Of a stretch of 64,000 nucleotides of DNA, positions 1-64,000 are shown piece after piece. Within the stretch, counting starts at the first letter, position 1; the number at the start of each line of letters is the position of its first letter. The notes below the pieces were generated by a model. That model was not told the DNA's origin. It searched no databases and was given only the letters and a program-made list of their open reading frames with translations. The stretch is from NCBI RefSeq assembly GCF_029433105.1, contig NZ_JARNTW010000002.1:124001-188000 (forward strand), given 5' to 3'. The translations under genes and the position numbers were made by a program. The DNA comes from Runella sp. MFBS21. Lineage in GTDB: Bacteria; Bacteroidota; Bacteroidia; Cytophagales; Spirosomataceae.

Positions 1-417
1 AGGATTGATAGAAGCGGTTAAATTTCCTACGGCTACCGTAGGAATGGCAGTTTGTTTTTCAACTTTTCCAGAACGAGTCACTACATAAGAACCGTCGCTA
101 CTTTTACGATACCCCAAACCTAATGGTTTCAATAGTGTCTCGATGTTTTTTTCGAGTCCTTCCTTGTAGTTAAGCTCATTTGCTGATACAATATAAGGCT
201 CAACCATTTGGTCAGAAAACAAAATGTCTACCTTATAGTGATGACGTAAGTCGTTTAAGACTTTTTTCAAGCTTTTGGTCCCTTTCCTTTCGGGAGCAGG
301 GGTATGGTGCGCTAGAGGAGAGCGCTCCATGTTTTGTGCTTGACTAATGGGCTGCCCTACCATCATTGCTGCTAGAGGGACGCCAATTAGCCTCATTTTG
401 TAGCTCATTTTTGTCAT
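1..417 (-). CDS. SusC/RagA-type TonB-dependent receptor, N-terminal part (runs off the window start)
   Basis: The first 139 residues of an outer-membrane receptor are present; the rest lies beyond base 1. A short basic start (MTKMSYKMR) and a hydrophobic stretch ending near AQN look like a signal peptide. After it comes a region of about 60-120 with the pattern of a secretin/TonB N-terminal (STN) domain (KVLNDLRHHYKVDILFSDQ, IETLLKPLGLGYRK). STN domains mark receptors that signal through a FecR anti-sigma factor, and FecR and an ECF sigma lie immediately upstream on the same strand. The ATG at 415-417 is 36 bases past the fecR stop. The substrate cannot be told from this part. Confidence 0.8.
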   Translation of the reverse strand, partial: MTKMSYKMRLIGVPLAAMMVGQPISQAQNMERSPLAHHTPAPERKGTKSLKKVLNDLRHHYKVDILFSDQMVEPYIVSANELNYKEGLEKNIETLLKPLGLGYRKSSDGSYVVTRSGKVEKQTAIPTVAVGNLTASINP

Positions 418-453
418 AGTAGATAAAATAAATTAATTGTTAGTTAAGATTGG

Positions 454-1470
454 TTAATGAATTGACTTGAAGATTACTTGTTTGTCTTTCTGTTGAATAG
501 AAACTGGTAGAATTTCGGATAAAGCCGTTAATAACTCTTCGGCATTGCGGGCTTGAAATGAGCCAGACAAAGAATAATCGAGCAATTCTTTGTCTTCTAT
601 TTGGGCCCGGATGCCGTAGTTATTTTGAAGAAGTGTAACAATTTCTTTTAGGTTAGTTTTGTCAAATACAAAGCGATTGTTTTTCCACGCGGAATAATTT
701 TCGGGGTGAAGCACTTTTTTTACTTCCATGTTTCCCTTATCGGTAAGGGATACCAAATCCCCAGGTTTCATGGTAAAAAGCTGTGGACGTTGGTTTTTAG
801 AACGATACTGAATATTGACCTTGCCTTTGGTAAGTACCACTTTTGATTGATCTTCCCGTGCCAACACCGTAAACTCGGTTCCGAGTACTTCTACATCAAA
901 AGAGGCCCCTGTCTTTACTAAAAATCGTTTGTCGTCTTTGGTATGAACTACGGAAAAATCCGCCTCTCCTTTCAAAAAGACAGTGCGAGTAGAGCTCCCA
1001 AACCCAAAGCGTGGAACACTCAACGACGAATTAGCATTCAAGGATACTTTACTGCCATCTTCTAGGGTAAAAGATTGGGTTTGACCATAATTGGTGGTAT
1101 ATGTTTTGGTGAAAATTTGCTCTTGATAGAGCCACAGAGTGACGAGTGAAATAAGTAAAAAACTTGCGGCAGTAAGTTGGATACCCCAGTTCCACCACTT
1201 GTTTTTCAATTGTCTTTTTTCAATAGCTTCAGTTGGTTGTTCATTAGCTAAAGAAGGCATCTCTAGTTGCTTATGGAACCGCTCTATGCCTTCAGGCAGG
1301 TTTGCCTGATACATAGGTCTGCTCAATTCCCATTCATGAAGACACAAATAGAAAAACTCTTCGTTTGAAGGGTCTAGAGCCCATTCTTCTATTTGAGAGC
1401 GTTGAAGAGCGGTAACTTGACCAGCAAAATAATCAAAAAGAAGGGGTTTAGTAACAAAAATTTGTCTCAC
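454..1470 (-). CDS. FecR-family anti-sigma factor
   Basis: This 338-residue inner-membrane protein should relay the state of the STN-type receptor to the ECF sigma factor. The first 85 residues are cytoplasmic, and one membrane helix lies at about 98-114 (LTAASFLLISLVTLWLY). A FecR domain follows at about 120-225 (TLEDGSKVSLNANSSL, VLGTEFTVL), and a C-terminal DUF4974-like domain at about 265-335 (RFVFDKTNLKEIVTLLQNNY). This order is standard for Bacteroidota FecR. It lies between the sigma gene and the receptor gene, all on the minus strand, as in a polysaccharide- or iron-uptake regulon. Confidence 0.93.
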   Translation of the reverse strand: MRQIFVTKPLLFDYFAGQVTALQRSQIEEWALDPSNEEFFYLCLHEWELSRPMYQANLPEGIERFHKQLEMPSLANEQPTEAIEKRQLKNKWWNWGIQLTAASFLLISLVTLWLYQEQIFTKTYTTNYGQTQSFTLEDGSKVSLNANSSLSVPRFGFGSSTRTVFLKGEADFSVVHTKDDKRFLVKTGASFDVEVLGTEFTVLAREDQSKVVLTKGKVNIQYRSKNQRPQLFTMKPGDLVSLTDKGNMEVKKVLHPENYSAWKNNRFVFDKTNLKEIVTLLQNNYGIRAQIEDKELLDYSLSGSFQARNAEELLTALSEILPVSIQQKDKQVIFKSIH

Positions 1471-1578
1471 AAAATGGTATTTTAAGGGCTTTTAGTATTA
1501 CTTTCATAGGATAGACACATGTGCTATCTACAAACCCTTATACCAGATTTAAAATTTTTTAGAAAAAGATAAATTTTG

Positions 1579-2274
1579 CTAGAAATCAGCCAATAGAGCG
1601 GTGACAAAACTCAGTATTGTAATGCCTTTTGCTCTCAACATATCTCTGAGTGTGTGATTAGCTTTTCTAATCTGAACTTCAATCGTGCGCAACGATAATT
1701 GGAGTATATCGGCGATTTCAGCATATTTTTTGCCTTCAAACCGATACATCAAATAAATCTTGCGTTGTTGTGAGGGAAGGTTGCTGATTGTTTTTTCGAT
1801 TTCTTGATACAGTTCTTCGTATTGAGTAACTAAGTCGGGCTGAGAGATGACGTCGTCAGAAGAATTTTCTAAAATCTCCAAGCCTGTCATACGTTTAGAT
1901 TCCCTTTGCAGATAATTGTAGGCACGGTGGCGTACCGTTTTGTACAAATAAGCCCTGAAAGAGGTCGTTACTTCGCGATAGGTCTCTTTGGAATAAAATT
2001 GATAAAAGATGTCAGATACTAAATCTTCAGCGATGGTTTTGGAATAAAGGAACCTCACTGCATGACTACAAAGGGGCTGATAGTATGAGCGATAAAGTAG
2101 CTCACACCCAAGTTGGGGGTTAGATTGAAATGCCTGACGAATAAAAAACTCTACGTCTGCCGGACTTTCTACCTCCTCTAATTCATTCACTTCCTCTTTC
2201 AAAATCCGCACCGGAACCTCAACTGTAGGAATAGAGTTGTAATCGATACTAAGGCTCATTTTTAGGTTAGTCAA
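1579..2274 (-). CDS. FecI-like ECF sigma factor (sigma-70 family)
   Basis: This is a 231-residue ECF sigma factor. Region 2 lies at about 50-125 (YSKTIAEDLVSDIFYQFY, then AYLYKTVRHRAYNYL). Region 4 lies at about 165-215 (LPSQQRKIYLMYRFEGKKYA, then SLRTIEVQIRKA). It should direct transcription of the downstream receptor operon when released by FecR. About 40 residues precede region 2, more than in most ECF factors. A second Met at residue 6 is an alternative start. The C-terminus is hydrophobic (ITILSFVTALL). About 108 bases separate it from fecR. Confidence 0.92.
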   Translation of the reverse strand: MTNLKMSLSIDYNSIPTVEVPVRILKEEVNELEEVESPADVEFFIRQAFQSNPQLGCELLYRSYYQPLCSHAVRFLYSKTIAEDLVSDIFYQFYSKETYREVTTSFRAYLYKTVRHRAYNYLQRESKRMTGLEILENSSDDVISQPDLVTQYEELYQEIEKTISNLPSQQRKIYLMYRFEGKKYAEIADILQLSLRTIEVQIRKANHTLRDMLRAKGITILSFVTALLADF

Positions 2275-2287
2275 ATATTACTGTATG

Positions 2288-2318
2288 TAAAGTTACAATT
2301 TTACTGCAATTATTACAA
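2288..2318 (-). promoter_or_regulatory. Possible promoter of the ECF sigma gene
   Basis: Read on the minus strand, TTG (2316-2318) is followed after 20 bases by TAACTTTA (2288-2295). This is one mismatch from the Bacteroidota -7 box TAnnTTTG with the usual -33 TTG. It lies 14 bases before the start codon. It is a weak pattern match only. Confidence 0.35.
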
Positions 2319-2410
2319 TTTTCTAGGTGTTATATTGACCAAAACTAATGATAAATTAGCTTACTTTAAGAAAATGTCACTATACCGGAACCCTTTACCT
2401 TATCTTAATG

Positions 2411-2418
2411 TATCTTTG
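2411..2418 (+). promoter_or_regulatory. Candidate -7 box (TAnnTTTG) before the RimB-like gene
   Basis: TATCTTTG matches the Bacteroidota -7 consensus exactly and sits 23 bases before the GTG start of the next gene. No TTG is found at the expected -33 spacing. Confidence 0.4.
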
Positions 2419-2441
2419 ACGATACGATAGTTGCCACAATA

Positions 2442-2912
2442 GTGAAAACAAAAAAGAAAAAGCTTAAAACTGTAATTAGACCCAAAAAATGGGTGATTGG
2501 CCGTAACGATGTGGTAGATTTTCCCGATTTGGGGATAACGGATGTACGGGCTAAAGTAGATACTGGCGCTTATACTTCAGCGATTCATTGTTATAAAGTA
2601 CAACTTATTAAAGAAACGTTGACTTTTTATTTACCTGCGCATCGTGGCGAAAAACATCAAAAATTTGAAACAAATCATTTTGAGTTAAAAGCCATCAAAA
2701 ACTCTTTTGGACAGACTGAAATGCGCTATGTTATTAAAACAAAAGTTGCATTGTTTGGTAAAACATTTTTGACCGAATTTTCGCTTGCCGACCGCCAACA
2801 AATGCGATATCCGGTTTTGATAGGCCGCAAATTGCTTCGTAACCGTTTTGTGGTAGATGTAAGCTTAGAAAATGTCTCTTACACTCAGAAATTACTTGCT
2901 ACCCCCGTCTAG
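2442..2912 (+). CDS. RimB-like retropepsin-type (ATP-dependent zinc) protease
   Basis: This 156-residue protein has a DTGA motif (DVRAKVDTGAYTSAIHC, around residue 38) typical of the RimB / 'ATP-dependent zinc protease' family (DUF785), which has a retropepsin fold. The conserved end is also present (YPVLIGRKLLRNRFVVDVS). Family members are found next to RimK and are thought to trim or modulate RimK-added glutamate tails on ribosomal protein S6. rimK follows 124 bases downstream, which supports the same pairing here. The start is GTG; the basic N-terminus (KTKKKKLKTVIRPKK) precedes the folded part. Confidence 0.85.
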   Translation: MKTKKKKLKTVIRPKKWVIGRNDVVDFPDLGITDVRAKVDTGAYTSAIHCYKVQLIKETLTFYLPAHRGEKHQKFETNHFELKAIKNSFGQTEMRYVIKTKVALFGKTFLTEFSLADRQQMRYPVLIGRKLLRNRFVVDVSLENVSYTQKLLATPV

Positions 2913-2967
2913 ATTATTCGCTTGATTGATTAACAAAATCGTAATATTACTTCACCATACTTCCTTT

Positions 2968-2975
2968 TAATTTTG
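2968..2975 (+). promoter_or_regulatory. Candidate -7 box (TAnnTTTG) before rimK
   Basis: TAATTTTG is an exact match to the Bacteroidota -7 consensus. It lies 61 bases before the chosen rimK start at 3037 and would give rimK its own transcript. No clear -33 element is seen. Confidence 0.4.
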
Positions 2976-3036
2976 CCGCGTTTGTTTGTGTATTTATTTG
3001 ATAAACAAACGGAATTTTATTGACTATCAATTAATT

Positions 3037-3939
3037 ATGAAAATTGCGATTCTCTCCGCTAACTCAAAGTTATATTCTACCAAAAAACTGTTGGAAGCCA
3101 TTCGAAAACGAGGACATGAAGGGGTGATTATCAATCACTCGCTATGTCATGTAATGATTGAGGAAGAAAAACCAGTACTTTTATACAACAACCAAATTAT
3201 TGAGGGGATTGATGCTATTATCCCCCGGATAGGCGCCTCTGTTACTGATTATGGCTGTGCGGTGGTCAGGCAGTTTGAAATGATGAAGATTTTTACAACC
3301 GTTAAGTCGCAGGCTATCATGAGGTCTCGAAACAAACTAAGGAGCCTGCAAATCTTGTCCAAAGCAGGAGTTCAAATACCCAAGACGGTTTTTGCCAATC
3401 AGACCAAAGATATTGACAACTTGATCAAGCTTGTGGGAGGGCCTCCCGTTATTATCAAACTACTAGAAGGAACCCAAGGCGTAGGGGTCGTCTTGGCCGA
3501 GTCAGGCAAAGCAGCCAAATCGACTATTGAGGCTTTTTATGGGCTGAAAACCAATGTTTTGATTCAAGAATACATTGCTGAATCCAACGGCGCTGATGTA
3601 AGAGCGTTTGTGATTGGAAATAAAGTGGTGGCGGCTATGCGTCGTCAGGGACAGCCGGGCGATTTTCGTTCAAATTTACATCTGGGCGGAAAAGCAGAGG
3701 CCATTGTTTTGTCTCAAGAAGAAGAAAAAGCCGCTCTACAATCTGCTAAGGCCTTAGGACTCAAGGTAGCTGGAGTGGATATGATTCAGTCGAATCGTGG
3801 ACCGATGATTATGGAAGTAAATTCTTCGCCCGGCCTTGAAGGTATCCAAAAAACAACGGGCATCAATGTGGCAGACCTCATCATTGGGTATATTGAAGAA
3901 AAAATCCCTGCTGATGAAGGCGACACTATTGGGGTATAA
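3037..3939 (+). CDS. rimK: RimK, ATP-dependent alpha-L-glutamate ligase
   Basis: This ATP-grasp ligase adds glutamate residues, in E. coli to the C-terminus of ribosomal protein S6. From ATG 3037 the protein is 300 residues, the standard RimK size, and begins MKIAILSANSKLYSTKKL. The reading frame stays open to an upstream ATG at 2986, but the extra 17 residues look like leader sequence, so I prefer 3037. The ATP-grasp core is clear: GGPPVIIKLLEGTQGVGVVL, VLIQEYI, DVRAFVIG and the metal-binding end IMEVNSSPGLEGI. It follows the RimB-like gene. The likely role is modification of the translation machinery. Confidence 0.93.
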   Translation: MKIAILSANSKLYSTKKLLEAIRKRGHEGVIINHSLCHVMIEEEKPVLLYNNQIIEGIDAIIPRIGASVTDYGCAVVRQFEMMKIFTTVKSQAIMRSRNKLRSLQILSKAGVQIPKTVFANQTKDIDNLIKLVGGPPVIIKLLEGTQGVGVVLAESGKAAKSTIEAFYGLKTNVLIQEYIAESNGADVRAFVIGNKVVAAMRRQGQPGDFRSNLHLGGKAEAIVLSQEEEKAALQSAKALGLKVAGVDMIQSNRGPMIMEVNSSPGLEGIQKTTGINVADLIIGYIEEKIPADEGDTIGV

Positions 3940-3990
3940 AGTAAAAAATACTAATTTTCGTCTTCTTACCTATGATGAAAATAGTATTAT

Positions 3991-4698
3991 ATGCTTGATA
4001 AGGCTTCTTACAGTAAACAGCCCAAATGTCTTGTGGCTTTGGATTCCATTATTTTTGGATTTGATGGCGAGCAATTAAAAATCTTATTGGTAAAAAGAGG
4101 GCCAAACCCTACCGTACAAACATGGTCACTGATGGGTGGATGGCTCGCTCCCAACGAAAACCTAGAGCGGTCGGCTGAGCGAATTTTGTTTGAGCTAACG
4201 GGTCTCAAAAACGTATATTTAGAGCAATTGTATACCTTTGGCGATGTGGATCGGGATCCGATAGAGCGAACTGTATCGGTAGCTTATTTTGCACTGATTA
4301 ATATCGAACACATCGACTCTACGCTCTCGCAAGCCTATCATGCGGAATGGTTTCCGGTAAGTAAGATGCCCAAAGAACTACTTTTTGACCACCGCCAAAT
4401 GATAGATTTGGCTATCAATAAGCTACGGTATAAGGCCGCTTTGCATCCGCTTGGATTTGAGTTATTACCCGAAAAATTTACGATTCCGCAGTTACAAAAA
4501 CTCTATGAAGCTATCTTTCAAACTACTTTTGATAAACGAAATTTTAGCCGAAAAATATTATCGACACGTTTGTTGGTAAAATTGAAAGAGAAACAAAAAT
4601 CATCTAAAAAAGGAGCTTATTTGTACCAAGTCGATCAAGAAAAATACGAAACCTACAGTAATTCCTTCTTGAATTTTGTTTCAAATTCGGCATTTTAA
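3991..4698 (+). CDS. NUDIX-like transcriptional regulator (NrtR/AraR type) with C-terminal winged helix
   Basis: The 235-residue protein has a NUDIX domain at about 10-145 and a winged-helix region at about 150-225 (FTIPQLQKLYEAIF, KRNFSRKILSTRLLVKL). The NUDIX box is degenerate: the expected Gx5Ex7REUxEExGU reads G-x5-E-x7-R-I-L-x-E-L-x-G-L, so catalytic glutamates are replaced. That is typical of NUDIX domains turned into effector sensors, such as NrtR (NAD metabolism) and the Bacteroides arabinose regulator. I infer a repressor or activator sensing a sugar- or nucleotide-like ligand. The target is unknown. It follows rimK by 51 bases. Confidence 0.85.
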   Translation: MLDKASYSKQPKCLVALDSIIFGFDGEQLKILLVKRGPNPTVQTWSLMGGWLAPNENLERSAERILFELTGLKNVYLEQLYTFGDVDRDPIERTVSVAYFALINIEHIDSTLSQAYHAEWFPVSKMPKELLFDHRQMIDLAINKLRYKAALHPLGFELLPEKFTIPQLQKLYEAIFQTTFDKRNFSRKILSTRLLVKLKEKQKSSKKGAYLYQVDQEKYETYSNSFLNFVSNSAF

Positions 4699-4702
4699 TT
4701 CT

Positions 4703-6487
4703 CTAAATTTTAATACCGATTTGTTGCATCAATGCTGTGGCATTAAATTCTTTGCAAGCGCCTTCTTGTAATTGATAGTCAAACAAAAGCTTACCGTCTT
4801 TGAAAGTAGAATAAAAACTGTGGTTGTGAACAAAAGAATGCTCATCTGCCATTTGGCTTAATTCCAAATCATGAGTAGATACAAAACCTGAGGCATTGGA
4901 CTGATGAAGTTGAAGAATCAAGGCCTCGGCTCCCCGATGGCGGTCGGAAGAATTGGTCCCTTTGAGGATTTCGTCTAAAAAATAAAAAACGGGTACACTG
5001 CCCGTTTGAGTGAGTTCGAGCAGGGCTTTGAGCCTTTTGAGTTCTGCATAAAAAGAAGAAGTGTTTTCTTCCAGAGAATCTTGCGTACGCATACTCGTAA
5101 AAACCCTGACCAAAGAAGTATCTAAAGATTTTGCACATACTACCGATCCTGTAAGTGCCATCACGATATTGAGCCCTACGGTTCTGAGAAAAGTACTTTT
5201 TCCCGACATATTAGACCCCGTAATAAGATAAGTTTGGCCTACATGATTGGCTTCAAAATCATTAGAGACGCGCTTGGAAACGGATAAAAGTGGGTGCCCC
5301 AACTGGGAAGCTTTAAAATGGAAAGGGCGTGAATCAAACCTAGCAAAAGGAAGCTCAGGATTGGCATAGGCATAGCCAGCGAGACTATTGAGCGCTTCAA
5401 TTTCCCCCAACACCCCTAGCCATGTCTCTAAATCCTGCTTATGTACTTTTTTCCAATCTTCTAGCTTGGTCATCCATTGTAAATCCCACAAAGTAGGTAG
5501 CCCTATAGCCAACATAAAATAGGGATTAAGCCTAAAATTGAGATTTTCAGTATATTGAGCAAGTTGTTGGATAGAGGCCGAAGCGGTTTGACTAGAAGAA
5601 GTTAGTTGTTTTTGTAATTGCTTGAGTTTATCAGCTTTGAAAGGCTGCTGTTCTATTTGGGATAAAATATGCCCGTAGGCTTTGAAAGTGTCAACGATTT
5701 GTTGGGATTGTTCGGCATAGAGTTTGACGGATGCGTTCAATCTACCCAAAATATAACCATGAAAACCAAGTACGAGGATGACTACTAGCCACGGAATCAA
5801 ACCCATAAAAGCCCCGACAATTATACTTATTGAGAATACGGGAAGTATCCGCCAAGAGCGCCATCTTACAATAGATTGATTTTCGCCTGCTTGAAGCCAA
5901 TTTTGTAGAAAATCTGGTGATTGAGATACTTGCTTTTCTATACGAGCAGTGGCCTCTATATTCTGCCGCCAATCGAGTAGGGGGGTAAGTTCTGTAATGG
6001 CAAGCTGACGCATCGTGATTTCGATAAGGTCAGAAGGCGCGAGTAGCCATTTGGCAAGTGTCTGCATACCAGGGTGAGTATGAGCGCGATTGAGTAATCG
6101 AAAAAGAGAGTGCTTTCCGAAAATATCTAAATCTGTACAGTAGGGATGATGAGTTGGAATAAAATTTTCGCCAGTCTCAGGGCGCAAAAACGCTAGTGAA
6201 AGGCGGGCGATTTCTTCGTGATTGATATCTGCCAATGCCCTCTGTAAATTCCTTTTGTGGCTAACTTGCTGGTGTTTTTTTAGCAAAATTCCAAAAAGCA
6301 AGATACCCACTAGCCCACATATAAGGGCTGCCAATAAATAGGATTCGTACAGTGACCAGCACAGAGATATAGTACCTATAAAAAACAGCAACCTCATCCA
6401 AGAAAGACGTTGATAAAGTTGGTGAAAGGACTGGGCGCTTTGGTGTGAGTGAGTTTGAAGTTGGGTAAAAGTATCGAAAGGTGTCAC
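4703..6487 (-). CDS. Membrane-anchored MutS-like ATPase
   Basis: The 594-residue protein carries two pairs of hydrophobic segments (about 30-68 and 217-250, including PVFSISIIVGAFMGLIPWL) ahead of a MutS-type ATPase (about 415-590). The ATPase has Walker A GSNMSGKSTFLR, Walker B YFLDEILKGTNS, and the STHD switch. It lacks the mismatch-recognition domain of MutS, so a role in mismatch repair is unlikely. This is a conserved but uncharacterised Bacteroidota family usually labelled 'DNA mismatch repair protein MutS'. The start is GTG (6485-6487). It converges on the NUDIX regulator with 4 bases between. Confidence 0.85.
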   Translation of the reverse strand: MTPFDTFTQLQTHSHQSAQSFHQLYQRLSWMRLLFFIGTISLCWSLYESYLLAALICGLVGILLFGILLKKHQQVSHKRNLQRALADINHEEIARLSLAFLRPETGENFIPTHHPYCTDLDIFGKHSLFRLLNRAHTHPGMQTLAKWLLAPSDLIEITMRQLAITELTPLLDWRQNIEATARIEKQVSQSPDFLQNWLQAGENQSIVRWRSWRILPVFSISIIVGAFMGLIPWLVVILVLGFHGYILGRLNASVKLYAEQSQQIVDTFKAYGHILSQIEQQPFKADKLKQLQKQLTSSSQTASASIQQLAQYTENLNFRLNPYFMLAIGLPTLWDLQWMTKLEDWKKVHKQDLETWLGVLGEIEALNSLAGYAYANPELPFARFDSRPFHFKASQLGHPLLSVSKRVSNDFEANHVGQTYLITGSNMSGKSTFLRTVGLNIVMALTGSVVCAKSLDTSLVRVFTSMRTQDSLEENTSSFYAELKRLKALLELTQTGSVPVFYFLDEILKGTNSSDRHRGAEALILQLHQSNASGFVSTHDLELSQMADEHSFVHNHSFYSTFKDGKLLFDYQLQEGACKEFNATALMQQIGIKI

Positions 6488-6534
6488 GGCTGTAATTTTT
6501 CCCCAAAGATAAGCATATTACTTACCAAAGTTGA

Positions 6535-6834
6535 TTAGTTTAATGAAAACATGGGCAATTTGACTGCCGTGGCGGTGTTGTTAAACATCAATTCAAAGAT
6601 AGTAGGATGCATAAAATCAATCAGTGGGAATTCCGAAATAATCTCCATTACATCAAATTCATTTTTGGCATTGACTACGCACCAAAGCTTAGAGCGATCG
6701 CTAGATAACGAATAGGCAGTGATTTTGCCACTTTCCATCAACTGATTGATTTTGAGACGTTGATGTGGGATTTTAGCCAAAAAATCTTCTGGCATTTCTC
6801 TTGGCAATATAAATTCGACCATGAATTGACTCAT
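6535..6834 (-). CDS. Muconolactone-isomerase-like small protein
   Basis: The 99-residue protein has the fold pattern of muconolactone delta-isomerase/YCII dimeric alpha-beta barrels (MSQFMVEFILPREMPEDFLA, then LWCVVNAKNEFDVMEIISEF). No other muconate-pathway genes are in the window, so the substrate is unknown and the family name should not be read as function. It is transcribed away from the thioesterase gene and sits 47 bases upstream of the MutS-like gene on the same strand. Confidence 0.7.
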   Translation of the reverse strand: MSQFMVEFILPREMPEDFLAKIPHQRLKINQLMESGKITAYSLSSDRSKLWCVVNAKNEFDVMEIISEFPLIDFMHPTIFELMFNNTATAVKLPMFSLN

Positions 6835-7038
6835 AACATATACGAAGTTATTGGGAAACTCAAATACTTTATTAACAGATGTATGATATAGTGCTTAAGT
6901 AACATACCTCTGAGTGAAATGGTTCGGTGGGTTGTGGTTTGGGACTTTAGAATTAAATTTGTGACCTCTTTCATAATACTTGTAAATGAAATTATAAGAC
7001 GATCTACTTTTACAGATAAATCAACAACTAACAACTTT

Positions 7039-7554
7039 ATGCCTCAGCCTAAGTTTGCTCGCGAGTCCCACACCATCATGACCGAAATGGTTTTACCTAA
7101 TGATACCAATACGCTCAACAACCTCATGGGAGGGCGGCTGTTACATTGGATGGATATTTGCGCGGCTATTGCCGCTCAAAAACATGCTAACCGTACCGTA
7201 GTGACTGCCTCCGTAGACAACGTATCTTTTGCTGAGCCTATTAAACTAGGTAATATTGTGACTTTTGAGGCACAAGTTACACGGGCTTTCAACTCTTCGA
7301 TGGAAGTACATATCAAAGTGAGCGCTCAAAATATATCGGCAGGCGAGAAGGCTGTGCATACCAATTCGGCTTTTTATACTTTTGTGGCCGTAGATCAAAG
7401 CGGAAGACCGATTGAAGTAGCTCCCGCCGTAGCCGAAACTGAAGAAGAAGAGAAGTTGTATCAGAGTGCACTACGCCGCCGGCAGTTGAGACTTGTGCTC
7501 GCTGGACGTATGAATCCAGCCGACGCTACCGAACTGAAAGCACTTTTTGGATAA
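7039..7554 (+). CDS. Acyl-CoA thioesterase, hotdog fold (YciA/BACH type)
   Basis: The 171-residue protein starts at MPQPKFARESHTIMTEMV. A further 40 in-frame residues upstream are not family-like, so ATG 7039 is chosen. The hotdog domain signature of acyl-CoA hydrolases is present: LPNDTNTLNNLMGGRLLHWM with the catalytic Asn/Asp region, then VVTASVDNVSFAEPIKLGN and VHTNSAFYTFVAVD. It should hydrolyse acyl-CoA esters in the cytoplasm. It converges on the monooxygenase-domain gene with 4 bases between the stops. Confidence 0.9.
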   Translation: MPQPKFARESHTIMTEMVLPNDTNTLNNLMGGRLLHWMDICAAIAAQKHANRTVVTASVDNVSFAEPIKLGNIVTFEAQVTRAFNSSMEVHIKVSAQNISAGEKAVHTNSAFYTFVAVDQSGRPIEVAPAVAETEEEEKLYQSALRRRQLRLVLAGRMNPADATELKALFG

Positions 7555-7558
7555 AACG

Positions 7559-7852
7559 CTACACTATTTCGCTACTTTTAGAAGAAAAGGCAACGGGCTT
7601 ATCTGCAAATAGGACTTTTGTTTTGTTCCAAGTACTTCTAAACAACTCCGAATTGCGATAATGATTAAGAGCGTCATCATCTTCCCAATGACTGTGCGTA
7701 ACAAATACATTGGGAAGTGTATAATCTTGCCATAGCTCTAAATGATGACAACCTTTCATGGCCCGAATTTGGTGTTTTGATTGTTCGAAAATGACTAAAA
7801 ATTCGTTTACCTTTTCGGGAATAAAAGTCATTCTTACAATCCTAATCAGCAT
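7559..7852 (-). CDS. Antibiotic biosynthesis monooxygenase (ABM)-domain protein
   Basis: The 97-residue single-domain protein starts MLIRIVRMTFIPEKVNEFLV and has the ABM pattern (HHLELWQDYTLPNVFVTHSH, then WEDDDALNHYRNSELFRSTW). Members are small dimeric ferredoxin-like proteins, including heme and quinol monooxygenases; many have no known substrate. The frame stays open upstream of ATG 7852, but the family N-terminus fits this start. It lies 28 bases after the enoyl-CoA hydratase gene in the same direction and may be cotranscribed with it. Confidence 0.85.
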   Translation of the reverse strand: MLIRIVRMTFIPEKVNEFLVIFEQSKHQIRAMKGCHHLELWQDYTLPNVFVTHSHWEDDDALNHYRNSELFRSTWNKTKVLFADKPVAFSSKSSEIV

Positions 7853-7880
7853 TGTTGTAGTAATGATAAAATGAAAGCAT

Positions 7881-8663
7881 CTATTTGCCGCGGTATTTGG
7901 CTTTTCTTTTCTGTAAAAAAGCCATAATTCCCTCGCCAGCGTCATAGGTGTGGCTCAGTTTTTCTTGCGATTCGGCTTCTAGTTCGAGCATTTCATCCAG
8001 ATTAGAATAAATCGACTGATTGAGGGCTTTTTTCATGGCTCCGATTGCCTGCGTGGGAGCGTTTCGATAGTAAGTAATCACTTCACAAATTTCAATATCT
8101 AGCTCGCTAGCCTTAACTACTTTGGTGATTAAACCAAGCTGAGCAGCTTCGGTGGAGGTCACTTTACGGCCTGTAGAAGCAATTTCGAAGGCGCGCTGCA
8201 TTCCTACAAGTCTTGGTAAGAAGAAGGTAGAACCGGCATCGGGCATTAATCCAATATTGATAAATATTTGACTCAAATAGGCATTTTCGGCAGCAATCAC
8301 CACATCACAAGCGAGTGCTAACGAACATCCCGCACCAGCTGCCACGCCGTTGAGCCGACAAATCACTGGTTTGGGGATAGAACGAATGGCCAAAATCATA
8401 GGATTATAATATTGACGAAGCGAATCTCCCAAATTGTTATTATCACGCATACCTTCTTTGAGATCTGCTCCTGAGCAAAAGGCTTTATCGCCAGCGCCTG
8501 TTATGACCACTACTCTGATAGTGCTATCGGTTGCAGCGGCAGTGACAGCAGCTGTAATTTCCTGTAACAAACCTGTATTGAGTGCATTATAGACTTGAGG
8601 GCGATTAAGAATGATTTTTGCAACGCCGTCGTTGATTTCAAAAAGAATATGCTCGTAGTTCAT
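7881..8663 (-). CDS. Enoyl-CoA hydratase/isomerase family protein, PaaG-like
   Basis: The 260-residue crotonase-fold enzyme starts at MNYEHILFEIND (ATG 8663); an upstream ATG at 8693 would overlap the next gene. Crotonase motifs are present: CSGADLKEG, and the oxyanion-hole segment NGVAAGAGCSLALACDVVIA. The segment INIGLMPDAGSTFFLPRLVG and the end EGIMAFLQKRKAKYRGK resemble PaaG, the epoxyphenylacetyl-CoA isomerase, more than simple hydratases. No other paa genes are in the window, so the specific reaction is uncertain. Confidence 0.88.
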   Translation of the reverse strand: MNYEHILFEINDGVAKIILNRPQVYNALNTGLLQEITAAVTAAATDSTIRVVVITGAGDKAFCSGADLKEGMRDNNNLGDSLRQYYNPMILAIRSIPKPVICRLNGVAAGAGCSLALACDVVIAAENAYLSQIFINIGLMPDAGSTFFLPRLVGMQRAFEIASTGRKVTSTEAAQLGLITKVVKASELDIEICEVITYYRNAPTQAIGAMKKALNQSIYSNLDEMLELEAESQEKLSHTYDAGEGIMAFLQKRKAKYRGK

Positions 8664-8685
8664 CAATAGGTAAAATTTAAGTTTT

Positions 8686-9324
8686 TCATACAAATTGCCA
8701 TACAGTAAGCAAACTTACTAAAATTCCGAGTGATAAACCCGCTATTACTTGTAAAGGTGTATGAGCGTTGAGATAAAGACGGGCGCTAATCAACAAACCC
8801 ACGAGTACTGTCAGTATTACCAAAGGATACAAAAGTTGGGTTTGAGAAAACTTAACTGCTATTCCCAAAATAGCTCCAAAACAGCCTCCTATACCTACTC
8901 CATGCGCACTGATTTTCCAAGAAAGACTAATAATTCCGACCAATAGGATAGACACTGTAATACTTCCTAAAACAATTCCGATTTCGGGTGATATTTCTGA
9001 AAGAGCCCTTAATTGAACTGTAAAAAAATAAGTAGATAGCGCATATAAGAGAGCTGTCACAAAATAAGGTAGCCGCCGGTCGGCTAGGTCTTGCATGTGC
9101 AGGCTTTTGATATACTTGGCTCGATAAAGATAATAGATAGTGAGAGCAGGTAATACAAAGGTAGTAATACTCACAAATCCCAATAAAGTGACACGTACGG
9201 TCGGGCTTAGAATATCAACCCCAATCACAGAAGGCGCAAAAAAAAACAAAACGCCCAACAGCAAAGTGGGCATCAGTAACGGATGAAGGACTACCGAAAA
9301 TACCTGAGCTAAACGCGTATTCAA
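8686..9324 (-). CDS. PAP2-superfamily-like integral membrane protein
   Basis: The 212-residue protein has about six membrane helices. Two late motifs resemble the PAP2 phosphatase signature: SAHGVGIGG (in place of PSGH) and SARLYLNAHTPLQVIAG (in place of SRxxxxxHxxxDVxAG, the Asp replaced by Gln). The first basic motif (KxxxxxxRP) could correspond to DLADRRLP. The changed residues leave phosphatase activity in doubt. A lipid or isoprenoid phosphate substrate would be usual for the family. The end overlaps the upstream-most possible start of the enoyl-CoA hydratase gene. Confidence 0.65.
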   Translation of the reverse strand: MNTRLAQVFSVVLHPLLMPTLLLGVLFFFAPSVIGVDILSPTVRVTLLGFVSITTFVLPALTIYYLYRAKYIKSLHMQDLADRRLPYFVTALLYALSTYFFTVQLRALSEISPEIGIVLGSITVSILLVGIISLSWKISAHGVGIGGCFGAILGIAVKFSQTQLLYPLVILTVLVGLLISARLYLNAHTPLQVIAGLSLGILVSLLTVWQFV

Positions 9325-9365
9325 GGGATGACTAAAACATTAAAAGTGAGTACAAACGAAAAAAT

Positions 9366-9395
9366 CGTTACAAAAATAGAAATTCATTTGTAACG
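9366..9395 (-). terminator. Rho-independent terminator of rpoN
   Basis: CGTTACAAA pairs with TTTGTAACG across a 12-base loop. Read on the minus strand it is followed by a T-rich run, 37 bases after the rpoN stop. Confidence 0.6.
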
Positions 9396-9431
9396 TTTCG
9401 CTATTACTTTTTTATGTCGTCGCTTTCTTTG

Positions 9432-10886
9432 TTAAAGTTGTTTTCTCAAACGCGCGACAGGAATGTTTAGTTGTTCGCGGTATTTGGCTACTGTACGGCG
9501 GGCAATGTTGTAGCCACGTTCGTTGAGTAGTTTTTCAAGTTTGTCGTCAGATAGAGGATTCCCTTTGGCTTCGTTGTCGATAAGCTCTTTCAAAATAGAC
9601 TTTACTTCGCGGCTACTAGCATCTTCGCCATAGTCGGTTGAGATACCTTCAGAGAAGAAATATTTGAGGGGATACACCCCAAACTCAGTCTGAACAGCCT
9701 TGCTATTGGCTACCCGTGATACGGTAGAGACATCCATTTCAATCAAAGTGGCGATATCTTTCAAAATCATGGGTTTCAGGCGTGCTTCATCACCCTCCAA
9801 AAAAAAGTCGTATTGATAATTGACGATGGCATCCATCGTACGTTGAAGAGTATTTTGGCGCTGTTTGATGGCATCAATGAACCATTTTGCAGCATCTAAC
9901 TTTTGTTTAACAAACGTGACCGTTTCGCGGATATGACGGTTGGATTTGTCGCTTTTGTCGTAAGTATCGAGCATTTCGGCAAAAGAACGACTGATTCGCA
10001 ACTCTGGAGCATTTTTGGCATTAAGATGTACTTCTAGCTTGCCGTTGGTATTATTGACCCAAAAATCGGGCACCAAATATTGTGCCAAACCATCTTCGCC
10101 TTCTACTGAGCCAGGTTTAGGATTGAGCTTCGTGATCAGACTGATGACGCATTTCATCTGCTGATCGTTGATGCTAAGACGTTTCTGAATTTTTTCGTAG
10201 TGCTTTTTCGAAAACTCTTCAAAGAAGTCTTCTATTACTTTGATTGCGTAAGTAACATGAGAATCATTGGGGTCTTTGCGGTCCAATTGAAGCAACAAAC
10301 ACTCTTGCAGATTACGTGCTCCAATGCCTGGAGGGTCGAAGGTCTGGATCTTTTTTAAGACTTGCTCTACTTCTTCAACACTGCAATAAAACCCCTGTGA
10401 AAAAGCTAAATCGTGTACAATCGCTTGTAAAGAGCGACGGATGTAACCGTCGTTTTCAATACTCCCTAAAAGCTGCATTCCGATGGTGTTTTGACGTTCA
10501 TTAAGCCTTAAAAAGCCAAATTGTTGTATTAGCGCATCATGAAGGGTATGCATAGTCGCGATCGGCATCTCCCTCTCTTCTTCGCCAAAAGCGCCATCAC
10601 TGTGCATCTTATAGCCTGCGTATTCGTCTTGATGTAGATAATCATCTAGACTGATGTCGTCTCGATGACTATAATCATCATCATAGTCTTCGTCATTGTC
10701 GTCACTGTATTCATCTTTGCTGTTTAGCTCCTCATCCATTCCTTCTTCTAATGCTGGATTGATTTCCAGCTCTTCCTCTACACGAGTCTCCAATTCCGCA
10801 GTTGGAATTTGTAATAGCTTAATGAACTGTATTTGCTGAGGCGAAAGCTTCTGCTGTAAAGTCTGATTTAGGCTTAATTTCTGCAT
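9432..10886 (-). CDS. rpoN: RNA polymerase sigma-54 factor RpoN
   Basis: The 484-residue sigma factor starts MQKLSLNQTLQQKLSPQQIQ, the expected glutamine-rich region I; an in-frame upstream extension of 30 residues lacks family features. An acidic region II lies at about 55-120. The core-binding domain follows, and the C-terminal RpoN box reads ARRTVAKYRE at about residue 465. It recognises -24/-12 promoters and needs bacterial enhancer-binding proteins, none of which is in this window. Confidence 0.96.
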   Translation of the reverse strand: MQKLSLNQTLQQKLSPQQIQFIKLLQIPTAELETRVEEELEINPALEEGMDEELNSKDEYSDDNDEDYDDDYSHRDDISLDDYLHQDEYAGYKMHSDGAFGEEEREMPIATMHTLHDALIQQFGFLRLNERQNTIGMQLLGSIENDGYIRRSLQAIVHDLAFSQGFYCSVEEVEQVLKKIQTFDPPGIGARNLQECLLLQLDRKDPNDSHVTYAIKVIEDFFEEFSKKHYEKIQKRLSINDQQMKCVISLITKLNPKPGSVEGEDGLAQYLVPDFWVNNTNGKLEVHLNAKNAPELRISRSFAEMLDTYDKSDKSNRHIRETVTFVKQKLDAAKWFIDAIKQRQNTLQRTMDAIVNYQYDFFLEGDEARLKPMILKDIATLIEMDVSTVSRVANSKAVQTEFGVYPLKYFFSEGISTDYGEDASSREVKSILKELIDNEAKGNPLSDDKLEKLLNERGYNIARRTVAKYREQLNIPVARLRKQL

Positions 10887-11145
10887 GATGGCTTTTGGGT
10901 TATAGAGGGTGTTCCATGCGATTGGTTTTGGTGTATTTTTATCTACAAAAATACCCTTTCTCAATAGTCGTGCCAAAAATATTGGTTCGTGCGGTTTTTA
11001 TTATTTTTTTTTCTCTTTTCTACACTGATGTTTTTTAGATAATATCCTTAAAAGCAAAGTATTTGTTTGTAAATCATTGATTTTCAGTGTATTAATCAAT
11101 AAATATTCTATTCTGTCTTTTAAATATTCCAAAACGACAAAATAA
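10887..11145. other. AT-rich leader between tyrS and rpoN
   Basis: About 260 bases upstream of rpoN without a plausible gene. They are strongly AT-rich and must hold the rpoN promoter. I see no exact TAnnTTTG box on the minus strand, only near matches, and no riboswitch-like fold. Confidence 0.5.
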
Positions 11146-11173
11146 AAAAACGCCTATTTTTATAGGCGTTTTT
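11146..11173 (-). terminator. Rho-independent terminator of tyrS
   Basis: CGCCTAT (11151-11157) pairs with ATAGGCG (11162-11168) around a TTTT loop, flanked by an A-run and a T-run. It lies about 25 bases after the tyrS stop and would work in either direction. Confidence 0.85.
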
Positions 11174-11197
11174 GATAATTGACTAGAAAGCGATAGA

Positions 11198-12499
11198 CTA
11201 GTAGACTAAAATCAGGTGGTTTTTTTTGCCCTTTGATATCAGTAGATATTTCCCCTGTAACAAGTCAAAATTAGGGGTTGCATTGGGATCGCTTATCTTG
11301 GTTTTATTGATACTAAGAGCATTGCCTTGGATAGCCCGTCTGGCTTCGCTTTTTGATGGATAAATCTCATGATTAGTTACTACGGACACCAAATCAGTAA
11401 CTGAAGTACAGCTTTCGTAGGCATCACGAGAGATGTGGGTTTGGGCTACTCCCTCAAACACTGACTTAAAAGTATCTTCATCCATGCTTTGAAGAGTTTC
11501 GAGCGTGCCTTTGCCATACAAAATATCGGAAGCAGCCACGGCCATTTCATAAGCCTCTTGTGAATGTACACGAATTGTGACGTCTTTGGCAAGGGCTTTT
11601 TGCATGATATGTAAATGCTCCGCACCCTTGTGTTGTTCTTCTAATGCTTCTATTTCTTCACGGCTATAGAGTGTGAAAACCCGTAAAAGTCGAGGACAAT
11701 CGGCATCAGTACATTTGAGCCAAAACTGATAAAATTGATACGGTGAGGTCATTTTGGGGTCGAGCCACACGTTTCCGCTTTCGCTTTTGCCAAACTTGGT
11801 CCCGTCGGCTTTGGTTACGAGGGGAGTGGTCAGGGCAAAGGCGCGGTGCTCGGCAGTTTCGTCGTTGTTGTTTTCTTTGCGACGAATCAGTTCCGTTCCC
11901 GTAGTGATGTTGCCCCATTGGTCGGAGCCTCCCATTTGGAGACGCACGTTCTTGTTTTTATATAGCCAATAAAAATCGTATCCCTGCAATAGTTGGTAGC
12001 TAAACTCAGTAAAGGAAATTCCTGTTTCTAGTCTTTTTTTAACGGAGTCTTTGGCCGACATATAATTGACGGTAATATACTTGCCTGCTTCACGCAAAAA
12101 CTCCAAGAAACCGATACCTTTAAACCAGTCGTAATTGTTGACAATTTCGGCGGGGTTTTCGCTACTCTCAAAATCCAAAAACTGCTCCAATTGTTTTTTG
12201 ATGCAGGATTCGTTGTAGCGAAGCGTTTCTTCCGAAAGAAAAGACCTCTCAGCTGCTTTGCCAGAAGGGTCGCCTACCATACCAGTAGCACCGCCCACAA
12301 GCGCAATAGGCTTATGGCCGCACAACTGAAAATGCTTGAGCAGCATAACCGTGGCCAAATTGCCAATGTGCAACGACGACGCAGTAGGGTCAAATCCAAT
12401 ATAAGCAGTAGTAATACCTTTTTGGAGTTGCTCTTCTGTACCGGGCATCATGTCTTGCAGCATCCCGCGCCAACGTAATTCTTCGATGAAATTTTTCAC
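11198..12499 (-). CDS. tyrS: Tyrosyl-tRNA synthetase TyrS
   Basis: The class I synthetase has a HIGH-type motif in [17 protein letters not shown], the tyrosine-site segment [14 protein letters not shown], and a KMSKS-type motif KFGKSE. The C-terminal S4 RNA-binding domain is present ([20 protein letters not shown]). The frame is open for 64 further residues upstream, but that part is not family-like. A GTG at 12497-12499 gives [12 protein letters not shown] as the N-terminus and 433 residues, the normal size, so I choose it. guaB diverges 213 bases away. Confidence 0.95.
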
Positions 12500-12712
12500 T
12501 TGACTATAATAATTGAGTTGTAGTGGTTTGTAAGCAGTGTTTGGATGTAAAAAAACTGCTTTTTGTTCCCTTTTTCTAAAAAGTCCACAAAGGTACGGGA
12601 AAAAAGAGGGAAACGAAACCAAGATTATTTTTCCGTTAAAAACCAACAAGATTTTAACATCACAAAAATTTACTGTAATTTTACGCGGCAAATAACGAAT
12701 CGTTCATTTGCT

Positions 12713-14188
12713 ATGTTCTCAGACACATCCAAATTCCTCTACGAGGCTCTCACTTACGACGACGTACTGCTCGTCCCCGCTTATTCTGAAGTTTTACCGC
12801 GTGATACCAACACGCAAGCACAGCTTACACGCAACATCCGTTTGAACGTTCCATTGGTGTCGGCCGCCATGGATACCGTTACTGAGTACGAACTCGCCAT
12901 CGCTATGGCACAAGAAGGGGGAATTGGGATGATTCACAAAAACATGAGTGTGGAGGAGCAAGCCGCTCAGGTTCGAAAAGTGAAACGTTCGCAAAGTGGA
13001 ATGATAGTGGATCCCATTACACTCAACGAAGAGGCTACACTCCGTGATGCTCACCGTATCATGTCGGAGTTTAAAATTGGCGGCATTCCGGTGGTAGATT
13101 CCCATAGCAAGCTGATTGGAATTGTGACCAACCGTGATTTGCGTTTTCAGAAAGATTTGACAAAAGGGGTAGTCGAAATTATGACAAAAGACAACCTCAT
13201 CGTAGGACCAGAGGGCATTGACTTGGAAGAGGCCGAAAGCATCTTACAAGAATATAAAATTGAAAAACTTCCTATTGTAGATCGTGGCGGTAAATTGGTA
13301 GGTTTGATTACTTATCGCGATATTATCAAGCGGAAAGATCGCCCCAATGCTTGCAAAGATTCGATTGGACGTCTAAGAGTGGGTGCAGCAGTGGGTGTTA
13401 CACCAGATCTCATTCGTCGAGTAGAAGCTCTTCTCAAAGCGGGTGTAGATGTCGTAAGCATCGATACTGCGCATGGCCACTCACGTGGAGTAATAGATGC
13501 CCTCAAAGGTGTAAAGAATCAGTTTCCGCAATTGGATGTCATCGTGGGTAACATCGCTACGGGTGAGGCCGCCAAAGCCTTGGTAGACGCCGGTGCCGAT
13601 GCCGTAAAAGTAGGGGTAGGCCCAGGTAGTATCTGTACGACTCGTATCATTGCGGGGATTGGAATGCCACAGCTTTCGGCAGTGTATGAATCGGCCAAAG
13701 CTATAGAAGGTAGCGGAGTACCCGTCATTGCAGATGGGGGTATTCGCTACTCTGGTGATGTTGTGAAGGCGATTGCGGGCGGGGGAAGCACCGTTATGAT
13801 TGGCTCGCTTTTAGCTGGTACCGACGAAGCCCCTGGTGAAGAGATCCTATACGAAGGACGCCGTTTCAAATCCTATCGTGGTATGGGTTCGGTAGAGGCG
13901 ATGGAAGATGGTTCCAAAGACCGCTATTTCCAAGATGCCGAAGATGATATCAAAAAGCTTGTACCTGAAGGAATCGTAGGGCGCGTGCCTTACAAAGGCA
14001 AAGTAGCCGAAGTGCTTTATCAGTTGGTAGGAGGACTCAAGGCGGGCATGGGTTACTGTGGTGCTCCTGATATTGAGCAGTTACAGAAAGCGCAGTTTGT
14101 CAGAATCAGCGCTGCGGGGATGCGCGAGAGCCACCCTCACGATATTCAGATTGCGAAAGAAGCCCCTAACTATACTACTAAAAGATAG
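12713..14188 (+). CDS. guaB: Inosine-5'-monophosphate dehydrogenase GuaB
   Basis: The enzyme makes XMP from IMP, the committed step to GMP. The 491-residue protein from ATG 12713 starts [20 protein letters not shown]. The frame is open 50 residues further up, but that stretch is basic leader sequence unlike the family. Two CBS domains lie at about 95-215 inside the TIM barrel. The catalytic Cys is about residue 308 in GPGSICTTR. The NAD/flap region ([10 protein letters not shown]) and the C-terminal [10 protein letters not shown] are intact. Confidence 0.96.
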
Positions 14189-14208
14189 GAGTTTTGTGAC
14201 TACTTAGC

Positions 14209-14367
14209 CTTAGGCAATAAGCTTTAAGCAGTAGGTATTTTTGGTAAGGTTGTTAGGCAATCACAGATAAGGATTAACTGCCCGGCTGCCTCGTTGTGTT
14301 TTACACCCAATAATAAGCTTATGGCATACAGCCTACGGGGTCGCCCGCGCGGAGCTTATTGCTTAAG
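14209..14367. repeat. Possible 159-bp inverted-repeat element (MITE-like) after guaB
   Basis: The 15-base end CTTAGGCAATAAGCT (14209-14223) is repeated in inverted form as AGCTTATTGCTTAAG (14353-14367) with one mismatch. The interior has a GC-rich core (14336-14352) unlike the AT-rich surroundings. It fills almost the whole gap between guaB and the AraC gene and has no reading frame. It could be a decayed miniature transposable element or simply a long-range terminator pair. No target duplication is evident. Confidence 0.4.
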
Positions 14368-14369
14368 TA

Positions 14370-15224
14370 TTAATTTATTCTCAAAGCCTTTCGGAACACC
14401 GAAGGGCTTTGTTGTTTATGGGATTTGAAAACCCGATTAAAATAAGCCACATTGCCAAAACCGCATTCGTAGGCAATATCGGTAATGCTGCGATTGCTAG
14501 CTAGTAGCCGCGTGGCTTGGTTGACACGGTACTGATTTACAAATTCCGTAAAAGTCAGGTTCATCATTTTTTTGAAATAATGACAAAAAGAAGGAACCGT
14601 AAGGTGCGAAAGCGAAGCTATTTCTTGGATGTCAATAGGTTTTTGGTAATTTTCTTGAACATATTTCAAAACCCGATTAAGACGTACTTCGTCGCGTTGG
14701 CTTACTTCTAGTTTGAGTCCTTCGGCATTGAGAAAGTAGCATTCGGACGTATTGGCCAATACATGTAGGATATTGACAAGCTCCATAAAACGCTCAAAAG
14801 GAGGTAACTCTAGCAGTTTTTTGAGTCTTTTTTTGATTTGTACTTTGGTATCTCCATAAAAACAAATGCCTTGGTGTGACCGCTCAAAAAGGCGTTTGAT
14901 AGCACTCATTTCGGTCATTTCCAAAAAATCATTCCCCCAAAAGTTCTCCTTGAGCTGCACCACAATTTCTTCATGGGGACCAACGGCCTCTTGTCCAAAA
15001 CCAGAGTGGGGGACGTTGGGACCGATAAAAACCAAATCACCGTCTTCGTAGTAGCTCAAATGCGTCCCCACGTGCCGCCGCCCCGAGCCCTGATATACAC
15101 ACACAATCTCGTATTCGGGATGATAGTGAAATTGCCACCGGAAAAGTTCGGGCAATACGATGTTGTGTAAAATGCGAAAAGAGCTCCCTTCATCGGGACG
15201 AATGACTTCAAATTCGGTTTTCAT
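14370..15224 (-). CDS. AraC-family transcriptional regulator
   Basis: The 284-residue regulator has an N-terminal cupin-like sensor (about 20-110: FHYHPEYEIVCVYQGSGRRH, PHEEIVVQLKE) and a C-terminal double HTH (about 180-282: PIDIQEIASLSHLTVPSFCH, then SITDIAYECGFGNVAYFNRV). This layout is that of sugar-responsive AraC regulators. It is divergent from an MFS permease and a trehalase gene and probably controls them in response to a sugar. Confidence 0.93.
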   Translation of the reverse strand: MKTEFEVIRPDEGSSFRILHNIVLPELFRWQFHYHPEYEIVCVYQGSGRRHVGTHLSYYEDGDLVFIGPNVPHSGFGQEAVGPHEEIVVQLKENFWGNDFLEMTEMSAIKRLFERSHQGICFYGDTKVQIKKRLKKLLELPPFERFMELVNILHVLANTSECYFLNAEGLKLEVSQRDEVRLNRVLKYVQENYQKPIDIQEIASLSHLTVPSFCHYFKKMMNLTFTEFVNQYRVNQATRLLASNRSITDIAYECGFGNVAYFNRVFKSHKQQSPSVFRKALRIN

Positions 15225-15447
15225 CGCCTGTGTTAAGATGATTAACCCAAAAATAGGGATAAAAATCTTAATACAGGATAAAAATTGAGCAATAGGAGTT
15301 TATTTTTTTCTTGAGAAAAATTTGAACTTTGCCATGAATACTTTAAAAATTGGCTTTATCTCACAACCTATGATGTTTAAGGAGCGGGTGTTATCCCGCT
15401 TCATTTTTTTAGTTTTTTATTCCTCCCTTATCTATATTTTTAATGTT

Positions 15448-16704
15448 ATGCTATCTTATTGGAAAGTAAAGCTTTCGATATTTCTCAATTATTTCGTTTT
15501 TGCGATTTTGCTCAATAGCGTCGGTACGGTGATTTTGCAAGTCCAACATACCTACAACGTATCAGAGACTTCGGCCTCGGTATTAGAGGCTTTCAAAGAT
15601 TTGAGTATTGCGGCGGTATCGTTTTTGGTAGCTTCCTATATTCATCGCCTTGGTTACAAAAATGCCATGCTGATTGCATTGGGATTCAATGCCTTGGTGT
15701 GTCTGTTGATGCCCACGATTCATTCTTTTGGTATGACCAAAGTGCTATTTGCAGTGGCAGGAGCGGGATTTGCTTTGATCAAAGTCTCGGTATACGGGAC
15801 GATTGGTCTTGTAACTGCCGACAAGAAAGAACACATCAGCCTCATGAATTTCATTGAGTCTTTCTTTATGATTGGCATTTTGGCAGGTTATTTTATTTTT
15901 AGTGGTTTTATTGATGAGAGCTCGCCTACTGCTTGGCTCAATGTATATTATATCCTAGGTGCGATATCACTTATTGCCTTTACCCTACTTCTTACTACTT
16001 CTTTTGATGAATCTTCGCTCCAAACCGAAGAGAGCAAGCCCTTCCTGGATGACTTTGTGGAAATGTTTCGGTTGGTGGTGTTACCGCTAGTACTGGTATT
16101 TGTAATATGTGCATTTACCTATGTTTTGATTGAGCAAAGTATCATGAGCTGGTTGCCTACCTTCAACAACAAAGTACTGCATTTACCGGCTGCATTGAGC
16201 ATTCAGATGGCGAGTCTATTGGCGATTGCGACGGCAGTGGGGCGGTTTTTGGCGGGGGTTCTTCTCAAAAAACTCAATTGGTTAATTGTATTAGTGGGTT
16301 GTTTGATAGTGTCGGGGGGGCTGGTATTGGTAGCTCTTCCTTTGGCCCAAAACATCGATACAAGTCAGGTGACAGGCTGGGGAAATGCACCTTTAGCCGC
16401 TTTTATTTTTCCCATAATTGGTCTTTTTTTAGCTCCTATCTATCCTGCTATCAACTCGCTGATTCTTAGCTCACTTCCTGTACGACAACACGGACTCATG
16501 TCGGGCTTGATTGTGATTTTTTCGGCTTTGGGTGGAACCACCGGCTCGCTGATTACAGGCTATATTTTTGAACATTATGGAGGGCAAACAGCTTTTTATT
16601 TTTCACTTGTTCCGATTGGTCTTTTGATAGTTGCGCTCTATTTTTTTAGCCGATTGCAAGGAAAAAATACTACCGTTCAGATTGATTCAATGGGCGGGCA
16701 TTAA
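15448..16704 (+). CDS. MFS permease, sugar-transporter-like
   Basis: This major facilitator superfamily protein has 12 predicted membrane helices. I choose ATG 15448 (418 residues, MLSYWKVKLSIFLNYFVFA) because the first helix follows directly. The frame is open back to 15322, whose extra 42 residues look like untranslated leader. Charged loops of the MFS type follow (HRLGYKNAMLI after helix 2). The closest general pattern is the fucose permease-like group. The trehalase gene starts 62 bases later, so trehalose or a related sugar is a reasonable guess for its substrate. Confidence 0.85.
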   Translation: MLSYWKVKLSIFLNYFVFAILLNSVGTVILQVQHTYNVSETSASVLEAFKDLSIAAVSFLVASYIHRLGYKNAMLIALGFNALVCLLMPTIHSFGMTKVLFAVAGAGFALIKVSVYGTIGLVTADKKEHISLMNFIESFFMIGILAGYFIFSGFIDESSPTAWLNVYYILGAISLIAFTLLLTTSFDESSLQTEESKPFLDDFVEMFRLVVLPLVLVFVICAFTYVLIEQSIMSWLPTFNNKVLHLPAALSIQMASLLAIATAVGRFLAGVLLKKLNWLIVLVGCLIVSGGLVLVALPLAQNIDTSQVTGWGNAPLAAFIFPIIGLFLAPIYPAINSLILSSLPVRQHGLMSGLIVIFSALGGTTGSLITGYIFEHYGGQTAFYFSLVPIGLLIVALYFFSRLQGKNTTVQIDSMGGH

Positions 16705-16766
16705 TTTGATTTTTATAGCTATTCTTCAGTTTTCTAAACTAATTATCGTATCTAAAATTTACTCCC

Positions 16767-18299
16767 ATGACTTTGTTAGAAGCACGTAACTCCGGTTTTA
16801 TGCTCATGGAAGATTTTCAGTGTTTGTATGAAGAAATCCAACAAAGTGGGATATTCTCTGATTCAAAGACTTTTACAGATGCCATCGCTAAGGGCACTAT
16901 TGCAGAGATTTTGGAAGCCTATCATCGGCAAAAACAAGAACCAGATTTTGATTTAAAATCTTTTGTAGAAATGTTTTTTGTAATACCAATAGCACAACCT
17001 GCTGATTATCAAAGCGACCCATCAAAACCCCTGCGCTTACATTTGGAGGACTTATGGCTTATCTTGACACGTTCCCCCGCCAAAGCCCAAGGAACATTGA
17101 TTGAGCTTCCTTACGATTATGTGGTACCAGGGGGAAGGTTTAGAGAAATTTATTATTGGGATTCGTACTTTACTATGCTGGGATTGGAGGTGTCGGGGCA
17201 GTATGCGCTCATCGAAAGCATGGTCAATAACTTTGCACATCTGATTGATACCATTGGTTTTATCCCCAATGGCAATCGTACTTATTATCTTGGGCGTTCG
17301 CAACCTCCCTTTTTTGCCCTTATGGTGCAGCTTTTGGCAACTCACCAAGGGGAAGAGGTGTGGCAGCAATACTTACCCCAACTGGAAAAAGAGTATGGCT
17401 TTTGGATGAAAGGACGAGAAAAACTTTCGTTACAAGATGATCATCAACGTGCCCAAGCCCGGACCGTAATGCTTCCTGACGGAAGCGTACTCAATCGCTA
17501 TTGGGATGATGTGCCTCTTCCTCGGCCCGAAGCTTACAAAGAAGATGTAGCGTTGGCACAACAAATCAAAGACCAAAAGCCTGAAGATGTATATCGACAT
17601 GTGCGGGCAGCAGCAGAGTCGGGCTGGGATTTTAGCAGTAGGTGGTTTAAAGATGGTCAAAATATGACGACTATTCATACGACCGATATTATTCCGGTAG
17701 ACTTGAATTGTTTGCTTTTTTATCTCGAAAAATGTCTTCAAAGGGCCTATAAAAACAATGGAAATCACTTTTTGGAGGCTATTTATCAACAAAAAGCGAC
17801 TCAAAGGCAAGGTGCTATCGAGAAATATTGTTGGAATGTTTCAGAGGGGTTTTATTCTGATTATGATTGGAAGATGCAGGTTATTGTCCCAAATCATACA
17901 TTAGCAGGAGTGTTTCCACTATTTTTTGGAATTGCCTCGCAAGCCCAAGCGACTCAAGTAGCCGAAGTATTAGAAAAGAAATTTTTAAGAGAGGGAGGAC
18001 TACTAACTACTTTACAAACCACTCATCAACAATGGGATGCACCCAACGGCTGGGCACCACTTCAATGGATAGCTTATAGAGGGCTTAAAAATTATGGTTT
18101 TGAAACACTTGCCAAAGAAATAAAACGACGCTGGACCCAAAACAACGAGATGTACTATGCCAAAGCAGGCAAGATGATGGAGAAGTACAACGTGGAAGGG
18201 CAAGAAGAATCAGCGCAAGGAGGAGAGTATCCTAATCAAGACGGTTTTGGATGGACCAATGGGGTTTATTTAAAAATGATAACCGACGATGATTTATAA
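16767..18299 (+). CDS. treF: Trehalase, cytoplasmic (GH37)
   Basis: The 510-residue enzyme hydrolyses trehalose to two glucose. Both trehalase signatures are present: PGGRFREIYYWDSYF (about 121-135) and QWDAPNGWAPLQW (about 422-434). The catalytic acid lies in ESGWDFSSRW (Asp about 287) and the base in GGEYPNQDGFGWTNGV. The usual glycine-rich run before EYP is shorter here (AQGGEY). No signal peptide is seen, so it acts in the cytoplasm on imported sugar. It lies behind the MFS gene and is probably under the AraC regulator. Confidence 0.95.
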   Translation: MTLLEARNSGFMLMEDFQCLYEEIQQSGIFSDSKTFTDAIAKGTIAEILEAYHRQKQEPDFDLKSFVEMFFVIPIAQPADYQSDPSKPLRLHLEDLWLILTRSPAKAQGTLIELPYDYVVPGGRFREIYYWDSYFTMLGLEVSGQYALIESMVNNFAHLIDTIGFIPNGNRTYYLGRSQPPFFALMVQLLATHQGEEVWQQYLPQLEKEYGFWMKGREKLSLQDDHQRAQARTVMLPDGSVLNRYWDDVPLPRPEAYKEDVALAQQIKDQKPEDVYRHVRAAAESGWDFSSRWFKDGQNMTTIHTTDIIPVDLNCLLFYLEKCLQRAYKNNGNHFLEAIYQQKATQRQGAIEKYCWNVSEGFYSDYDWKMQVIVPNHTLAGVFPLFFGIASQAQATQVAEVLEKKFLREGGLLTTLQTTHQQWDAPNGWAPLQWIAYRGLKNYGFETLAKEIKRRWTQNNEMYYAKAGKMMEKYNVEGQEESAQGGEYPNQDGFGWTNGVYLKMITDDDL

Positions 18300-18333
18300 A
18301 ACCAAAAGCGAATGAGCGAATTCGCTTTTGGTT
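18300..18333. terminator. Bidirectional terminator between trehalase and DUF3127 genes
   Basis: AACCAAAAGCGAAT pairs perfectly with ATTCGCTTTTGGTT over a 6-base loop. It starts directly after the trehalase stop and also lies 17 bases past the stop of the convergent gene. Confidence 0.8.
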
Positions 18334-18350
18334 TCCGCCATTTCATATCT

Positions 18351-18719
18351 TTAAAAAGGCAAGCTATCTTCGTCGTCACTTTTAAAAGTGGTGGGTAGTT
18401 CGGTAGTGGGGCGTGAGGAGGTAGAAGCCGTAGGCATTGCCTCAACAGAAGATGCACTAAGGGACTCAATTTTCCACGCTTTTACGTCGGTATACCAGCG
18501 ACCGTTGTATTCACGGCTTTCGATGTCAAAAGATACATTGACGTCATTGCCAATCTGTAGCGCACTTTCATTGATTTTGTCTCCCCAAGCAGAGATACAC
18601 ACTTTTTTGGGATATTGCCCTTCGGTTTCGATGACAAAATCCTGTTTTTTCCATGCGCCGTTTTTGCCTTCTCCTGTCTGTAAGGCCAATAGCTGAATCA
18701 CTCTTCCTTTGATGTCCAT
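18351..18719 (-). CDS. DUF3127 (OB-fold-like) protein
   Basis: The 122-residue protein starts MDIKGRVIQLLALQTGEGKN and matches the DUF3127 pattern (WKKQDFVIETEGQYPKKVCI, then VSFDIESREYNGRWYTDVKA). This family is common in Bacteroidota and looks like an OB-fold related to single-strand-binding proteins. A Ser/Thr-rich tail ends in an acidic tip (DDEDSLPF), which resembles the SSB C-terminal tail DDDIPF. I infer nucleic-acid binding. Confidence 0.85.
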   Translation of the reverse strand: MDIKGRVIQLLALQTGEGKNGAWKKQDFVIETEGQYPKKVCISAWGDKINESALQIGNDVNVSFDIESREYNGRWYTDVKAWKIESLSASSVEAMPTASTSSRPTTELPTTFKSDDEDSLPF

Positions 18720-18774
18720 AATATGATAGATGCTCGAAATTCGATTGCGATTTTGGTGATAGTATATAAAAAAA

Positions 18775-18804
18775 GCGAGCTATCAGTATTATCTACCAGC
18801 TCGC
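18775..18804 (-). terminator. Terminator after the 39-residue membrane protein gene
   Basis: On the minus strand GCGAGCT and AGCTCGC form a 7-bp stem followed by seven T. It begins 24 bases past the stop of the small gene at 18829, so it appears to end that transcript. Confidence 0.75.
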
Positions 18805-18828
18805 CTTCTTATGGATTGAATACTGGGC

Positions 18829-18948
18829 TTAGTCTTTGAAGAATTTTTTGTAGTTACGCTCTTGACTTTCTAAGAGGCTTCCTACCCAAAATGCTAGTCC
18901 AAGCAATGTAGCGTAAAATATAAGAGTACCAATAGTTCTTAAGTCCAT
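18829..18948 (-). CDS. Small single-pass membrane protein, 39 residues
   Basis: I do not recognise a family. The chosen product starts MDLRTIGTLIFYATLLGLAF, has one membrane helix (about 6-26) and a charged tail ending YKKFFKD. The frame is open 24 residues further up, but that part is not convincing as protein. Support for a real gene: a sound start, a typical small-membrane-protein layout, a terminator immediately after the stop, and placement in a gap that otherwise has no reason to be kept between hisB and DUF3127. Confidence 0.6.
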   Translation of the reverse strand: MDLRTIGTLIFYATLLGLAFWVGSLLESQERNYKKFFKD

Positions 18949-19067
18949 TATATTGATTTTGATTTTGTGAAACCTTTTACAAACTGTACAAAAGTAATAA
19001 GGGGAGGAGGTTAGATACAAGTTTAATCCTTGTTTTTTTAAGAATTTCTCTGCTGATTCTTATCAAT

Positions 19068-20189
19068 CTAAAGCACTCCTTTGGTAGAGGGCAAAACATC
19101 CAGTGCCTTGAGGTCGCGTTTTACTGCCATTTTTATGGCTTTAGCCCAACCCTTGAAAATCGCCTCAATTTTGTGGTGTTCATTGCTGCCTTCACATTTG
19201 ATGTTGAGGTTGCATTGAGCGGTATCAGAAAAAGATTTGAAAAAATGATAAAACATTTCGGTAGGCATTTCTCCGATTTTTTCGCGTTTGAAATCCGCAT
19301 CCCATACTAACCAAGGGCGTCCTGAGAAATCAATAGCGACTTGTGCGAGAGCTTCGTCCATTGGAAGCAAAAAACCATACCTACTGATGCCGCGCTTATC
19401 GCCCAAAGCTTTACGATAAGCTTCTCCTAGCGCTAGGGCGGTATCTTCGATAGTATGGTGCTCGTCGATGTGTAGGTCACCTACCACTGATATTTTCAAA
19501 TCAGCACCTGAATGTTTGGCCAATTGGTCGAGCATATGGTCGAAAAAACCAAGCCCAGTTTGCATTTCTGATTTTCCGCTACCGTCTAAATTAAGTTCTA
19601 TCTTGATTTGGGTTTCTTTGGTATTTCGCTCTACTGATGCAGTACGGGCTGGTAAGCGCAAGTGTTCATAAATTTCATCCCAATTGTTGCTAACAAGCGT
19701 AATGGCTTTTTTGAGTTCGGGAGTAAGGTTGTCGGGCCATTCGGGGGCAATAAAAATGGCTTTCGCGCCGAGATTGACGGCAAGCTGAACGTCGGTAAGG
19801 CGATCGCCTATTACGTAGCTATTGGCCAAATCATAATCTTCACTGAAATACTCTGTCAATAAGGCTATACCGGGTTTGCGGGTAGGGGCATTTTCGTGAG
19901 GAAAGCTACGGTCGATATGAATATTTTGAAATACCACACCTTCTCCTTCAAGGGTCTGGAGCATTTTGTTTTGGGCTGGCCAAAAAGTATCCTCAGGAAA
20001 AGAATCAGTACCTAGCCCGTCTTGGTTGGTCACCATCACAAAACCATAGTCGGTGTCTTCGGCAAGGCGCCGTAAATTAGAAATCGCTTTGGGTAAAAAA
20101 GCCAGTTTTTCTAGTGAATCTACTTGAAAATCAACGGGAGGCTCGACGATAATGGTCCCGTCGCGGTCTATGAAAAGAAGTTTTTGCAT
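19068..20189 (-). CDS. hisB: HisB, bifunctional histidinol-phosphatase / imidazoleglycerol-phosphate dehydratase
   Basis: The 373-residue fusion catalyses steps 6 and 8 of histidine synthesis. The N-terminal HAD phosphatase (1-165) has the nucleophile motif DRDGTI (Asp8, Asp10) and [10 protein letters not shown]. The C-terminal dehydratase (about 180-373) has the manganese-binding histidine clusters in [32 protein letters not shown] and the second repeat [17 protein letters not shown]. No other his genes are in the window. Confidence 0.95.
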
Positions 20190-20281
20190 TACTTACTTAG
20201 TTTAAACTGCGAATATCGAACTTAGCAGCTCGTTTTTTTATAAATTGCTTGAAAATTTTCTTGATCCAAACTAAAAACTTG

Positions 20282-21622
20282 ATGAAAAAAACACTCCTTT
20301 TTAGCGCTTTACTGGCGACAGCACTAGGGCAAGCTCATGCCCAAAGTGGCCTCAAGCCAGTCATAAACCAAGCCGCCGATGCAATCGAAAGCAAAGTAAT
20401 TGCGTGGCGGCGCGATTTGCATGAGCATCCCGAGCTAGGGAATCAAGAATTCAGAACAGCGGGTATTGTGGCTGAGCATCTGAAAAAATTAGGCTATGAA
20501 GTGCAAGAAAAGATAGCCGTAACGGGCGTAGTGGGTGTCTTAAAAGGAGGAAAGCCTGGCCCTGTGGTGGCCTTACGTGCCGATATGGATGGGCTTCCAG
20601 TGACTGAGCGTGTGGATGTTCCTTTTAAATCTAAAGTAACTACTGAATTTAATAATCAAAAAACGGGTGTTATGCACGCTTGTGGTCATGATAGCCACGT
20701 GGCGATTTTGATGGGGGTGGCAGAAGTATTGGCTTCGGTGAAAAAAGACCTCGCGGGTACGGTAAAGCTGATTTTCCAACCTGCTGAAGAAGGCGTATAT
20801 ACGGGAGGGACTTTCGGTGCCAATCGTATGGTAGAAGAGGGGGTTTTGGAGAATCCCAAAGTAGATGCCATTTTTGGTTTACATATCAATTCTCAAACCG
20901 AGGTAGGTACTATTCGTTATCGGCCAGGCGCGACAATGGCAGCAGTAGACCAATTGACTATCAAGCTCAAAGGCAAACAAACCCACGGTGCCAATCCTTG
21001 GTCGGGCGTAGATCCCATTGTGACGGCTTCGCAAATTGTGATGGGACTACAAACGATAGTAAGTCGGAATGTCAATATTACCGAAAATCCTGCCGTGGTA
21101 ACAGTAGGTGCTATTCATGGCGGTATTCGTTACAATATCATTCCAGAATCATTGGAAATGATTGGCACTATCAGGACTTTTGGTGATGAGCAGCAAGCGT
21201 TGGTACATCGTCGTATCAAAGAGATATCTAACCATATCGCCGAAAGCGCGGGTGCCAAGGCCGACGTAGAGATAGGAATAGGGTATCCTGCCACGGTCAA
21301 TGACCCCGCTCTGACCGATAAGATGATTCCGACTTTAGAAGCGCTTGCGGGCAAAGACAAAGTACTCATTACCCCTGTAGCGACGGGAGCCGAAGATTTT
21401 AGTTACTTCCAGAAAAAAATCCCGGGTTTCTTCTTCTTTTTAGGAGGGATGGCCAAAGGCAAAAGCCCATACGATGTAGCACCTCATCATACTCCCGATT
21501 TTTATATTGATGAGAGTGGATTTACTTTAGGGGTGAAGTCTCTAAGTCATTTGGTGGTAGATTATATGGCTATGAATGCCCCACAGGTAAGCTCTCCTAA
21601 AACCAAAAAAACAGCTAAGTAA
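20282..21622 (+). CDS. M20-family metallo-amidohydrolase, exported
   Basis: The 446-residue protein from ATG 20282 has a signal peptide (MKKTLLFSALLATALGQAHA cleaved near AQS), so it acts outside the cytoplasm. The hydrolase has the M20D / N-acyl-amino-acid amidohydrolase motifs: WRRDLHEHPELGNQEFRTA, LRADMDGLPV, GVMHACGHDSHVAILMG, FQPAEEG and GLHIN. The late metal ligand lies in TGAEDFSYF. It should cleave an N-acyl, hippurate-like or peptide amide bond. A start 11 codons upstream is possible but would precede the signal peptide. Confidence 0.92.
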   Translation: MKKTLLFSALLATALGQAHAQSGLKPVINQAADAIESKVIAWRRDLHEHPELGNQEFRTAGIVAEHLKKLGYEVQEKIAVTGVVGVLKGGKPGPVVALRADMDGLPVTERVDVPFKSKVTTEFNNQKTGVMHACGHDSHVAILMGVAEVLASVKKDLAGTVKLIFQPAEEGVYTGGTFGANRMVEEGVLENPKVDAIFGLHINSQTEVGTIRYRPGATMAAVDQLTIKLKGKQTHGANPWSGVDPIVTASQIVMGLQTIVSRNVNITENPAVVTVGAIHGGIRYNIIPESLEMIGTIRTFGDEQQALVHRRIKEISNHIAESAGAKADVEIGIGYPATVNDPALTDKMIPTLEALAGKDKVLITPVATGAEDFSYFQKKIPGFFFFLGGMAKGKSPYDVAPHHTPDFYIDESGFTLGVKSLSHLVVDYMAMNAPQVSSPKTKKTAK

Positions 21623-21637
21623 TTTTACTATAGCGCT

Positions 21638-21690
21638 ACAATCATACAAAATCGGCTCGCATATCTTGCGAGCCGATTTTGTATGATTGT
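21638..21690. terminator. Long perfect hairpin, bidirectional terminator
   Basis: A perfect 24-bp stem (21638-21661 with 21667-21690) encloses a 5-base loop TATCT. It lies between the convergent M20 and DMT transporter genes. The stem is longer than most terminators. Confidence 0.8.
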
Positions 21691-21711
21691 AATTTGCCCT
21701 AAAATGTAGAT

Positions 21712-22587
21712 TTATTTTTTAGCGGTCAGCCATACGCCTAGCATCACCAAACCACCGCCTATAATGGTACTCCATGTAAGTTTTTCGCCTAACAAACTTA
21801 CCGCTATCAAGGCTGCAAAAACGGGCGTAAGATTGCCTACCACAGCGGCTTTGGTAGCTCCTATTTGTTGTACTGCTTCATAGTACCAGATAAAACCCAG
21901 TGCAGTGGCAGTAGTGGCCATGTACAATACCGATGCCAAAGACTGCCAACTACTGTGGGTGATTTGGGAAATAAGATCGTGTTGTAAGGCGGGGCCTAGC
22001 AATAGTAGCGCTCCTAAAGTGGCCGAATAAGCACTCAAAGTCAGAGCAGGCATTTGGCGCAAAGTGATTTTTCCTACCAGCGTGTACACGGTCCAACTTA
22101 TGACACATCCCATGATAAGCAGCTCTCCTAGTCCCCAAGTATTGTCAGAAAATAAAGCCATAAAATCGCCACGCGTAAGCACCACTATGGCGCCCACAAT
22201 AGATAAAACAATGCCCATCCATTTGATAAACGATACCTGCTCTTTTAAAAATAGCCAACTTCCGAGTGTCACACTGACGGGTACAAAAGCAATCACTAAT
22301 GAAGCCCGAACGGTACTCATGTATTGCATTCCTGAAAAGAAAAATACATTGTAGAGAAATACCCCGGTAAAAGCGGCGACCAATACCAAACCCCATTGAC
22401 TTTTGGTAAGGGCGGGAAATTTGCCGTTGGTACGATACAAAAATGCCATCAATAATAAAGAAGCTAAAACAAAGCGCAAGCAAGAAATCGAATAAGGACC
22501 TAATGATTGGAGGGCGATTTTGCCAGCGGCAAAGTTGGTACCCCAAAAAAACACTGTGGCAATGAGCTTTAAGTAAGTGAGGCGCAT
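21712..22587 (-). CDS. EamA/DMT-family transporter
   Basis: The 291-residue inner-membrane protein has ten predicted helices in two EamA repeats (first FWGTNFAAGKIALQSLGPYS, second beginning near LLIMGCVISWTVYTLVGK). The conserved GxxxN/F region of helix 9 (AVVGNLTPVFAALIAVSLLG) is present. Family members export amino acids, nucleosides or other metabolites; the substrate is not predictable. It is convergent with the M20 gene. Confidence 0.92.
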   Translation of the reverse strand: MRLTYLKLIATVFFWGTNFAAGKIALQSLGPYSISCLRFVLASLLLMAFLYRTNGKFPALTKSQWGLVLVAAFTGVFLYNVFFFSGMQYMSTVRASLVIAFVPVSVTLGSWLFLKEQVSFIKWMGIVLSIVGAIVVLTRGDFMALFSDNTWGLGELLIMGCVISWTVYTLVGKITLRQMPALTLSAYSATLGALLLLGPALQHDLISQITHSSWQSLASVLYMATTATALGFIWYYEAVQQIGATKAAVVGNLTPVFAALIAVSLLGEKLTWSTIIGGGLVMLGVWLTAKK

Positions 22588-22669
22588 AAAAAATAAAGAG
22601 AGGATACGTATGAGTAAAAAAGAATTATCGCTAAAAGTTCAGCAAAAGCCAATCTAAGTGTAATATTTC

Positions 22670-22677
22670 TATTTTTG
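22670..22677 (+). promoter_or_regulatory. Candidate -7 box for ppk2
   Basis: TATTTTTG is an exact TAnnTTTG match, 51 bases before the PPK2 start. No clear -33 TTG is seen at the right distance. Confidence 0.35.
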
Positions 22678-22727
22678 ATTTTCGTAAATGAATTGTAGCC
22701 TTTAGGTGAATAAAAAATAAACAAATC

Positions 22728-23624
22728 ATGACAAAAAAAATCAATATCAACGACTTTCGTTTCGACGGAAATCAAAAGTTTAGTATCAAAAAAGTAGCTT
22801 CCAAAATCGATGATTTATATGGAGATAAGGCTGATTATGAGGCTAAATTGAAAGATTTTCGTACTACGATGGACGAGCTCCAAAGTCGCATGTATGCCCA
22901 TAGCCGATATGGATTGTTGGTGATTTTTCAGGCGATGGATGCCGCTGGTAAAGACGGGACTATCAAGCACGTACTATCGGGAGTAAATCCGATTGGCGTA
23001 AAGATTCAATCTTTTAAACGGCCTTCAGAACTTGAGCTTGACCATGATTTTTTGTGGCGTCATCTGGTACATTTGCCTGAGAGAGGCAATATCACCATAT
23101 TCAATAGGAGTCATTATGAAGAAGTATTGGTGGTAAAAGTTCATCCCGAAATTTTGTTGAAATCCCAAAAACTTCCGATAGAGCTTACCAAAGATTTGGA
23201 TAAAGTATGGAAGCATCGCTACGATGATATTGCTCATTTTGAGAAGTACCTTTACCGCAATGGAATTCGTACGGTGAAGATTTTTTTGAATATCTCACAA
23301 AAAGAGCAAGGCGAAAGACTGATTGAGCGCATTGCAGACCCTTCTAAAAATTGGAAGTTTGAAGAGGGGGATGTCAAAGAAAGGGGATTTTGGCAGCAAT
23401 ACATGGAAGCTTACGAAGAAGCTATCAATGCCACTGCTACCGAAAAAGCCCCTTGGTATGTGGTACCCGCCGATGATAAGAAAAATATGAGATTGCTAGT
23501 AGGACAAATTTTGATTTCGGAACTTCAAAAATTGGATATGTCGTATCCCGAAACTACCCCCGAACGCCAAGTCGCACTTCAAAAATTGATGGCTACGATT
23601 GAGGAGCAAGACAAAGATTTGTGA
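22728..23624 (+). CDS. ppk2: Polyphosphate kinase 2 family protein, class III-like
   Basis: The 298-residue single-domain PPK2 has Walker A IFQAMDAAGKDGTIKHVLSG and Walker B region ITIFNRSHYEEVLVVKVHP. The lid segment is YRNGIRTVKIFLNISQKEQG. The one-domain size and the motif set fit class III PPK2 of the kind described from Cytophaga hutchinsonii, which can phosphorylate both AMP and ADP with polyphosphate. The class call rests on motif recall rather than alignment. Confidence 0.9.
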   Translation: MTKKININDFRFDGNQKFSIKKVASKIDDLYGDKADYEAKLKDFRTTMDELQSRMYAHSRYGLLVIFQAMDAAGKDGTIKHVLSGVNPIGVKIQSFKRPSELELDHDFLWRHLVHLPERGNITIFNRSHYEEVLVVKVHPEILLKSQKLPIELTKDLDKVWKHRYDDIAHFEKYLYRNGIRTVKIFLNISQKEQGERLIERIADPSKNWKFEEGDVKERGFWQQYMEAYEEAINATATEKAPWYVVPADDKKNMRLLVGQILISELQKLDMSYPETTPERQVALQKLMATIEEQDKDL

Positions 23625-23642
23625 GCGAATGGATGTATTTCT

Positions 23643-23864
23643 TTAATCATTCAAACTCATAAGATAAAGTTGCTCTACTTTTTCGCGAGCCCAAGGGGTT
23701 TTACGCAAGAACTTCAAACTTGATTTGATGCTTGGATCATACTGAAAGCAGCGGATATTGACATATTCGCTCATCACTTCCCAACCGTAGTGAGCTACAA
23801 GGTGGTTGAGCATCATTTCGAGGGTGACACCGTGGAGGGGATTATTGGCTTGGGGATTGTTCAT
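23643..23864 (-). CDS. VF530-family (DUF2132) small protein
   Basis: The 73-residue protein contains the VF530 pattern: [20 protein letters not shown], then INIRCF-like [20 protein letters not shown] and [13 protein letters not shown]. The Vibrio fischeri member is a predicted DNA-binding protein with a SAP-like helical fold. Its physiological role is unknown. It stands alone between convergent ppk2 and the alcohol dehydrogenase gene. Confidence 0.88.
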
Positions 23865-23915
23865 ACTGCAAATATACGCAAGTCGGTATTGAATGAGTGT
23901 ATTTGAAAATTTTTA

Positions 23916-25025
23916 TCAAAATACAACGACCCCTTTGGCGTTGCGTCCAGCGTGCATATCCGCAAAAGCCGTGGCAAGCTCCTCAAGAGGATAAGTTTTT
24001 GTGATCATTTTATCTAATATCAAATCACCCTTGGCATAAAGCTCCTGTAAAATCGGGAAATCGATTTGAGGGCGGGCTTTGCCATAGAGTGGATTGATGT
24101 AGATTTTGTCCCATTCAAAAAGATTCATGTCTATTTTGATTTCTTGTTCGATTCCACTGACTTGGCAAGCCACTCCCGCATTACGAATCATGGCTAGAGG
24201 TGCAGCGCCTAGCTCAGGAATAGCGGTACACTCAAAAGCATAGTCTGCCCCTCTTCCCGAAGTCAGGGTTTTGACTTGCTCCGCTGCTTTTAGTAATCCT
24301 TCATCATTTTTATCGGCCAAAATCGTGTCGGTAGCACCGTATTCTTTGGCCATTTCGAGGCGTAGTGGATTGATATCAACAGCGATGATTTTGGCAGCTC
24401 CGGCGATGCGAGCACCTTGAATCACATTCAAACCTACCCCGCCTGTGCCAAGTACTACTACGGAGCTACCAGTTTTTACTTTGGCGGCATTGACCACCGA
24501 CCCATAACCCGTCATAACGCCGCAGCCCACAATCGCCGCTGATGGAAAAGGCATATCGACATTGATTTTGACACAAGCCGCTTCCCGGACCAAGGTGTAT
24601 TCGGACATGGTGCCGAGGCTAAAAGCGCGTTCAATAGGTTGGCCGTTGAGCCGCGTTGAAGTCAGCGTGGCATGGCCTCCTGAGGCTTTGTTGCCTGCGG
24701 TGACAGGAGAATTGACTTCACAAATATGTTGATTTCCTTCTTGGCATTGAAAGCATTTATGGCAAGGAATAGCCCAATTGAGCATGACCGCATCCCCTAC
24801 TTGCACTTGGGTAACTTGCGGCCCCACCTGCGTCACGATACCTGCTCCTTCATGGCCCATTACGATGGGCTTGCCCCACGATTGTGAATCCCAATCAGTG
24901 TGGCAAATGCCCGCCGCTTTGATTTGGACAATTACCTCATCGCCTTGAGGAGCATCTAGGTGTAAGGTCTGGATTGAGAAACCGCCCTGACCGTTGGCGA
25001 TAGCGGCTTTGGATGTTAGAAACAT
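23916..25025 (-). CDS. Zinc-dependent alcohol dehydrogenase (class III-like MDR)
   Basis: The 369-residue medium-chain dehydrogenase has catalytic zinc ligands in GICHTDW and GHEGAG. The structural-zinc cluster is CHKCFQCQEGNQHIC with all four Cys at C-x2-C-x2-C-x7-C. The coenzyme fold is VLGTGGVGLNVIQG, and VDINPLRL carries the Asp that prefers NAD. Class III-like enzymes act on alcohols or S-hydroxymethyl glutathione/mycothiol-type adducts. It starts 3 bases after the stop of a secreted-protein gene, so the two are likely one operon. Confidence 0.92.
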   Translation of the reverse strand: MFLTSKAAIANGQGGFSIQTLHLDAPQGDEVIVQIKAAGICHTDWDSQSWGKPIVMGHEGAGIVTQVGPQVTQVQVGDAVMLNWAIPCHKCFQCQEGNQHICEVNSPVTAGNKASGGHATLTSTRLNGQPIERAFSLGTMSEYTLVREAACVKINVDMPFPSAAIVGCGVMTGYGSVVNAAKVKTGSSVVVLGTGGVGLNVIQGARIAGAAKIIAVDINPLRLEMAKEYGATDTILADKNDEGLLKAAEQVKTLTSGRGADYAFECTAIPELGAAPLAMIRNAGVACQVSGIEQEIKIDMNLFEWDKIYINPLYGKARPQIDFPILQELYAKGDLILDKMITKTYPLEELATAFADMHAGRNAKGVVVF

Positions 25026-25028
25026 CGA

Positions 25029-25805
25029 TTATTTGGCTTGGGGGTATTTGGATAAATCAGGACGGGCAAAATCGGTAAAAATACTATCAGGAAGTTTGTC
25101 AAAAACCACAATATCGGTCAAGTCACGGTCGCCGCGCTCCCCAGAAAGATAGATTTTGCCGTGTTTTTTGTAGTCCGTCCAAGGGCGAATGAAATTAGGC
25201 TTTTCGGCATCATATTTGGCAAAATACGCCCATTGCCATACCATTGGGTTTGTTTTCTTTACCCATACCTTGTATTTATTGTCGGGGGTATTGCCTACGC
25301 CTTTGAAAGTAAGTTGAAGAAGGTCAGCTTCTACACCGTCTTGGGTTTTGTCTTCTCCTAGATACTTGAGTGTCACGCCCGAATCCTTGAGTTTGAAAGG
25401 CATCACTAGCCAATAGCTATCATTGATCCAAGCACCTTTGCCACTACGTACGTATTTGGCGATAGAATCGGGGGCTGTTTGTTCTTGGCCATACTTAAAA
25501 ACCCGCCCTTTGTCGGTGTTGATATTGAGAAGGAGAGTTTGGTCATTGTTGACATTGTCGATTCGTACATTGCCGGTCCATTTGTCCCAGATAAGCTTAC
25601 GATTACCGAAAAAATTCCAAGCGATGTAGCGGGTTTTGTCCCAGTTTTTGCGTCCGCCCATGTTTTCCATGACTTGGTCGGCAATTTGAATCGCTTTGGC
25701 ATCAGACCCCGCTTCATCAAAACCAGATGCTGGTGGATTTTTTTGTGAAAAACAGGTTATACCTGCCATAAAACATAGAAGGAAAAAGACAGAACGTGAG
25801 GTCAT
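25029..25805 (-). CDS. Secreted protein of unknown function (outer-membrane lipoprotein-sorting-like fold possible)
   Basis: The 258-residue protein has a signal peptide (MTSRSVFFLLCFMAGITCFS, cleaved near SQK). The body is a beta-rich domain with many Trp (YIAWNFFGNRKLIWDKWTGN, then GAWINDSYWLVMPFKLKDSG and VWVKKTNPMVWQWAYFAK). This resembles uncharacterised Bacteroidota proteins that look like LolA/LolB-type lipid-binding folds. I cannot give a function. It is the first gene of a probable operon with the alcohol dehydrogenase. Confidence 0.8.
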   Translation of the reverse strand: MTSRSVFFLLCFMAGITCFSQKNPPASGFDEAGSDAKAIQIADQVMENMGGRKNWDKTRYIAWNFFGNRKLIWDKWTGNVRIDNVNNDQTLLLNINTDKGRVFKYGQEQTAPDSIAKYVRSGKGAWINDSYWLVMPFKLKDSGVTLKYLGEDKTQDGVEADLLQLTFKGVGNTPDNKYKVWVKKTNPMVWQWAYFAKYDAEKPNFIRPWTDYKKHGKIYLSGERGDRDLTDIVVFDKLPDSIFTDFARPDLSKYPQAK

Positions 25806-25923
25806 TGGTATAGTTTTTTATGGAAAATTAACTTTTAACGCAAAGTTTACATACGTGATTGACATTTATCACCAAGTTTACTGATTTTTATCATATCATT
25901 TCATCTTTTATCTATACAATTTT

Positions 25924-26787
25924 ATGGCATCCAACCAACCTCAAAAAACAATGAGAACGATTTTGGTTCCGACCGATTTCTCTGAAAATTCGCAAAAGGC
26001 CTTGGAATTAGCCCAAGAAATAGCCGAACGTTATGACGCAGGACTCTTTTTGGTACATGCGTATCACCCCCCGGTGGTAGATCCTAATCTTCCTGCGGAT
26101 GCATTGATGGTATTGACCGAGCAGACTGAGAAAATTGAAAGTGAAAAACTAGAATCGTGGGCGCAAGAATGCCGGGCCAATGGCTACGCTTGCAAAAGTA
26201 AATTGGTGTTTGGGAGTGCGGTAGAGGTGGTTTTGGACGAAATCAAAGCCGAAAAACCGCTTTTGGTTGTAATGGGGCGTACTGGCAAAGGCGGCTGGCT
26301 CGACAAAATCATGGGAAGTGTCGCGTCGGCAGTGGCCTCTAAGGCAACTTGTCCGGTGCTGGTATTGCCGCCACAAACTCAGACGATTACTATTAAAAAA
26401 ATAGTATATGCCACCGAGCTTGAAAGACCTGAAGAAAATGCCCTAGGGTTTGCTTTCAACCTTGCCGAACATTTCAAGGCGGAGCTTGATTTGGTAAAAG
26501 TAAATGCCCCTTTTGAGGTCAATGTGTTTGACGATGAGCAGTTTGTGAATGACATTAAAGGCGTATTTGGGGATAAAAAATACACGCTTCATACCATCGA
26601 TGATGAGTCGGTAGTAGGAGGGTTGCAGAAATATGCGGATGAAAATCAGGCGGATTTGATTGTGATGTCTACACGCAAACGCGATTGGCTATCAAGTATT
26701 ATCAATCCGAGTGTGTCTAAAAAAATGGTATTGGCGACGCACATCCCCGTATTAATTTGTCATTTAGAAGAAGCTGTGCTAGCATAG
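25924..26787 (+). CDS. Universal stress protein, two tandem Usp domains
   Basis: The 287-residue protein has Usp domain 1 (about 9-148; TILVPTDFSENSQKALELA, ending VMGRTGKGGWLDKIMGSV with the G-x2-G-x9-GS ATP-binding pattern) and domain 2 (about 155-283). In domain 2 the glycine pattern is lost (STRKRDWLSSIINPSVSKK), so probably only the first domain binds nucleotide. Such paired Usp proteins respond to stress or growth arrest in the cytoplasm. Confidence 0.92.
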   Translation: MASNQPQKTMRTILVPTDFSENSQKALELAQEIAERYDAGLFLVHAYHPPVVDPNLPADALMVLTEQTEKIESEKLESWAQECRANGYACKSKLVFGSAVEVVLDEIKAEKPLLVVMGRTGKGGWLDKIMGSVASAVASKATCPVLVLPPQTQTITIKKIVYATELERPEENALGFAFNLAEHFKAELDLVKVNAPFEVNVFDDEQFVNDIKGVFGDKKYTLHTIDDESVVGGLQKYADENQADLIVMSTRKRDWLSSIINPSVSKKMVLATHIPVLICHLEEAVLA

Positions 26788-26827
26788 CTTATTTATAAAA
26801 ATCTTGCGAGAATGGGTTGTTTAGAGT

Positions 26828-26855
26828 ACACCTGAGTCTGGTTAGGCTCAGGTGT
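26828..26855 (+). terminator. Terminator after the Usp gene
   Basis: ACACCTGAG and CTCAGGTGT form a 9-bp stem over a 10-base loop, followed by a T-rich run. It lies 41 bases past the usp stop. Confidence 0.7.
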
Positions 26856-26888
26856 CTTTGTTTTTGGACTTTATTCTTTCAATCCAAA

Positions 26889-27536
26889 TCAGATAGAGAT
26901 TTTGAGAAGAGCGTTTTTTTGAGGCGTATTTACGTTGTTAGCCGCAAGCTTAATCATGGGTATTTCTTCTTCTCTTTTGTGAGCGTAGATTTTTGAGATA
27001 TGGTTGATTTGGATTTTTGACAAGTCTGTTTGAGTGATGCGCTCTCCATCCACAAAAATGTCAATATCGTTTTTGAATTCTTCGTACAGCGCAAGACGAT
27101 TGTCGGAGCTAATGTAAAGCATCGTATGTCTTTTTTGATTGTCACTCGCTTCCTTCAGTTGTACTTGATTCCCTGTCCAAGTATATGCCCATTTTTTTTC
27201 AACCTCCCAACTTTTTGTAAAGCTTAGTAGTTTGCCTTGGTGGTATTCTTCTACGATAACGGTATCGCCTTTATGGAATGTCTTTGTTTCATAAACATTG
27301 TTATCTACTTCTAAATTTTTTTGTTCCCCAAATTCTTGTTGCGTATCTGTGATAGATTCAGAGTGGATGCTAGGCTGGCACATCATTGTTGAAAATGCCA
27401 CAAACCCAAAAATGAAATATCTCCAAGCATTACAAGAAGAAGGGCGGCGATTCATCATCTGAACTCTTCTTTTGAGCATTGATTGGTTGAAATGATTCGT
27501 AAAAGTAAAGTATTCGGGATTGGTGAGAGGTTTCAT
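26889..27536 (-). CDS. M56-receptor 'satellite' protein C: anchor plus plug-like module
   Basis: The 215-residue protein starts MKPLTNPEYFTFTNHFNQSM. The segment NHFNQSMLKRRVQMMNR followed by a membrane helix (YFIFGFVAFSTMMC) copies the last membrane-anchor segment of the M56 receptor at 29553-31363. The rest would be periplasmic. Its end (DIFVDGERITQTDLSKIQIN, then ISKIYAHKR) has the pattern of the TonB-plug-like module seen at the C-terminus of Bacteroidota M56 proteins. There is no peptidase domain. A start 20 codons upstream would overlap the previous gene; the MKPLTN start is shared by all three satellites. Function unknown. Confidence 0.7.
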   Translation of the reverse strand: MKPLTNPEYFTFTNHFNQSMLKRRVQMMNRRPSSCNAWRYFIFGFVAFSTMMCQPSIHSESITDTQQEFGEQKNLEVDNNVYETKTFHKGDTVIVEEYHQGKLLSFTKSWEVEKKWAYTWTGNQVQLKEASDNQKRHTMLYISSDNRLALYEEFKNDIDIFVDGERITQTDLSKIQINHISKIYAHKREEEIPMIKLAANNVNTPQKNALLKISI

Positions 27537-27540
27537 GGCT

Positions 27541-28434
27541 TTAGTAAGTATGAATAAGAACAAATGATTGAGGCTTGTATAAATTTTTAGCATCATAGAT
27601 TACAAAAGATGCAAACTCTTTGATTTGATTGGGGGCTAGTTTGCTTACATACTCATAAGAAACGGGAAAACCATTTTGTCTAAAAAGAGCGCTTCTATTT
27701 TCTAATGCTTTTTTCAAAACTTCATTAGCAGGCGTATTAATTTTATACGTAGGTGTCCCTTCAATTCCTTCAAAGGGATTTTGAGTAAAGCTATTAGTTG
27801 ACATGTAAAGCAACTTATCCCACGACATGCCGTGCTTTATTTTTAGCTCAGAAATTTGGTATTGCAAAATTCGGCTAGAGAAGACTTCCTTGGCACTTGC
27901 TTCATCTTCTTTCGCTATCTTTTCTAAAGTAGAGGAGGAAGGTTTGAGAGAAGATGAAAACTGATTTGTATGAGGGTTGTACTTATAAAATTTAGATTTA
28001 AAAGGGAGTTTATGGCTTTCATTGCCATGAGTATATACAGAATTGTACCCTTTGCCGATTTGATAAGTTTCAATTTGTTTGATGAAGTTTTGAGAGTTGT
28101 CTAAGACGTATTTTGAAACCTTAAAATCAATATCCTGCTTTTTCAATGCTTGCTGAATAATGGCTAAATCACCTAAAGAAATTTTAGGCGTAATCACCCA
28201 TTCAAACTCGTTTTGGTTTTGATGCAAATACTTTGATTTTTCAGCCTCATCAATTGTAAGAGAAGGTTTGGAAAAAGAAAAAACTAAACCTATTGCCCCC
28301 GCGAATAAGAGATATTGTAACGCTGTTTTCCAAGTAACGGCGTTTTTGTTCATCATCTGAATGCGCTTTTTGAGCATTGATTGGTTGAAATGATTCGTAA
28401 AAGCAAAATATTCGGGATTGGTGAGAGGTTTCAT
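27541..28434 (-). CDS. M56-receptor 'satellite' protein B: anchor, sensor-like and plug-like modules
   Basis: The 297-residue protein starts MKPLTNPEYFAFTNHFNQSM and has the same anchor (NHFNQSMLKKRIQMMNK plus helix ALQYLLFAGAIGLVFSF). A periplasmic module follows (FEWVITPKISLGDLAIIQQA) that matches LITPKVTLENVVDIRKEF in the M56 receptor. It keeps the receptor's next segment too (DEASAKEVFSSRILQYQIS against DEAIANEEWTNNQIEYKIK) and ends in a plug-like module (NGFPVSYEYVSKLAPNQIKE). It is open throughout, 2 bases after satellite A and 4 bases before satellite C, so the three are probably cotranscribed. Confidence 0.7.
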   Translation of the reverse strand: MKPLTNPEYFAFTNHFNQSMLKKRIQMMNKNAVTWKTALQYLLFAGAIGLVFSFSKPSLTIDEAEKSKYLHQNQNEFEWVITPKISLGDLAIIQQALKKQDIDFKVSKYVLDNSQNFIKQIETYQIGKGYNSVYTHGNESHKLPFKSKFYKYNPHTNQFSSSLKPSSSTLEKIAKEDEASAKEVFSSRILQYQISELKIKHGMSWDKLLYMSTNSFTQNPFEGIEGTPTYKINTPANEVLKKALENRSALFRQNGFPVSYEYVSKLAPNQIKEFASFVIYDAKNLYKPQSFVLIHTY

Positions 28435-28436
28435 GG

Positions 28437-29549
28437 CTAGTTGTCTTTTGTAGTGTACACTAAAATATTAATTTCGTGAAGGTTAGCTTTTTTGTCTTCT
28501 ACTTCGTATTTGATAGCGTGTTTGAATTTTTCAATCGGAATGCTTTCAATATCAGACAATAAAGCAGGATTATCATTGAGTCTAAATTTGGCTCTATGGA
28601 GTGACTCATTTACTTTTATTACATCTTTGCGTTGGCTATTTGTCATAATGGCAAAAGCCTGATGAAAATGTGGAGTGGTTTCTTTGGTCAAGGATTTCGC
28701 CAAAAACATACTAGTAGGAACATTGTAAATGCCCAATTGCCGATACCTGTTTATGATTTCGTAGAAAGCTTGTGACCATCTACCATCAAAGTGGGCAAGC
28801 CAATTGTCAAGTTGGGCTAGATGCTTGAGGCTTTGCTCCTGAGGTGTGGTACCCTCAAGTAGAGGGATAGTTAAGCTCGTTTTGCGGCTCTGTTCCAAAG
28901 AAATAATTTGGGGAGATTTTTGGAACAACAATATGACAGCAATAGGCTCGATAGGTCTAGAGTCCGTATCTTCTCCTCTTTTGATGAGGCGAGGCATAGA
29001 AGAAAAACTTTTAACTAACATTTCTGCTTTTCTAATATACCTACCCGACGAATCCATTTGCCAAGTTATAATGTCTATTCCTAATCCATGCTGGTCTAAT
29101 TCCTGACGAATTTTCACTAGCTCTTCAAATGGTGTTTTTGCCGTAATGAGTAGGTGGAGATAATCGCCCTTGTAAACCACATATTTGGTAGAAGAAATCT
29201 TAGGCATTGGGATTTCATTAGAAGTCGTTTCATTTCCTAAAGAAGAGTCTTGGGGAGAAGCCTTTTTGGTGGGAGTTTTCCATACAAAATCCTGCAATGG
29301 GGCTGCTGATGGGGTTTTGTGTACTTTTTTCAAAACCGGAACTTTCGTTAGGAGCATCACTTTAACTTGTTCCTGATAAGGTTTAGTAAAAGCCGCACAC
29401 AACCAAATAGTAGCTATAAACAATCCATATTTTCCAACGACATTCCAAGCAGACTTACGCTTGTTCATCATCTGAATACGCTTTTTGAGCATCGATTGGT
29501 TGAAATGGTTGGTAAATGTAAAATGTTCGGGATTGGTGAGAGGTTTCAT
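28437..29549 (-). CDS. M56-receptor 'satellite' protein A: anchor, sensor-like and plug-like modules
   Basis: The 370-residue protein starts MKPLTNPEHFTFTNHFNQSM. Its anchor and helix (KYGLFIATIWLCAAFTKPYQ) are almost identical to the M56 receptor upstream. The sensor-like module reads LHLLITAKTPFEELVKIRQE. About 100 residues in the middle have no counterpart that I can see. The end (SDIESIPIEKFKHAIKYEVE, then INILVYTTK) fits the plug-like module. It lacks the HExxH peptidase domain. It starts 3 bases after the remains of the receptor gene. Confidence 0.7.
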   Translation of the reverse strand: MKPLTNPEHFTFTNHFNQSMLKKRIQMMNKRKSAWNVVGKYGLFIATIWLCAAFTKPYQEQVKVMLLTKVPVLKKVHKTPSAAPLQDFVWKTPTKKASPQDSSLGNETTSNEIPMPKISSTKYVVYKGDYLHLLITAKTPFEELVKIRQELDQHGLGIDIITWQMDSSGRYIRKAEMLVKSFSSMPRLIKRGEDTDSRPIEPIAVILLFQKSPQIISLEQSRKTSLTIPLLEGTTPQEQSLKHLAQLDNWLAHFDGRWSQAFYEIINRYRQLGIYNVPTSMFLAKSLTKETTPHFHQAFAIMTNSQRKDVIKVNESLHRAKFRLNDNPALLSDIESIPIEKFKHAIKYEVEDKKANLHEINILVYTTKDN

Positions 29550-29552
29550 GGC

Positions 29553-31363
29553 TTATAAAGATTTGGTAAACACCATTACATAATGATCGCGTAGAAGCTT
29601 GTTTTCATGCCATTTTTCCTTAAAAATGACCGAATAGAAATCTTTGATTGAAATTTTTTCAATTTCTTCCAAAGAAGAAGGACGACCATCTAACAAAAAA
29701 ATATCTCTGCGCCTTGGCTGCGCGATAGATAGATAACCATCACTTGACAAGTTGATTAGGTTTGATTTTTTACCAAGACGACTTGTTTCGGTAAGTTGGG
29801 TAATGGTCACACTTGAGCTACCACCCACTCCCGTGTTTAAGAGTGCTTTATTTATTTTATTTTATATTCGATTTGGTTATTAGTCCATTCTTCGTTGGCA
29901 ATAGCCTCATCGGCGGTGGCTATTTGTTTAAAAAATGGAGTGACATTTGATGTGCCGCAAGATTTGTTTTTGCTGATAGTGATATATCCTACGCGTGAAC
30001 TGATAGGTTGACCTAAGTCAGAAGAGGATTCTAATGCAAACCCACACTCTCCTCTCTTTAGTCCATGTCCTTTAACGTCTATTTTGATGATGAATTGGTG
30101 AAGAGGATCGGTTTTGAATTCTTCCACGTCAAATAAAATCTGATGCTTTGTAAATTCTTTTCGGATATCTACTACATTTTCCAATGTGACCTTGGGAGTA
30201 ATCAACCAATATAAAACACTGTCTTTGTAATAAACATATTTGGTATCGGATATAAGGTTATTGGTAGAAACCAAGGGCATGGACTGCTCTAAGGTGGCAG
30301 TATCTTCTTCCAGAATTTTAGGTGAAACCCAGATGAAATCTTTTAATTTTTCATATTTCGGGGTTTCTTTAGTTACAAAAGCGGCCTTCAATTCAGGTAT
30401 TTTTTTTATGAGATTCGTTTTTACTATTTCCTGATAAGGTTTGGTAAAAGCCGCACACAACCAAATAGTAGCTATAAACAATCCATATTTTCCAATAACA
30501 TTCCAAGCAGACTTACGCTTGTTCATCATCTGAATGCGCTTTTTGAGCATTGATTGGTTGAAATGATTAGTGATAGAAGGCGTTTCGTTGCCTAAGGTAT
30601 TTCGTAAAAGATGATACTGATAAGACTTTTTCTCGATACCGCTGTCAAGTACGGCGCGGTCGGTGATAAATTCTAGCGTCTCTTGGACGAGTTTTTGGTG
30701 CCACCAAGCAAAAGGGTTCAACCAAAACACAATCTTCAAAAGCTCTGCCGTAAGCACATCAATACTGTGACGTTGATGAGCATGTATACATTCGTGGATA
30801 AAAATCTGATTCCATTCGTCTTCGGTATAAAGTTCAGGATTGAAAAAAATCCAGTTGAAAAAAGAAAAAGGAGAACTGATTTTAGGATTTTCAACCAACG
30901 TAATGTTGTATTCTGTGGTGCTAATTGAACTCTGACCTTTGAGCCTCCACAACACGCCAATCTGTATCAGAAGTTTTATCAACAATCCTCCCGCTACCAA
31001 TGCATATCCAATTGTAAGCCAGTCCTATAGCGTATAATCAGTCTCTCGCGTAGAAAGTGAGACAGGCGCAGTAGAAGAAGGTGGAGAAGTGGAAGGCACC
31101 GAAACCGAAAGAGGAACGGTAGCGACAGACGGAGGAGCGGTAGGCAATACCCTCGCAACAGCTTGAGCAGGCGCATCAGGCAACCACTCAAAATCGGGTA
31201 AAGGCACAATCGGCAACAGTAGCGTAGCGGCAACATTGAGCCACAAAAGCCACCGATTCACTTGTAAAAAAGTTTCCTTCTTGACCAGCCACGCATAAGC
31301 AGTGGTCAAAATCGCTAAAACCAAACTGGCTTTTAGAAGATAAAAAAACAGCGCGTACGGCAT
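29553..31363 (-). pseudogene. M56/BlaR1-type membrane receptor-peptidase, broken by an amber codon and a frameshift
   Basis: BlaR1-like proteins sense a signal outside the cell and cleave a BlaI repressor. The N-terminal part (31025-31363) has two helices and a Pro/Ser/Thr-rich loop, then stops at TAG 31025-31027. The same frame continues at once (DWLTIGYALVAGGLLIKLLI) into the zinc peptidase (HECIHAHQRH near 30782-30796, ITDRAVLDSG), the anchor NHFNQSMLKKRIQMMNK and the sensor-like module, ending at 29852. A 91-residue open stretch (29553-29828) in another frame is the missing plug-like C-terminus (IFLLDGRPSSLEEIEKISIK). An extra AAAAT near 29850-29865 explains the shift. Without both lesions it would be about 600 residues. 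Readthrough or sequencing error remain alternatives. Confidence 0.85.
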
Positions 31364-31388
31364 GGCAGTAGAGGTTTAGGTTTTGTGG

Positions 31389-31751
31389 CTAATTGCCCTT
31401 TTCAATCATTTGCAATATCTCGCGGAGTTCCTCAGCACTTACTTTGTCATTCTTGGCAAAATAAGACACCATATTTTTGTACGAATTATCAAAATATTCG
31501 CCTACCAACTTATTGATAACAAATTGATTTTGATAGTTTTCCTTGCTTATAAGTGGAAAGTATTCGTGGGTATTGCCATAAGAATGGTGACCTACATAGC
31601 CTTTTTCTTCGAGGTTACGAATGATAGTCGATACTGTGTTGTAGTGCAAAGGCGGGTCGGTAAAAAATGGCAAAAGGTCTTTTACAAAAGCGCGTTCGGC
31701 TTTCCAGAGTGCCCGCATAATTTCTTCTTCTTTGTTTGTTAGTTTTTCCAT
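31389..31751 (-). CDS. BlaI/MecI/CopY-family transcriptional repressor
   Basis: The 120-residue winged-helix repressor starts MEKLTNKEEEIMRALWKAER. The recognition region is PPLHYNTVSTIIRNLEEKGYV, and the wing is GHHSYGNTHEYFPLIS. The C-terminal dimer helices (NKLVGEYFDNSYKNMVSYFA) are complete. It lies 25 bases before the M56 receptor gene, the normal BlaI-BlaR1 order in Bacteroidota. Because the receptor is broken, its usual inactivating partner may be missing. Confidence 0.93.
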   Translation of the reverse strand: MEKLTNKEEEIMRALWKAERAFVKDLLPFFTDPPLHYNTVSTIIRNLEEKGYVGHHSYGNTHEYFPLISKENYQNQFVINKLVGEYFDNSYKNMVSYFAKNDKVSAEELREILQMIEKGN

Positions 31752-31764
31752 AGCTCAAATATAT

Positions 31765-31798
31765 AACTATAAACGTAGTTTTCAAGCTATTTTTATAG
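31765..31798. promoter_or_regulatory. Candidate BlaI operator/promoter region
   Basis: Two short inverted repeats lie just before blaI: AACTA-N6-TAGTT (31765-31780) and CTAT-TTTT-ATAG (31787-31798). On the minus strand the first overlaps TACGTTTA, one mismatch from the -7 box, as expected for an autorepressor. This is inferred from position and symmetry only. Confidence 0.4.
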
Positions 31799-31914
31799 TT
31801 TTTGTAAAAAAATAATTTAGCTTATGAATTTTCTGGGTGTTTTGAAACCATTTAGAAGGATTTTGGTTAAAATTGTATGTAAATACATTTATATTCATCT
31901 TATCCCATTTTCCA

Positions 31915-32754
31915 ATGAAAAGACTGATTTTGTTAGGGGCAATGTTTGCTTTGCAGGCATTTATTCAGCGGCCCGTCGAGGCACCGATTCCATTGTGTCA
32001 AACCTCTCATGACATGGCAGCGTGGGCGGCAGATGCCAATTTTATGGCCATGCATGAGGCACCTGCGGCTTATCGTTATGCTGGCAAAGGGGAAACTATT
32101 ACCTTTCCGACGCCCGATGGTAAAACGGGTTCTGGCTTTTTGATTAAAGCGCCCAAGAAGTCGGATAAGTGGCTTTTTGTGTACCAAGAATGGTGGGGAC
32201 TCAACGACCACATCAAGCACGAAGCCGAAACATACTACAATGATTTGGGGAATGTCAACGTGTTGGCTTTGGATATGTACGATGGTCAAGTGGGTACTAC
32301 TCCGCAGGAAGCCGGAAAAATCATGCAGTCAGTACCACAAGAACGTTTGACGGCTATCATGCAAGGCGCCTTAAATCACGTAGGCAAAAAAGCCAAAATT
32401 GCGAGTGTAGGCTGGTGCTTCGGTGGAATGTTGTCGTTGAAGTCGGCCTTATTGGAAGGTAAGCAAGCCATAGGCTGTGTGATGTACTATGGTCGTCCAG
32501 AGCAAGATGTAGAAAAACTTAAAACCTTGAACGTGGATGTATTGGGTATTTTTGGAAAACAGGACAAAGCTCCGTCGCCTGAAATGGTAGAGCAGTTTGA
32601 GCAGAATATGAAGGCTGCGGGCAAACAAGTGACTGTGAAAATGTATGATGCGGTACACGGCTTTGCCAATCCAAGTAATCCTAAGCACGATGCAACGGCT
32701 ACGGCAGATGCTTATAAGCATTCAATTGAATACTTGAAGAAGAAGTTTAGCTAA
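31915..32754 (+). CDS. Dienelactone hydrolase family protein, exported
   Basis: The 279-residue alpha/beta hydrolase starts at ATG 31915 with a signal peptide (MKRLILLGAMFALQAFIQ). The frame is open 14 codons upstream but the signal peptide decides the start. The nucleophile is the Cys of GWCFGGMLSLKSAL, as in true dienelactone hydrolases. The Asp is in GIFGKQDKAPSP and the His in VHGFANPS. The active-site Glu may be in YQEWWGLNDHIKH. The substrate outside the cell is unknown. Confidence 0.9.
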   Translation: MKRLILLGAMFALQAFIQRPVEAPIPLCQTSHDMAAWAADANFMAMHEAPAAYRYAGKGETITFPTPDGKTGSGFLIKAPKKSDKWLFVYQEWWGLNDHIKHEAETYYNDLGNVNVLALDMYDGQVGTTPQEAGKIMQSVPQERLTAIMQGALNHVGKKAKIASVGWCFGGMLSLKSALLEGKQAIGCVMYYGRPEQDVEKLKTLNVDVLGIFGKQDKAPSPEMVEQFEQNMKAAGKQVTVKMYDAVHGFANPSNPKHDATATADAYKHSIEYLKKKFS

Positions 32755-32762
32755 AGCACTGC

Positions 32763-33606
32763 CTTTCTCCTTTGTCACCCCGACGCAAGGAGGGAACTGA
32801 GCCACTTTGTGGTGGTGTAGATTCCTCCTTAGGTCGGAATGACAACATGGGAATGACAACATGGGAATGACAAAAAAGTCAAAAAACTTTCTCCTTTGTC
32901 ACCCCGACGTAAGGAGGGGACTGAGCCACTTTGTGGTGGTGTAGATTCCTCCTTAGGTCGGAATGACAACATGGGAATGACAACATGGGAATGACAAAAA
33001 AGTCAAAAAACTTTCTCCTTTGTCACCCCGACGTAAGGAGGGAACTGAGCCACTTTGTGGTGGTGTAGATTCCTCCTTACGTCGGAATGACAACATGGGA
33101 ATGACAACATGGGAATGACAAAAAAGTCAAAAAACTTTCTCCTTTGTCACCCCGACGTAAGGAGGGGACTGATTCCTCTTTGTAGTGGTGTAGATTCCTC
33201 CTTAGGTCGGAATGACAACATGGGAATGACAACAGCGGAATGACAAAAAAATCAAAAAGCTTTCTCCTTTGTCACCCCGACGTAAGGAGGGAACTGAGCC
33301 ACTTTGTAGTGGTGTAGATTCCTCCTTGCGTCGGAATGACAACATCGGAATGACAACATGGGAATGACAAAAAAAGTCAAAAAACTTTCTCCTTTGTCAC
33401 CCCGACGTAAGGAGGGAACTGAGCCACTTTGTAGTGGTGTAGATTCCTCCTTGCGTCGGAATGACAACATGGGAATGACAACATGGGAATGACAAAAAAA
33501 GTCAAAAAACTTTCTCCTTTGTCCCCCCGACGCAAGGAGGGGACTGATTCCTCTTTGTAGTGGTGTAGATTCCTCCTTAGGTCGGAATGACAACATCGGA
33601 ATGACA
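32763..33606. repeat. Tandem array of seven 124-125 bp hairpin repeats
   Basis: Units begin at about 32763, 32887, 33011, 33135, 33260, 33385 and 33510 (the last is truncated). Each holds an imperfect inverted repeat: TTGTCACCCCGACGTAAGG on the left against CCTTACGTCGGAATGACAA on the right (best in unit 3). Between the arms is CCACTTTGTGGTGG. Each unit ends in two or three copies of GGAATGACAACATG. The whole gap of 961 bases between the hydrolase gene and czcA is this array plus a terminator. Open frames across it are low-complexity by-products. It resembles dispersed hairpin repeats common in Bacteroidota intergenic DNA, here amplified in tandem. Confidence 0.95.
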
Positions 33607-33660
33607 AATGCTCCTATCGTGGGAATGACGAGGTGGGATGAATGACCTAGCAAACGTAAG

Positions 33661-33690
33661 AAACGCTACTCGGAAGTCCAAGTAGCGTTT
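33661..33690 (-). terminator. Terminator of the czc efflux operon
   Basis: AAACGCTACT and AGTAGCGTTT form a perfect 10-bp stem over a 10-base loop, 26 bases past the czcA stop. On the minus strand the 3' arm runs into TTTC. Confidence 0.75.
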
Positions 33691-33715
33691 TCTGCCATTA
33701 ATTAAACCATTGAAG

Positions 33716-36700
33716 TTACTGTTTTAACAATTGTTTGCGTTTTTCGCGGCTGCTGTAAATCCATTCGTACACAGTCGGAAGGATAAGCAACGATAATAAA
33801 GTAGCCGTGATAAGCCCGCCGATGACGACAATCGCCAGTGGTTTTTGAGTCTCGGAACCAATACCTGTTGAAATGGCCGCTGGTAACAAGCCCAATGATG
33901 CCATCAAGGCTGTCATTACAATCGGACGCAGCATGGCTTTGGAACCTTCTTTGATTGCCTCAATCAACGGCATTCCTGCTTTCAGGTTCTTGTGATAATT
34001 GTTAATAAGAATAACACCGTTTTGGGTCGCAATCCCAAACAACGCGATAAACCCAACCCCCGCCGAAATACTAAAGTTGACCCCCGTGAGAAGCAACGCC
34101 GCAATTCCGCCAATGAGCGCAAAAGGCACGTTGAGGAGGACTAAAATGGAGTCGAGGGCGTTGCCAAAAGACACAAACAAGATAAAGAAAATCAAAATCA
34201 AGCTGATGGGTACCACCAAGGCCAAGCGATTTTGCGCCCGTTGCTGGTTTTCAAACTCCCCATTCCATTTCATTTCGTAACCTTTAGGCAATTTCACAAC
34301 GGCATTTACTTTCTTTTGAGCTTCAGCGATGGTGCTTCCTAAGTCGCGGCCACGTACCGAAAACTTCACGGCGATAAAACGGGCATTGTCTTCGCGGTAA
34401 ATAAAAGCAGGTCCCGCTACGTTTTCTATGCTCGCAATTTGTTTTAAAGGTATTTTGCCACCGTTGAGGGTAGGCACTTGGAGCCGACCAATTTGCTCAA
34501 TGGAAGACCGGAACGGCTGGTCGTAGCGAAGGCGCAAATCAAATTTCTTTTCACCTTCATACACTTGGCTTACGGCTTTTCCTCCAATCGCCATTTCTAT
34601 AACCGCATTGGCATCAACGGCATCAATGCCGTATTGGGCCATTTTGTCGGGATTGAGGGTAATACGAAGCTCGGGCTGACCTAAGTTGCGAAATATGCCT
34701 AAGTCTTCTACTCCTTGTACTTTTTTGAGGACGTTGAAAACCTCCGTGATTTTTTTGTCCAATACGTTAAGGTCATCTCCTTGTATTTTTACGGCTATCG
34801 ACCCTTTTACTCCCGAAACTGCCTCGGCAACGTTGTCAGAAATAGGTTGTGAAAACCCAAAATCAACGCCTCTGAAACCCGCTAATTTGGCTTGCATTTC
34901 AGCTACCAACTGGTCTTTGGTGATGTTGCGTTTCCATTCGTTGGCAGGGTACAAGTCCACAAAAAACTCTTGATTGAAAAAACCCGTGGGGTCGGTACCG
35001 TCATTGGGGCGGCCTGTTTGGCTAATAACCCCTCTTACTTCAGGAAACTGCTCAAACACCTGACGAAACTTACGCGTAAAGTGGTAGCTGTCTTCGAGGC
35101 TGATACTGAGAGGCATACTCGCCCGAACGTAAATCGAACCTTCGTTGAGCTGTGGCAAAAACTCAGAACCTACAAAGTGGAAGGCACCGAGTGCCAAACC
35201 GAGCGCCGTTACACCCGCTACCATGGCTCGTTTGGGGTGGTTCATCATGCCGTCGAGCATGGGTGCGTAAGCTTTGTTGAGCCACGTAATGATGGGATTG
35301 TGACGTTCTCTGACGTTTTTGTTTAGCAAAATACTGCTCAATACAGGAACAAATGTAAGTGCCAACAACAACGCACCCAACAAGGCGAATCCAATCGTAA
35401 ATGCCAACGGACTGAACAGCTTTCCTTCGACTTTTTGGAAGGAGAAAATAGGTAATAAGGCCGTGATAATGATGAGCTTAGACGTAAAAATGGATTTTCC
35501 CATTTCTACCGCCGTTTTGAGGATTCGGCTTAGTTTGGCACGTTTGTTGAAACTTTCCATTCCCTCTTTTTCGGCCCAGTGTGCCAGCATCACAAACAGC
35601 CCTTCGACCATTACCACCGCTCCGTCGATGATGATACCAAAGTCAATGGCACCAATGGAAAGTAGGTTGGCTGTCATGCCTTTGACCCGCATTAAAATAA
35701 AAGCAAACAACAACGCGAGTGGAATGATAAGAGCAACCGTAACGGTTGTACGCCAATCCGCTAAAAATATCAACAAGATGACCGTCACCAGCGTAATCCC
35801 CAAGGCTACGTTTTCACCTACGGTGTGCATGGTGTGGTTGTTGAGTTCGGTACGGTCGTAAAATACCTTGATTTTAACGTCTTGCGGCAATACCGTTGAG
35901 TTGAGATAAGCTATTTTTTCTTTGAGTTTTGGTAATACTTCTCCAGGGTTTTCTCCTTTGCGCATGAGCACGATGCCCTCGACCACATCGTCGTGAAAAT
36001 CGCGACCAACGATGCCTAGCTGAGGCAAATTAGAAGGACGAACGGTACTGATGTTTGAAATCCGAACTGGGACGCCATTGATGTTTTTGACAATGATTTT
36101 TTCAATGTCAGGCACATTTTTTACAATCCCAATCCCACGTACTACAAAGGCTTGCTGACCTTCGCGCAAGATGTCGCCACCTACGTTTACGTTGGCATGT
36201 TGGAGGGCGTCATACACGTCGAGGGCAGTGAGGTTGTATTTAGTGAGTAAATTGGGGTTCACGCTTACTTCAAAGGTGCGAACGCGTCCGCCAAAGCTCA
36301 CTACGTCGGCTACGCCCTGTACCGCTTTGATATTTTTTTGAATCACCCAATCTTGAATCGTTTTGAGCTCAGTTACCGATTTGTCGGGTGAAGTAAGCGT
36401 GTAGCGATAAATCTCACCCGTGGGGCCTGCGGGAGGTTGGATTTCGGCATTTACTCCTTCGGGAAGGTCAACGTTAGATAGCTTTTGACTGGCTTCCATA
36501 CGAGCGCTAAAATTGTCAACACCGTCCTCAAAAATGATTTTGATAAATGACAGTCCAAACAAATTGACACTCCTAATCGCGGTACGGCGACTGATAGAAT
36601 TCATTTCGGTCTCAATCGGAATCGAAATAAAACGCTCTACTTCTTCGGCGCTACGGCCAGGCCACTGGGAGATAATCACCACCTCCGTGTTGGTGACATC

Positions 36701-36829
36701 GGGATAGGCTTCGACGGGGGTGTTGTAAAAACTTACCGCCCCTGCAATCACTACCAACAAGGTCACAAAAAAGACGATGCCCTTGTTTTTGAGTGAAAAG
36801 CCAATGATATTTTTGATGAATTTGTTCAT
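33716..36829 (-). CDS. czcA: CzcA/CusA-family heavy-metal RND efflux pump
   Basis: The 1037-residue inner-membrane pump has the RND layout of 12 helices and two large periplasmic loops. The N-terminus (FSLKNKGIVFFVTLLVVIAG, AYPDVTNTEVVIISQWPGRS) is that of the heavy-metal group. The proton-relay helix 4 reads AIDFGIIIDGAVVMVEG with two Asp. It should export divalent or monovalent metal ions across both membranes with the two proteins encoded upstream. Metal choice (Co/Zn/Cd or Cu/Ag) cannot be fixed by eye. The gene starts 3 bases after czcB. Confidence 0.95.
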   Translation of the reverse strand: MNKFIKNIIGFSLKNKGIVFFVTLLVVIAGAVSFYNTPVEAYPDVTNTEVVIISQWPGRSAEEVERFISIPIETEMNSISRRTAIRSVNLFGLSFIKIIFEDGVDNFSARMEASQKLSNVDLPEGVNAEIQPPAGPTGEIYRYTLTSPDKSVTELKTIQDWVIQKNIKAVQGVADVVSFGGRVRTFEVSVNPNLLTKYNLTALDVYDALQHANVNVGGDILREGQQAFVVRGIGIVKNVPDIEKIIVKNINGVPVRISNISTVRPSNLPQLGIVGRDFHDDVVEGIVLMRKGENPGEVLPKLKEKIAYLNSTVLPQDVKIKVFYDRTELNNHTMHTVGENVALGITLVTVILLIFLADWRTTVTVALIIPLALLFAFILMRVKGMTANLLSIGAIDFGIIIDGAVVMVEGLFVMLAHWAEKEGMESFNKRAKLSRILKTAVEMGKSIFTSKLIIITALLPIFSFQKVEGKLFSPLAFTIGFALLGALLLALTFVPVLSSILLNKNVRERHNPIITWLNKAYAPMLDGMMNHPKRAMVAGVTALGLALGAFHFVGSEFLPQLNEGSIYVRASMPLSISLEDSYHFTRKFRQVFEQFPEVRGVISQTGRPNDGTDPTGFFNQEFFVDLYPANEWKRNITKDQLVAEMQAKLAGFRGVDFGFSQPISDNVAEAVSGVKGSIAVKIQGDDLNVLDKKITEVFNVLKKVQGVEDLGIFRNLGQPELRITLNPDKMAQYGIDAVDANAVIEMAIGGKAVSQVYEGEKKFDLRLRYDQPFRSSIEQIGRLQVPTLNGGKIPLKQIASIENVAGPAFIYREDNARFIAVKFSVRGRDLGSTIAEAQKKVNAVVKLPKGYEMKWNGEFENQQRAQNRLALVVPISLILIFFILFVSFGNALDSILVLLNVPFALIGGIAALLLTGVNFSISAGVGFIALFGIATQNGVILINNYHKNLKAGMPLIEAIKEGSKAMLRPIVMTALMASLGLLPAAISTGIGSETQKPLAIVVIGGLITATLLSLLILPTVYEWIYSSREKRKQLLKQ

Positions 36830-36832
36830 GAC

Positions 36833-37915
36833 TTAGTCGGTTAATTCATTGAATAACAAAAGCGCACCTTCAGTCACGACTTGGTCGCCGTCGCGGAGAT
36901 TGGCTTTGATATAGCTGTATTTGGAGGTACTTTTGATGACTTCTACGGGAACCGATTTATAATTGCCCTTGCCTTTGTCGAGAATAACAAAATAACGATC
37001 TTCGCTAAAAATCACCGATTTGGGGTTGACGGCCAACAGTTTTTCGGGTTTTTCGATATGAAGTTTTACCGTACAAAACATATCGGGTTTGAGCAAACCC
37101 CCTGGGTTTTGAAGCACTACTCGCGCTTGAAGCACCTTACTGTCATTGTCAATGACCTGACTGATGTTGTCGATACGGCCCTGAAACACGCGGTCGGGAT
37201 AAGCAAGTGTGCTGATATTTACTTCTTGACCTACTTTGACGGCCTGAATGTCAGACTCATAAATGTTGATAAGTACCCACACATCCGAAAGATTAGAAAT
37301 CGTAAAAAGGCTGTTTCCGTTGTCGGGACGAATTTGCATGTTGGGGTTAATGTTCCGCTCTACGATGTAGCCGCTTACGGGGGCAGTGACGGTAAAAATA
37401 GGCTGGCTATTGGCCGAAGTGCCGCCGTACATTTTCAACACTTGGCTCGAACGCTCCAATTCAGAAGAGGCGATTTCGAGTTGTTTGCGGGCATTGACCA
37501 AGTCATTTTCTGACGAAAATTTCGTTTTATACAATTGCTCTACATTGTCGGCGTTGCGTTTGGCAATGTCGTAGTTCGATTTTGCAGTATTGTAATCTTT
37601 CACAAATTGGCTGACATCGGCGCTTTGAAGTTTGGCCAACATTTGCCCTTTTTTGACGTAAGCCCCTAGCTCGGCGTTTACATCTAGTACATTGCCGCTG
37701 ACCATCGGATATACTCTATCTACTTGTTTTTGATCAAACGATACTTGACCCGTAAACTGCAACTCTTGTTCGTAATTACGGAGTTGTACTGTATCGGTGC
37801 GAAACGCAGAGTCTGTGTCTTTGGTTTTAGGCTCTTCGTTTTTTTGTTCGTTTTGGCATGAGAGGAGAACAAATGCAGGTAGGCAGAGTACCCACAATAG
37901 TAACTTGGTTTTCAT
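36833..37915 (-). CDS. czcB: RND efflux periplasmic adaptor (CzcB/CusB type), lipoprotein
   Basis: The 360-residue membrane-fusion protein has a lipobox (FVLLSCQ, Cys about 20). A biotinyl-lipoyl-like domain (PMVSGNVLDVNAELGAYVKK) is split by a helical hairpin at about 105-165, and a beta-barrel domain follows (NISTLAYPDRVFQGRIDNIS). It should link the CzcA pump to the TolC-like channel. There is no His-rich metal-binding extension. Gene order czcC-czcB-czcA is compact. Confidence 0.93.
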   Translation of the reverse strand: MKTKLLLWVLCLPAFVLLSCQNEQKNEEPKTKDTDSAFRTDTVQLRNYEQELQFTGQVSFDQKQVDRVYPMVSGNVLDVNAELGAYVKKGQMLAKLQSADVSQFVKDYNTAKSNYDIAKRNADNVEQLYKTKFSSENDLVNARKQLEIASSELERSSQVLKMYGGTSANSQPIFTVTAPVSGYIVERNINPNMQIRPDNGNSLFTISNLSDVWVLINIYESDIQAVKVGQEVNISTLAYPDRVFQGRIDNISQVIDNDSKVLQARVVLQNPGGLLKPDMFCTVKLHIEKPEKLLAVNPKSVIFSEDRYFVILDKGKGNYKSVPVEVIKSTSKYSYIKANLRDGDQVVTEGALLLFNELTD

Positions 37916-37990
37916 TGAATGACAGAATTGAAGATAGTAGGAATGATTTGACTAATGTCTTAAGCCAGTGTTTTTGACGGTTAGTACCCT

Positions 37991-39271
37991 CTAAAACACC
38001 TTAGAATTGGTGACGTAGTTAAGTTGTTGTTGAGCCTGATACAGTCGGTTGGAGCTATCAATAAGCATCAATTGAGCATCTTTGTAAGCCCGGATTTTGT
38101 CAATAAAGCTTACCAAATCAATCACCCGACGGGTATAATCTTCGGTGGCATTTTTAGAAATATCTTGGATGCTTTGAAGATATTCAGGTGTGATTTTAGC
38201 TTGTAATTGAGTAGCCTGACTGTATTGCTGGTAAGCGTTTACTACTTCTTGCTCTACTTGAATTCCTACGGCGTTGCGGCTTTCTTTTGATTGGTCAATA
38301 CCCCAGCGAGCGGCTTGGATGTTGCCTTGGTTTTTGTTTCGAATCGGCAAATCAATCAATGCTTGCACACCTACATAGTTTGGAAAAGGGCCGCCTACAT
38401 GTTGGTAATCGGCTCCCAAAGTAAGGTTAGGGGTAGCAAGGGCTTTTTGGTAGGTGAAGTTGCGTTGATTGTAAGTGACCTGTTGATCGGCAAGTTGCAA
38501 ATCGGGACGCTGCGATAAGGCTTGACTGACCAAATCGTTCAAAGGCACGACTGTTTTGGCGTTGTTTGTTTCAATAACGGGAATAATATACGTTGATCCA
38601 TTGATAGACAACAACGTGCGCAACGTCGCTTCATCTTGACTGATTTGGGCGTGGAGGTCGGTTAGGTCACTTTCCCAATTTTTTTGTTCCAATTCTAGGC
38701 GCGTTACTTCGTAAGGGGCAATCACTCCTAGTTTCAGCTGGGCTCGAAAGGCTTCTAAAAGCGAAGCAAGTTGCTGGCCTTGCAGTTGGAGCATGGTCAA
38801 TTTTTGTTGGTTGGTAGCCAAATTGCCAAACGACTGCGCCATTTGAAAGCGGATATTGCGCATAAGGTCTTGGAAAGCAGATTGTTGGAGCGAAATGTTG
38901 GTTTCGGCCAGCTGAACGAGTTTACTTCTGAGTTTGACCAAACTGACAATTTGTTGCACCTGCACGTTTATGACGCTACTTGTCGGATTGTATAAATCAC
39001 TATTGCGCCCATAGGGGAGAAGTTTGCCGCTGTACCCATTATAGAGGTTGGTTTCTACAAATAAGTTGGGATTGTACCATAGCTTGGCTTGTTCTTTGGC
39101 GGCTTCGGCTACGTTGACATTGTATTTTTGGGCCAACAGTACGAAGTTTTTTTGCACGAATTGTTGTTCAGCTTGCGACAAAGTAAGACTCAAAGAATCA
39201 GATTGCGCGTGAACAAGAGCTGGACAAAGCAAGAATGTCCAGAATACGAGAATCAATGGTTTAATACGCAT
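37991..39271 (-). CDS. czcC: TolC-family outer-membrane channel (CzcC type)
   Basis: The 426-residue protein has a signal peptide ending LVHAQS and two long helical repeats of the outer-membrane efflux protein type (SLTLSQAEQQFVQKNFVLLA, and the second repeat with VPLNDLVSQALSQRPDLQLA). It should form the outer-membrane exit duct for the CzcBA pump. It is the first of three compact genes; 75 bases separate it from czcB. Confidence 0.93.
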   Translation of the reverse strand: MRIKPLILVFWTFLLCPALVHAQSDSLSLTLSQAEQQFVQKNFVLLAQKYNVNVAEAAKEQAKLWYNPNLFVETNLYNGYSGKLLPYGRNSDLYNPTSSVINVQVQQIVSLVKLRSKLVQLAETNISLQQSAFQDLMRNIRFQMAQSFGNLATNQQKLTMLQLQGQQLASLLEAFRAQLKLGVIAPYEVTRLELEQKNWESDLTDLHAQISQDEATLRTLLSINGSTYIIPVIETNNAKTVVPLNDLVSQALSQRPDLQLADQQVTYNQRNFTYQKALATPNLTLGADYQHVGGPFPNYVGVQALIDLPIRNKNQGNIQAARWGIDQSKESRNAVGIQVEQEVVNAYQQYSQATQLQAKITPEYLQSIQDISKNATEDYTRRVIDLVSFIDKIRAYKDAQLMLIDSSNRLYQAQQQLNYVTNSKVF

Positions 39272-39366
39272 AACTTAAAATAAAAAGTGGCTGCATTTGT
39301 GCCTCAGTGACCTTGGCGCCCAGAGGCCTTCGAAATGAAGAGTATTTATTTGAGGGAGTGAATGTA

Positions 39367-39753
39367 CTATTTCTTGACTTCCACTCGCAATATATCAGTG
39401 CTATCGCTTTTTTTGACTTCTTCAATTTGGGCTATTTTTTTTCCTTGAGTCTCTTGAAAAGAGATTAATATCTTCTTTTGCTCTGCAGTTAAGTCTTTGA
39501 CTTTTAGTGCTTCTTCGGTTTCTATCCAATCACCGTCTGCTTTATAAAACAAGGCCATTCCTTGATGCTCCTTATCAATAAAATAAGCGAAATAATAGTC
39601 GGGATTTTCTTCCCATTCCACTTTAGTAGCGGTCGGCACATGAGAAACAAAACTTTCTCTTACGTCAAAAGGTACCTGATCTTGGCTAAGTTGACGTTTG
39701 CAAGCTGAAAAACTGAGTAGGATTACGGCACCTACAATGAGTAACTTCTTCAT
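39367..39753 (-). CDS. PepSY-like lipoprotein
   Basis: The 128-residue protein starts at ATG 39753 (MKKLLIVGAVILLSFSAC) with a lipobox Cys at about 18. The mature part resembles the PepSY-like (DUF2874) module: VRESFVSHVPTATKVEWEEN, then YYFAYFIDKEHQGMALFYKA. Such small periplasmic proteins are often linked to two-component-controlled metal or stress operons. It lies 95 bases upstream of czcC in the same direction and behind four regularly spaced boxes, so it may be the first gene of the efflux operon. Confidence 0.75.
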   Translation of the reverse strand: MKKLLIVGAVILLSFSACKRQLSQDQVPFDVRESFVSHVPTATKVEWEENPDYYFAYFIDKEHQGMALFYKADGDWIETEEALKVKDLTAEQKKILISFQETQGKKIAQIEEVKKSDSTDILRVEVKK

Positions 39754-39809
39754 GATGATTTTTTTCTGAGAAACGTTGTTTGTTTGATGTGCCAAAGGTG
39801 AAACCTCAA

Positions 39810-39848
39810 TATTAAAGCCGTTTTAAAGGCGTATTAAAAGGGGGTTAA
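39810..39848 (-). promoter_or_regulatory. Four direct repeats TTAAA(G/A) at exact 11-bp spacing
   Basis: TTAAAG/TTAAAG/TTAAAA/TTAAAG start at 39810, 39821, 39832 and 39843; on the minus strand they read (C/T)TTTAA with 5-base spacers. Direct 6-mers one helical turn apart are the usual target of OmpR/PhoB-type response regulators, and the form is close to the PmrA box. They lie 57-95 bases before the PepSY-like lipoprotein gene. The regulator is not in the window. Confidence 0.6.
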
Positions 39849-39981
39849 AGTATAAAATCGCACCTCACCCACTTGGAGATTTAGAGATTTGTGAGGCTTA
39901 AATAAACATTTTGGTATAAACCCCAACTTTTCGATAGGGAGAATTGTTAACAAATCACAAGGGTTTATGAACTCTTTATTG

Positions 39982-39989
39982 TAATTTTG
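39982..39989 (+). promoter_or_regulatory. Candidate -7 box for sufC
   Basis: TAATTTTG matches TAnnTTTG exactly, 64 bases before sufC. It suggests that transcription starts directly before sufC, so sufC is not read through from an upstream sufB here. Confidence 0.45.
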
Positions 39990-40053
39990 CAGACTTTTTC
40001 TGATGTACTACGAGGCAATGCGCCCGTTATGACCAAGACAAAAACCACTTATT

Positions 40054-40812
40054 ATGCTTACAATCACGGATTTACAAGCTTCGGTTGACCAAAAAGAGAT
40101 TTTGAAAGGAATCAATTTGGAGATCAAACCCGGTGAAGTCCACGCAATAATGGGCCCCAATGGCTCAGGTAAAAGTACTTTAGCCTCTGTATTGGCAGGT
40201 CGCGAAGAATACGAAGTAACGGGAGGAAGTGTTGACTTTGAAGGCCAAGACTTGCTCGAAATGTCGCCTGAAGAACGTGCTGCGGCAGGTGTCTTTTTGG
40301 CATTTCAGTATCCTGTCGAAATCCCAGGAGTTACGACTATCAACTTTCTAAAAACCGCCCTCAACGAAATTCGTAAGTCACGAGGTGAAGAGCCTTTGGA
40401 TGCCGCGCAATTTTTAAAACTCATGCGCGAAAAGGCCAAACTTGTCAATATCGATGATGCGCTTTTGAAACGTTCATTGAATGAAGGCTTTTCGGGCGGA
40501 GAGAAAAAACGCAACGAGATTTTTCAGATGGCAATGCTCGAACCCAAATTGGCGATTTTGGATGAAACCGATTCAGGGCTTGACATCGATGCGCTTCGCA
40601 TTGTAGCAGAAGGCGTCAATAAACTACGTAGTCCTGAGCGTGCCGTTATTGTGGTGACTCACTATCAGCGTTTGCTCGACTATATCGTGCCGGACTACGT
40701 ACACGTGTTGTACAAAGGGCGTATTGTAAAATCTGGCCCTAAAGAGCTTGCCCTAGAGCTTGAAGAAAAAGGCTATGATTGGATTAAGGCCGAAGTAGCG
40801 GCTTCTTTGTAG
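40054..40812 (+). CDS. sufC: SufC, Fe-S cluster assembly ATPase
   Basis: The 252-residue ABC-type ATPase has Walker A GPNGSGKSTLASVLAG, the SufC signature FSGGEKKRNEIFQ and Walker B LAILDETDSGLDIDAL. It powers the SufBCD scaffold that builds Fe-S clusters. sufB is not upstream in this window, which is unusual for the operon. sufD follows, but separated by a toxin-antitoxin pair. Confidence 0.97.
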   Translation: MLTITDLQASVDQKEILKGINLEIKPGEVHAIMGPNGSGKSTLASVLAGREEYEVTGGSVDFEGQDLLEMSPEERAAAGVFLAFQYPVEIPGVTTINFLKTALNEIRKSRGEEPLDAAQFLKLMREKAKLVNIDDALLKRSLNEGFSGGEKKRNEIFQMAMLEPKLAILDETDSGLDIDALRIVAEGVNKLRSPERAVIVVTHYQRLLDYIVPDYVHVLYKGRIVKSGPKELALELEEKGYDWIKAEVAASL

Positions 40813-40834
40813 ATTAAAATAAAAACTTCAATTT

Positions 40835-41062
40835 ATGACTACCACGATTGAATTGAATGCTGAAGAGCTTGATTATAAGCTTTTTAAAAGCTTAAAAGCC
40901 ATGTATAAAAATCGTAAGATACGTTTGACTATTAATAGTGAAATGGACGAGACAGAATATTTGCTTTCAAGTCAAGCTAACCGCGACATTTTAAAAAAAT
41001 CGATGGAAGAAGCTAAAAGAGGTGAAAAGATATTGGTGCAGTTGAGTGATTTAAGTAAATGA
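40835..41062 (+). CDS. Antitoxin-like protein of a YoeB-type pair
   Basis: The 75-residue acidic protein (MTTTIELNAEELDYKLFKSL, ending EEAKRGEKILVQLSDLSK) has the C-terminal pattern of antitoxins paired with Txe/YoeB toxins (RDILKKSMEEAKRGE). The N-terminal half is not a clear YefM/Phd domain. The stop overlaps the toxin start by 4 bases (ATGA), the normal coupling. It begins 22 bases after sufC. It is intact although its toxin is broken. Confidence 0.8.
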   Translation: MTTTIELNAEELDYKLFKSLKAMYKNRKIRLTINSEMDETEYLLSSQANRDILKKSMEEAKRGEKILVQLSDLSK

Positions 41063-41332
41063 GGAATATTTCATTTACTCCCACGGCCTTTAGTCAATTT
41101 AATGAATGGAGAAGCACCAATAAAAAAATGCAAGATCGTATCATTAAATTACTAGAAGAAATACAGCGAAATCCTTTTGAAGGAACAGCTAAACCAGAAC
41201 CTTTAAAATATAATCTCAAAGGATACTGCGGGGCTGCCCGTGCGGTCAAGGAGAATTGATGACGAACATCGGTTGGTCTATGAAGTTACCAATGAAGATA
41301 TTGTCGTAATTAGCTGCAAATATCATTATTGA
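41059..41332 (+). pseudogene. yoeB: YoeB/Txe-family mRNA interferase, broken by a 16-bp insertion
   Basis: The first 56 residues are a normal YoeB (FTPTAFSQFNEW, NPFEGTAKPEPLKYNLKGY). The frame then runs to an early stop at 41259. The expected end is present in another frame: RRIDDEHRLVYEVTNEDIV, finishing CKYHY at 41332. Removing the 16 bases 41229-41244 joins the two as LKGYWSRRIDDEHRLVYEV and gives 85 residues, the standard size. The current product lacks the catalytic Arg of the SRRI motif and the final His-Tyr, so it should be inactive. Confidence 0.92.
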
Positions 41333-41349
41333 ATTGTAAAAATTCAGAC

Positions 41350-42672
41350 ATGGATTTATCAAAAAATACAGACTTAAAACAACAACTCGTTGCTGATTTT
41401 CAGGCCAATGAAAGCCGCTTGAATGGCGAAACCAAAACGCCCGTGCATCAAACACGTCGCGAAGCCATGCAAAACTTCGAGAAGTTGGGTTTCCCTACTA
41501 TCAAGCACGAGGAGTGGAAATATAGTAATGTCAATAGCCTTGTCAAACAAGCCTTTGATTTTAACGTAAAAACTGAGTTTGGCTCCGAAGAACTAGAGAC
41601 TTTGGCGATTCCTAACTTAGAAGGCAATATTCTCTATTTTATTAATGGTATTTACAATCCTGCGCTTTCACGGATTGTATCACCCGAGAATCAATTACAA
41701 ATCTTGAGTTTTGGGCAAGCCGTCAAAGAAAATCCTAGTCTTTTGGATGCTTACTTTGCCAAATATGCCAATTACCAAGACGATGCCTTTACCGCGTTGA
41801 ATACGGCTTTTGCGCATGATGGAGTGGTGGTCAATGTGCCCGCTGGTAAAGTAGTAGAGCAGCCGATTATTTTGCGCTTTATTACAGATGCGCGTGCTGC
41901 CAATGCCGCTTCTCAACCACGCAACTTGATTGTAGTAGGCAAAAATGCCGAAGTAAAAATGGCCGAAGCATTCCGAACAATCGGAGAAAATGGCTCTTTT
42001 ACTAACATCGTTACCGAAATCGTAATTGATGAAAACGCCAACGTACAATACTATAAAGTACAAAACGAAACCGAGAAAGCCTATCATATCGGTACTACGC
42101 AAGTAAGCCAAAAGGCCAATAGTCATTTTTATGCCGTGACGGTGACGGTCAACGGGGGTTTTGTACGCAACAACCTCAACATCGTACTCGACGGCCAAAA
42201 CTGCGAGGCTTTCATGTATGGCTTGTATTTTCCGAATGGTAAACAACACATCGACAATCACACCCTTGTGGATCACGCTAAGCCCAATTCTTACAGTAAT
42301 GAATTGTACAAAGGCGTACTACAAGATAAATCGACGGGAGTTTTCAACGGAAAAATTTTCGTTAGAGACGGAGCCAGCAAAACCAATGCTTATCAGTCGT
42401 GCCGCAATGTGGTACTATCCGATGAGGCGTCGATGAATACCAAACCTCAATTGGAAATTTATAATGATGATGTGAAGTGTTCGCACGGAACTACCACCGG
42501 TAAACTCAACGACGAAGCTTTGTTTTATATGCGTTCGCGTGGGATTCCGAAAGCCGAGGCTATGACTTTGCTCATGTATGCCTTCTGCGAAGACGTCATC
42601 AGCGAAATCAAGATTGAACCCATCAGGGCGTATTTGGAGGGCGTTATTGCCGACAAACTCGCTCAAAAATAA
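41350..42672 (+). CDS. sufD: SufD, Fe-S cluster assembly protein
   Basis: The 440-residue protein starts at ATG 41350 (MDLSKNTDLKQQLVADFQAN); a TTG 7 codons upstream overlaps the old yoeB end and is less likely. The beta-helix core is typical (NLIVVGKNAEVKMAEAF, VQYYKVQNET, HIDNHTLVDHAKPNSYSNEL) and ends with the SufB/D signature YNDDVKCSHGTTTGKLNDEA. It forms the SufBCD complex with SufC. sufS does not follow; the next gene is a dehydrogenase behind a terminator. Confidence 0.95.
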   Translation: MDLSKNTDLKQQLVADFQANESRLNGETKTPVHQTRREAMQNFEKLGFPTIKHEEWKYSNVNSLVKQAFDFNVKTEFGSEELETLAIPNLEGNILYFINGIYNPALSRIVSPENQLQILSFGQAVKENPSLLDAYFAKYANYQDDAFTALNTAFAHDGVVVNVPAGKVVEQPIILRFITDARAANAASQPRNLIVVGKNAEVKMAEAFRTIGENGSFTNIVTEIVIDENANVQYYKVQNETEKAYHIGTTQVSQKANSHFYAVTVTVNGGFVRNNLNIVLDGQNCEAFMYGLYFPNGKQHIDNHTLVDHAKPNSYSNELYKGVLQDKSTGVFNGKIFVRDGASKTNAYQSCRNVVLSDEASMNTKPQLEIYNDDVKCSHGTTTGKLNDEALFYMRSRGIPKAEAMTLLMYAFCEDVISEIKIEPIRAYLEGVIADKLAQK

Positions 42673-42709
42673 TCTTATCTTTATTTATCCTGTTTGCAAA
42701 TTACCCTTT

Positions 42710-42729
42710 CCCCGCCTCCCTCGGCGGGG
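42710..42729 (+). terminator. Terminator after sufD
   Basis: CCCCGCC and GGCGGGG form a 7-bp GC-rich stem over a 6-base loop, followed by ATTTTTTG. Confidence 0.85.
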
Positions 42730-42857
42730 ATTTTTTGTGGTTCAAGTTTGGTGAAAAGAACAGGGTGAAAATTCACAAAAAAAACCTCAAAAAGGGGTAA
42801 GTAGGCGAAATAGGTTTCTTTAAAAAAGTATATCTATCATAAACTAAAACAACTACC

Positions 42858-43796
42858 GTGAAAATTGTTTTTTTAGACGCTCGCACCGTAGGAGATGTTC
42901 CGAATTTGAATCAACTCGCTGCTTTAGGAGACCTAACCCTCCACGCCGATACCCAACATGATGAAGTAATAAAACGGATAGCAGGGGCTGAGGTGGTAAT
43001 TACCAACAAAGTGAAAGTAACTCAGGAGGCTATGAAGGCTACTCCTACCCTTAAGCTCATATGTGTAGCTGCCACCGGAACCAACAACGTGGATTTGGAA
43101 GCTGCCAAATCATTGGGGATTGAGGTAAAAAATGTAAAGGGATACTCTACCGACAGTGTAGCACAGGAGACTTTTGCGTTGTTGTTGGCCTTGCTCAATT
43201 CCACGGCCTATTATGATGCTTATGTCAAATCGGGCGAGTATTCCCAAGAAAAGATCTTTACGCACTTAGGGCGGCCTTTTTGGGAAATCAACGGCAAGCG
43301 TTTTGGTATCCTAGGTTTGGGTGAAATAGGCCGACAAGTGGCACGTATCGCAATGGCATTTGGGGCAGAGGTAGTCTATTTTTCGGCTTCGGGCCAAGAG
43401 TACAACGTCATTTATAAGCGTCTCGAATTGGAGGAGTTTCTACAAACTTGTGATATTATCTCTATTCACGCACCACTTAGTGCTGCTACCGAAAACTTGC
43501 TTGACTATCAGCGTCTTGCTTTGATGAAGCCTACAGCGGTATTGCTCAACACAAGCCGTGGGGGAATTGTCAACGAGGCTGATTTGGCGCGGGCTTTAGA
43601 CGAAGATTTGATTGCAGGGGCGGCGATTGATGTATTTACGCAAGAGCCTATTTCGGCTACGCACCCTTATTTACAACTGACAAAAAAAGACAAACTCATT
43701 TTAGCTCCTCACATTGCATGGTCGAGTATCGAAGCGCGGACGCGCCTGATGCACCGCGTCGCCGAAAATATTGAGCATTATTTAGCTGAGAAATGA
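42858..43796 (+). CDS. D-2-hydroxyacid dehydrogenase
   Basis: The 312-residue NAD-dependent enzyme starts with GTG (KIVFLDARTVGDVPNLNQL). The coenzyme motif is GILGLGEIGRQVARIA, the catalytic Arg is in NTSRGGIVNEADLARAL, the Glu in FTQEPIS and the His in APHIAWSS. It resembles the hydroxypyruvate/glycerate dehydrogenase group. The stop codon lies within three tandem copies of GAGAAATGAT, which suggests slippage has changed the 3' end. Upstream, a terminator separates it from sufD. Confidence 0.92.
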   Translation: MKIVFLDARTVGDVPNLNQLAALGDLTLHADTQHDEVIKRIAGAEVVITNKVKVTQEAMKATPTLKLICVAATGTNNVDLEAAKSLGIEVKNVKGYSTDSVAQETFALLLALLNSTAYYDAYVKSGEYSQEKIFTHLGRPFWEINGKRFGILGLGEIGRQVARIAMAFGAEVVYFSASGQEYNVIYKRLELEEFLQTCDIISIHAPLSAATENLLDYQRLALMKPTAVLLNTSRGGIVNEADLARALDEDLIAGAAIDVFTQEPISATHPYLQLTKKDKLILAPHIAWSSIEARTRLMHRVAENIEHYLAEK

Positions 43797-43830
43797 TGAG
43801 AAATGATGAGAAATGAAATCTGTAATAAGG

Positions 43831-43860
43831 CTTCCCAAGTTAAGTTTTAAACTTGGGAAG
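43831..43860. terminator. Bidirectional terminator after the dehydrogenase
   Basis: CTTCCCAAGTT and AACTTGGGAAG form a perfect 11-bp stem over an 8-base loop, between convergent genes. Confidence 0.8.
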
Positions 43861-43890
43861 ATTTATATTTCACCCATCCCCATTACCCAC

Positions 43891-44427
43891 TCAGGGTACA
43901 ATGCTTTTGGAGTAATCGCCATTTTGATGAAATGTTACTATTTGGTCATTGGCACAATTACCCACACACCGACGCCCTGGGTTGACTATTCGCTTGCCTG
44001 ATACCACGATGTACTGTGTTTTGGCAGGTGGCCGAATGTAGAGTTTGTCGTAGAGGACTTCTTCCAGGCAGGCCAATAGCTCAGGGGTGGGCGTATTTTT
44101 CTTTCTCTCAGAGGACTTGGGCGCAGTCTCATAGAAAAAAACCAAATCAGCATTACACCAGGCGTATTCGGTGGGAGGGCTATCTTTGTAGCGGTCGTCG
44201 ATGAGGGCTGTCATGTACCAGCATTTTTCGCCCTTGTCGTTGACAAATCGCCTGATTTCTACAACCCCCTTGTTGTTGACAAACCAATGATCTTGAATAC
44301 AAGAGGTAATGTAATGACTTACAATCATTTTTTCTTGTGGACTGAGGGTATATTCAGAGCAGGGCTTTTGGGAATAAGCCTTCAGAAACAGGCTAGAGCA
44401 TAGGAAGAGAACGATGATTTTTTTCAT
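43891..44427 (-). CDS. Secreted protein of unknown family, tandem copy 1
   Basis: The 178-residue protein has a signal peptide (MKKIIVLFLCSSLFLKAYSQ). I do not recognise a family. Conserved features shared with copies 2 and 3: KPCSEYTLSPQEK, HWFVNNKGVVEIRRFVNDKG, a WCNADLVFFYE core, LACLEEV and YDKLYIRPPAKTQYI. Three or four Cys are conserved, which fits an exported protein. The start is set by the signal peptide; upstream in-frame codons (LEIKKQS) lie within a duplicated leader also found before copy 2. Confidence 0.75.
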   Translation of the reverse strand: MKKIIVLFLCSSLFLKAYSQKPCSEYTLSPQEKMIVSHYITSCIQDHWFVNNKGVVEIRRFVNDKGEKCWYMTALIDDRYKDSPPTEYAWCNADLVFFYETAPKSSERKKNTPTPELLACLEEVLYDKLYIRPPAKTQYIVVSGKRIVNPGRRCVGNCANDQIVTFHQNGDYSKSIVP

Positions 44428-44470
44428 GGATTGCTTTTTAATTTCCAACATACATAGAACTATAGCGTTT

Positions 44471-45009
44471 TCAGGGCATGATACGTAAGGTATAACCCCC
44501 TCGTTCATGAAATACCACAATCAAGTCATTGGAACCGTGGCCTAAAAGATGACGACCTGTATTAACAATTCGTTTCCCAAATACGGTGATGTACTGTGTT
44601 TTGGCGGGCGGGCGGATGTAAAGTTTGTCGTAGGTGACTTCTTCCAAACAGGCCAATAGCTCAGGATTAGGCGTAGTTTTTTTTCAGAATAAGAGCAGGT
44701 CTCAACGCTCTCATAGAAAAAAACCAAATCAGCATTACACCAGGCGTATTCGGTGGGAGGGTTGTCTTTGTAGCGGTCGTCGATGACGGCTACTAGGTAC
44801 CAGCATTTTTCGCCCTTTTCGTTGACAAACCGCGTGATTTTCACGACTCCTTTGTTGTTGACAAACCAATGCCCGTGCACACAAGTCATGATGTAGGAGC
44901 TTACAACCACTTTTTCTTGCTCATTGAGGGTGTATTCATGGCAGGGCTTTTGGGAATATCCCGTCAGAAATAAGATAGAAAACAGAATGGAAAAGATGAT
45001 TTTTTTCAT
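44471..45009 (-). pseudogene. Secreted protein of unknown family, tandem copy 2, frameshifted
   Basis: Copy 2 matches copy 3 closely up to SYSEKK and then shifts frame. The T-tract at 44677-44684 (minus-strand A-tract) has 8 bases where copy 3 has 9 (45293-45301). Restoring one base gives SEKKTTPNPELLACLEEV and the normal C-terminus, which is present in the other frame to 44471 (YDKLYIRPPAKTQYI, FHERGGYTLRIMP). As read, the product ends with 45 unrelated residues. The lesion could be fixed, reversible slippage or a sequencing error. Confidence 0.75.
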
Positions 45010-45048
45010 GGATTGCTTTTTAATCTCCAACATACATAGAACTATAGC

Positions 45049-45078
45049 GAGGTCAGAGGCGGTTTAGCCTCTGACCTC
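45049..45078. terminator. Terminator after tandem copy 3
   Basis: GAGGTCAGAGGC and GCCTCTGACCTC form a perfect 12-bp stem over a 6-base loop, 12 bases past the copy 3 stop. Confidence 0.75.
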
Positions 45079-45089
45079 ATCATCTCTGC

Positions 45090-45638
45090 TCAGGGTACAA
45101 TGTTTTTGGTATAGTCCCCTCTTTCATGAAATGTCACTATTTGGTCATTAGCACAATTACCTAAACAAAGACGCCTATTTAGAATCTGTTTCCCGAATAT
45201 AGTCGTGTACTGCCTTTTGACTGGCGGGCGAATGTAAAGTTTGTCGTAAGTGACTTCTTCCAAACAGGCCAATAGCTCAGGGGTAGGCGTAGTTTTTTTT
45301 TCAGAATAAGAGCCAGGAGAAGAATTGTAATTAACGCTTTCATAGAAAAAAACCAAATCAGCATTACACCAGGCGTATTCGGTGGGAGGATTGTCTTTGT
45401 AGCGGTCGTCGATGACGGCTACTAGGTACCAGCATTTTTCGCCCTTTTCGTTGACAAACCGCGTGATTTTCACGACTCCTTTGTTGTTGACAAACCAATG
45501 CCCATGCACACAAGTCATGATGTAGGAGCTTACAATCACTTTTTCTTGCTCATTGAGGGTGTATTCATGGCAGGGCTTTTGGGAATATCCCGTCAGAAAT
45601 AGAGTGGAAAACAGAATGGAAAAGATGATTTTTTTCAT
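45090..45638 (-). CDS. Secreted protein of unknown family, tandem copy 3
   Basis: The 182-residue protein has a signal peptide (MKKIIFSILFSTLFLTGYSQ) and the same conserved blocks as copy 1. Its N-terminal 115 residues are nearly identical to copy 2 (VHGHWFVNNKGVVKITRFVN, then CWYLVAVIDDRYKDNPPTEY), so those two separated recently. It lies 34 bases after the TonB receptor gene in the same direction and could be read from its transcript. Function unknown. Confidence 0.8.
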   Translation of the reverse strand: MKKIIFSILFSTLFLTGYSQKPCHEYTLNEQEKVIVSSYIMTCVHGHWFVNNKGVVKITRFVNEKGEKCWYLVAVIDDRYKDNPPTEYAWCNADLVFFYESVNYNSSPGSYSEKKTTPTPELLACLEEVTYDKLYIRPPVKRQYTTIFGKQILNRRLCLGNCANDQIVTFHERGDYTKNIVP

Positions 45639-45672
45639 GGAGTGACCGATTGTAAACTTTGTAAATAAGTCA

Positions 45673-47985
45673 CTAAAAATAAAAAATTTGGTAAGAAAAA
45701 TAAGGCAGAATAGGAAAGAAACCCCGCTGAAAGACTTTATATTTTTCAATTCCAACCCCCTGGACAAAAACAGGGTTTACTTCTAGATAAAATGGGTTGG
45801 TACGATTGTAAGCATTGTATAAACCTACGTTCCACCGATATTCTCGCCCTTTTTTGTTAATGTTTTTGTAACTAGCCCCCACGTCTAGCCGGTGTATGTG
45901 AGGCATTCGGGTTTGATTACGTCCCGTATAATAAGGTCTAGGTACACCCTGAATCGTAACATACGATGCTAAAGGGAGGTCAATAGGATGGCCAGTTTGA
46001 TAAACCCAATTAGCTACTAGATTCCACTTAGGAGTAAGTTGGTAGTTGGCAACGATAGTAGCATTGTGTCGACGATCGTATCTAGCATAAAACCACTCTC
46101 CATCGTTGATTTCGGGTGTTTGACGTTGGCTTACAGCATAAGTATAGCTGAGCCATCCATTGAGGCGTCCTACTTTTTTTTGTAGCATCGTTTCGATTCC
46201 ATAAGCCCGCCCCTTTACACCTGTAATCACTATATCTTGCCAATTTTTCTGGTAATCTGTTACTACGTCAGAGCCGTACTGATATTCTAATAAATCTTGG
46301 ATATCTTTATAATACCCTTCCAACGAAAAATGAAAACTTGCTTGGTCGACTTTCCAGCCTAATTCAAATTGATCGGAACGGATAGGACGAACTTTGGCCG
46401 TAGCTGGTACCCATATTTCGTTGGGCAGTCCTACGCCATTAGACGTTACTTGATGCATATACTGCTGCATACGAGAATACCCCCCTTGCAAAGAATGATG
46501 CTTAGAAAGACGCCACGTAAGTGAAGCTCGGGGTTCCCAATTAGCATAGGTATGATTTTCAACGCTGAGTTGAGAACGGCGAATACCTAGCTGTACTCGA
46601 AAAGGCTTTAGGTTGATTTCATCTTCGAAATACATGGCTAGTTCGCGGGTGTAGATGGGGAGACTGCCATTTAGATTGGTAGCTAGGGTAGTATTGTTCC
46701 GAATTACTTTAAGTTGACCCGGAAAATACCGATGAAAAGTTTGTTCAAAACCTGCACTTATTTTATGAGTGTTGGAAGGTGTAAAATCAAAAATGCTTTT
46801 AATTGTCCAGTCGCGAATAGAGTTTTTTAGTTGACTTTCATCTTTTCTCGATTCTTTTTCTATGGTGTTGACAGTAGTAGAAAGGAATTGGGTATTGAAA
46901 TGGCTGAACGTGCCTACTACTCGCCAAAATAATTGAGGAAGTAAAGAATGATTATATCTTAAAGAGGAGGTGATACTACCCCAGTCTAAGGAATTTTGTG
47001 TTTTCTTTTCGGAAGAACGGCTTCCACTCTGAAGATTGTCATGGTTAGAATAAATACTAAACAGCAGCTGGCTATTATCTTTAAAAGTATGATTGAGTTT
47101 AAGATTTAGATCATAAAACCAAAAATTAAAGTTGTTGCTGTAGTTTTTGCTTAAAATCACTTTTCCTAGTTGTCTTAATTGCAGCAATGAGGTATGCATA
47201 GTACGGGCTGCTATAAGATACGACGAACGATTTTTTTTGATGGGACCTTCTATCAGTAACCGTGAATTGAGCATTCCAATCGCAAATTCTTTTCGACTAC
47301 GCTGATTGTTACCTTCTTTCATAGTCAAATCAATGATGGATGCAATCCTACCCCCGTATCGGGCTGGGAAAGCACCTTTATAGACATCCATGTTTTTGAC
47401 CGCATCAGGGTTAAAAACCGATACAAATCCAAAGGCATGGGAAGTGTTGTAAACAATCGCTTCGTCCAATAAAACTAAGTTTTGGTCGGGGCTACTTCCT
47501 CTTACATAAAGCCCCGTAGAACCTTCTTGTCCAGTCATAATACCTGGTATAAAAGCTAGAGATTTGAATAAGTCGGGTTCTCCTAATAGCATTGGGATTT
47601 GTTTAAGGGTAGTGATCGGAATACGAACAAGCCCCAAGTAATCACTAGGAGGGTTAGCGTTTTTTATGATTACTTCTTCCAATGTTGAAGGCTCGACTCT
47701 TATCGTAACCGTCGAATCTTGACGTAAATGAAGCGTATCTATATAGTTTTTATAACTAGGATAACTACATCTGATTTCTTGAATGCCTGTGGGCAAAGTC
47801 AAAACGAATTGCCCGTATTGATTAGTAGTAGTGTATTGATTGGCATTTGAGGAGTATACTACTGCGCCTATCACAGCTTCCCCACTTTCAGCAATAACGA
47901 CTTTTCCGGATAATTTTACGTTTTTTTGTGCTGTGGCCAACTGATGACATATTATCAATGTAAATACAACCAGAACTCCCTTCAT
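45673..47985 (-). CDS. TonB-dependent outer-membrane receptor
   Basis: The 770-residue receptor has a signal peptide (cleaved near ATAQ), then a carboxypeptidase-regulatory-like domain (VKLSGKVVIAESGEAVIGAV). The plug follows at about 110-235 (SLAFIPGIMTGQEGSTGLYV, RGSSPDQNLVLLDEAIVYN, ARYGGRIASIIDLTMKEGN). The remaining part is a beta barrel ending in an aromatic residue (YFSYQIFYF). There is no STN domain, so no FecR signalling is expected. It follows a DUF4249 lipoprotein gene by 7 bases, a frequent pair in Bacteroidota whose substrate is usually unknown. Confidence 0.93.
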   Translation of the reverse strand: MKGVLVVFTLIICHQLATAQKNVKLSGKVVIAESGEAVIGAVVYSSNANQYTTTNQYGQFVLTLPTGIQEIRCSYPSYKNYIDTLHLRQDSTVTIRVEPSTLEEVIIKNANPPSDYLGLVRIPITTLKQIPMLLGEPDLFKSLAFIPGIMTGQEGSTGLYVRGSSPDQNLVLLDEAIVYNTSHAFGFVSVFNPDAVKNMDVYKGAFPARYGGRIASIIDLTMKEGNNQRSRKEFAIGMLNSRLLIEGPIKKNRSSYLIAARTMHTSLLQLRQLGKVILSKNYSNNFNFWFYDLNLKLNHTFKDNSQLLFSIYSNHDNLQSGSRSSEKKTQNSLDWGSITSSLRYNHSLLPQLFWRVVGTFSHFNTQFLSTTVNTIEKESRKDESQLKNSIRDWTIKSIFDFTPSNTHKISAGFEQTFHRYFPGQLKVIRNNTTLATNLNGSLPIYTRELAMYFEDEINLKPFRVQLGIRRSQLSVENHTYANWEPRASLTWRLSKHHSLQGGYSRMQQYMHQVTSNGVGLPNEIWVPATAKVRPIRSDQFELGWKVDQASFHFSLEGYYKDIQDLLEYQYGSDVVTDYQKNWQDIVITGVKGRAYGIETMLQKKVGRLNGWLSYTYAVSQRQTPEINDGEWFYARYDRRHNATIVANYQLTPKWNLVANWVYQTGHPIDLPLASYVTIQGVPRPYYTGRNQTRMPHIHRLDVGASYKNINKKGREYRWNVGLYNAYNRTNPFYLEVNPVFVQGVGIEKYKVFQRGFFPILPYFSYQIFYF

Positions 47986-47992
47986 ACCCTTT

Positions 47993-48961
47993 TCATAATT
48001 TAACGATTTGAATTTTTCTATTAATGGCTGTCACGATACCTATTCCCCCTTTCACATTAGAGTAAGTAGGCTGGGTTGGAACAAAGGCATTGTCGCTTCC
48101 TTCTACTGCGCGGTCAGCTCTTCTAAACAAAATATAATCAGGCAAATAGATTGCACTCAGCACTCGGATTGCATTGGCATTGTTGAAGCTGCTATTCTTG
48201 ACGTTTTTGTCATAAAATAAAGTGTAGCCATCTGCCACAAGTTCAATCTCTTTGGGTGAAGCTCCTAAACATTGGGTATTGTAAGCCAAAGCATAGCGCG
48301 AACTGAAAGGGGGAAGGAGTGTAGGGGCTTCGGCATAGCATGGATTTTTTTCAAAGCCCAAGGTATTGTTTGGGTCGATTTCGGTAGGGTAGGCTGCTGA
48401 GCCATACATGGTATCTGTGGGGTTGATGAGGAGTGATTCAGCATCTAAAACTATGTAATCGCCACTGCTAGTATTGTTTTCAAGGGTTGCTTTGATTGAA
48501 ATGGGCTGCCTAAAGGTCCTGTTTATATTAATTGGCTCATTGGAAGAAAGGAAGCGAGTGCTTATACTTTTGACCTGAACATCAGCAGGAATGCGTATGG
48601 GTTTGCTTTCCACTTTTTCATATCCTTCTACAAAAGCTTTAAGAGTATATACTTTGTTGGGTTGAATTGTATAGTTGGGGAATTCATATTGCCCAAGAGT
48701 TTGATTGAAAGATAGTACACCTATTAAGTTTTGATTTTCCCAAAGCTCTACAATGGCATTTTCGTAATAGGTTTTGGACGGTTTATTATCAGTCACGGAC
48801 CAAGTTTTTCCTACGTAAACCAGAGGCGTTTCGTGGGCAACCAATAGGCTGTTGAGTATTACCAAGTGGGTGTTGTTAACCAAAAAAAGTTGTTTATCGC
48901 CTTGGCAAGCGTTTAAAATTAAGAATAAACCTAAGAGATAAAGATAGTTTAAGATTTTCAT
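47993..48961 (-). CDS. DUF4249 lipoprotein
   Basis: The 322-residue protein has a lipobox (LFLILNACQG, Cys about 19) and the DUF4249 pattern: THLVILNSLLVAHETPLVYV, a beta-sandwich start with ENAIVELWENQNLIGVLSF, and the end DYILFRRADRAVEGSDNAFV followed by YSNVKGGIGIVTAI. These surface lipoproteins accompany TonB receptors and probably help capture the ligand. It is upstream of and cotranscribed with the receptor gene. Confidence 0.9.
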   Translation of the reverse strand: MKILNYLYLLGLFLILNACQGDKQLFLVNNTHLVILNSLLVAHETPLVYVGKTWSVTDNKPSKTYYENAIVELWENQNLIGVLSFNQTLGQYEFPNYTIQPNKVYTLKAFVEGYEKVESKPIRIPADVQVKSISTRFLSSNEPININRTFRQPISIKATLENNTSSGDYIVLDAESLLINPTDTMYGSAAYPTEIDPNNTLGFEKNPCYAEAPTLLPPFSSRYALAYNTQCLGASPKEIELVADGYTLFYDKNVKNSSFNNANAIRVLSAIYLPDYILFRRADRAVEGSDNAFVPTQPTYSNVKGGIGIVTAINRKIQIVKL

Positions 48962-48978
48962 GCTGTAAAGGATGAGAA

Positions 48979-49020
48979 CATGATATTTGCCTTAACTAAT
49001 TCGTTAAAGCAAATATCATG
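48979..49020 (-). terminator. Terminator after the IS-split lipoprotein gene
   Basis: CATGATATTTGC and GCAAATATCATG form a 12-bp stem, with TTAAC/GTTAA pairing inside the loop. It starts 7 bases past the end of the lipoprotein remnant. Confidence 0.7.
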
Positions 49021-49026
49021 TTAGTA

Positions 49027-49893
49027 TTAAAAGTTGGCATTAATACCTAATAATCCAGTCTGACCTTTTCTATTTTGAGGATCACCTTGCATATTCGCCT
49101 CAATATTACTTATAGAACCTGTAGCAGTTAGACCTAAAGAACCAAACGCTACATTTGAGACAAGCATTCCACTTAAAGCAATTCCATATATATCCATATT
49201 GACTCCAGGAGTTTCGGCAGAAAACGATTGGCCATAATTTAATGCACCACTTAAATATAACCATCCACTAGAGCGAGACCAACCATCTGTTTCTTGAGCA
49301 ACCCAATTGCCAAGCCAGTTTTTTCTTTCATGTTTAAGTGCCAAACCGACCTCATAGATATAAATAAAACCACATGTGGGAGCTCCCGTATCAAAGGTAC
49401 ACCCCCAACCTGTATTGTAACTCTTTGCAAATTGTCTCCAAGTAAATTTCCTTGTAGCAAGACCAGGGGAAGTATATGGTGAATTTGGTACCTCGCCCCA
49501 CTGGTCAACATCTGCAAAACGTGCGTTAGACTTTTCTTCAATAAGTTTTATTTCGGTTACGGGGTATTCTTTTACAAATTTAGAAGAGTTTTTAAGGAGC
49601 TCAAGAGCGTTTTGAATATTGGTATATCTCACTATTTGATCATTAATTTGGTATAAACTATCTCCAATCTGTACTAGGCCTTCATGGTTCAAAATAAAGG
49701 CTAGACAAGGACCTGAAACGGCTCTTTCATACGTTTTAATTCCATTATTTTCAACAATATTATAAGTGTGCTTATAGCTTAATTCAAGATTATTGGTGTT
49801 TTCTTTACGGGTTTCTATTTGCTGGTTAAATTCTTCAAAAGCTATTTCTAGGGGTTTAAAACCTACAAATTGTTTAGCCCATAGGTACTTATC
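49027..49893 (-). pseudogene. 3' part of an IS-interrupted lipoprotein gene
   Basis: This fragment encodes the last 289 residues (from DKYLWAKQFVGFKPLEIAF) of a lipoprotein whose first 63-65 residues lie beyond the IS at 51052-51248. The frame stays open into the IS end, but those first residues come from IS sequence. Joining the parts at one copy of the 8-bp duplication restores the frame (LALTDKYLWAKQF) and about 352 residues. Visible features: QIGDSLYQINDQIVRY, a Trp- and Gly-rich late region and GLTATGSISNIEAN. It resembles Bacteroidota lipoproteins of the DUF4848 kind, a weak call. No own start or promoter is apparent. Confidence 0.85.
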
Positions 49894-51051
49894 CAGGGCG
49901 ATTGCATCAAATATTAAGTTGGTTAAGTAATTCAATAAGAAATTCATCATCCCTAGCGGCCTTTTTTCGTTTTCGCTTTAAACTTATCTTGGCAGGATGA
50001 CGACTAATTAAACCTAGCGCTAATTTACGTATGGTGGTCAAATTACGAGGAGCATGGTCTTTACGAACTTGACACCCATCTTCATTAAAGGTGACATCCA
50101 GATGCCAATGTTGCTGATTCTCAATGCCCCAATGTCGGCGAATGAAATGGCCTACTTGAGCAGCCCAATATCCAGCTAATGAGCTGATATAGTAGCGTTT
50201 ACTGAGTTGATGCTCTTGATTAACCCAACGACTTGATTCTACATAAATAACGCTTTTTAAACCAACCCACTCTTGAGCAGCATCAATAAAATTAAGTTTC
50301 TCGCTGAGGATAACCGTTCGTTTTTCCGCTCTACCATGTTCTAAATCCCGACTTATTTCTGCTTGTAGGGATGATTGGTGGCGCTCGAACCAATCGGCCA
50401 CTTGAGTGTATAAGCCGTCCTGATTAGACTTCAAGCCAATTACATAGTTGGCTTGTCGCTCAACAATGAGTTGGGTAATCGCTTTTTGACACCCAATCGC
50501 ATCAATGCTGACGATACTGTCGGTAATATCTAGCGTGCTAAGCAGCTCAGGGATAGCCGTTATCTCATTGGTTTTGTTAGCTATTTGCTTCTGAGCCAAG
50601 CACAAACGCTCTTTTTCCGCCCAAACACTCAGAATCTGAACCGTAGCTTGTTTGTGACCTGCTTCTACAGTTCCTCGCAGTTGTTTGCCATCGACAATGA
50701 GTTGTTTTTGACTTAATAGCCCAACAATTTCTTTTCCCCAATTTATCAATAACGACTCCAGCTGAGTGGGCGAAAGGCGGCGAAAAACGCGATTAAGTGT
50801 ATCATGAGAAGGGATACCACAAGGCAATTCCAGAAACTCACGCAAGACTTCTTCTTTATCACAAGCATAATCGTACACCTCTTCAAAACCCTCACAATCA
50901 CATAGATAACCACAAAGTACGATCATCAATATATCGCTTAACAGATGTAAGCACTTGCCCTCCTGACCAGGGTCATCTATCTCAAAAAATAATTCAGAAA
51001 CATCCATTCAACAAAAATCGCTATCTTTTACTTTCGTGCAATCGCCCTAGT
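49894..51051 (-). mobile_element. ISAs1-family insertion sequence with 8-bp target duplication
   Basis: The element is about 1158 bases with one transposase gene. The terminal inverted repeats contain AGGGCGATTGCA (49895-49906) and its complement TGCAATCGCCCT (51037-51048). The 8 bases TACTTATC occur on both sides (49886-49893 and 51052-51059), a clean target duplication that fits the 8-10 bp of the family. The exact outer ends may vary by a base or two. The transposase stop touches the left inverted repeat. An intact duplication and an intact transposase point to a recent insertion. Confidence 0.93.
49907..51007 (-). CDS. ISAs1-family DDE transposase
   Basis: The 366-residue protein has the associated N-terminal domain (HLLSDILMIVLCGYLCDCEG, PCGIPSHDTLNRVFRRL) and the DDE core. 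The first Asp is in QLIVDGKQLRGT, the second in VSIDAIGCQKAIT, and the Glu is in the HWGIENQQHWHLDVTFNED segment. The gene is full length and looks active. It fills the element between the two inverted repeats. Confidence 0.95.
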   Translation of the reverse strand: MDVSELFFEIDDPGQEGKCLHLLSDILMIVLCGYLCDCEGFEEVYDYACDKEEVLREFLELPCGIPSHDTLNRVFRRLSPTQLESLLINWGKEIVGLLSQKQLIVDGKQLRGTVEAGHKQATVQILSVWAEKERLCLAQKQIANKTNEITAIPELLSTLDITDSIVSIDAIGCQKAITQLIVERQANYVIGLKSNQDGLYTQVADWFERHQSSLQAEISRDLEHGRAEKRTVILSEKLNFIDAAQEWVGLKSVIYVESSRWVNQEHQLSKRYYISSLAGYWAAQVGHFIRRHWGIENQQHWHLDVTFNEDGCQVRKDHAPRNLTTIRKLALGLISRHPAKISLKRKRKKAARDDEFLIELLNQLNI

Positions 51052-51248
51052 TACTTATCGGTTAAAGCCAATTTTTCAATTGTTTTTTGTAGTGATTTGT
51101 GATTACTAAATTTTAGATGCCCGTTGACTAATGTTATTTCTTCAGAAAGTTGATTCGGTTTCCTATTAGATATAGGATCTTGTTCATTTTGACAAGCTAA
51201 TAGGAGAAATAGTCCCCCAGTAAGCAAAAAAGAAAATAACTTTTTCAT
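51052..51248 (-). pseudogene. 5' part of the IS-interrupted lipoprotein gene
   Basis: This part encodes a signal peptide and lipobox (FLLTGGLFLLLACQNEQ, Cys19), then ITLVNGHLKFSNHKSLQKTI. It ends LALTDK at a TAA created by the junction with the IS. It would yield a 65-residue lipoprotein stub. The continuation is at 49027-49893. Confidence 0.88.
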
Positions 51249-51358
51249 ACTTTTGTTTGGTTTAATTTGAAATGATTAGACTCATAAGCCTCCCTCGTCC
51301 GCCAAGATGTCTGGGGGGCTTACTTGTTACAAACCTAACTAAACTTCCGAAAACCGAA

Positions 51359-51374
51359 GGTAGTTTAAACTACC
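51359..51374. promoter_or_regulatory. Perfect 16-bp palindrome upstream of the lipoprotein gene
   Basis: GGTAGTTTAAACTACC is a perfect palindrome between the Crp/Fnr gene stop and the lipoprotein start, 111 bases before the latter. It may be an operator. It could also be part of a terminator for the Crp/Fnr gene, although no T-run follows. Confidence 0.35.
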
Positions 51375-51395
51375 AAATGTGACTTGTACCCAATT

Positions 51396-52028
51396 TTATG
51401 TCTTTTTCTTTGCCAATCGCGCTCGGATTTTACACAAGGTTACGCGGTGAATCCCCAAATAAGAGGCTATGTGCTTTACTTTGAGTCGGTAAGTTGCCTG
51501 ATGATATAGCTTTAGAAAAAACTCATAGCGTTTTTGAGGGTTGGATTGGTGCAGCAAAAGGTTACGTTCGTGGGTGGTTTCGAGCCAATGACGACACAGA
51601 TTATCAAACACCGCTTTCAGTTCAGGGTATTGACCGATGAGCTGCTGCCAATCGTCGTACCTAATACCCTGTAAGGTGGTGGCTTCTTCCGTAATGCACG
51701 ACTCAAGAGCTGGCTTTTTTGAAAGAAGGCTGCTCAAGGCACAAAAAAACATACCCGTAGGAGCGAAGCCTGTTGTTTTTTCGCCGTCGGGTTGTTGTTG
51801 AAAAAAACGCACCGTACCACTTTTAATCCAATAAATGTGAGCATTGGCTTGGCTTTCTCTAAACACCAAACTTTGAGCGGGGAGGTTGCTTTCGGTAAGG
51901 CAAGCGGCAATGGATTTCTGACATGTGTCCCTCAGCGGGCCGTAATGGAGCAGGGCTGTAACAAAGTTTTCGTCTTGTGTCTGGCACAAATGCGCTTCAA
52001 AGGAAGAAATAGAATCAAGGTGTGACAT
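51396..52028 (-). CDS. Crp/Fnr-family transcriptional regulator
   Basis: The 210-residue protein has a cyclic-nucleotide-binding-like domain (about 30-140: LVFRESQANAHIYWIKSGTV, FFQQQPDGEKTTGFAP) and a C-terminal HTH (about 170-205: YRLKVKHIASYLGIHRVTLC). There is no Fnr-type Cys cluster. It is divergent from the GH65 gene across 423 bases and could control it. Bacteroidota have many such regulators with unknown ligands. Confidence 0.9.
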   Translation of the reverse strand: MSHLDSISSFEAHLCQTQDENFVTALLHYGPLRDTCQKSIAACLTESNLPAQSLVFRESQANAHIYWIKSGTVRFFQQQPDGEKTTGFAPTGMFFCALSSLLSKKPALESCITEEATTLQGIRYDDWQQLIGQYPELKAVFDNLCRHWLETTHERNLLLHQSNPQKRYEFFLKLYHQATYRLKVKHIASYLGIHRVTLCKIRARLAKKKT

Positions 52029-52157
52029 AGTAGAGTTTAGGCTGCAAGGTTGGTAATGTACAATTTTAGCTATCCAATTTTTAAGATATTGCTAAACTTA
52101 AATGTATATAAAATAACATGGAAAAACAAAATAGGAGAGAACCGTAAACCCTGAAAT

Positions 52158-52189
52158 TCCGGTGAAATCTAACTATTGTCCGGTGAAAT
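52158..52189. promoter_or_regulatory. Direct repeat TCCGGTGAAAT, 21 bp apart
   Basis: TCCGGTGAAAT occurs at 52158-52168 and 52179-52189, exactly two helical turns apart, in the divergent gap between the Crp/Fnr and GH65 genes. Two same-face sites suggest cooperative regulator binding. The rest of the 423-base gap (52029-52451) is AT-rich and I see nothing else defined in it. Confidence 0.5.
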
Positions 52190-52451
52190 GACTATAAAAG
52201 TTGAAAGCCATGAACTTTAAGGCACTCAATGGAGGTAGATATTTCTATCATTGTATAGTTAGGAGAGAAAATCAGGTAAATGGAAATTTATTTGAATAGT
52301 ACAATTTATGAGGTTGTTTTATTTGGCCAATTAAGGCTCTAATGTTTTACTCAATGCGTAAAAACCAGAACAATTAAAGATAAAATCGATGAAAAAACCT
52401 TCGGCTGAAATGCCTACTTTTGGGCCAACATTCATGTAGATAATACCCAAA

Positions 52452-54767
52452 ATGAAAAATTATATAAAACACGACCCTTGGTGCATCATTGAAGAAGGGT
52501 TTGCAGCCGATTACAACGAAATCACCGAGAGCCTTACGAGCCTTGGCAACGGACGCATGGGGCAAAGGGGTAATTTTGAAGAACGGTTTTCGGGAAAAAC
52601 TTTGCTGGGCAATTATGTGGCAGGCGTGTTTTACCCCGACAAAACCCGCGTTGGCTGGTGGAAAAACGGCTACCCACGGTATTTTGCCAAAGTACTCAAT
52701 GCTTGTAATTGGATTGGAATAGACATAGATATTGAAGGCGAAACCCTTGATTTGGCTACGTGCGAGGTGTCAGAATACACCCGCGTACTCAATATGAAAG
52801 AGGGAATACTGGAGCGGAAGTTTGTAGCGACGCTTGCAAGTGGTAAGCAAGTACGGGTACATGCTCAACGTTTTTGTAGCATCGTTGACGATGAAGCAGG
52901 TGCGATTCGGTATGCCATCACTCCGCTCAATTTTGACGGCAAAATCACCCTTGTTCCTTCCCTCAACGGGGATATTAGCAATAAAGACTCCAATTATGGC
53001 GAAAAATTTTGGGATGAAATCCACAAGGAAACGTCTTTTGGGGAGGCATACCTTGAAATGCGTACCAAAGATACACCTTTCAAAACCGAGCTTTTTAACG
53101 TATGTACAGGGATGAAAATAGATTTGAAAATCGATGGAAAAAAGGTTGATTTTCAGAGCTTACCTGTCAAGGAGGAAAAGTGCGTGGCGTGTCGTATCAT
53201 ACTTAATGCCAAGACCAACGAAGAAATCGCTTTATACAAATATGCCGTCAATTTGGCCTCTCTCAATCATTCGGTGGAGGAGTTATTGCCTAACGCTAAG
53301 GTATATACTAATCGGATATTTAAGAAGGGTTTTGAACAAATGAAAGCCGAGCAAATCCAAGCTTGGGCGGAGCGTTGGGCACAAAACGACATCATCATTG
53401 AAGGTGATGATGCAGCTCAGCAGGGAATTCGTTTTAATATTTTTCAATTAGAACAAACCTACACGGGCGAAGACGACCGCCTCAATATTGGTCCTAAGGG
53501 CTTCACGGGGGAAAAATATGGCGGTAGTACCTACTGGGATACCGAGGCCTATTGCTTGCCTTTTTATTTGGCTACTGCCGACCAAAAAGTAGCGCGTAAT
53601 CTGCTAGTATATCGTTATAAACACCTCCAAAAAGCCATCGAAAATGCCCAAATGCTCGGCTTTAAAGATGGTGCTGCCCTCTATCCGATGGTGACCATGA
53701 CGGGCGAAGAATGTCATAATGAGTGGGAAATTACGTTTGAAGAAATTCACCGAAACGGGGCCATTGCGTATGCCATTTATGACTATATCCGTCATACTGA
53801 CGATGAGGCGTATCTCGGCGAATATGGCCTAGAAGTGTTGATTGCGGTTTCTCGTTTTTGGGCGCAAAGGGTCAATTGGTCCTCTGACAAACAAAAGTAC
53901 GTAATGCTAGGTGTGACTGGTCCGAATGAGTACGAAAACAACGTCAACAACAACTGGTACACCAACTACCTCGCCGCTTGGTGTTTGCGATTTACGTTAG
54001 AATCAATTGCCAAAGTAGAGCTACAAAACCCTGCCGCTTTGGCTGCTATTTATGAACGAGTGGGCTTCAATGCCGCTACCGAAACAGCCAAATGGAGTCA
54101 GGTAGTGGAGAATATGTATTATCCTTACGATGCAGAGCGTCAGGTCTTTTTACAACAAGACGGATTTTTGGATAAAGAATTATTGACTGTAGAGGATATT
54201 GCAGCACAGCGGCCTATCAATCAGCGCTGGTCATGGGATAGAATTTTGCGGAGTTGTTTTATCAAACAAGCCGATGTACTGCAAGGGTTGTATTTCTTTG
54301 AAGATGAGTTTGATATAGAGACTATTCGCCGCAATTTTGATTTCTACGAGCCCATGACCGTCCACGAATCGTCGCTGTCGCCTTGTGTGCATGTGATATT
54401 GGCGGCTATGCTTGGCTATAACGAAAAAGCCTACGAGATGTATTTGCGTACCTCAAGGCTTGATTTGGATGATTACAACAACGACACCGAAGATGGGCTT
54501 CATATTACGAGCATGGCAGGTACATGGATGTCGGTCATCAAAGGATTTGCAGGAATGCGAATCAAAAATGGTAGCCTGTCATTCACACCTTTCTTGCCTA
54601 CCCAATGGCAGGGGTATTCTTTCAGAATTACCTTCAAAAAACAGGTCGTACGGATTGGGGTTCGCCGCGGAGAAGTAGAAGTCGAAAACCTCTCCAATGA
54701 ACCTTTGCAAATAATGATAAATGATAATGTCTTGCACCTAGAAGCACACCAATCACAGACGGTGTAA
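52452..54767 (+). CDS. GH65 disaccharide phosphorylase (maltose phosphorylase-like)
   Basis: The 771-residue enzyme starts MKNYIKHDPWCIIEEGFAAD. The N-terminal beta-sandwich (about 1-290) is followed by an (alpha/alpha)6 barrel. The catalytic Glu, about residue 493, lies in GVTGPNEYENNVNNNWYTN, as in maltose, kojibiose and trehalose phosphorylases. The phosphate-binding region TVHESSLSPCVH is present. It should split an alpha-glucosyl disaccharide with phosphate to beta-glucose-1-phosphate in the cytoplasm. The usual beta-phosphoglucomutase partner does not follow; a terminator and a glycosyltransferase gene do. Maltose is the likeliest substrate but not proven. Confidence 0.9.
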   Translation: MKNYIKHDPWCIIEEGFAADYNEITESLTSLGNGRMGQRGNFEERFSGKTLLGNYVAGVFYPDKTRVGWWKNGYPRYFAKVLNACNWIGIDIDIEGETLDLATCEVSEYTRVLNMKEGILERKFVATLASGKQVRVHAQRFCSIVDDEAGAIRYAITPLNFDGKITLVPSLNGDISNKDSNYGEKFWDEIHKETSFGEAYLEMRTKDTPFKTELFNVCTGMKIDLKIDGKKVDFQSLPVKEEKCVACRIILNAKTNEEIALYKYAVNLASLNHSVEELLPNAKVYTNRIFKKGFEQMKAEQIQAWAERWAQNDIIIEGDDAAQQGIRFNIFQLEQTYTGEDDRLNIGPKGFTGEKYGGSTYWDTEAYCLPFYLATADQKVARNLLVYRYKHLQKAIENAQMLGFKDGAALYPMVTMTGEECHNEWEITFEEIHRNGAIAYAIYDYIRHTDDEAYLGEYGLEVLIAVSRFWAQRVNWSSDKQKYVMLGVTGPNEYENNVNNNWYTNYLAAWCLRFTLESIAKVELQNPAALAAIYERVGFNAATETAKWSQVVENMYYPYDAERQVFLQQDGFLDKELLTVEDIAAQRPINQRWSWDRILRSCFIKQADVLQGLYFFEDEFDIETIRRNFDFYEPMTVHESSLSPCVHVILAAMLGYNEKAYEMYLRTSRLDLDDYNNDTEDGLHITSMAGTWMSVIKGFAGMRIKNGSLSFTPFLPTQWQGYSFRITFKKQVVRIGVRRGEVEVENLSNEPLQIMINDNVLHLEAHQSQTV

Positions 54768-54811
54768 GCCTCCATTAAATGGTCTAAAAACAGGGTATTT
54801 GTATGTCTTAT

Positions 54812-54846
54812 AAAAAAGTCGGCAGAAAATTTTTGCCGACTTTTTT
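54812..54846 (+). terminator. Terminator after GH65 gene
   Basis: AAAAAAGTCGGCA pairs with TGCCGACTTTTTT (13 bp) over a 9-base loop, a classic intrinsic terminator 45 bases after the stop. Confidence 0.9.
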
Positions 54847-54924
54847 GTATTTTGTTGCAATGCTAAGCGCATTTCTTGCGTATGGATAGCAAATACCTTC
54901 ATAACTGTTATTAGTTTTTACACC

Positions 54925-55800
54925 ATGATTGAATATTTTTCACACTCTAGAAAACAGGGTGTACCTCTGTTTTCGATAATTATTCCTACTTGGAATAATC
55001 TCACTTATCTACAAACTTGCATTAGGAGCATTCGCCAAAACTCCACCTATAATCATCAAATCGTATTGCATATCAATGAGGGAATGGACGGTACCGCCGA
55101 ATGGGCCAAAAAAGAACAAATAGATTATAGCTATTCGGCCCAAAACGTCGGGATATGTCTTGGTTGTAATGCGGCGTATTCGCTAACCAAGGCTGATTAT
55201 ATCGTATACATGAACGACGACATGTATGCTTGTCCTGATTGGGACAAATACCTTTATGATGCAATCAAAGAGTATGGAAAAGATGATTTTTATTTTTCTG
55301 GTACTCAAATAGAGCGTTATCCTCGCGACAATGCTTTTATCGTAAGTGGTAAAGATTATGGCGATAGCATTCAGAATTTTGATGAACAACGACTCCTACG
55401 CGATTATAGCTCTTTGGCGGTTCCTGATTGGAATGGCGCTTCATTTCCGCCAAGTGTGATGCACCGTCACTTTTGGAATCTAATTGGGGGTTTTAGCGTG
55501 GAGTTTAGCCCCGGTATGTATTCTGACCCTGATATGAGTCGTAAACTTTGGGAGGTAGGTGTGCGTAATTTTAGGGGAATTGGTAAAAGCCTTGTGTACC
55601 ATTTTATTTCAAAGTCGGTCAGTAGGGTAAGTCACAATCCAGGACGTAAGCAGTTTCTAAAAAAATGGAAAATGACTGCCAATACTTTTTACACTTTTTA
55701 TCTTGATTTTTATAATACCAAACAAAGCTCTTATATTTTTCCGATATCGTTAAAATTGAAGTTAAAATTATTGAGTGATAGAATCAGGCTGCATTTGTGA
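54925..55800 (+). CDS. Family 2 glycosyltransferase
   Basis: The 291-residue GT-A enzyme starts MIEYFSHSRKQG. It has FSIIIPTWNNLTYLQTCIRS at the nucleotide-binding strand, VLHINEGMDGTAEWAK, and the metal-binding DxD-type motif YMNDDMYACPDW. It should transfer a sugar from a nucleotide donor, possibly in cell-surface polysaccharide synthesis. There are no membrane helices. It stands alone rather than in a polysaccharide cluster. Confidence 0.9.
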   Translation: MIEYFSHSRKQGVPLFSIIIPTWNNLTYLQTCIRSIRQNSTYNHQIVLHINEGMDGTAEWAKKEQIDYSYSAQNVGICLGCNAAYSLTKADYIVYMNDDMYACPDWDKYLYDAIKEYGKDDFYFSGTQIERYPRDNAFIVSGKDYGDSIQNFDEQRLLRDYSSLAVPDWNGASFPPSVMHRHFWNLIGGFSVEFSPGMYSDPDMSRKLWEVGVRNFRGIGKSLVYHFISKSVSRVSHNPGRKQFLKKWKMTANTFYTFYLDFYNTKQSSYIFPISLKLKLKLLSDRIRLHL

Positions 55801-55855
55801 AAAGTAGCTGTTTAAAAATACAGCCAAAAAATAATTGATAGTTCGTTACAGCTTG

Positions 55856-55887
55856 AAGCTTATCTTTTGCTAGAAAAAGATAAGCTT
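55856..55887. terminator. Bidirectional terminator between GT2 and T9SS-cargo genes
   Basis: AAGCTTATCTTTT and AAAAGATAAGCTT form a perfect 13-bp stem over a 6-base loop. It overlaps the last codons of the minus-strand gene. Confidence 0.75.
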
Positions 55888-58800
55888 TTGTGTAAAGCGC
55901 TGGTGATTGATATAATAAACCAATATATAGCTTCCTTTGGGAAGTGCCGAAGGACGTAAAAAATAATTATTCCTACTATCTGAATTAGCATCTATTTGAG
56001 TATGCTTAATAGGAAGGAGGTGAGACACTTCTTGTCCAAGCATATTATACAAAAATGCTTCTTTAATGTCTACTTGCTGTGACGTAACCTGAAAGAAGTC
56101 TTTGATAGGGTTGGGGAATACGTTTGATTTTGTGTCGGCAATGAGAGGTGACCAATAACTAAAATCAATGCCAAAGCTCGCAATGGTAGGAGCGTATAGT
56201 TGGTTGCCAGCTTGTTCTGCTTTGATCACAACACGCACAGGTTTTGTTATGTCGAGCCAGCCTTCTTTTGTCAAAATAGATTCGTAATTAGGGCTTAAAT
56301 AAAGGGAGTCGTGGCGAATATAAAAAAGCTGAGAAGTAATGTAATTGTTGTCTAAGGAGCTATATATCAGTGGTAATCGAGACGAGGCCACACCTCGAAT
56401 TTTAAAAGGGAAGTCTTTTGATAATAAATGATAAGTCTCATTGGTAGTCGAAAGCCCCTCAAAACTAATACTTTGGGGATATTGTTTAATCTGCCAATAT
56501 AGGGTACGTTCAGTGGCGGCGTAGTGAGGGGTTTGTGGTTGAGAAATTCTGATTTTGACTGTTCCAGCTTCGCCAGTAGGATACATCAATCCCTCTTTGA
56601 AATAGGCACCTTTTCCTTCTACGAACACCCTAAGTGGTACTTCTGCGGTAGTGGTGTAAGTCAAAGGAAGAGGGCTGAAATCAACATACAGAGTAGTGTC
56701 ATTGATAGATGTTTTGATAGAAGCTGTGGGGAGCTTAGGGAGTTGTATCGTGGCAGAAGTATAGTAGGGTTGCCCACCTTTTACGGAAGTGGCTACGAAT
56801 GACAACACGCCCGTGTCACCCCCAAATATGAGTTTATTGCCTTCTAGTTTGCCTATATTGTCTAATGAATGAGTGCGTACTTTGACTTGACCACTAGTGG
56901 CTTCATAAAATTCTGTGCGTATGTTGACATTTACGGTAGAACCATCCGAGCTAAAAGTTTCCAAGGTTAACCCTGTTTTTTTGAGGCTATCAGTTAGGGT
57001 AATTATCTTAGGCAAGTTTTTAATTTCAACCCATCTTGTCGAAGATTGAGTAGAATATCGATAAAGTTTATTGTCTAATACAGAAAGGATATCCTGATTA
57101 GGTAGAATATCTATCAATTTGTCGTTGGAAATCTGATAGTTAATGATATCAAAACTTTTGCCAAAACGCCCTTTTACCTGAAACGAATTGTCTATAGATA
57201 AATCAGGCAAAAGCTTATTGAAACCAGCCAAAAGTAAATCTCCTCTTTGGGTAATATATTTGTAATGATCGAATTTTTCCGAGAAATCTCCATCCGAGTA
57301 TAGTTTAGTATATCCATCTTGTCCTAAACGACAAACATAAATACTACTTCCATAACATGTTCCATTCAAGCATTGTCCATCAAAAAGAATGACAGTATTT
57401 CCTACTTTTTTTAGGTGTAATTCAGGAAAGCTGTAAGAGTGGAGGAGGGGTGCAGCTTTAAATTGGTTGTCTTTTTGACCATTTAAGGCAAATCTATTTC
57501 CTCCATGATAAATTTTACTATCGTTGGCTATGACCAGGTTGGTAATTAAAGCTCCGCCCTCCCAATTGAATTCTGAATCTAACTTTCCTTCAAATGTGTA
57601 GCGTTGTAGGGTATTGTTGGAAGAAGCATAAATGTGTTTTCGGATTGTATCTACTTCTATTATATTACCAGCAATCGAAGAAAGCATCTGCTCTTGATTT
57701 TGAGCATCAATTTTGACTTTTGTGTTATCAAAAACGTCAAATAAGACTTCGCTTCCGCCTAGGTGAAATATTTTTTTGACGGGTTTTTCAAAACGGAAAA
57801 ATTCTTGATTTTGATAATATTTAATAAACGACAATTGGCTGTCAAAAGGATTTTTATAACCTATCCAATAGTCAGCGTTTGATAAAGTTTGAATATAGGT
57901 GATTGCTCTTTCAAGCTTCCGTTTAGGAATTATAAATTCTCTGACGGTATCAGCCAGTGTGTTAATGTTTACTTCATGCAGTTTTTGATAAATATCTTGA
58001 TAATATAATATGTCGTTTTGTACTAGTAGAGTGGAGAAGTTGGCTAGGGGAGTGTCAAGTTTTTTGATATTTCCTTTATTATCAACAAAAGCAAAACCTT
58101 TCTTCTCTATCATATATGTAAGATAAGAAGTATTGGTCGATTCAAGGTATTGATAGTTTATATTTGGATTGTTATCGATGAGGGGTAATTGTGCATTAAA
58201 AGGCAGTATTTTACCCTCAAAGCTAATTTTTATAATTTCTTTAAGATTATTTTTATTATAAAGTATTTTTTTTATAATTAATGTATCTTCATGAAAATCA
58301 ATATTTTGTAAGGATTCATAGGAAGAAGAAAGATGAAGGTCTTCCTGATTTATTTCAAACACAAGATGATTGCTTGTCATCAGTTGTTCTTTGGGCCTCA
58401 AATGGTAAAGCTGAAGTGCAGATTTTTTAGTATTAGGGTTATGAATGACCCAGACCCAGATATTTTTATCAATATCTACTCTTATGTTACCCACCAAGAA
58501 TGTGCTTGAATTTGACTTTGAGCTTAAGTGTTGATTGTTGATGGTCGCTAAAAAATGACCATCAGTATCGTATACGTGTAGATTCTCAATAGATATGTTT
58601 CCTGCTACCAATTCTTTGGTGATGATACACCCATTACTTATTTGGTCAATCCTAAACTCTTTGACTTGAATCGTTTTTGTTTGTAAAGTCGCTAAATCAA
58701 AATAAGATAGATTGTGACCCGTGGTGTTGTCGTTATTTGTAAAAGGAATGTACCAGAAACCATCGTTAGTAAGACTATTTCTTATAAAATTCCCCTGAAA

Positions 58801-59049
58801 TTTTTCAATAATATTACCTTTTGAGTCTAGAACAGCTATTTCATTTGGATTAGAATAAATGACTTCTGGAGAAGGTAGCTCTATAGAAGCAATCGTAAAT
58901 TTTGAATTAAATTCAATGATTTGCTTGATTTGATAACTTGCTGTTTCGAAGGTTGGAGCTTGAAATACAAACTTGCTATCAGGAGCATATATTTGAGCCT
59001 TTAAAGCTCCAAATAATAGAAAAAATAGAGAAGTGTAGATGATTTTCAT
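55870..59049 (-). CDS. Large secreted protein with type IX secretion C-terminal signal
   Basis: The 1059-residue protein has a signal peptide (MKIIYTSLFFLLFGALKAQ) and a C-terminal T9SS type A sorting domain (about 985-1059: SNVFPNPIKDFFQVTSQQVD, LYNMLGQEV, LPKGSYILVYYINHQRFTQK). The first 650 residues show repeated short beta units (YSYFDLAT-like, FDLNGNI-like) that suggest a beta-propeller. An Ig-like/MBG-type region lies at about 790-880 (TYTTTAEVPLRVFVEGKGAY). It should be exported across the outer membrane and attached or released. Its role is unknown. Confidence 0.88.
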   Translation of the reverse strand: MKIIYTSLFFLLFGALKAQIYAPDSKFVFQAPTFETASYQIKQIIEFNSKFTIASIELPSPEVIYSNPNEIAVLDSKGNIIEKFQGNFIRNSLTNDGFWYIPFTNNDNTTGHNLSYFDLATLQTKTIQVKEFRIDQISNGCIITKELVAGNISIENLHVYDTDGHFLATINNQHLSSKSNSSTFLVGNIRVDIDKNIWVWVIHNPNTKKSALQLYHLRPKEQLMTSNHLVFEINQEDLHLSSSYESLQNIDFHEDTLIIKKILYNKNNLKEIIKISFEGKILPFNAQLPLIDNNPNINYQYLESTNTSYLTYMIEKKGFAFVDNKGNIKKLDTPLANFSTLLVQNDILYYQDIYQKLHEVNINTLADTVREFIIPKRKLERAITYIQTLSNADYWIGYKNPFDSQLSFIKYYQNQEFFRFEKPVKKIFHLGGSEVLFDVFDNTKVKIDAQNQEQMLSSIAGNIIEVDTIRKHIYASSNNTLQRYTFEGKLDSEFNWEGGALITNLVIANDSKIYHGGNRFALNGQKDNQFKAAPLLHSYSFPELHLKKVGNTVILFDGQCLNGTCYGSSIYVCRLGQDGYTKLYSDGDFSEKFDHYKYITQRGDLLLAGFNKLLPDLSIDNSFQVKGRFGKSFDIINYQISNDKLIDILPNQDILSVLDNKLYRYSTQSSTRWVEIKNLPKIITLTDSLKKTGLTLETFSSDGSTVNVNIRTEFYEATSGQVKVRTHSLDNIGKLEGNKLIFGGDTGVLSFVATSVKGGQPYYTSATIQLPKLPTASIKTSINDTTLYVDFSPLPLTYTTTAEVPLRVFVEGKGAYFKEGLMYPTGEAGTVKIRISQPQTPHYAATERTLYWQIKQYPQSISFEGLSTTNETYHLLSKDFPFKIRGVASSRLPLIYSSLDNNYITSQLFYIRHDSLYLSPNYESILTKEGWLDITKPVRVVIKAEQAGNQLYAPTIASFGIDFSYWSPLIADTKSNVFPNPIKDFFQVTSQQVDIKEAFLYNMLGQEVSHLLPIKHTQIDANSDSRNNYFLRPSALPKGSYILVYYINHQRFTQKLIFF

Positions 59050-59122
59050 TAATGTTGAAGTAGATAGGCTGTACTACAATTAAGTTTTATTCAAAAATAA
59101 AAAACTTAATTTATTAATAAAA

Positions 59123-59163
59123 AAAGGAATGGAAATAAACTAGACAGTTATTCCCATTCCTTT
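59123..59163 (-). terminator. Terminator after the esterase gene
   Basis: AAAGGAATGGAAATAA pairs with TTATTCCCATTCCTTT (one mismatch) over a 9-base loop. On the minus strand it is followed by a T-run, 30 bases past the stop. Confidence 0.75.
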
Positions 59164-59192
59164 AAAATACTTTGGCTAATTGTATGTATCTT

Positions 59193-60143
59193 TTACTGCG
59201 CTAGACCCATGCCAATGAGCCAATTATGGCACCCATCGGGCCAGCCATGTACGGAGCCTTTTTGTTTTTTTGCCAGTCCAAATCCATGCCCACCATTTTC
59301 ATAAATGAGTATAGAAGCGGGAATATTTAATTTGCGTAGCGCATCATAATAAAGCAAGCTATTTTCGACGGGTACGCCTTTATCGTCCGTAGCATGAACC
59401 AATAAAGTAGGAGGTGTTTTGTCGGATACTTGTTTTTCGGTTGAGAAAAGCGCTAACTTGGCGGGGTCAGGGTTTTTGCCTAGCAATTTTTCAAACGAAC
59501 CCGCGTGCTTTTTGGAACCAGAACTAATAACAGGATACATTAAAATCGCAAAATTGGGTTTTAAAACATCCACACTGCTCAAGTTGTCGAAGGCCGAAAA
59601 TTGGGGAGCAAGGTGCCAAAGTGTACTCACCGTCGAAGCCAAATGCCCTCCTGCCGAAAAGCCCATCACACCGATACGGTTGGGGTCGATGTTGTATTTG
59701 GCTGCATTTTCCCGAATCAATTTCATCCCTTGAAGCGCATCTTGGAGTGCTACTTCGTGTTTGTTGGACCAGAGGGCGTCGTCGGGTAGGCGGTATTTTA
59801 GTACAAATGCGGTTACGCCAAAACCATTAAACCATTTGGCTACATCCACTCCTTCATGACCTGCTGCTTCTATACCATAGCCACCCCCCGGACAAATCAT
59901 TACGGCCGTGCCATTGGGTTTGGCTGGAAAGTAAGCCGACAAAGTAGGCAATACAATATTACTGATTCGCAAAACACCATCATTGCCGACTTCAATCTTT
60001 TCTTGAATTGTACGATTTTTTAAATCATTAGGAATCTGCCCTTCGGGCCAAAGAGGAATGACGGTTTGCGAACGCGACATGGTAGAAATCAGACTTAAGG
60101 ATAAAAATTGAAGGAGGAGAAGCAAACGATAAGTGCGGCGCAT
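59193..60143 (-). CDS. Alpha/beta hydrolase, secreted esterase-like (BD-FAE / acetyl-esterase type)
   Basis: The 316-residue protein has a signal peptide (MRRTYRLLLLLQFLSLSLIS, cleaved near SRSQ). The oxyanion segment is CPGGGYGIEAAGHEG, the nucleophile Ser is in GVMGFSAGGHLAS, the Asp is in LLVHATDDKGVPVENS and the His is in ENGGHGFG. The layout is that of acetyl-xylan or feruloyl esterases of the bacterial BD-FAE group. It may deacetylate plant polysaccharides, but no xylan genes surround it. Confidence 0.88.
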   Translation of the reverse strand: MRRTYRLLLLLQFLSLSLISTMSRSQTVIPLWPEGQIPNDLKNRTIQEKIEVGNDGVLRISNIVLPTLSAYFPAKPNGTAVMICPGGGYGIEAAGHEGVDVAKWFNGFGVTAFVLKYRLPDDALWSNKHEVALQDALQGMKLIRENAAKYNIDPNRIGVMGFSAGGHLASTVSTLWHLAPQFSAFDNLSSVDVLKPNFAILMYPVISSGSKKHAGSFEKLLGKNPDPAKLALFSTEKQVSDKTPPTLLVHATDDKGVPVENSLLYYDALRKLNIPASILIYENGGHGFGLAKKQKGSVHGWPDGCHNWLIGMGLAQ

Positions 60144-60236
60144 AAAACTGAAGGAATAAATGTTTAGTTTTTTGGTTATAAAAGCAAATAAACCTCAAAA
60201 GTTAATCTCTCTGTCTGCTAGAAAAAACGATTCAAA

Positions 60237-60845
60237 CTAGTAAGTACGTAGCCAACCTGTGAGGCTGAGACGTTCGCGAGTAGCAGGAAGTACCTCATGT
60301 TCGAGTTTGTCAGCTTCAAAGCATACGAGTCGGCCTCCTATGGGAGAGACTTTGAGTGACTCGCCATTGGAAAGATACACCACCAACTCCCCCCCATCGG
60401 TAGGTTCCCAATTTTCGTTAAGATAGCAAATCACCGACATTTTGCGGCGGGAGTCATGGCGAAAGCGGTCAAGATGTCGTTTATAAAAAGTGCCTACTGG
60501 ATAGAGCGCATAATGAAACTCAAAATCGCGAAGACCCAGAAAACAAGTACGGTTGAGATATTGAATCAAATCATTGATTTTTTCAAAAAAGGCTTGTTCT
60601 GCGGGGTAAGTTGAATGTTCGTTGAGCCACAAAATATGATCTCCTCTGATTCCTGCCTTGACCTGATGCTCCGACCCTTGCCCAATGCCCGCCGTTTTGA
60701 AGGCGCCGTCAGAATGCCGTTGTCGTAATGTTTGACTCAATGACTTTAGCTCGGAAGGGTTCAAAAAGTTGTCTAATATTCCGTAACCTTGTTCTGTGAT
60801 GTTGTCTATCAGCGTATCAAATATCTCCATGAGGGGCGTTGCCAT
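60237..60845 (-). CDS. 2OG-Fe(II) oxygenase (prolyl-4-hydroxylase-like)
   Basis: The 202-residue dioxygenase has the iron-binding HxD in YKRHLDRFRHD and the distal His in DKLEHEVLPATRERLSLTGW, where the Arg binds 2-oxoglutarate. It resembles the SM-20/PHD-like group that hydroxylates proline in proteins such as EF-Tu. The start MATPLMEIFDTLID has a second Met at residue 6. No partner gene is apparent. Confidence 0.9.
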   Translation of the reverse strand: MATPLMEIFDTLIDNITEQGYGILDNFLNPSELKSLSQTLRQRHSDGAFKTAGIGQGSEHQVKAGIRGDHILWLNEHSTYPAEQAFFEKINDLIQYLNRTCFLGLRDFEFHYALYPVGTFYKRHLDRFRHDSRRKMSVICYLNENWEPTDGGELVVYLSNGESLKVSPIGGRLVCFEADKLEHEVLPATRERLSLTGWLRTY

Positions 60846-61252
60846 AAATAAAACACTAAGTAATGAATTTTAACTTAAATAAGCACAGCGGTAATTTGAT
60901 AGTTTGAAAATTAGGTAATTTGAGATTTTATTGTAATATTCTGATTATCAAAAATTTATATCGATTTTGACTCTTGAATTTATATGTTTGTAAATTTTAT
61001 AAAGTGTTTTTTTGGTATATTTTATTCTTTTCATCAGAATAGCTCCTTTCATTTTGGTTTTGCCCACAGATTGAATGTTAGTATTCTATCCCTGATAGGG
61101 GTTCTAAGTCTAAGTTGGGCTGTTGAGTACCCACAAAAAATGACTTTGGTTAACGATTGTTAATGTTGGGATTAGGATTGTGAAATTAAAATAGAAACCC
61201 CTAACTTTTCGTTGAAATAGTACAAAGTTGAATTTAACATATCAATAAGGTC
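60846..61252. other. AT-rich gap before the DUF6600-like gene
   Basis: About 407 bases without a gene. They are very AT-rich on the left. Two small symmetric motifs are present: TTAAC-GATT-GTTAA (61150-61163) and an overlapping CTATC/GATAG and CCCT/AGGG pair near 61085-61105. These may be operators for the downstream gene. I see no RNA gene. Confidence 0.35.
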
Positions 61253-62437
61253 ATGAAAGCAATTCATAAAATAAAATGGGTGTATCTCGTTCTCTTATTA
61301 ACCATAGCAGGAACGACCCTTGCGCAGCCTGGAGTCAGAATTTCTCGCTATGATTTCTATGATGAACTAGCCCCTTATGGCCAATGGATGGACTATCCTT
61401 CTTATGGCCAAGTATGGCGTCCACGGGTAGAAGTAGGGTTTCAGCCCTATGCTACTGCAGGCCACTGGGAAATGACCGAATACGGCAATACCTGGATGTC
61501 AGACTATGAGTGGGGGTGGGCACCTTTTCACTACGGTCGTTGGTTGTTTGATGATTATTATGGCTGGATTTGGGTTCCTGACGATGAGTGGGGCCCTGCT
61601 TGGGTTACTTGGCGTTCGGGGGGAGGTTATTATGGCTGGGCACCCTTAGGCCCTGGTATGGGAATAGACCTCCATATTAGTGTCAATCTTCCTTACAATT
61701 ACTGGGTGTTTGTGCCAGAGATATACATCAGAAGCCCTCGCGTTTATAGTTACTGCGTGCCTCGCCCAAGGGTAGTAAATGTCTACAATAGCACTACTAT
61801 TATCAACAATTATTATCGATACAACAATCGCTCGTATGTGTATGGCCCTCAGCGCTATGATATTGAGCGTGTAACCAGAAGCAGAGTAAATGTGTACCGC
61901 GCCGATGACCTGTATCGCCAAGGTAGAAGCTACGCTCGCAACAATGACCGCGACTATCGTCAAGAACCCAATCGTAATTATGGCCCCTCACGCCCTACTT
62001 ATGATACACCAGCTCGACGCGATAACCAATCTTATTCAGGTAACAACAACAGAGTATATCGCGACAATACGCCCCCTGCTCGCTCGCAAGATGGGCAAAA
62101 CGACAGAAGTTACCAATCGGCTCCCCGTGGTAATGCTCAACGTACTTGGTCGGACGATAGCTACTCGCAGCCACGTAACGGAAGAGAAAGCCAAAGTCGC
62201 GAAACTACTCCGCAGCGTACTTATGAGAATGCTCCTTCGCGACGCGGAGGAGGTGACAATGGAGCACCCACTCGCTCGTACGAACCCTCGCGCGATACGC
62301 GTGACTACTCACGGGCTCGTGGTCAACAAGAATCATCGCCTCGTAGCTCTTCTGAGCGCCAAGGCGGCGGTGGCGAAAGAGAGGGCGGTGGTGAAAGAGT
62401 GGGCGGCGGTGGTGGCCGCCGTGGCGGAGGCAACTGA
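61253..62437 (+). CDS. DUF6600-like secreted protein with YxWGxW-type repeats and a disordered tail
   Basis: The 394-residue protein has a signal peptide (VYLVLLLTIAGTTLAQ). The first folded half (about 30-165) is very rich in Trp and Tyr, with repeated units such as YGQWMDYPSYGQVWRP, YEWGWAPFHYGRW, YYGWIWVPDDEWGPAW and YYGWAPLGPG. From about 220 on, it is a disordered Arg/Ser/Asn/Gln tail that ends in Gly-Arg runs. Such proteins occur widely in Bacteroidota and Proteobacteria with unknown role; an envelope or surface function is likely. It is monocistronic, ending at a terminator. Confidence 0.85.
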   Translation: MKAIHKIKWVYLVLLLTIAGTTLAQPGVRISRYDFYDELAPYGQWMDYPSYGQVWRPRVEVGFQPYATAGHWEMTEYGNTWMSDYEWGWAPFHYGRWLFDDYYGWIWVPDDEWGPAWVTWRSGGGYYGWAPLGPGMGIDLHISVNLPYNYWVFVPEIYIRSPRVYSYCVPRPRVVNVYNSTTIINNYYRYNNRSYVYGPQRYDIERVTRSRVNVYRADDLYRQGRSYARNNDRDYRQEPNRNYGPSRPTYDTPARRDNQSYSGNNNRVYRDNTPPARSQDGQNDRSYQSAPRGNAQRTWSDDSYSQPRNGRESQSRETTPQRTYENAPSRRGGGDNGAPTRSYEPSRDTRDYSRARGQQESSPRSSSERQGGGGEREGGGERVGGGGGRRGGGN

Positions 62438-62463
62438 CAACAAAGGTAAAGACACGTAAGTAG

Positions 62464-62500
62464 AATGGGCATAAATCACAGAAAGTGGTTTATGCCCATT
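62464..62500. terminator. Terminator shared by convergent DUF6600-like and response-regulator genes
   Basis: AATGGGCATAAA and TTTATGCCCATT form a perfect 12-bp stem over a 13-base loop. It overlaps the stop codon of the minus-strand response regulator. Confidence 0.75.
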
Positions 62501-63254
62501 TGCTTACAAACTGATTGAAAGTGTCTTTATACTGCTCACTTACCGGAATGGTAGTATTCCCAATTTGAATGCTATTGCGTGTAAGAGAAGTGATTTTTTC
62601 TAAAGAAACAATAAACGAACGGTGTACCCTCATAAAGCGCCGTGACGGAAGCTTATCTTCGAGTGCTTTCAGACTTGTAAGCGATAAAATGGGCTTGGTA
62701 GAGCTTTGTAAATGCACCTTTACGTAATCTTTCAGCCCTTCGATATACAAAATATCATTGAACGCTACCCTTACCAACTGATACTCAACTTTCAAAAACA
62801 AGGAGTCTTCTTCGGGCTCGGCAGGAAGTGAAGCTGGCGTAGGCGGTGCTACTGGTGCTGGAGTGGGGCGATTCACTAGCTCAAAGTATCCTTTGGCCTT
62901 GGTCGCTGCTCTCAAAAATTCCTCATAATTAAATGGCTTCAGTAAGTAATCAAGAGCATCTACTTTATAACCTTCAAGGGCAAAATTGTTGAAAGCTGTC
63001 GTGAAAATAATGCGTGGACCTGCTCCATTTTGCTGGCTTTGAGAAAGAATGCGAGCCAATTCGATGCCTGTCAAATCGGGCATTTGAATATCCAAAAAAA
63101 TCAAATCAACTTGGAGCGTGTGCAGTCCCTGTAAGGCTTCTACTGCACTGGAGTATTTTCCTATTAAATTAAGAAAAGGAGTTTTTTCGATAAAAACACT
63201 CACCAATCCCAAGGCAAGTGGTTCGTCATCAACGGCTATGCAATTGAGCATCAT
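62490..63254 (-). CDS. LytTR-family response regulator
   Basis: The 254-residue regulator has a receiver domain (1-120; acidic pocket VDDEPLA, phospho-acceptor Asp in LIFLDIQMPDLTG, Lys in YLLKPFNYEEF), a Pro/Ala-rich linker (RPTPAPVAPPTPASLPAEPE) and a LytTR DNA-binding domain (about 155-252: DILYIEGLKDYVKVHL, RFMRVHRSFIVSLEKI). It overlaps the kinase gene by 26 bases, so the two are translationally coupled and form a two-component system. Its target genes are unknown. Confidence 0.95.
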   Translation of the reverse strand: MMLNCIAVDDEPLALGLVSVFIEKTPFLNLIGKYSSAVEALQGLHTLQVDLIFLDIQMPDLTGIELARILSQSQQNGAGPRIIFTTAFNNFALEGYKVDALDYLLKPFNYEEFLRAATKAKGYFELVNRPTPAPVAPPTPASLPAEPEEDSLFLKVEYQLVRVAFNDILYIEGLKDYVKVHLQSSTKPILSLTSLKALEDKLPSRRFMRVHRSFIVSLEKITSLTRNSIQIGNTTIPVSEQYKDTFNQFVSKWA

Positions 63255-64000
63255 AGAGAGGCGGACTAGAGTGATTAGTTTGTGATTGAACAGCGGTAGT
63301 TTGAAGGGTCAATTCTACCAAAAATTCATCATTGGCGGTATGCTCCGTAATTTTAAGATCATAACGGTCGGGATATAACAAATCCAGACGACGACGCGTG
63401 TTGACCAATCCAATACCGTTGCTTTCTTCCAACGATACGCTTTTCTGTGAAAAGAGCGTATTTCTCACTTCTACCCGTAAAATTTGAGCTTCTTGCTTGA
63501 TACCAATATAAATATGACTGGGCTGGGTAGCACTTACCCCGTGTTTAAAGGCATTTTCGAGAAAAGGCAAAAGTATCATGGGGGCGATAGCTACGTCAGT
63601 TTGGGGAGTGGGTTGTTCAAACTCTACTTTTACTTTATCGGTGAGTCGAAGCTGCATAAGTTGGATATAGTCTTGCAAAAAAGCAATCTCTTGACTCAAT
63701 CTGACAGTCCCTTCTTTGGTTTCATACAATACATACCGCATCATTCTGGATAATCTATGCAATGCTTCCTGAGCCGATTCTACATCTATCATGGTAAGGG
63801 CATAGATATTGTTGAGGGTATTGAAGAAAAAGTGAGGGTTGATTTGGGCTTTCAAAAAGGAAAGCTCAGAAGTAACTTTGTCTTTCTCCAATTGTACCCG
63901 TACTTGGGTGTCTTTTTGCCATGTTTGCACTACCGTAATACTCGTACTTGCCCCAAGCGAAAGCAAAGAATACAGGAAAGTAAAAGAATCAAAGCGGCGC
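63229..64000 (-). CDS. LytS-type sensor histidine kinase, C-terminal part (runs off the window end)
   Basis: The frame is open through base 64000, so the N-terminus is missing. Visible: the end of a membrane helix (FTFLYSLLSLGAST), a short coil, and the His_kinase domain with the phospho-acceptor His in KAQINPHFFFNTLNNIYAL. The ATPase part has LLPFLENAFKHGV (N box) and SNGIGLVNTRRRLDLLY (G box). It is the partner of the overlapping LytTR regulator. The sensed signal depends on the missing membrane part. Confidence 0.93.
   Translation of the reverse strand, partial: RRFDSFTFLYSLLSLGASTSITVVQTWQKDTQVRVQLEKDKVTSELSFLKAQINPHFFFNTLNNIYALTMIDVESAQEALHRLSRMMRYVLYETKEGTVRLSQEIAFLQDYIQLMQLRLTDKVKVEFEQPTPQTDVAIAPMILLPFLENAFKHGVSATQPSHIYIGIKQEAQILRVEVRNTLFSQKSVSLEESNGIGLVNTRRRLDLLYPDRYDLKITEHTANDEFLVELTLQTTAVQSQTNHSSPPLYDAQLHSR

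Follow-up and report, generated by a model that had tools for sequence, protein, structure and literature searches.

Organization of the locus

The window, a stretch of 64,000 nucleotides from the genome of Runella sp. MFBS21 (Spirosomaceae), carries on its minus strand three adjacent genes, S1 (28437..29549, 370 aa, sensor family F3), S2 (27541..28434, 297 aa, sensor family F6) and S3 (26889..27536, 215 aa, family F7, C-terminally truncated), located downstream of a BlaI gene and of a doubly broken M56 (BlaR1-type) receptor gene. Each of these satellites combines a near-identical start, MKPLTNPE[HY]F[TA]FTNHFNQSMLK, with a single membrane helix and a periplasmic sensor, and none has a peptidase: neither HExxH nor an M56 match is present in S1-S3, and no Pfam or NCBIfam model matches them above cut-off. 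The sequence and these searches thus agree with the first-pass annotation, which had described three adjacent genes with a common MKPLTNPE-type start and no HExxH. The genes are tightly packed, with 2 nt between S1 and S2, 4 nt between S2 and S3, and 3 nt between the last piece of the receptor and S1.

The repressor, a BlaI/MecI-type protein of 120 aa (31389..31751, minus strand), belongs to the Pfam family Penicillinase_R (E 1.5e-28; 99.9 bits against a cut-off of 22.6). The receptor (31363 to 29553) carries two lesions, an in-frame TAG at 31025-31027 and a shift of frame near 29852, as expected from the earlier claim that the parent receptor is broken. Its three pieces lie on the minus strand: piece 1 (31025..31363) contains the first membrane helices and ends at the TAG, where the R. 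zeae receptor is open; piece 2 (29852..31000) contains the M56 peptidase (HECIH; Pfam Peptidase_M56, PF05569, 8.1e-13), the anchor, a membrane helix and the beginning of the sensor; and piece 3 (29553..29828), recognized among the open reading frames in a different frame, contains a C-terminal plug-like module that by eye resembles the C-termini of family F1 receptors. In R. zeae, the nearest relative, a single uninterrupted frame of 599 aa encodes the receptor. A hairpin (26828..26855, no strand assigned, z -4.1), terminator-like on the plus (usp) strand and a hairpin only on the minus strand, is located between the array and usp, a convergent gene; the same scan found 6 terminator-like sites in the region versus 4.0 expected.

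The shared anchor and the decay of the window system

At the DNA level, the shared start of the satellites is a 114-nt repeat on the minus strand. Taking the S3 copy (27428..27541) as the reference, the S1 copy (29441..29554) is 82% and the S2 copy (28326..28439) 81% identical to it, and the anchor-equivalent stretch within the receptor (30499..30612, minus strand) is 61% identical over 114 nt. The receptor and S1 also share a 185-nt repeat (30387-30571 and 29329-29513, 88%), and over 126 nt the anchor and membrane helix of S1 are 96% identical to those of the receptor, while the best same-genome anchor matches reach 66% for S2 and 52% for S3. Copying of the anchor and helix from the neighbouring receptor, proposed for all three satellites, therefore fits S1 and is ruled out for S2 and S3, because the anchors of the latter two have closer counterparts in copies of the same module elsewhere. 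The LITPK-type module, attributed to two genes lettered A and B, is found as LITAK in S1 and VITPK in S2 and is absent from S3; the letters A, B and C were not tied to gene sizes, and S1 and S2 may be the pair meant.

S3 lacks RDSxxxxxSPFYxGDF, the conserved C-terminal tail of its relatives, and LIWIER, an out-of-frame remnant, lies directly past its stop, so that the description of all three satellites as intact fails for S3 and the original observation is confirmed in part. The window system is decaying, with a receptor broken twice, S3 truncated, and S1 and S2 still open frames, and it may be dead, since its partner receptor is broken and S3 is truncated.

Distribution among relatives and selection

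BlaI, a receptor and one to four satellites occur in 10 of the 12 other genomes of the genus, and in each of these 10 Runella arrays a BlaI gene stands before the receptor; one genome (G005) has no satellites. Stand-alone satellite genes are found in six genera. As judged by open-frame length, 34 of 222 Spirosomaceae genomes have the S3 family, F7, as a stand-alone gene and 20 have it fused to a receptor; no receptor of the Runella arrays read carries it, and receptors of other genera do. Modules of F1, F2 and F3 occupy both receptor and satellite positions in Runella, with the F3 sensor (the S1 family) being receptor-borne in R. defluvii and G010. F6, to which S2 belongs, is confined to satellites in the Runella arrays read; in the sensor part, S2 and its R. 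zeae copy are 95% identical in amino acids.

A search of 291 order-level genomes with profile A3, in which at most 7 candidates were scored per genome, gave no full-length F7 protein outside the family at E <= 1e-6 among the matches listed; the best non-family match among them (E 2.4e-11) extends over positions 6-101 of 308. Of the listed short frames from outside the family, the two in G311 were inspected and are small complete receptors, and those of G064, G273, G298, G348 and G373 were left out. Stand-alone M56 sensors are not described in the open-access titles and abstract beginnings matched, a scope that does not extend to subscription papers, and no paper treating Runella and BlaR1 together is among the open-access matches listed.

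In the sensor part, dN/dS is 0.16-0.37 in 8 of 8 Runella satellite pairs (upper bounds 0.26-0.67), in a test that included pairs from relatives and left out S3; for S2 alone the interval extends to 1.10. Purifying selection acts on the satellites of relatives in the pairs compared. These data bear on whether the satellites are decaying debris from partial tandem duplications of the receptor gene, an explanation that agrees with the broken receptor and truncated S3 of the window and with decayed copies in related arrays (G006_s3, G008_s2 and a remnant in G007), and that is contradicted for the family as a whole by stand-alone genes across six genera and by dN/dS of 0.07-0.37 in tested pairs from relatives. 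Debris is therefore a very improbable account: the satellite gene family is not duplication debris, although the copies of Runella sp. MFBS21 itself may be.

Exchange of sensors between receptors and satellites

Receptors whose peptidases are 94-97% identical carry very different sensors, and receptors with peptidases only 59% identical carry sensors that are 91% identical. The sensor and peptidase trees conflict: the sensor tree rejects the peptidase groups with AU p values of 1.4e-6, 2e-41 and 3.4e-4, the peptidase tree rejects the G004+G008 pair with 1.4e-41, and at least four changes between receptor and satellite state fall on the starred branches. In five of six swap pairs the shift of identity falls in the range of residues ~300 to ~345, at the anchor or shortly past it; in the sixth, G009/G011, it declines gradually from residue ~250 to 400 and not at the anchor alone. 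The G004 and G008 sensors are 92-97% identical in nucleotides from residue 322 onward, compared with 71-86% for four neighbouring genes. In 15 of 23 F1-F5 genes the anchor resembles another anchor of its own genome more closely than it does the same module in other genomes, the closest match of the other 8 not being within their own genome; among F6/F7 genes this holds for 0 of 14. One genome per species was compared, so no swap would be visible inside a species. These comparisons strongly support an evolutionary exchange of sensor modules between receptor and satellite positions and between species, and thus, as a process across species, the ongoing domain shuffling suggested earlier.

The array could be a reservoir of sensor cassettes and nothing else, in which recombination at the anchor loads a new sensor onto the receptor, in the way suggested for cdiA-CT and rhs orphans, and the satellite proteins stay idle. 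The two positions of the F1, F2 and F3 modules, the shift of identity mostly at the anchor, and the loading of orphan cdiA-CT modules by recombination at a conserved motif, as proposed in the available part of PMC3150448, all favour such an arrangement. It is nevertheless rather doubtful, given that F6 and F7 are conserved though not receptor-borne in the Runella arrays read (F7 being receptor-borne in other genera), that satellites are tightly spaced genes with starts of their own, that satellite-satellite pairs are under purifying selection, and that split receptors would be sensorless unless a satellite acts. With their diverged anchors, F6 and F7 look like dedicated subunits.

Relation to BlaR1 and natural split receptors

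BlaR1-type receptors are known as single chains sensing beta-lactams. An 18-sequence profile aligned to the solved BlaR1 structure 8exp with E 1.2e-8 and matched the Phe and Arg of the anchor to Phe284 and Arg294; BlaR1 was not found among solved structures with phmmer of the R. zeae receptor or with a Runella-only profile. Column alignment to 8exp places helix 9, with the Arg294 equivalent, before the terminal membrane helix, and a satellite aligned to BlaR1 corresponds to the domain-swapped half, comprising the loop, helix 9 with Arg294, the terminal membrane helix and the sensor. The Arg294 equivalent occurs in 61 of 61 anchored proteins, the search pattern itself requiring Arg; the 5 of 66 proteins without an anchor are four peptidase-only proteins and one cut by a contig end. 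In the solved BlaR1, as described in the available part of PMC9834060, protomers exchange helix 9 and the terminal membrane helix, Arg294 of helix 9 enters the active site of the partner protomer, and the loop/helix-9 region in the active site obstructs access of BlaI. As to a TonB plug fold of the plug-like C-terminal module, Foldseek gave 0 matches at E <= 0.001 with the predicted model of S1 (pLDDT 66); its weak matches, with prob 0.38-0.66 and E 0.2-0.94, were to RagA and siderophore receptors. The predicted model of the R. zeae receptor (pLDDT 49.6) was too poor and was kept out of the fold search.

Cleanly split receptors exist in four genomes (G055, G030, G240 and G233), where the peptidase stops in the loop equivalent to the autocleavage loop of BlaR1 and a satellite, the only sensor at the locus, follows. 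Their Pfam M56 matches stop at model position 268-272 of 296, compared with 296 in the intact R. zeae receptor, and the G055/G030 peptidase-only pair has a dN/dS of 0.11 (0.07-0.16) at dS 1.29. G028 was excluded as a clean split because its peptidase protein, of 316 aa, has an extra tail, and the G043 receptor has a single stop at the same junction, which may be a mutation. The split receptor for which the satellites were proposed as scaffolds is therefore an actual state in four related genomes and not in that of Runella sp. MFBS21.

Satellites could also act as decoys or dampers, filling the active site or dimer interface of the receptor and restraining BlaI cleavage without sensing, and they do retain the conserved Phe/Arg and the loop and helix-9 region that obstructs BlaI in BlaR1 (PMC9834060, available part). 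Large, diverse and constrained periplasmic domains would be superfluous for a decoy, however, and a satellite is the sole sensor at the split-receptor loci, making this role unlikely.

Proposed mechanism and significance

Conserved rows of satellites, the swap pattern of sensing halves and split receptors, all shown by the comparisons, suggest a signalling receptor with interchangeable sensors. The satellites would serve an M56/BlaI signalling system as free-standing sensor subunits, each composed of the putative equivalent of the BlaR1 autocleavage loop, helix 9, a terminal membrane helix and a periplasmic sensor. By remote homology to BlaR1, we infer that this separately encoded half docks in trans on the peptidase core of the receptor or on a peptidase-only protein; once produced and docked, a satellite would put its loop and arginine into the active site, and its own sensor would control BlaI cleavage as the signal output. 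Docking in trans would therefore allow one peptidase and one repressor to serve several sensors. The near-identical anchors would double as recombination sites, and, since sensor modules have moved between positions and species, the array would also be a cassette reservoir. This double role, as interchangeable subunits docking in trans on the M56 peptidase and as a reservoir, is moderately probable, and the earlier interpretation is partly supported. More tentatively, and perhaps a little less probably, this may be a modular transmembrane system of 'one peptidase, many sensors', with separately encoded sensor chains swapping in via helix 9 and the terminal membrane helix to complete the active site in trans, and with the same anchors allowing the genome to change which sensor is covalently fused.

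If so, a split receptor would be a genetically pre-autocleaved BlaR1-type receptor, and natural arrays of free sensors together with split receptors would mean that proteolysis can be separated from sensing. The domain swap of the BlaR1 structure could serve subunit exchange, the natural two-part constructs would be suited to studying signal passage across the membrane, and the arrays would be a case of sensor diversification through cassette exchange outside toxins.

Comparison with known systems

The system resembles BlaR1/MecR1 with BlaI/MecI in that BlaI adjoins an M56 receptor with HExxH, ExxxD, a Pfam M56 match and equivalents of Arg294 and Phe284. It differs in that the window and R. 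zeae proteins have no penicillin-binding sensor recognized by Pfam or NCBIfam, with NCBIfam blaR1_generic, whose cut-off is 400 bits, scoring receptor piece 2 at 30.4 bits and the R. zeae receptor at 29.8 and not matching S1-S3, and in its stand-alone sensors, sensor exchange and genetic split, none of which is mentioned in the available part of PMC9834060. The satellites are also comparable to the C-terminal autocleavage fragment of BlaR1 (residues 284-585), which likewise holds helix 9, the terminal membrane helix and a sensor, although the fragment arises by proteolysis of one protein and the satellites are separate genes with other sensor domains.

Orphan cdiA-CT/cdiI and rhs cassettes, as presented in the available part of PMC3150448, similarly form tandem downstream modules that have a short conserved segment in common with the main gene and variable C-termini, and that occur in relatives as fusions to the full-length gene. 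The satellite arrays show this layout, with a short common segment, variable C-terminal modules and receptor-fused forms in relatives. They differ in that satellites are sensors and not toxins and are without immunity genes, for which the 2-4 nt between the satellites of the window leave no room, no toxin domain being found by Pfam or NCBIfam, and in that satellite families F6 and F7 are without swapping in the Runella arrays read. Unlike those cassettes, the satellites each bring a start and a membrane anchor of their own, and the tested pairs are under purifying selection.

The window locus and its satellite proteins

The source genome of the window comprises 7.88 Mb in 72 contigs. On the minus strand, a BlaI gene (31389-31751) is followed by an M56 (BlaR1-type) receptor gene and the satellites S1 (28437-29549), S2 (27541-28434) and S3 (26889-27536), with gaps of 2-4 nt between the last receptor piece and each successive satellite. 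The receptor, already recognized as broken in the first-pass annotation, carries two breaks, a TAG at 31025-31027 and a frame change near 29852, and its closest relative is the R. zeae receptor (89% amino acid identity in the peptidase piece). A terminator scan found a 12-pair hairpin 3' of S3, terminator-like on the strand of a convergent universal stress gene. A 124-bp unit is repeated in tandem at 32763-33607 (6.8 copies, 95% match; inner 14-bp repeats, GGAATGACAACATG), and a stretch of N occupies roughly the corresponding place in the R. zeae assembly (L047).

The satellites are composed of a start peptide of ~12 residues, the segment TNHFNQSMLKxR[IV]QMMN, a membrane helix (recognized by eye) and a periplasmic part, and no Pfam or NCBIfam model matched S1-S3 above cut-off. 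The DNA of the common start, or anchor, is present in four copies, the receptor's included, and the S2 start gave four matches at E <= 0.001 in the whole genome, every one at this locus. The sensors of receptors and satellites were divided by pairwise identities into seven families, F1-F7, a grouping of our own in which the G009 receptor is weakly placed in F1; S1, S2 and S3 belong to F3, F6 and F7, respectively. All three satellites had been considered intact, but S3 is a truncated gene, since it lacks the terminal RDSxxxxxSPFYxGDF of its F7 relatives and a remnant in another frame lies behind its stop. Its R. zeae counterpart is likewise cut (110 aa, with a remnant containing TAG). With a broken receptor and a truncated S3 in this very genome, the window thus represents a late or dying stage of a system found intact in relatives.

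The array in Runella

The comparison sample holds one genome per species, including R. defluvii (G001), R. limosa (G004), R. zeae (G008), Runella sp. CRIBMP (G011), R. aurantiaca (G012) and the metagenome-assembled genomes G002, G006 and G007. A receptor followed by 1-4 satellites is found in 10 of the 12 other Runella genomes (G001, G002, on two contigs, G003, G004, G006, G008, G009, G010, G011 and G012), and BlaI precedes the receptor in all ten. A remnant of the array persists in G007, and G005 gave no match to it. F7 closes every Runella array except that of G003, whose single satellite belongs to F2, and F6, where present, directly precedes F7. One broken satellite of G006 (L045:8724-9599) has an F2-like first piece and a second piece with an F3-like end, as judged by eye, and is a possible chimera.

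Neutral dN/dS, combined with a lack of transcripts and of homologous stand-alone genes elsewhere, had been named in the first-pass annotation as a sign of decaying duplication debris. The sensor parts of eight Runella satellite pairs gave dN/dS values of 0.16-0.37 (upper bootstrap bounds 0.26-0.67). Receptors, with three pairs for each part, gave 0.19-0.31 for the sensor and 0.07-0.13 for the peptidase, and 11 satellite pairs from other genera gave 0.07-0.26; several of these ratios are rough given high dS. For S1 and the second satellite of G002 dS is saturated, and bootstrap replicates with finite dS gave 0.13-0.24. Constraint is therefore seen in the pairs of relatives (0.07-0.37 throughout), while the window's S2 against R. 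zeae gave 0.35 (0.19-0.71) overall and 0.40 (0.15-1.10) past the anchor, an interval reaching above 1.

Sensor exchange between receptors and satellites

Receptors with closely similar peptidases carry different sensors, as seen by pairwise identity in G009, G011 and G002 (peptidases 94-97% alike), in G001 and G004 (93%), and in the window's own genome (receptor piece 2) and G008 (89%, with sensors at 36%). The receptors of G004 and G008 have peptidases 59% alike and sensors 91% alike; these sensors reach 92-97% nucleotide identity in windows from residue 322 on, and four neighbouring genes 71-86%. Identity shifts at residues ~300 to ~345, at the anchor end or just past it, in five of six scanned swap pairs, and it declines gradually from about residue 250 to 400 in the pair G009/G011; in two control pairs, whose members share a module (G001/G010 and G011/G012), no such change was seen at that place. 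A G002 gene matches the receptor sensor of G011/G012 at 92-93% identity. It begins at a contig edge, and we infer it to be a satellite because the other G002 contig of the array ends in a satellite start.

A tree of 24 sensors, for which the program gave a long-branch warning, requires five receptor/satellite changes, at least four of them on well-supported branches. Since F1 looks receptor-first in this tree, with satellites nested within, and F2 satellite-first, with receptors nested within, exchange seems to have run in both directions. In AU tests, for which groups were picked after the identities had been seen, the peptidase groups were rejected on the sensor tree, with p values of 1.4e-6, 2e-41 and 3.4e-4, as was the pairing of G004 with G008 on the peptidase tree (p 1.4e-41).

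Anchor DNA divides the satellites into two classes: its nearest match is another gene within its own genome for 15 of the 23 F1-F5 genes but for 0 of 14 in F6 and F7. For most swappable genes the anchors thus look homogenised inside the genome, whereas those of F6 and F7 evolve as separate orthologues. This contrast would be expected from recombination between F1-F5 and the receptor and from F6 and F7 being dedicated stand-alone proteins.

F7 beyond Runella and natural split receptors

The F7 profile (A3) was searched in 222 Spirosomaceae genomes, counting among the best ten or fewer candidates scored per genome, and matches reaching the profile end were classed by open-frame length. Stand-alone frames of 262-422 aa occur in at least 34 of these genomes (genera g1, g5, g17, g19 and g27) and receptor-length frames of 573-677 aa in at least 20 (g5, g3 and g30); among the matches listed, three further genomes (the window's own, G008 and G231) have partial ones. 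Inspection of 36 of these loci gave 28 stand-alone proteins, seven fused ones, preceded in frame by HExxH, and one that escaped the motif and was mapped as stand-alone. Thus the same sensor exists as a free protein in some species and belongs to the receptor itself in others.

The F7 tail (RDS, then SPFYxGDF) closes the open frame by motif in 35 of 36 loci (L100-L129, L150-L155), with a variant RDT in the 36th (G050); it stands at the frame end of both free and receptor-fused proteins, and is lost from S3 and the R. zeae copy. This invariant free C-terminus may be a recognition signal. Stand-alone genes are found in six genera, g3 included. At a second kind of BlaI-M56 locus in g3 (L156, L157, L158), satellites have a different sensor type and measure 221 aa in G014 and G049, and 181 and 290 aa in G220. 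In g17 (G205, G210 and G207; L130, L132, L135) a gene of ~980-1060 aa lies between the first and the F7 satellites, which are ~15 kb apart in G207, with more large genes between them, SusC/SusD-like by eye only.

Four genomes, G055 and G030 (g19) plus G240 and G233 (g5), encode, in this order, BlaI, a peptidase-only M56 protein of 257-264 aa and a stand-alone F7 protein. The peptidase-only proteins terminate in ...LLKVNLxxGQSx, ...LASGQ or ...LSTG, 4-8 residues ahead of the anchor Phe position in full receptors, and their M56 match ends at model position 268-272 of 296, compared with 296 for the R. zeae receptor. The identical 23-nt gap at the gene junction of G055 and G030 indicates a split that predates the divergence of these two species, whose peptidase-only genes have a dN/dS of 0.11 (0.07-0.16) at dS 1.29; for G240 and G233, constraint may be older than the split. 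At the junction that is split in other genomes, the G043 receptor has one in-frame stop (L054:5045-5047).

Proposed mechanism and comparison with known systems

Solved BlaR1 is described as spontaneously cut between Ser283 and Phe284, within the loop 271-289, with helix 9 and the terminal membrane helix 10 exchanged between protomers and Arg294, on the swapped helix, forming part of the partner protomer's active site (PMC9834060). A profile of 18 Bacteroidota receptors aligned with BlaR1 8exp (E 1.2e-8), placing the Phe of the Runella NHF on Phe284 and the Arg of KxRI on Arg294 (numbers counted from those of PMC9834060), and the third zinc ligand and the Asp lie 41 and 45 residues from HExxH, as in BlaR1 H201/E242/D246. 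Judging from this alignment and spacing, the satellite is the counterpart of BlaR1's swapped half, and the peptidase-only protein that of the other half, without the arginine. This Arg is kept in 61 of 61 anchored proteins listed, the search pattern itself demanding it; the five of 66 proteins without a pattern match comprise one that a contig end interrupts and four of the peptidase-only type, and a further F7 protein (G207), missed by a similar pattern, reads RIRIQRMN. Satellites are therefore proposed to dock in trans on a peptidase and to lend it their loop, Arg and sensor. The predicted structure of S1 is of moderate quality (pLDDT 66).

Among the titles and abstract openings listed by searches of open-access literature, none described free M56 sensors, their exchange or receptor splitting, and it is in these three features that the present system differs from BlaR1. 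The logic of the satellite array resembles that of orphan cdiA-CT and rhs cassettes, whose modules are joined to a full gene in relatives, and where orphans can become attached to the main gene by deletion (PMC3150448). In contrast to those cassettes as described there, the satellite modules are sensors, each with its own start and membrane anchor, and the examined satellite pairs are constrained as free proteins.
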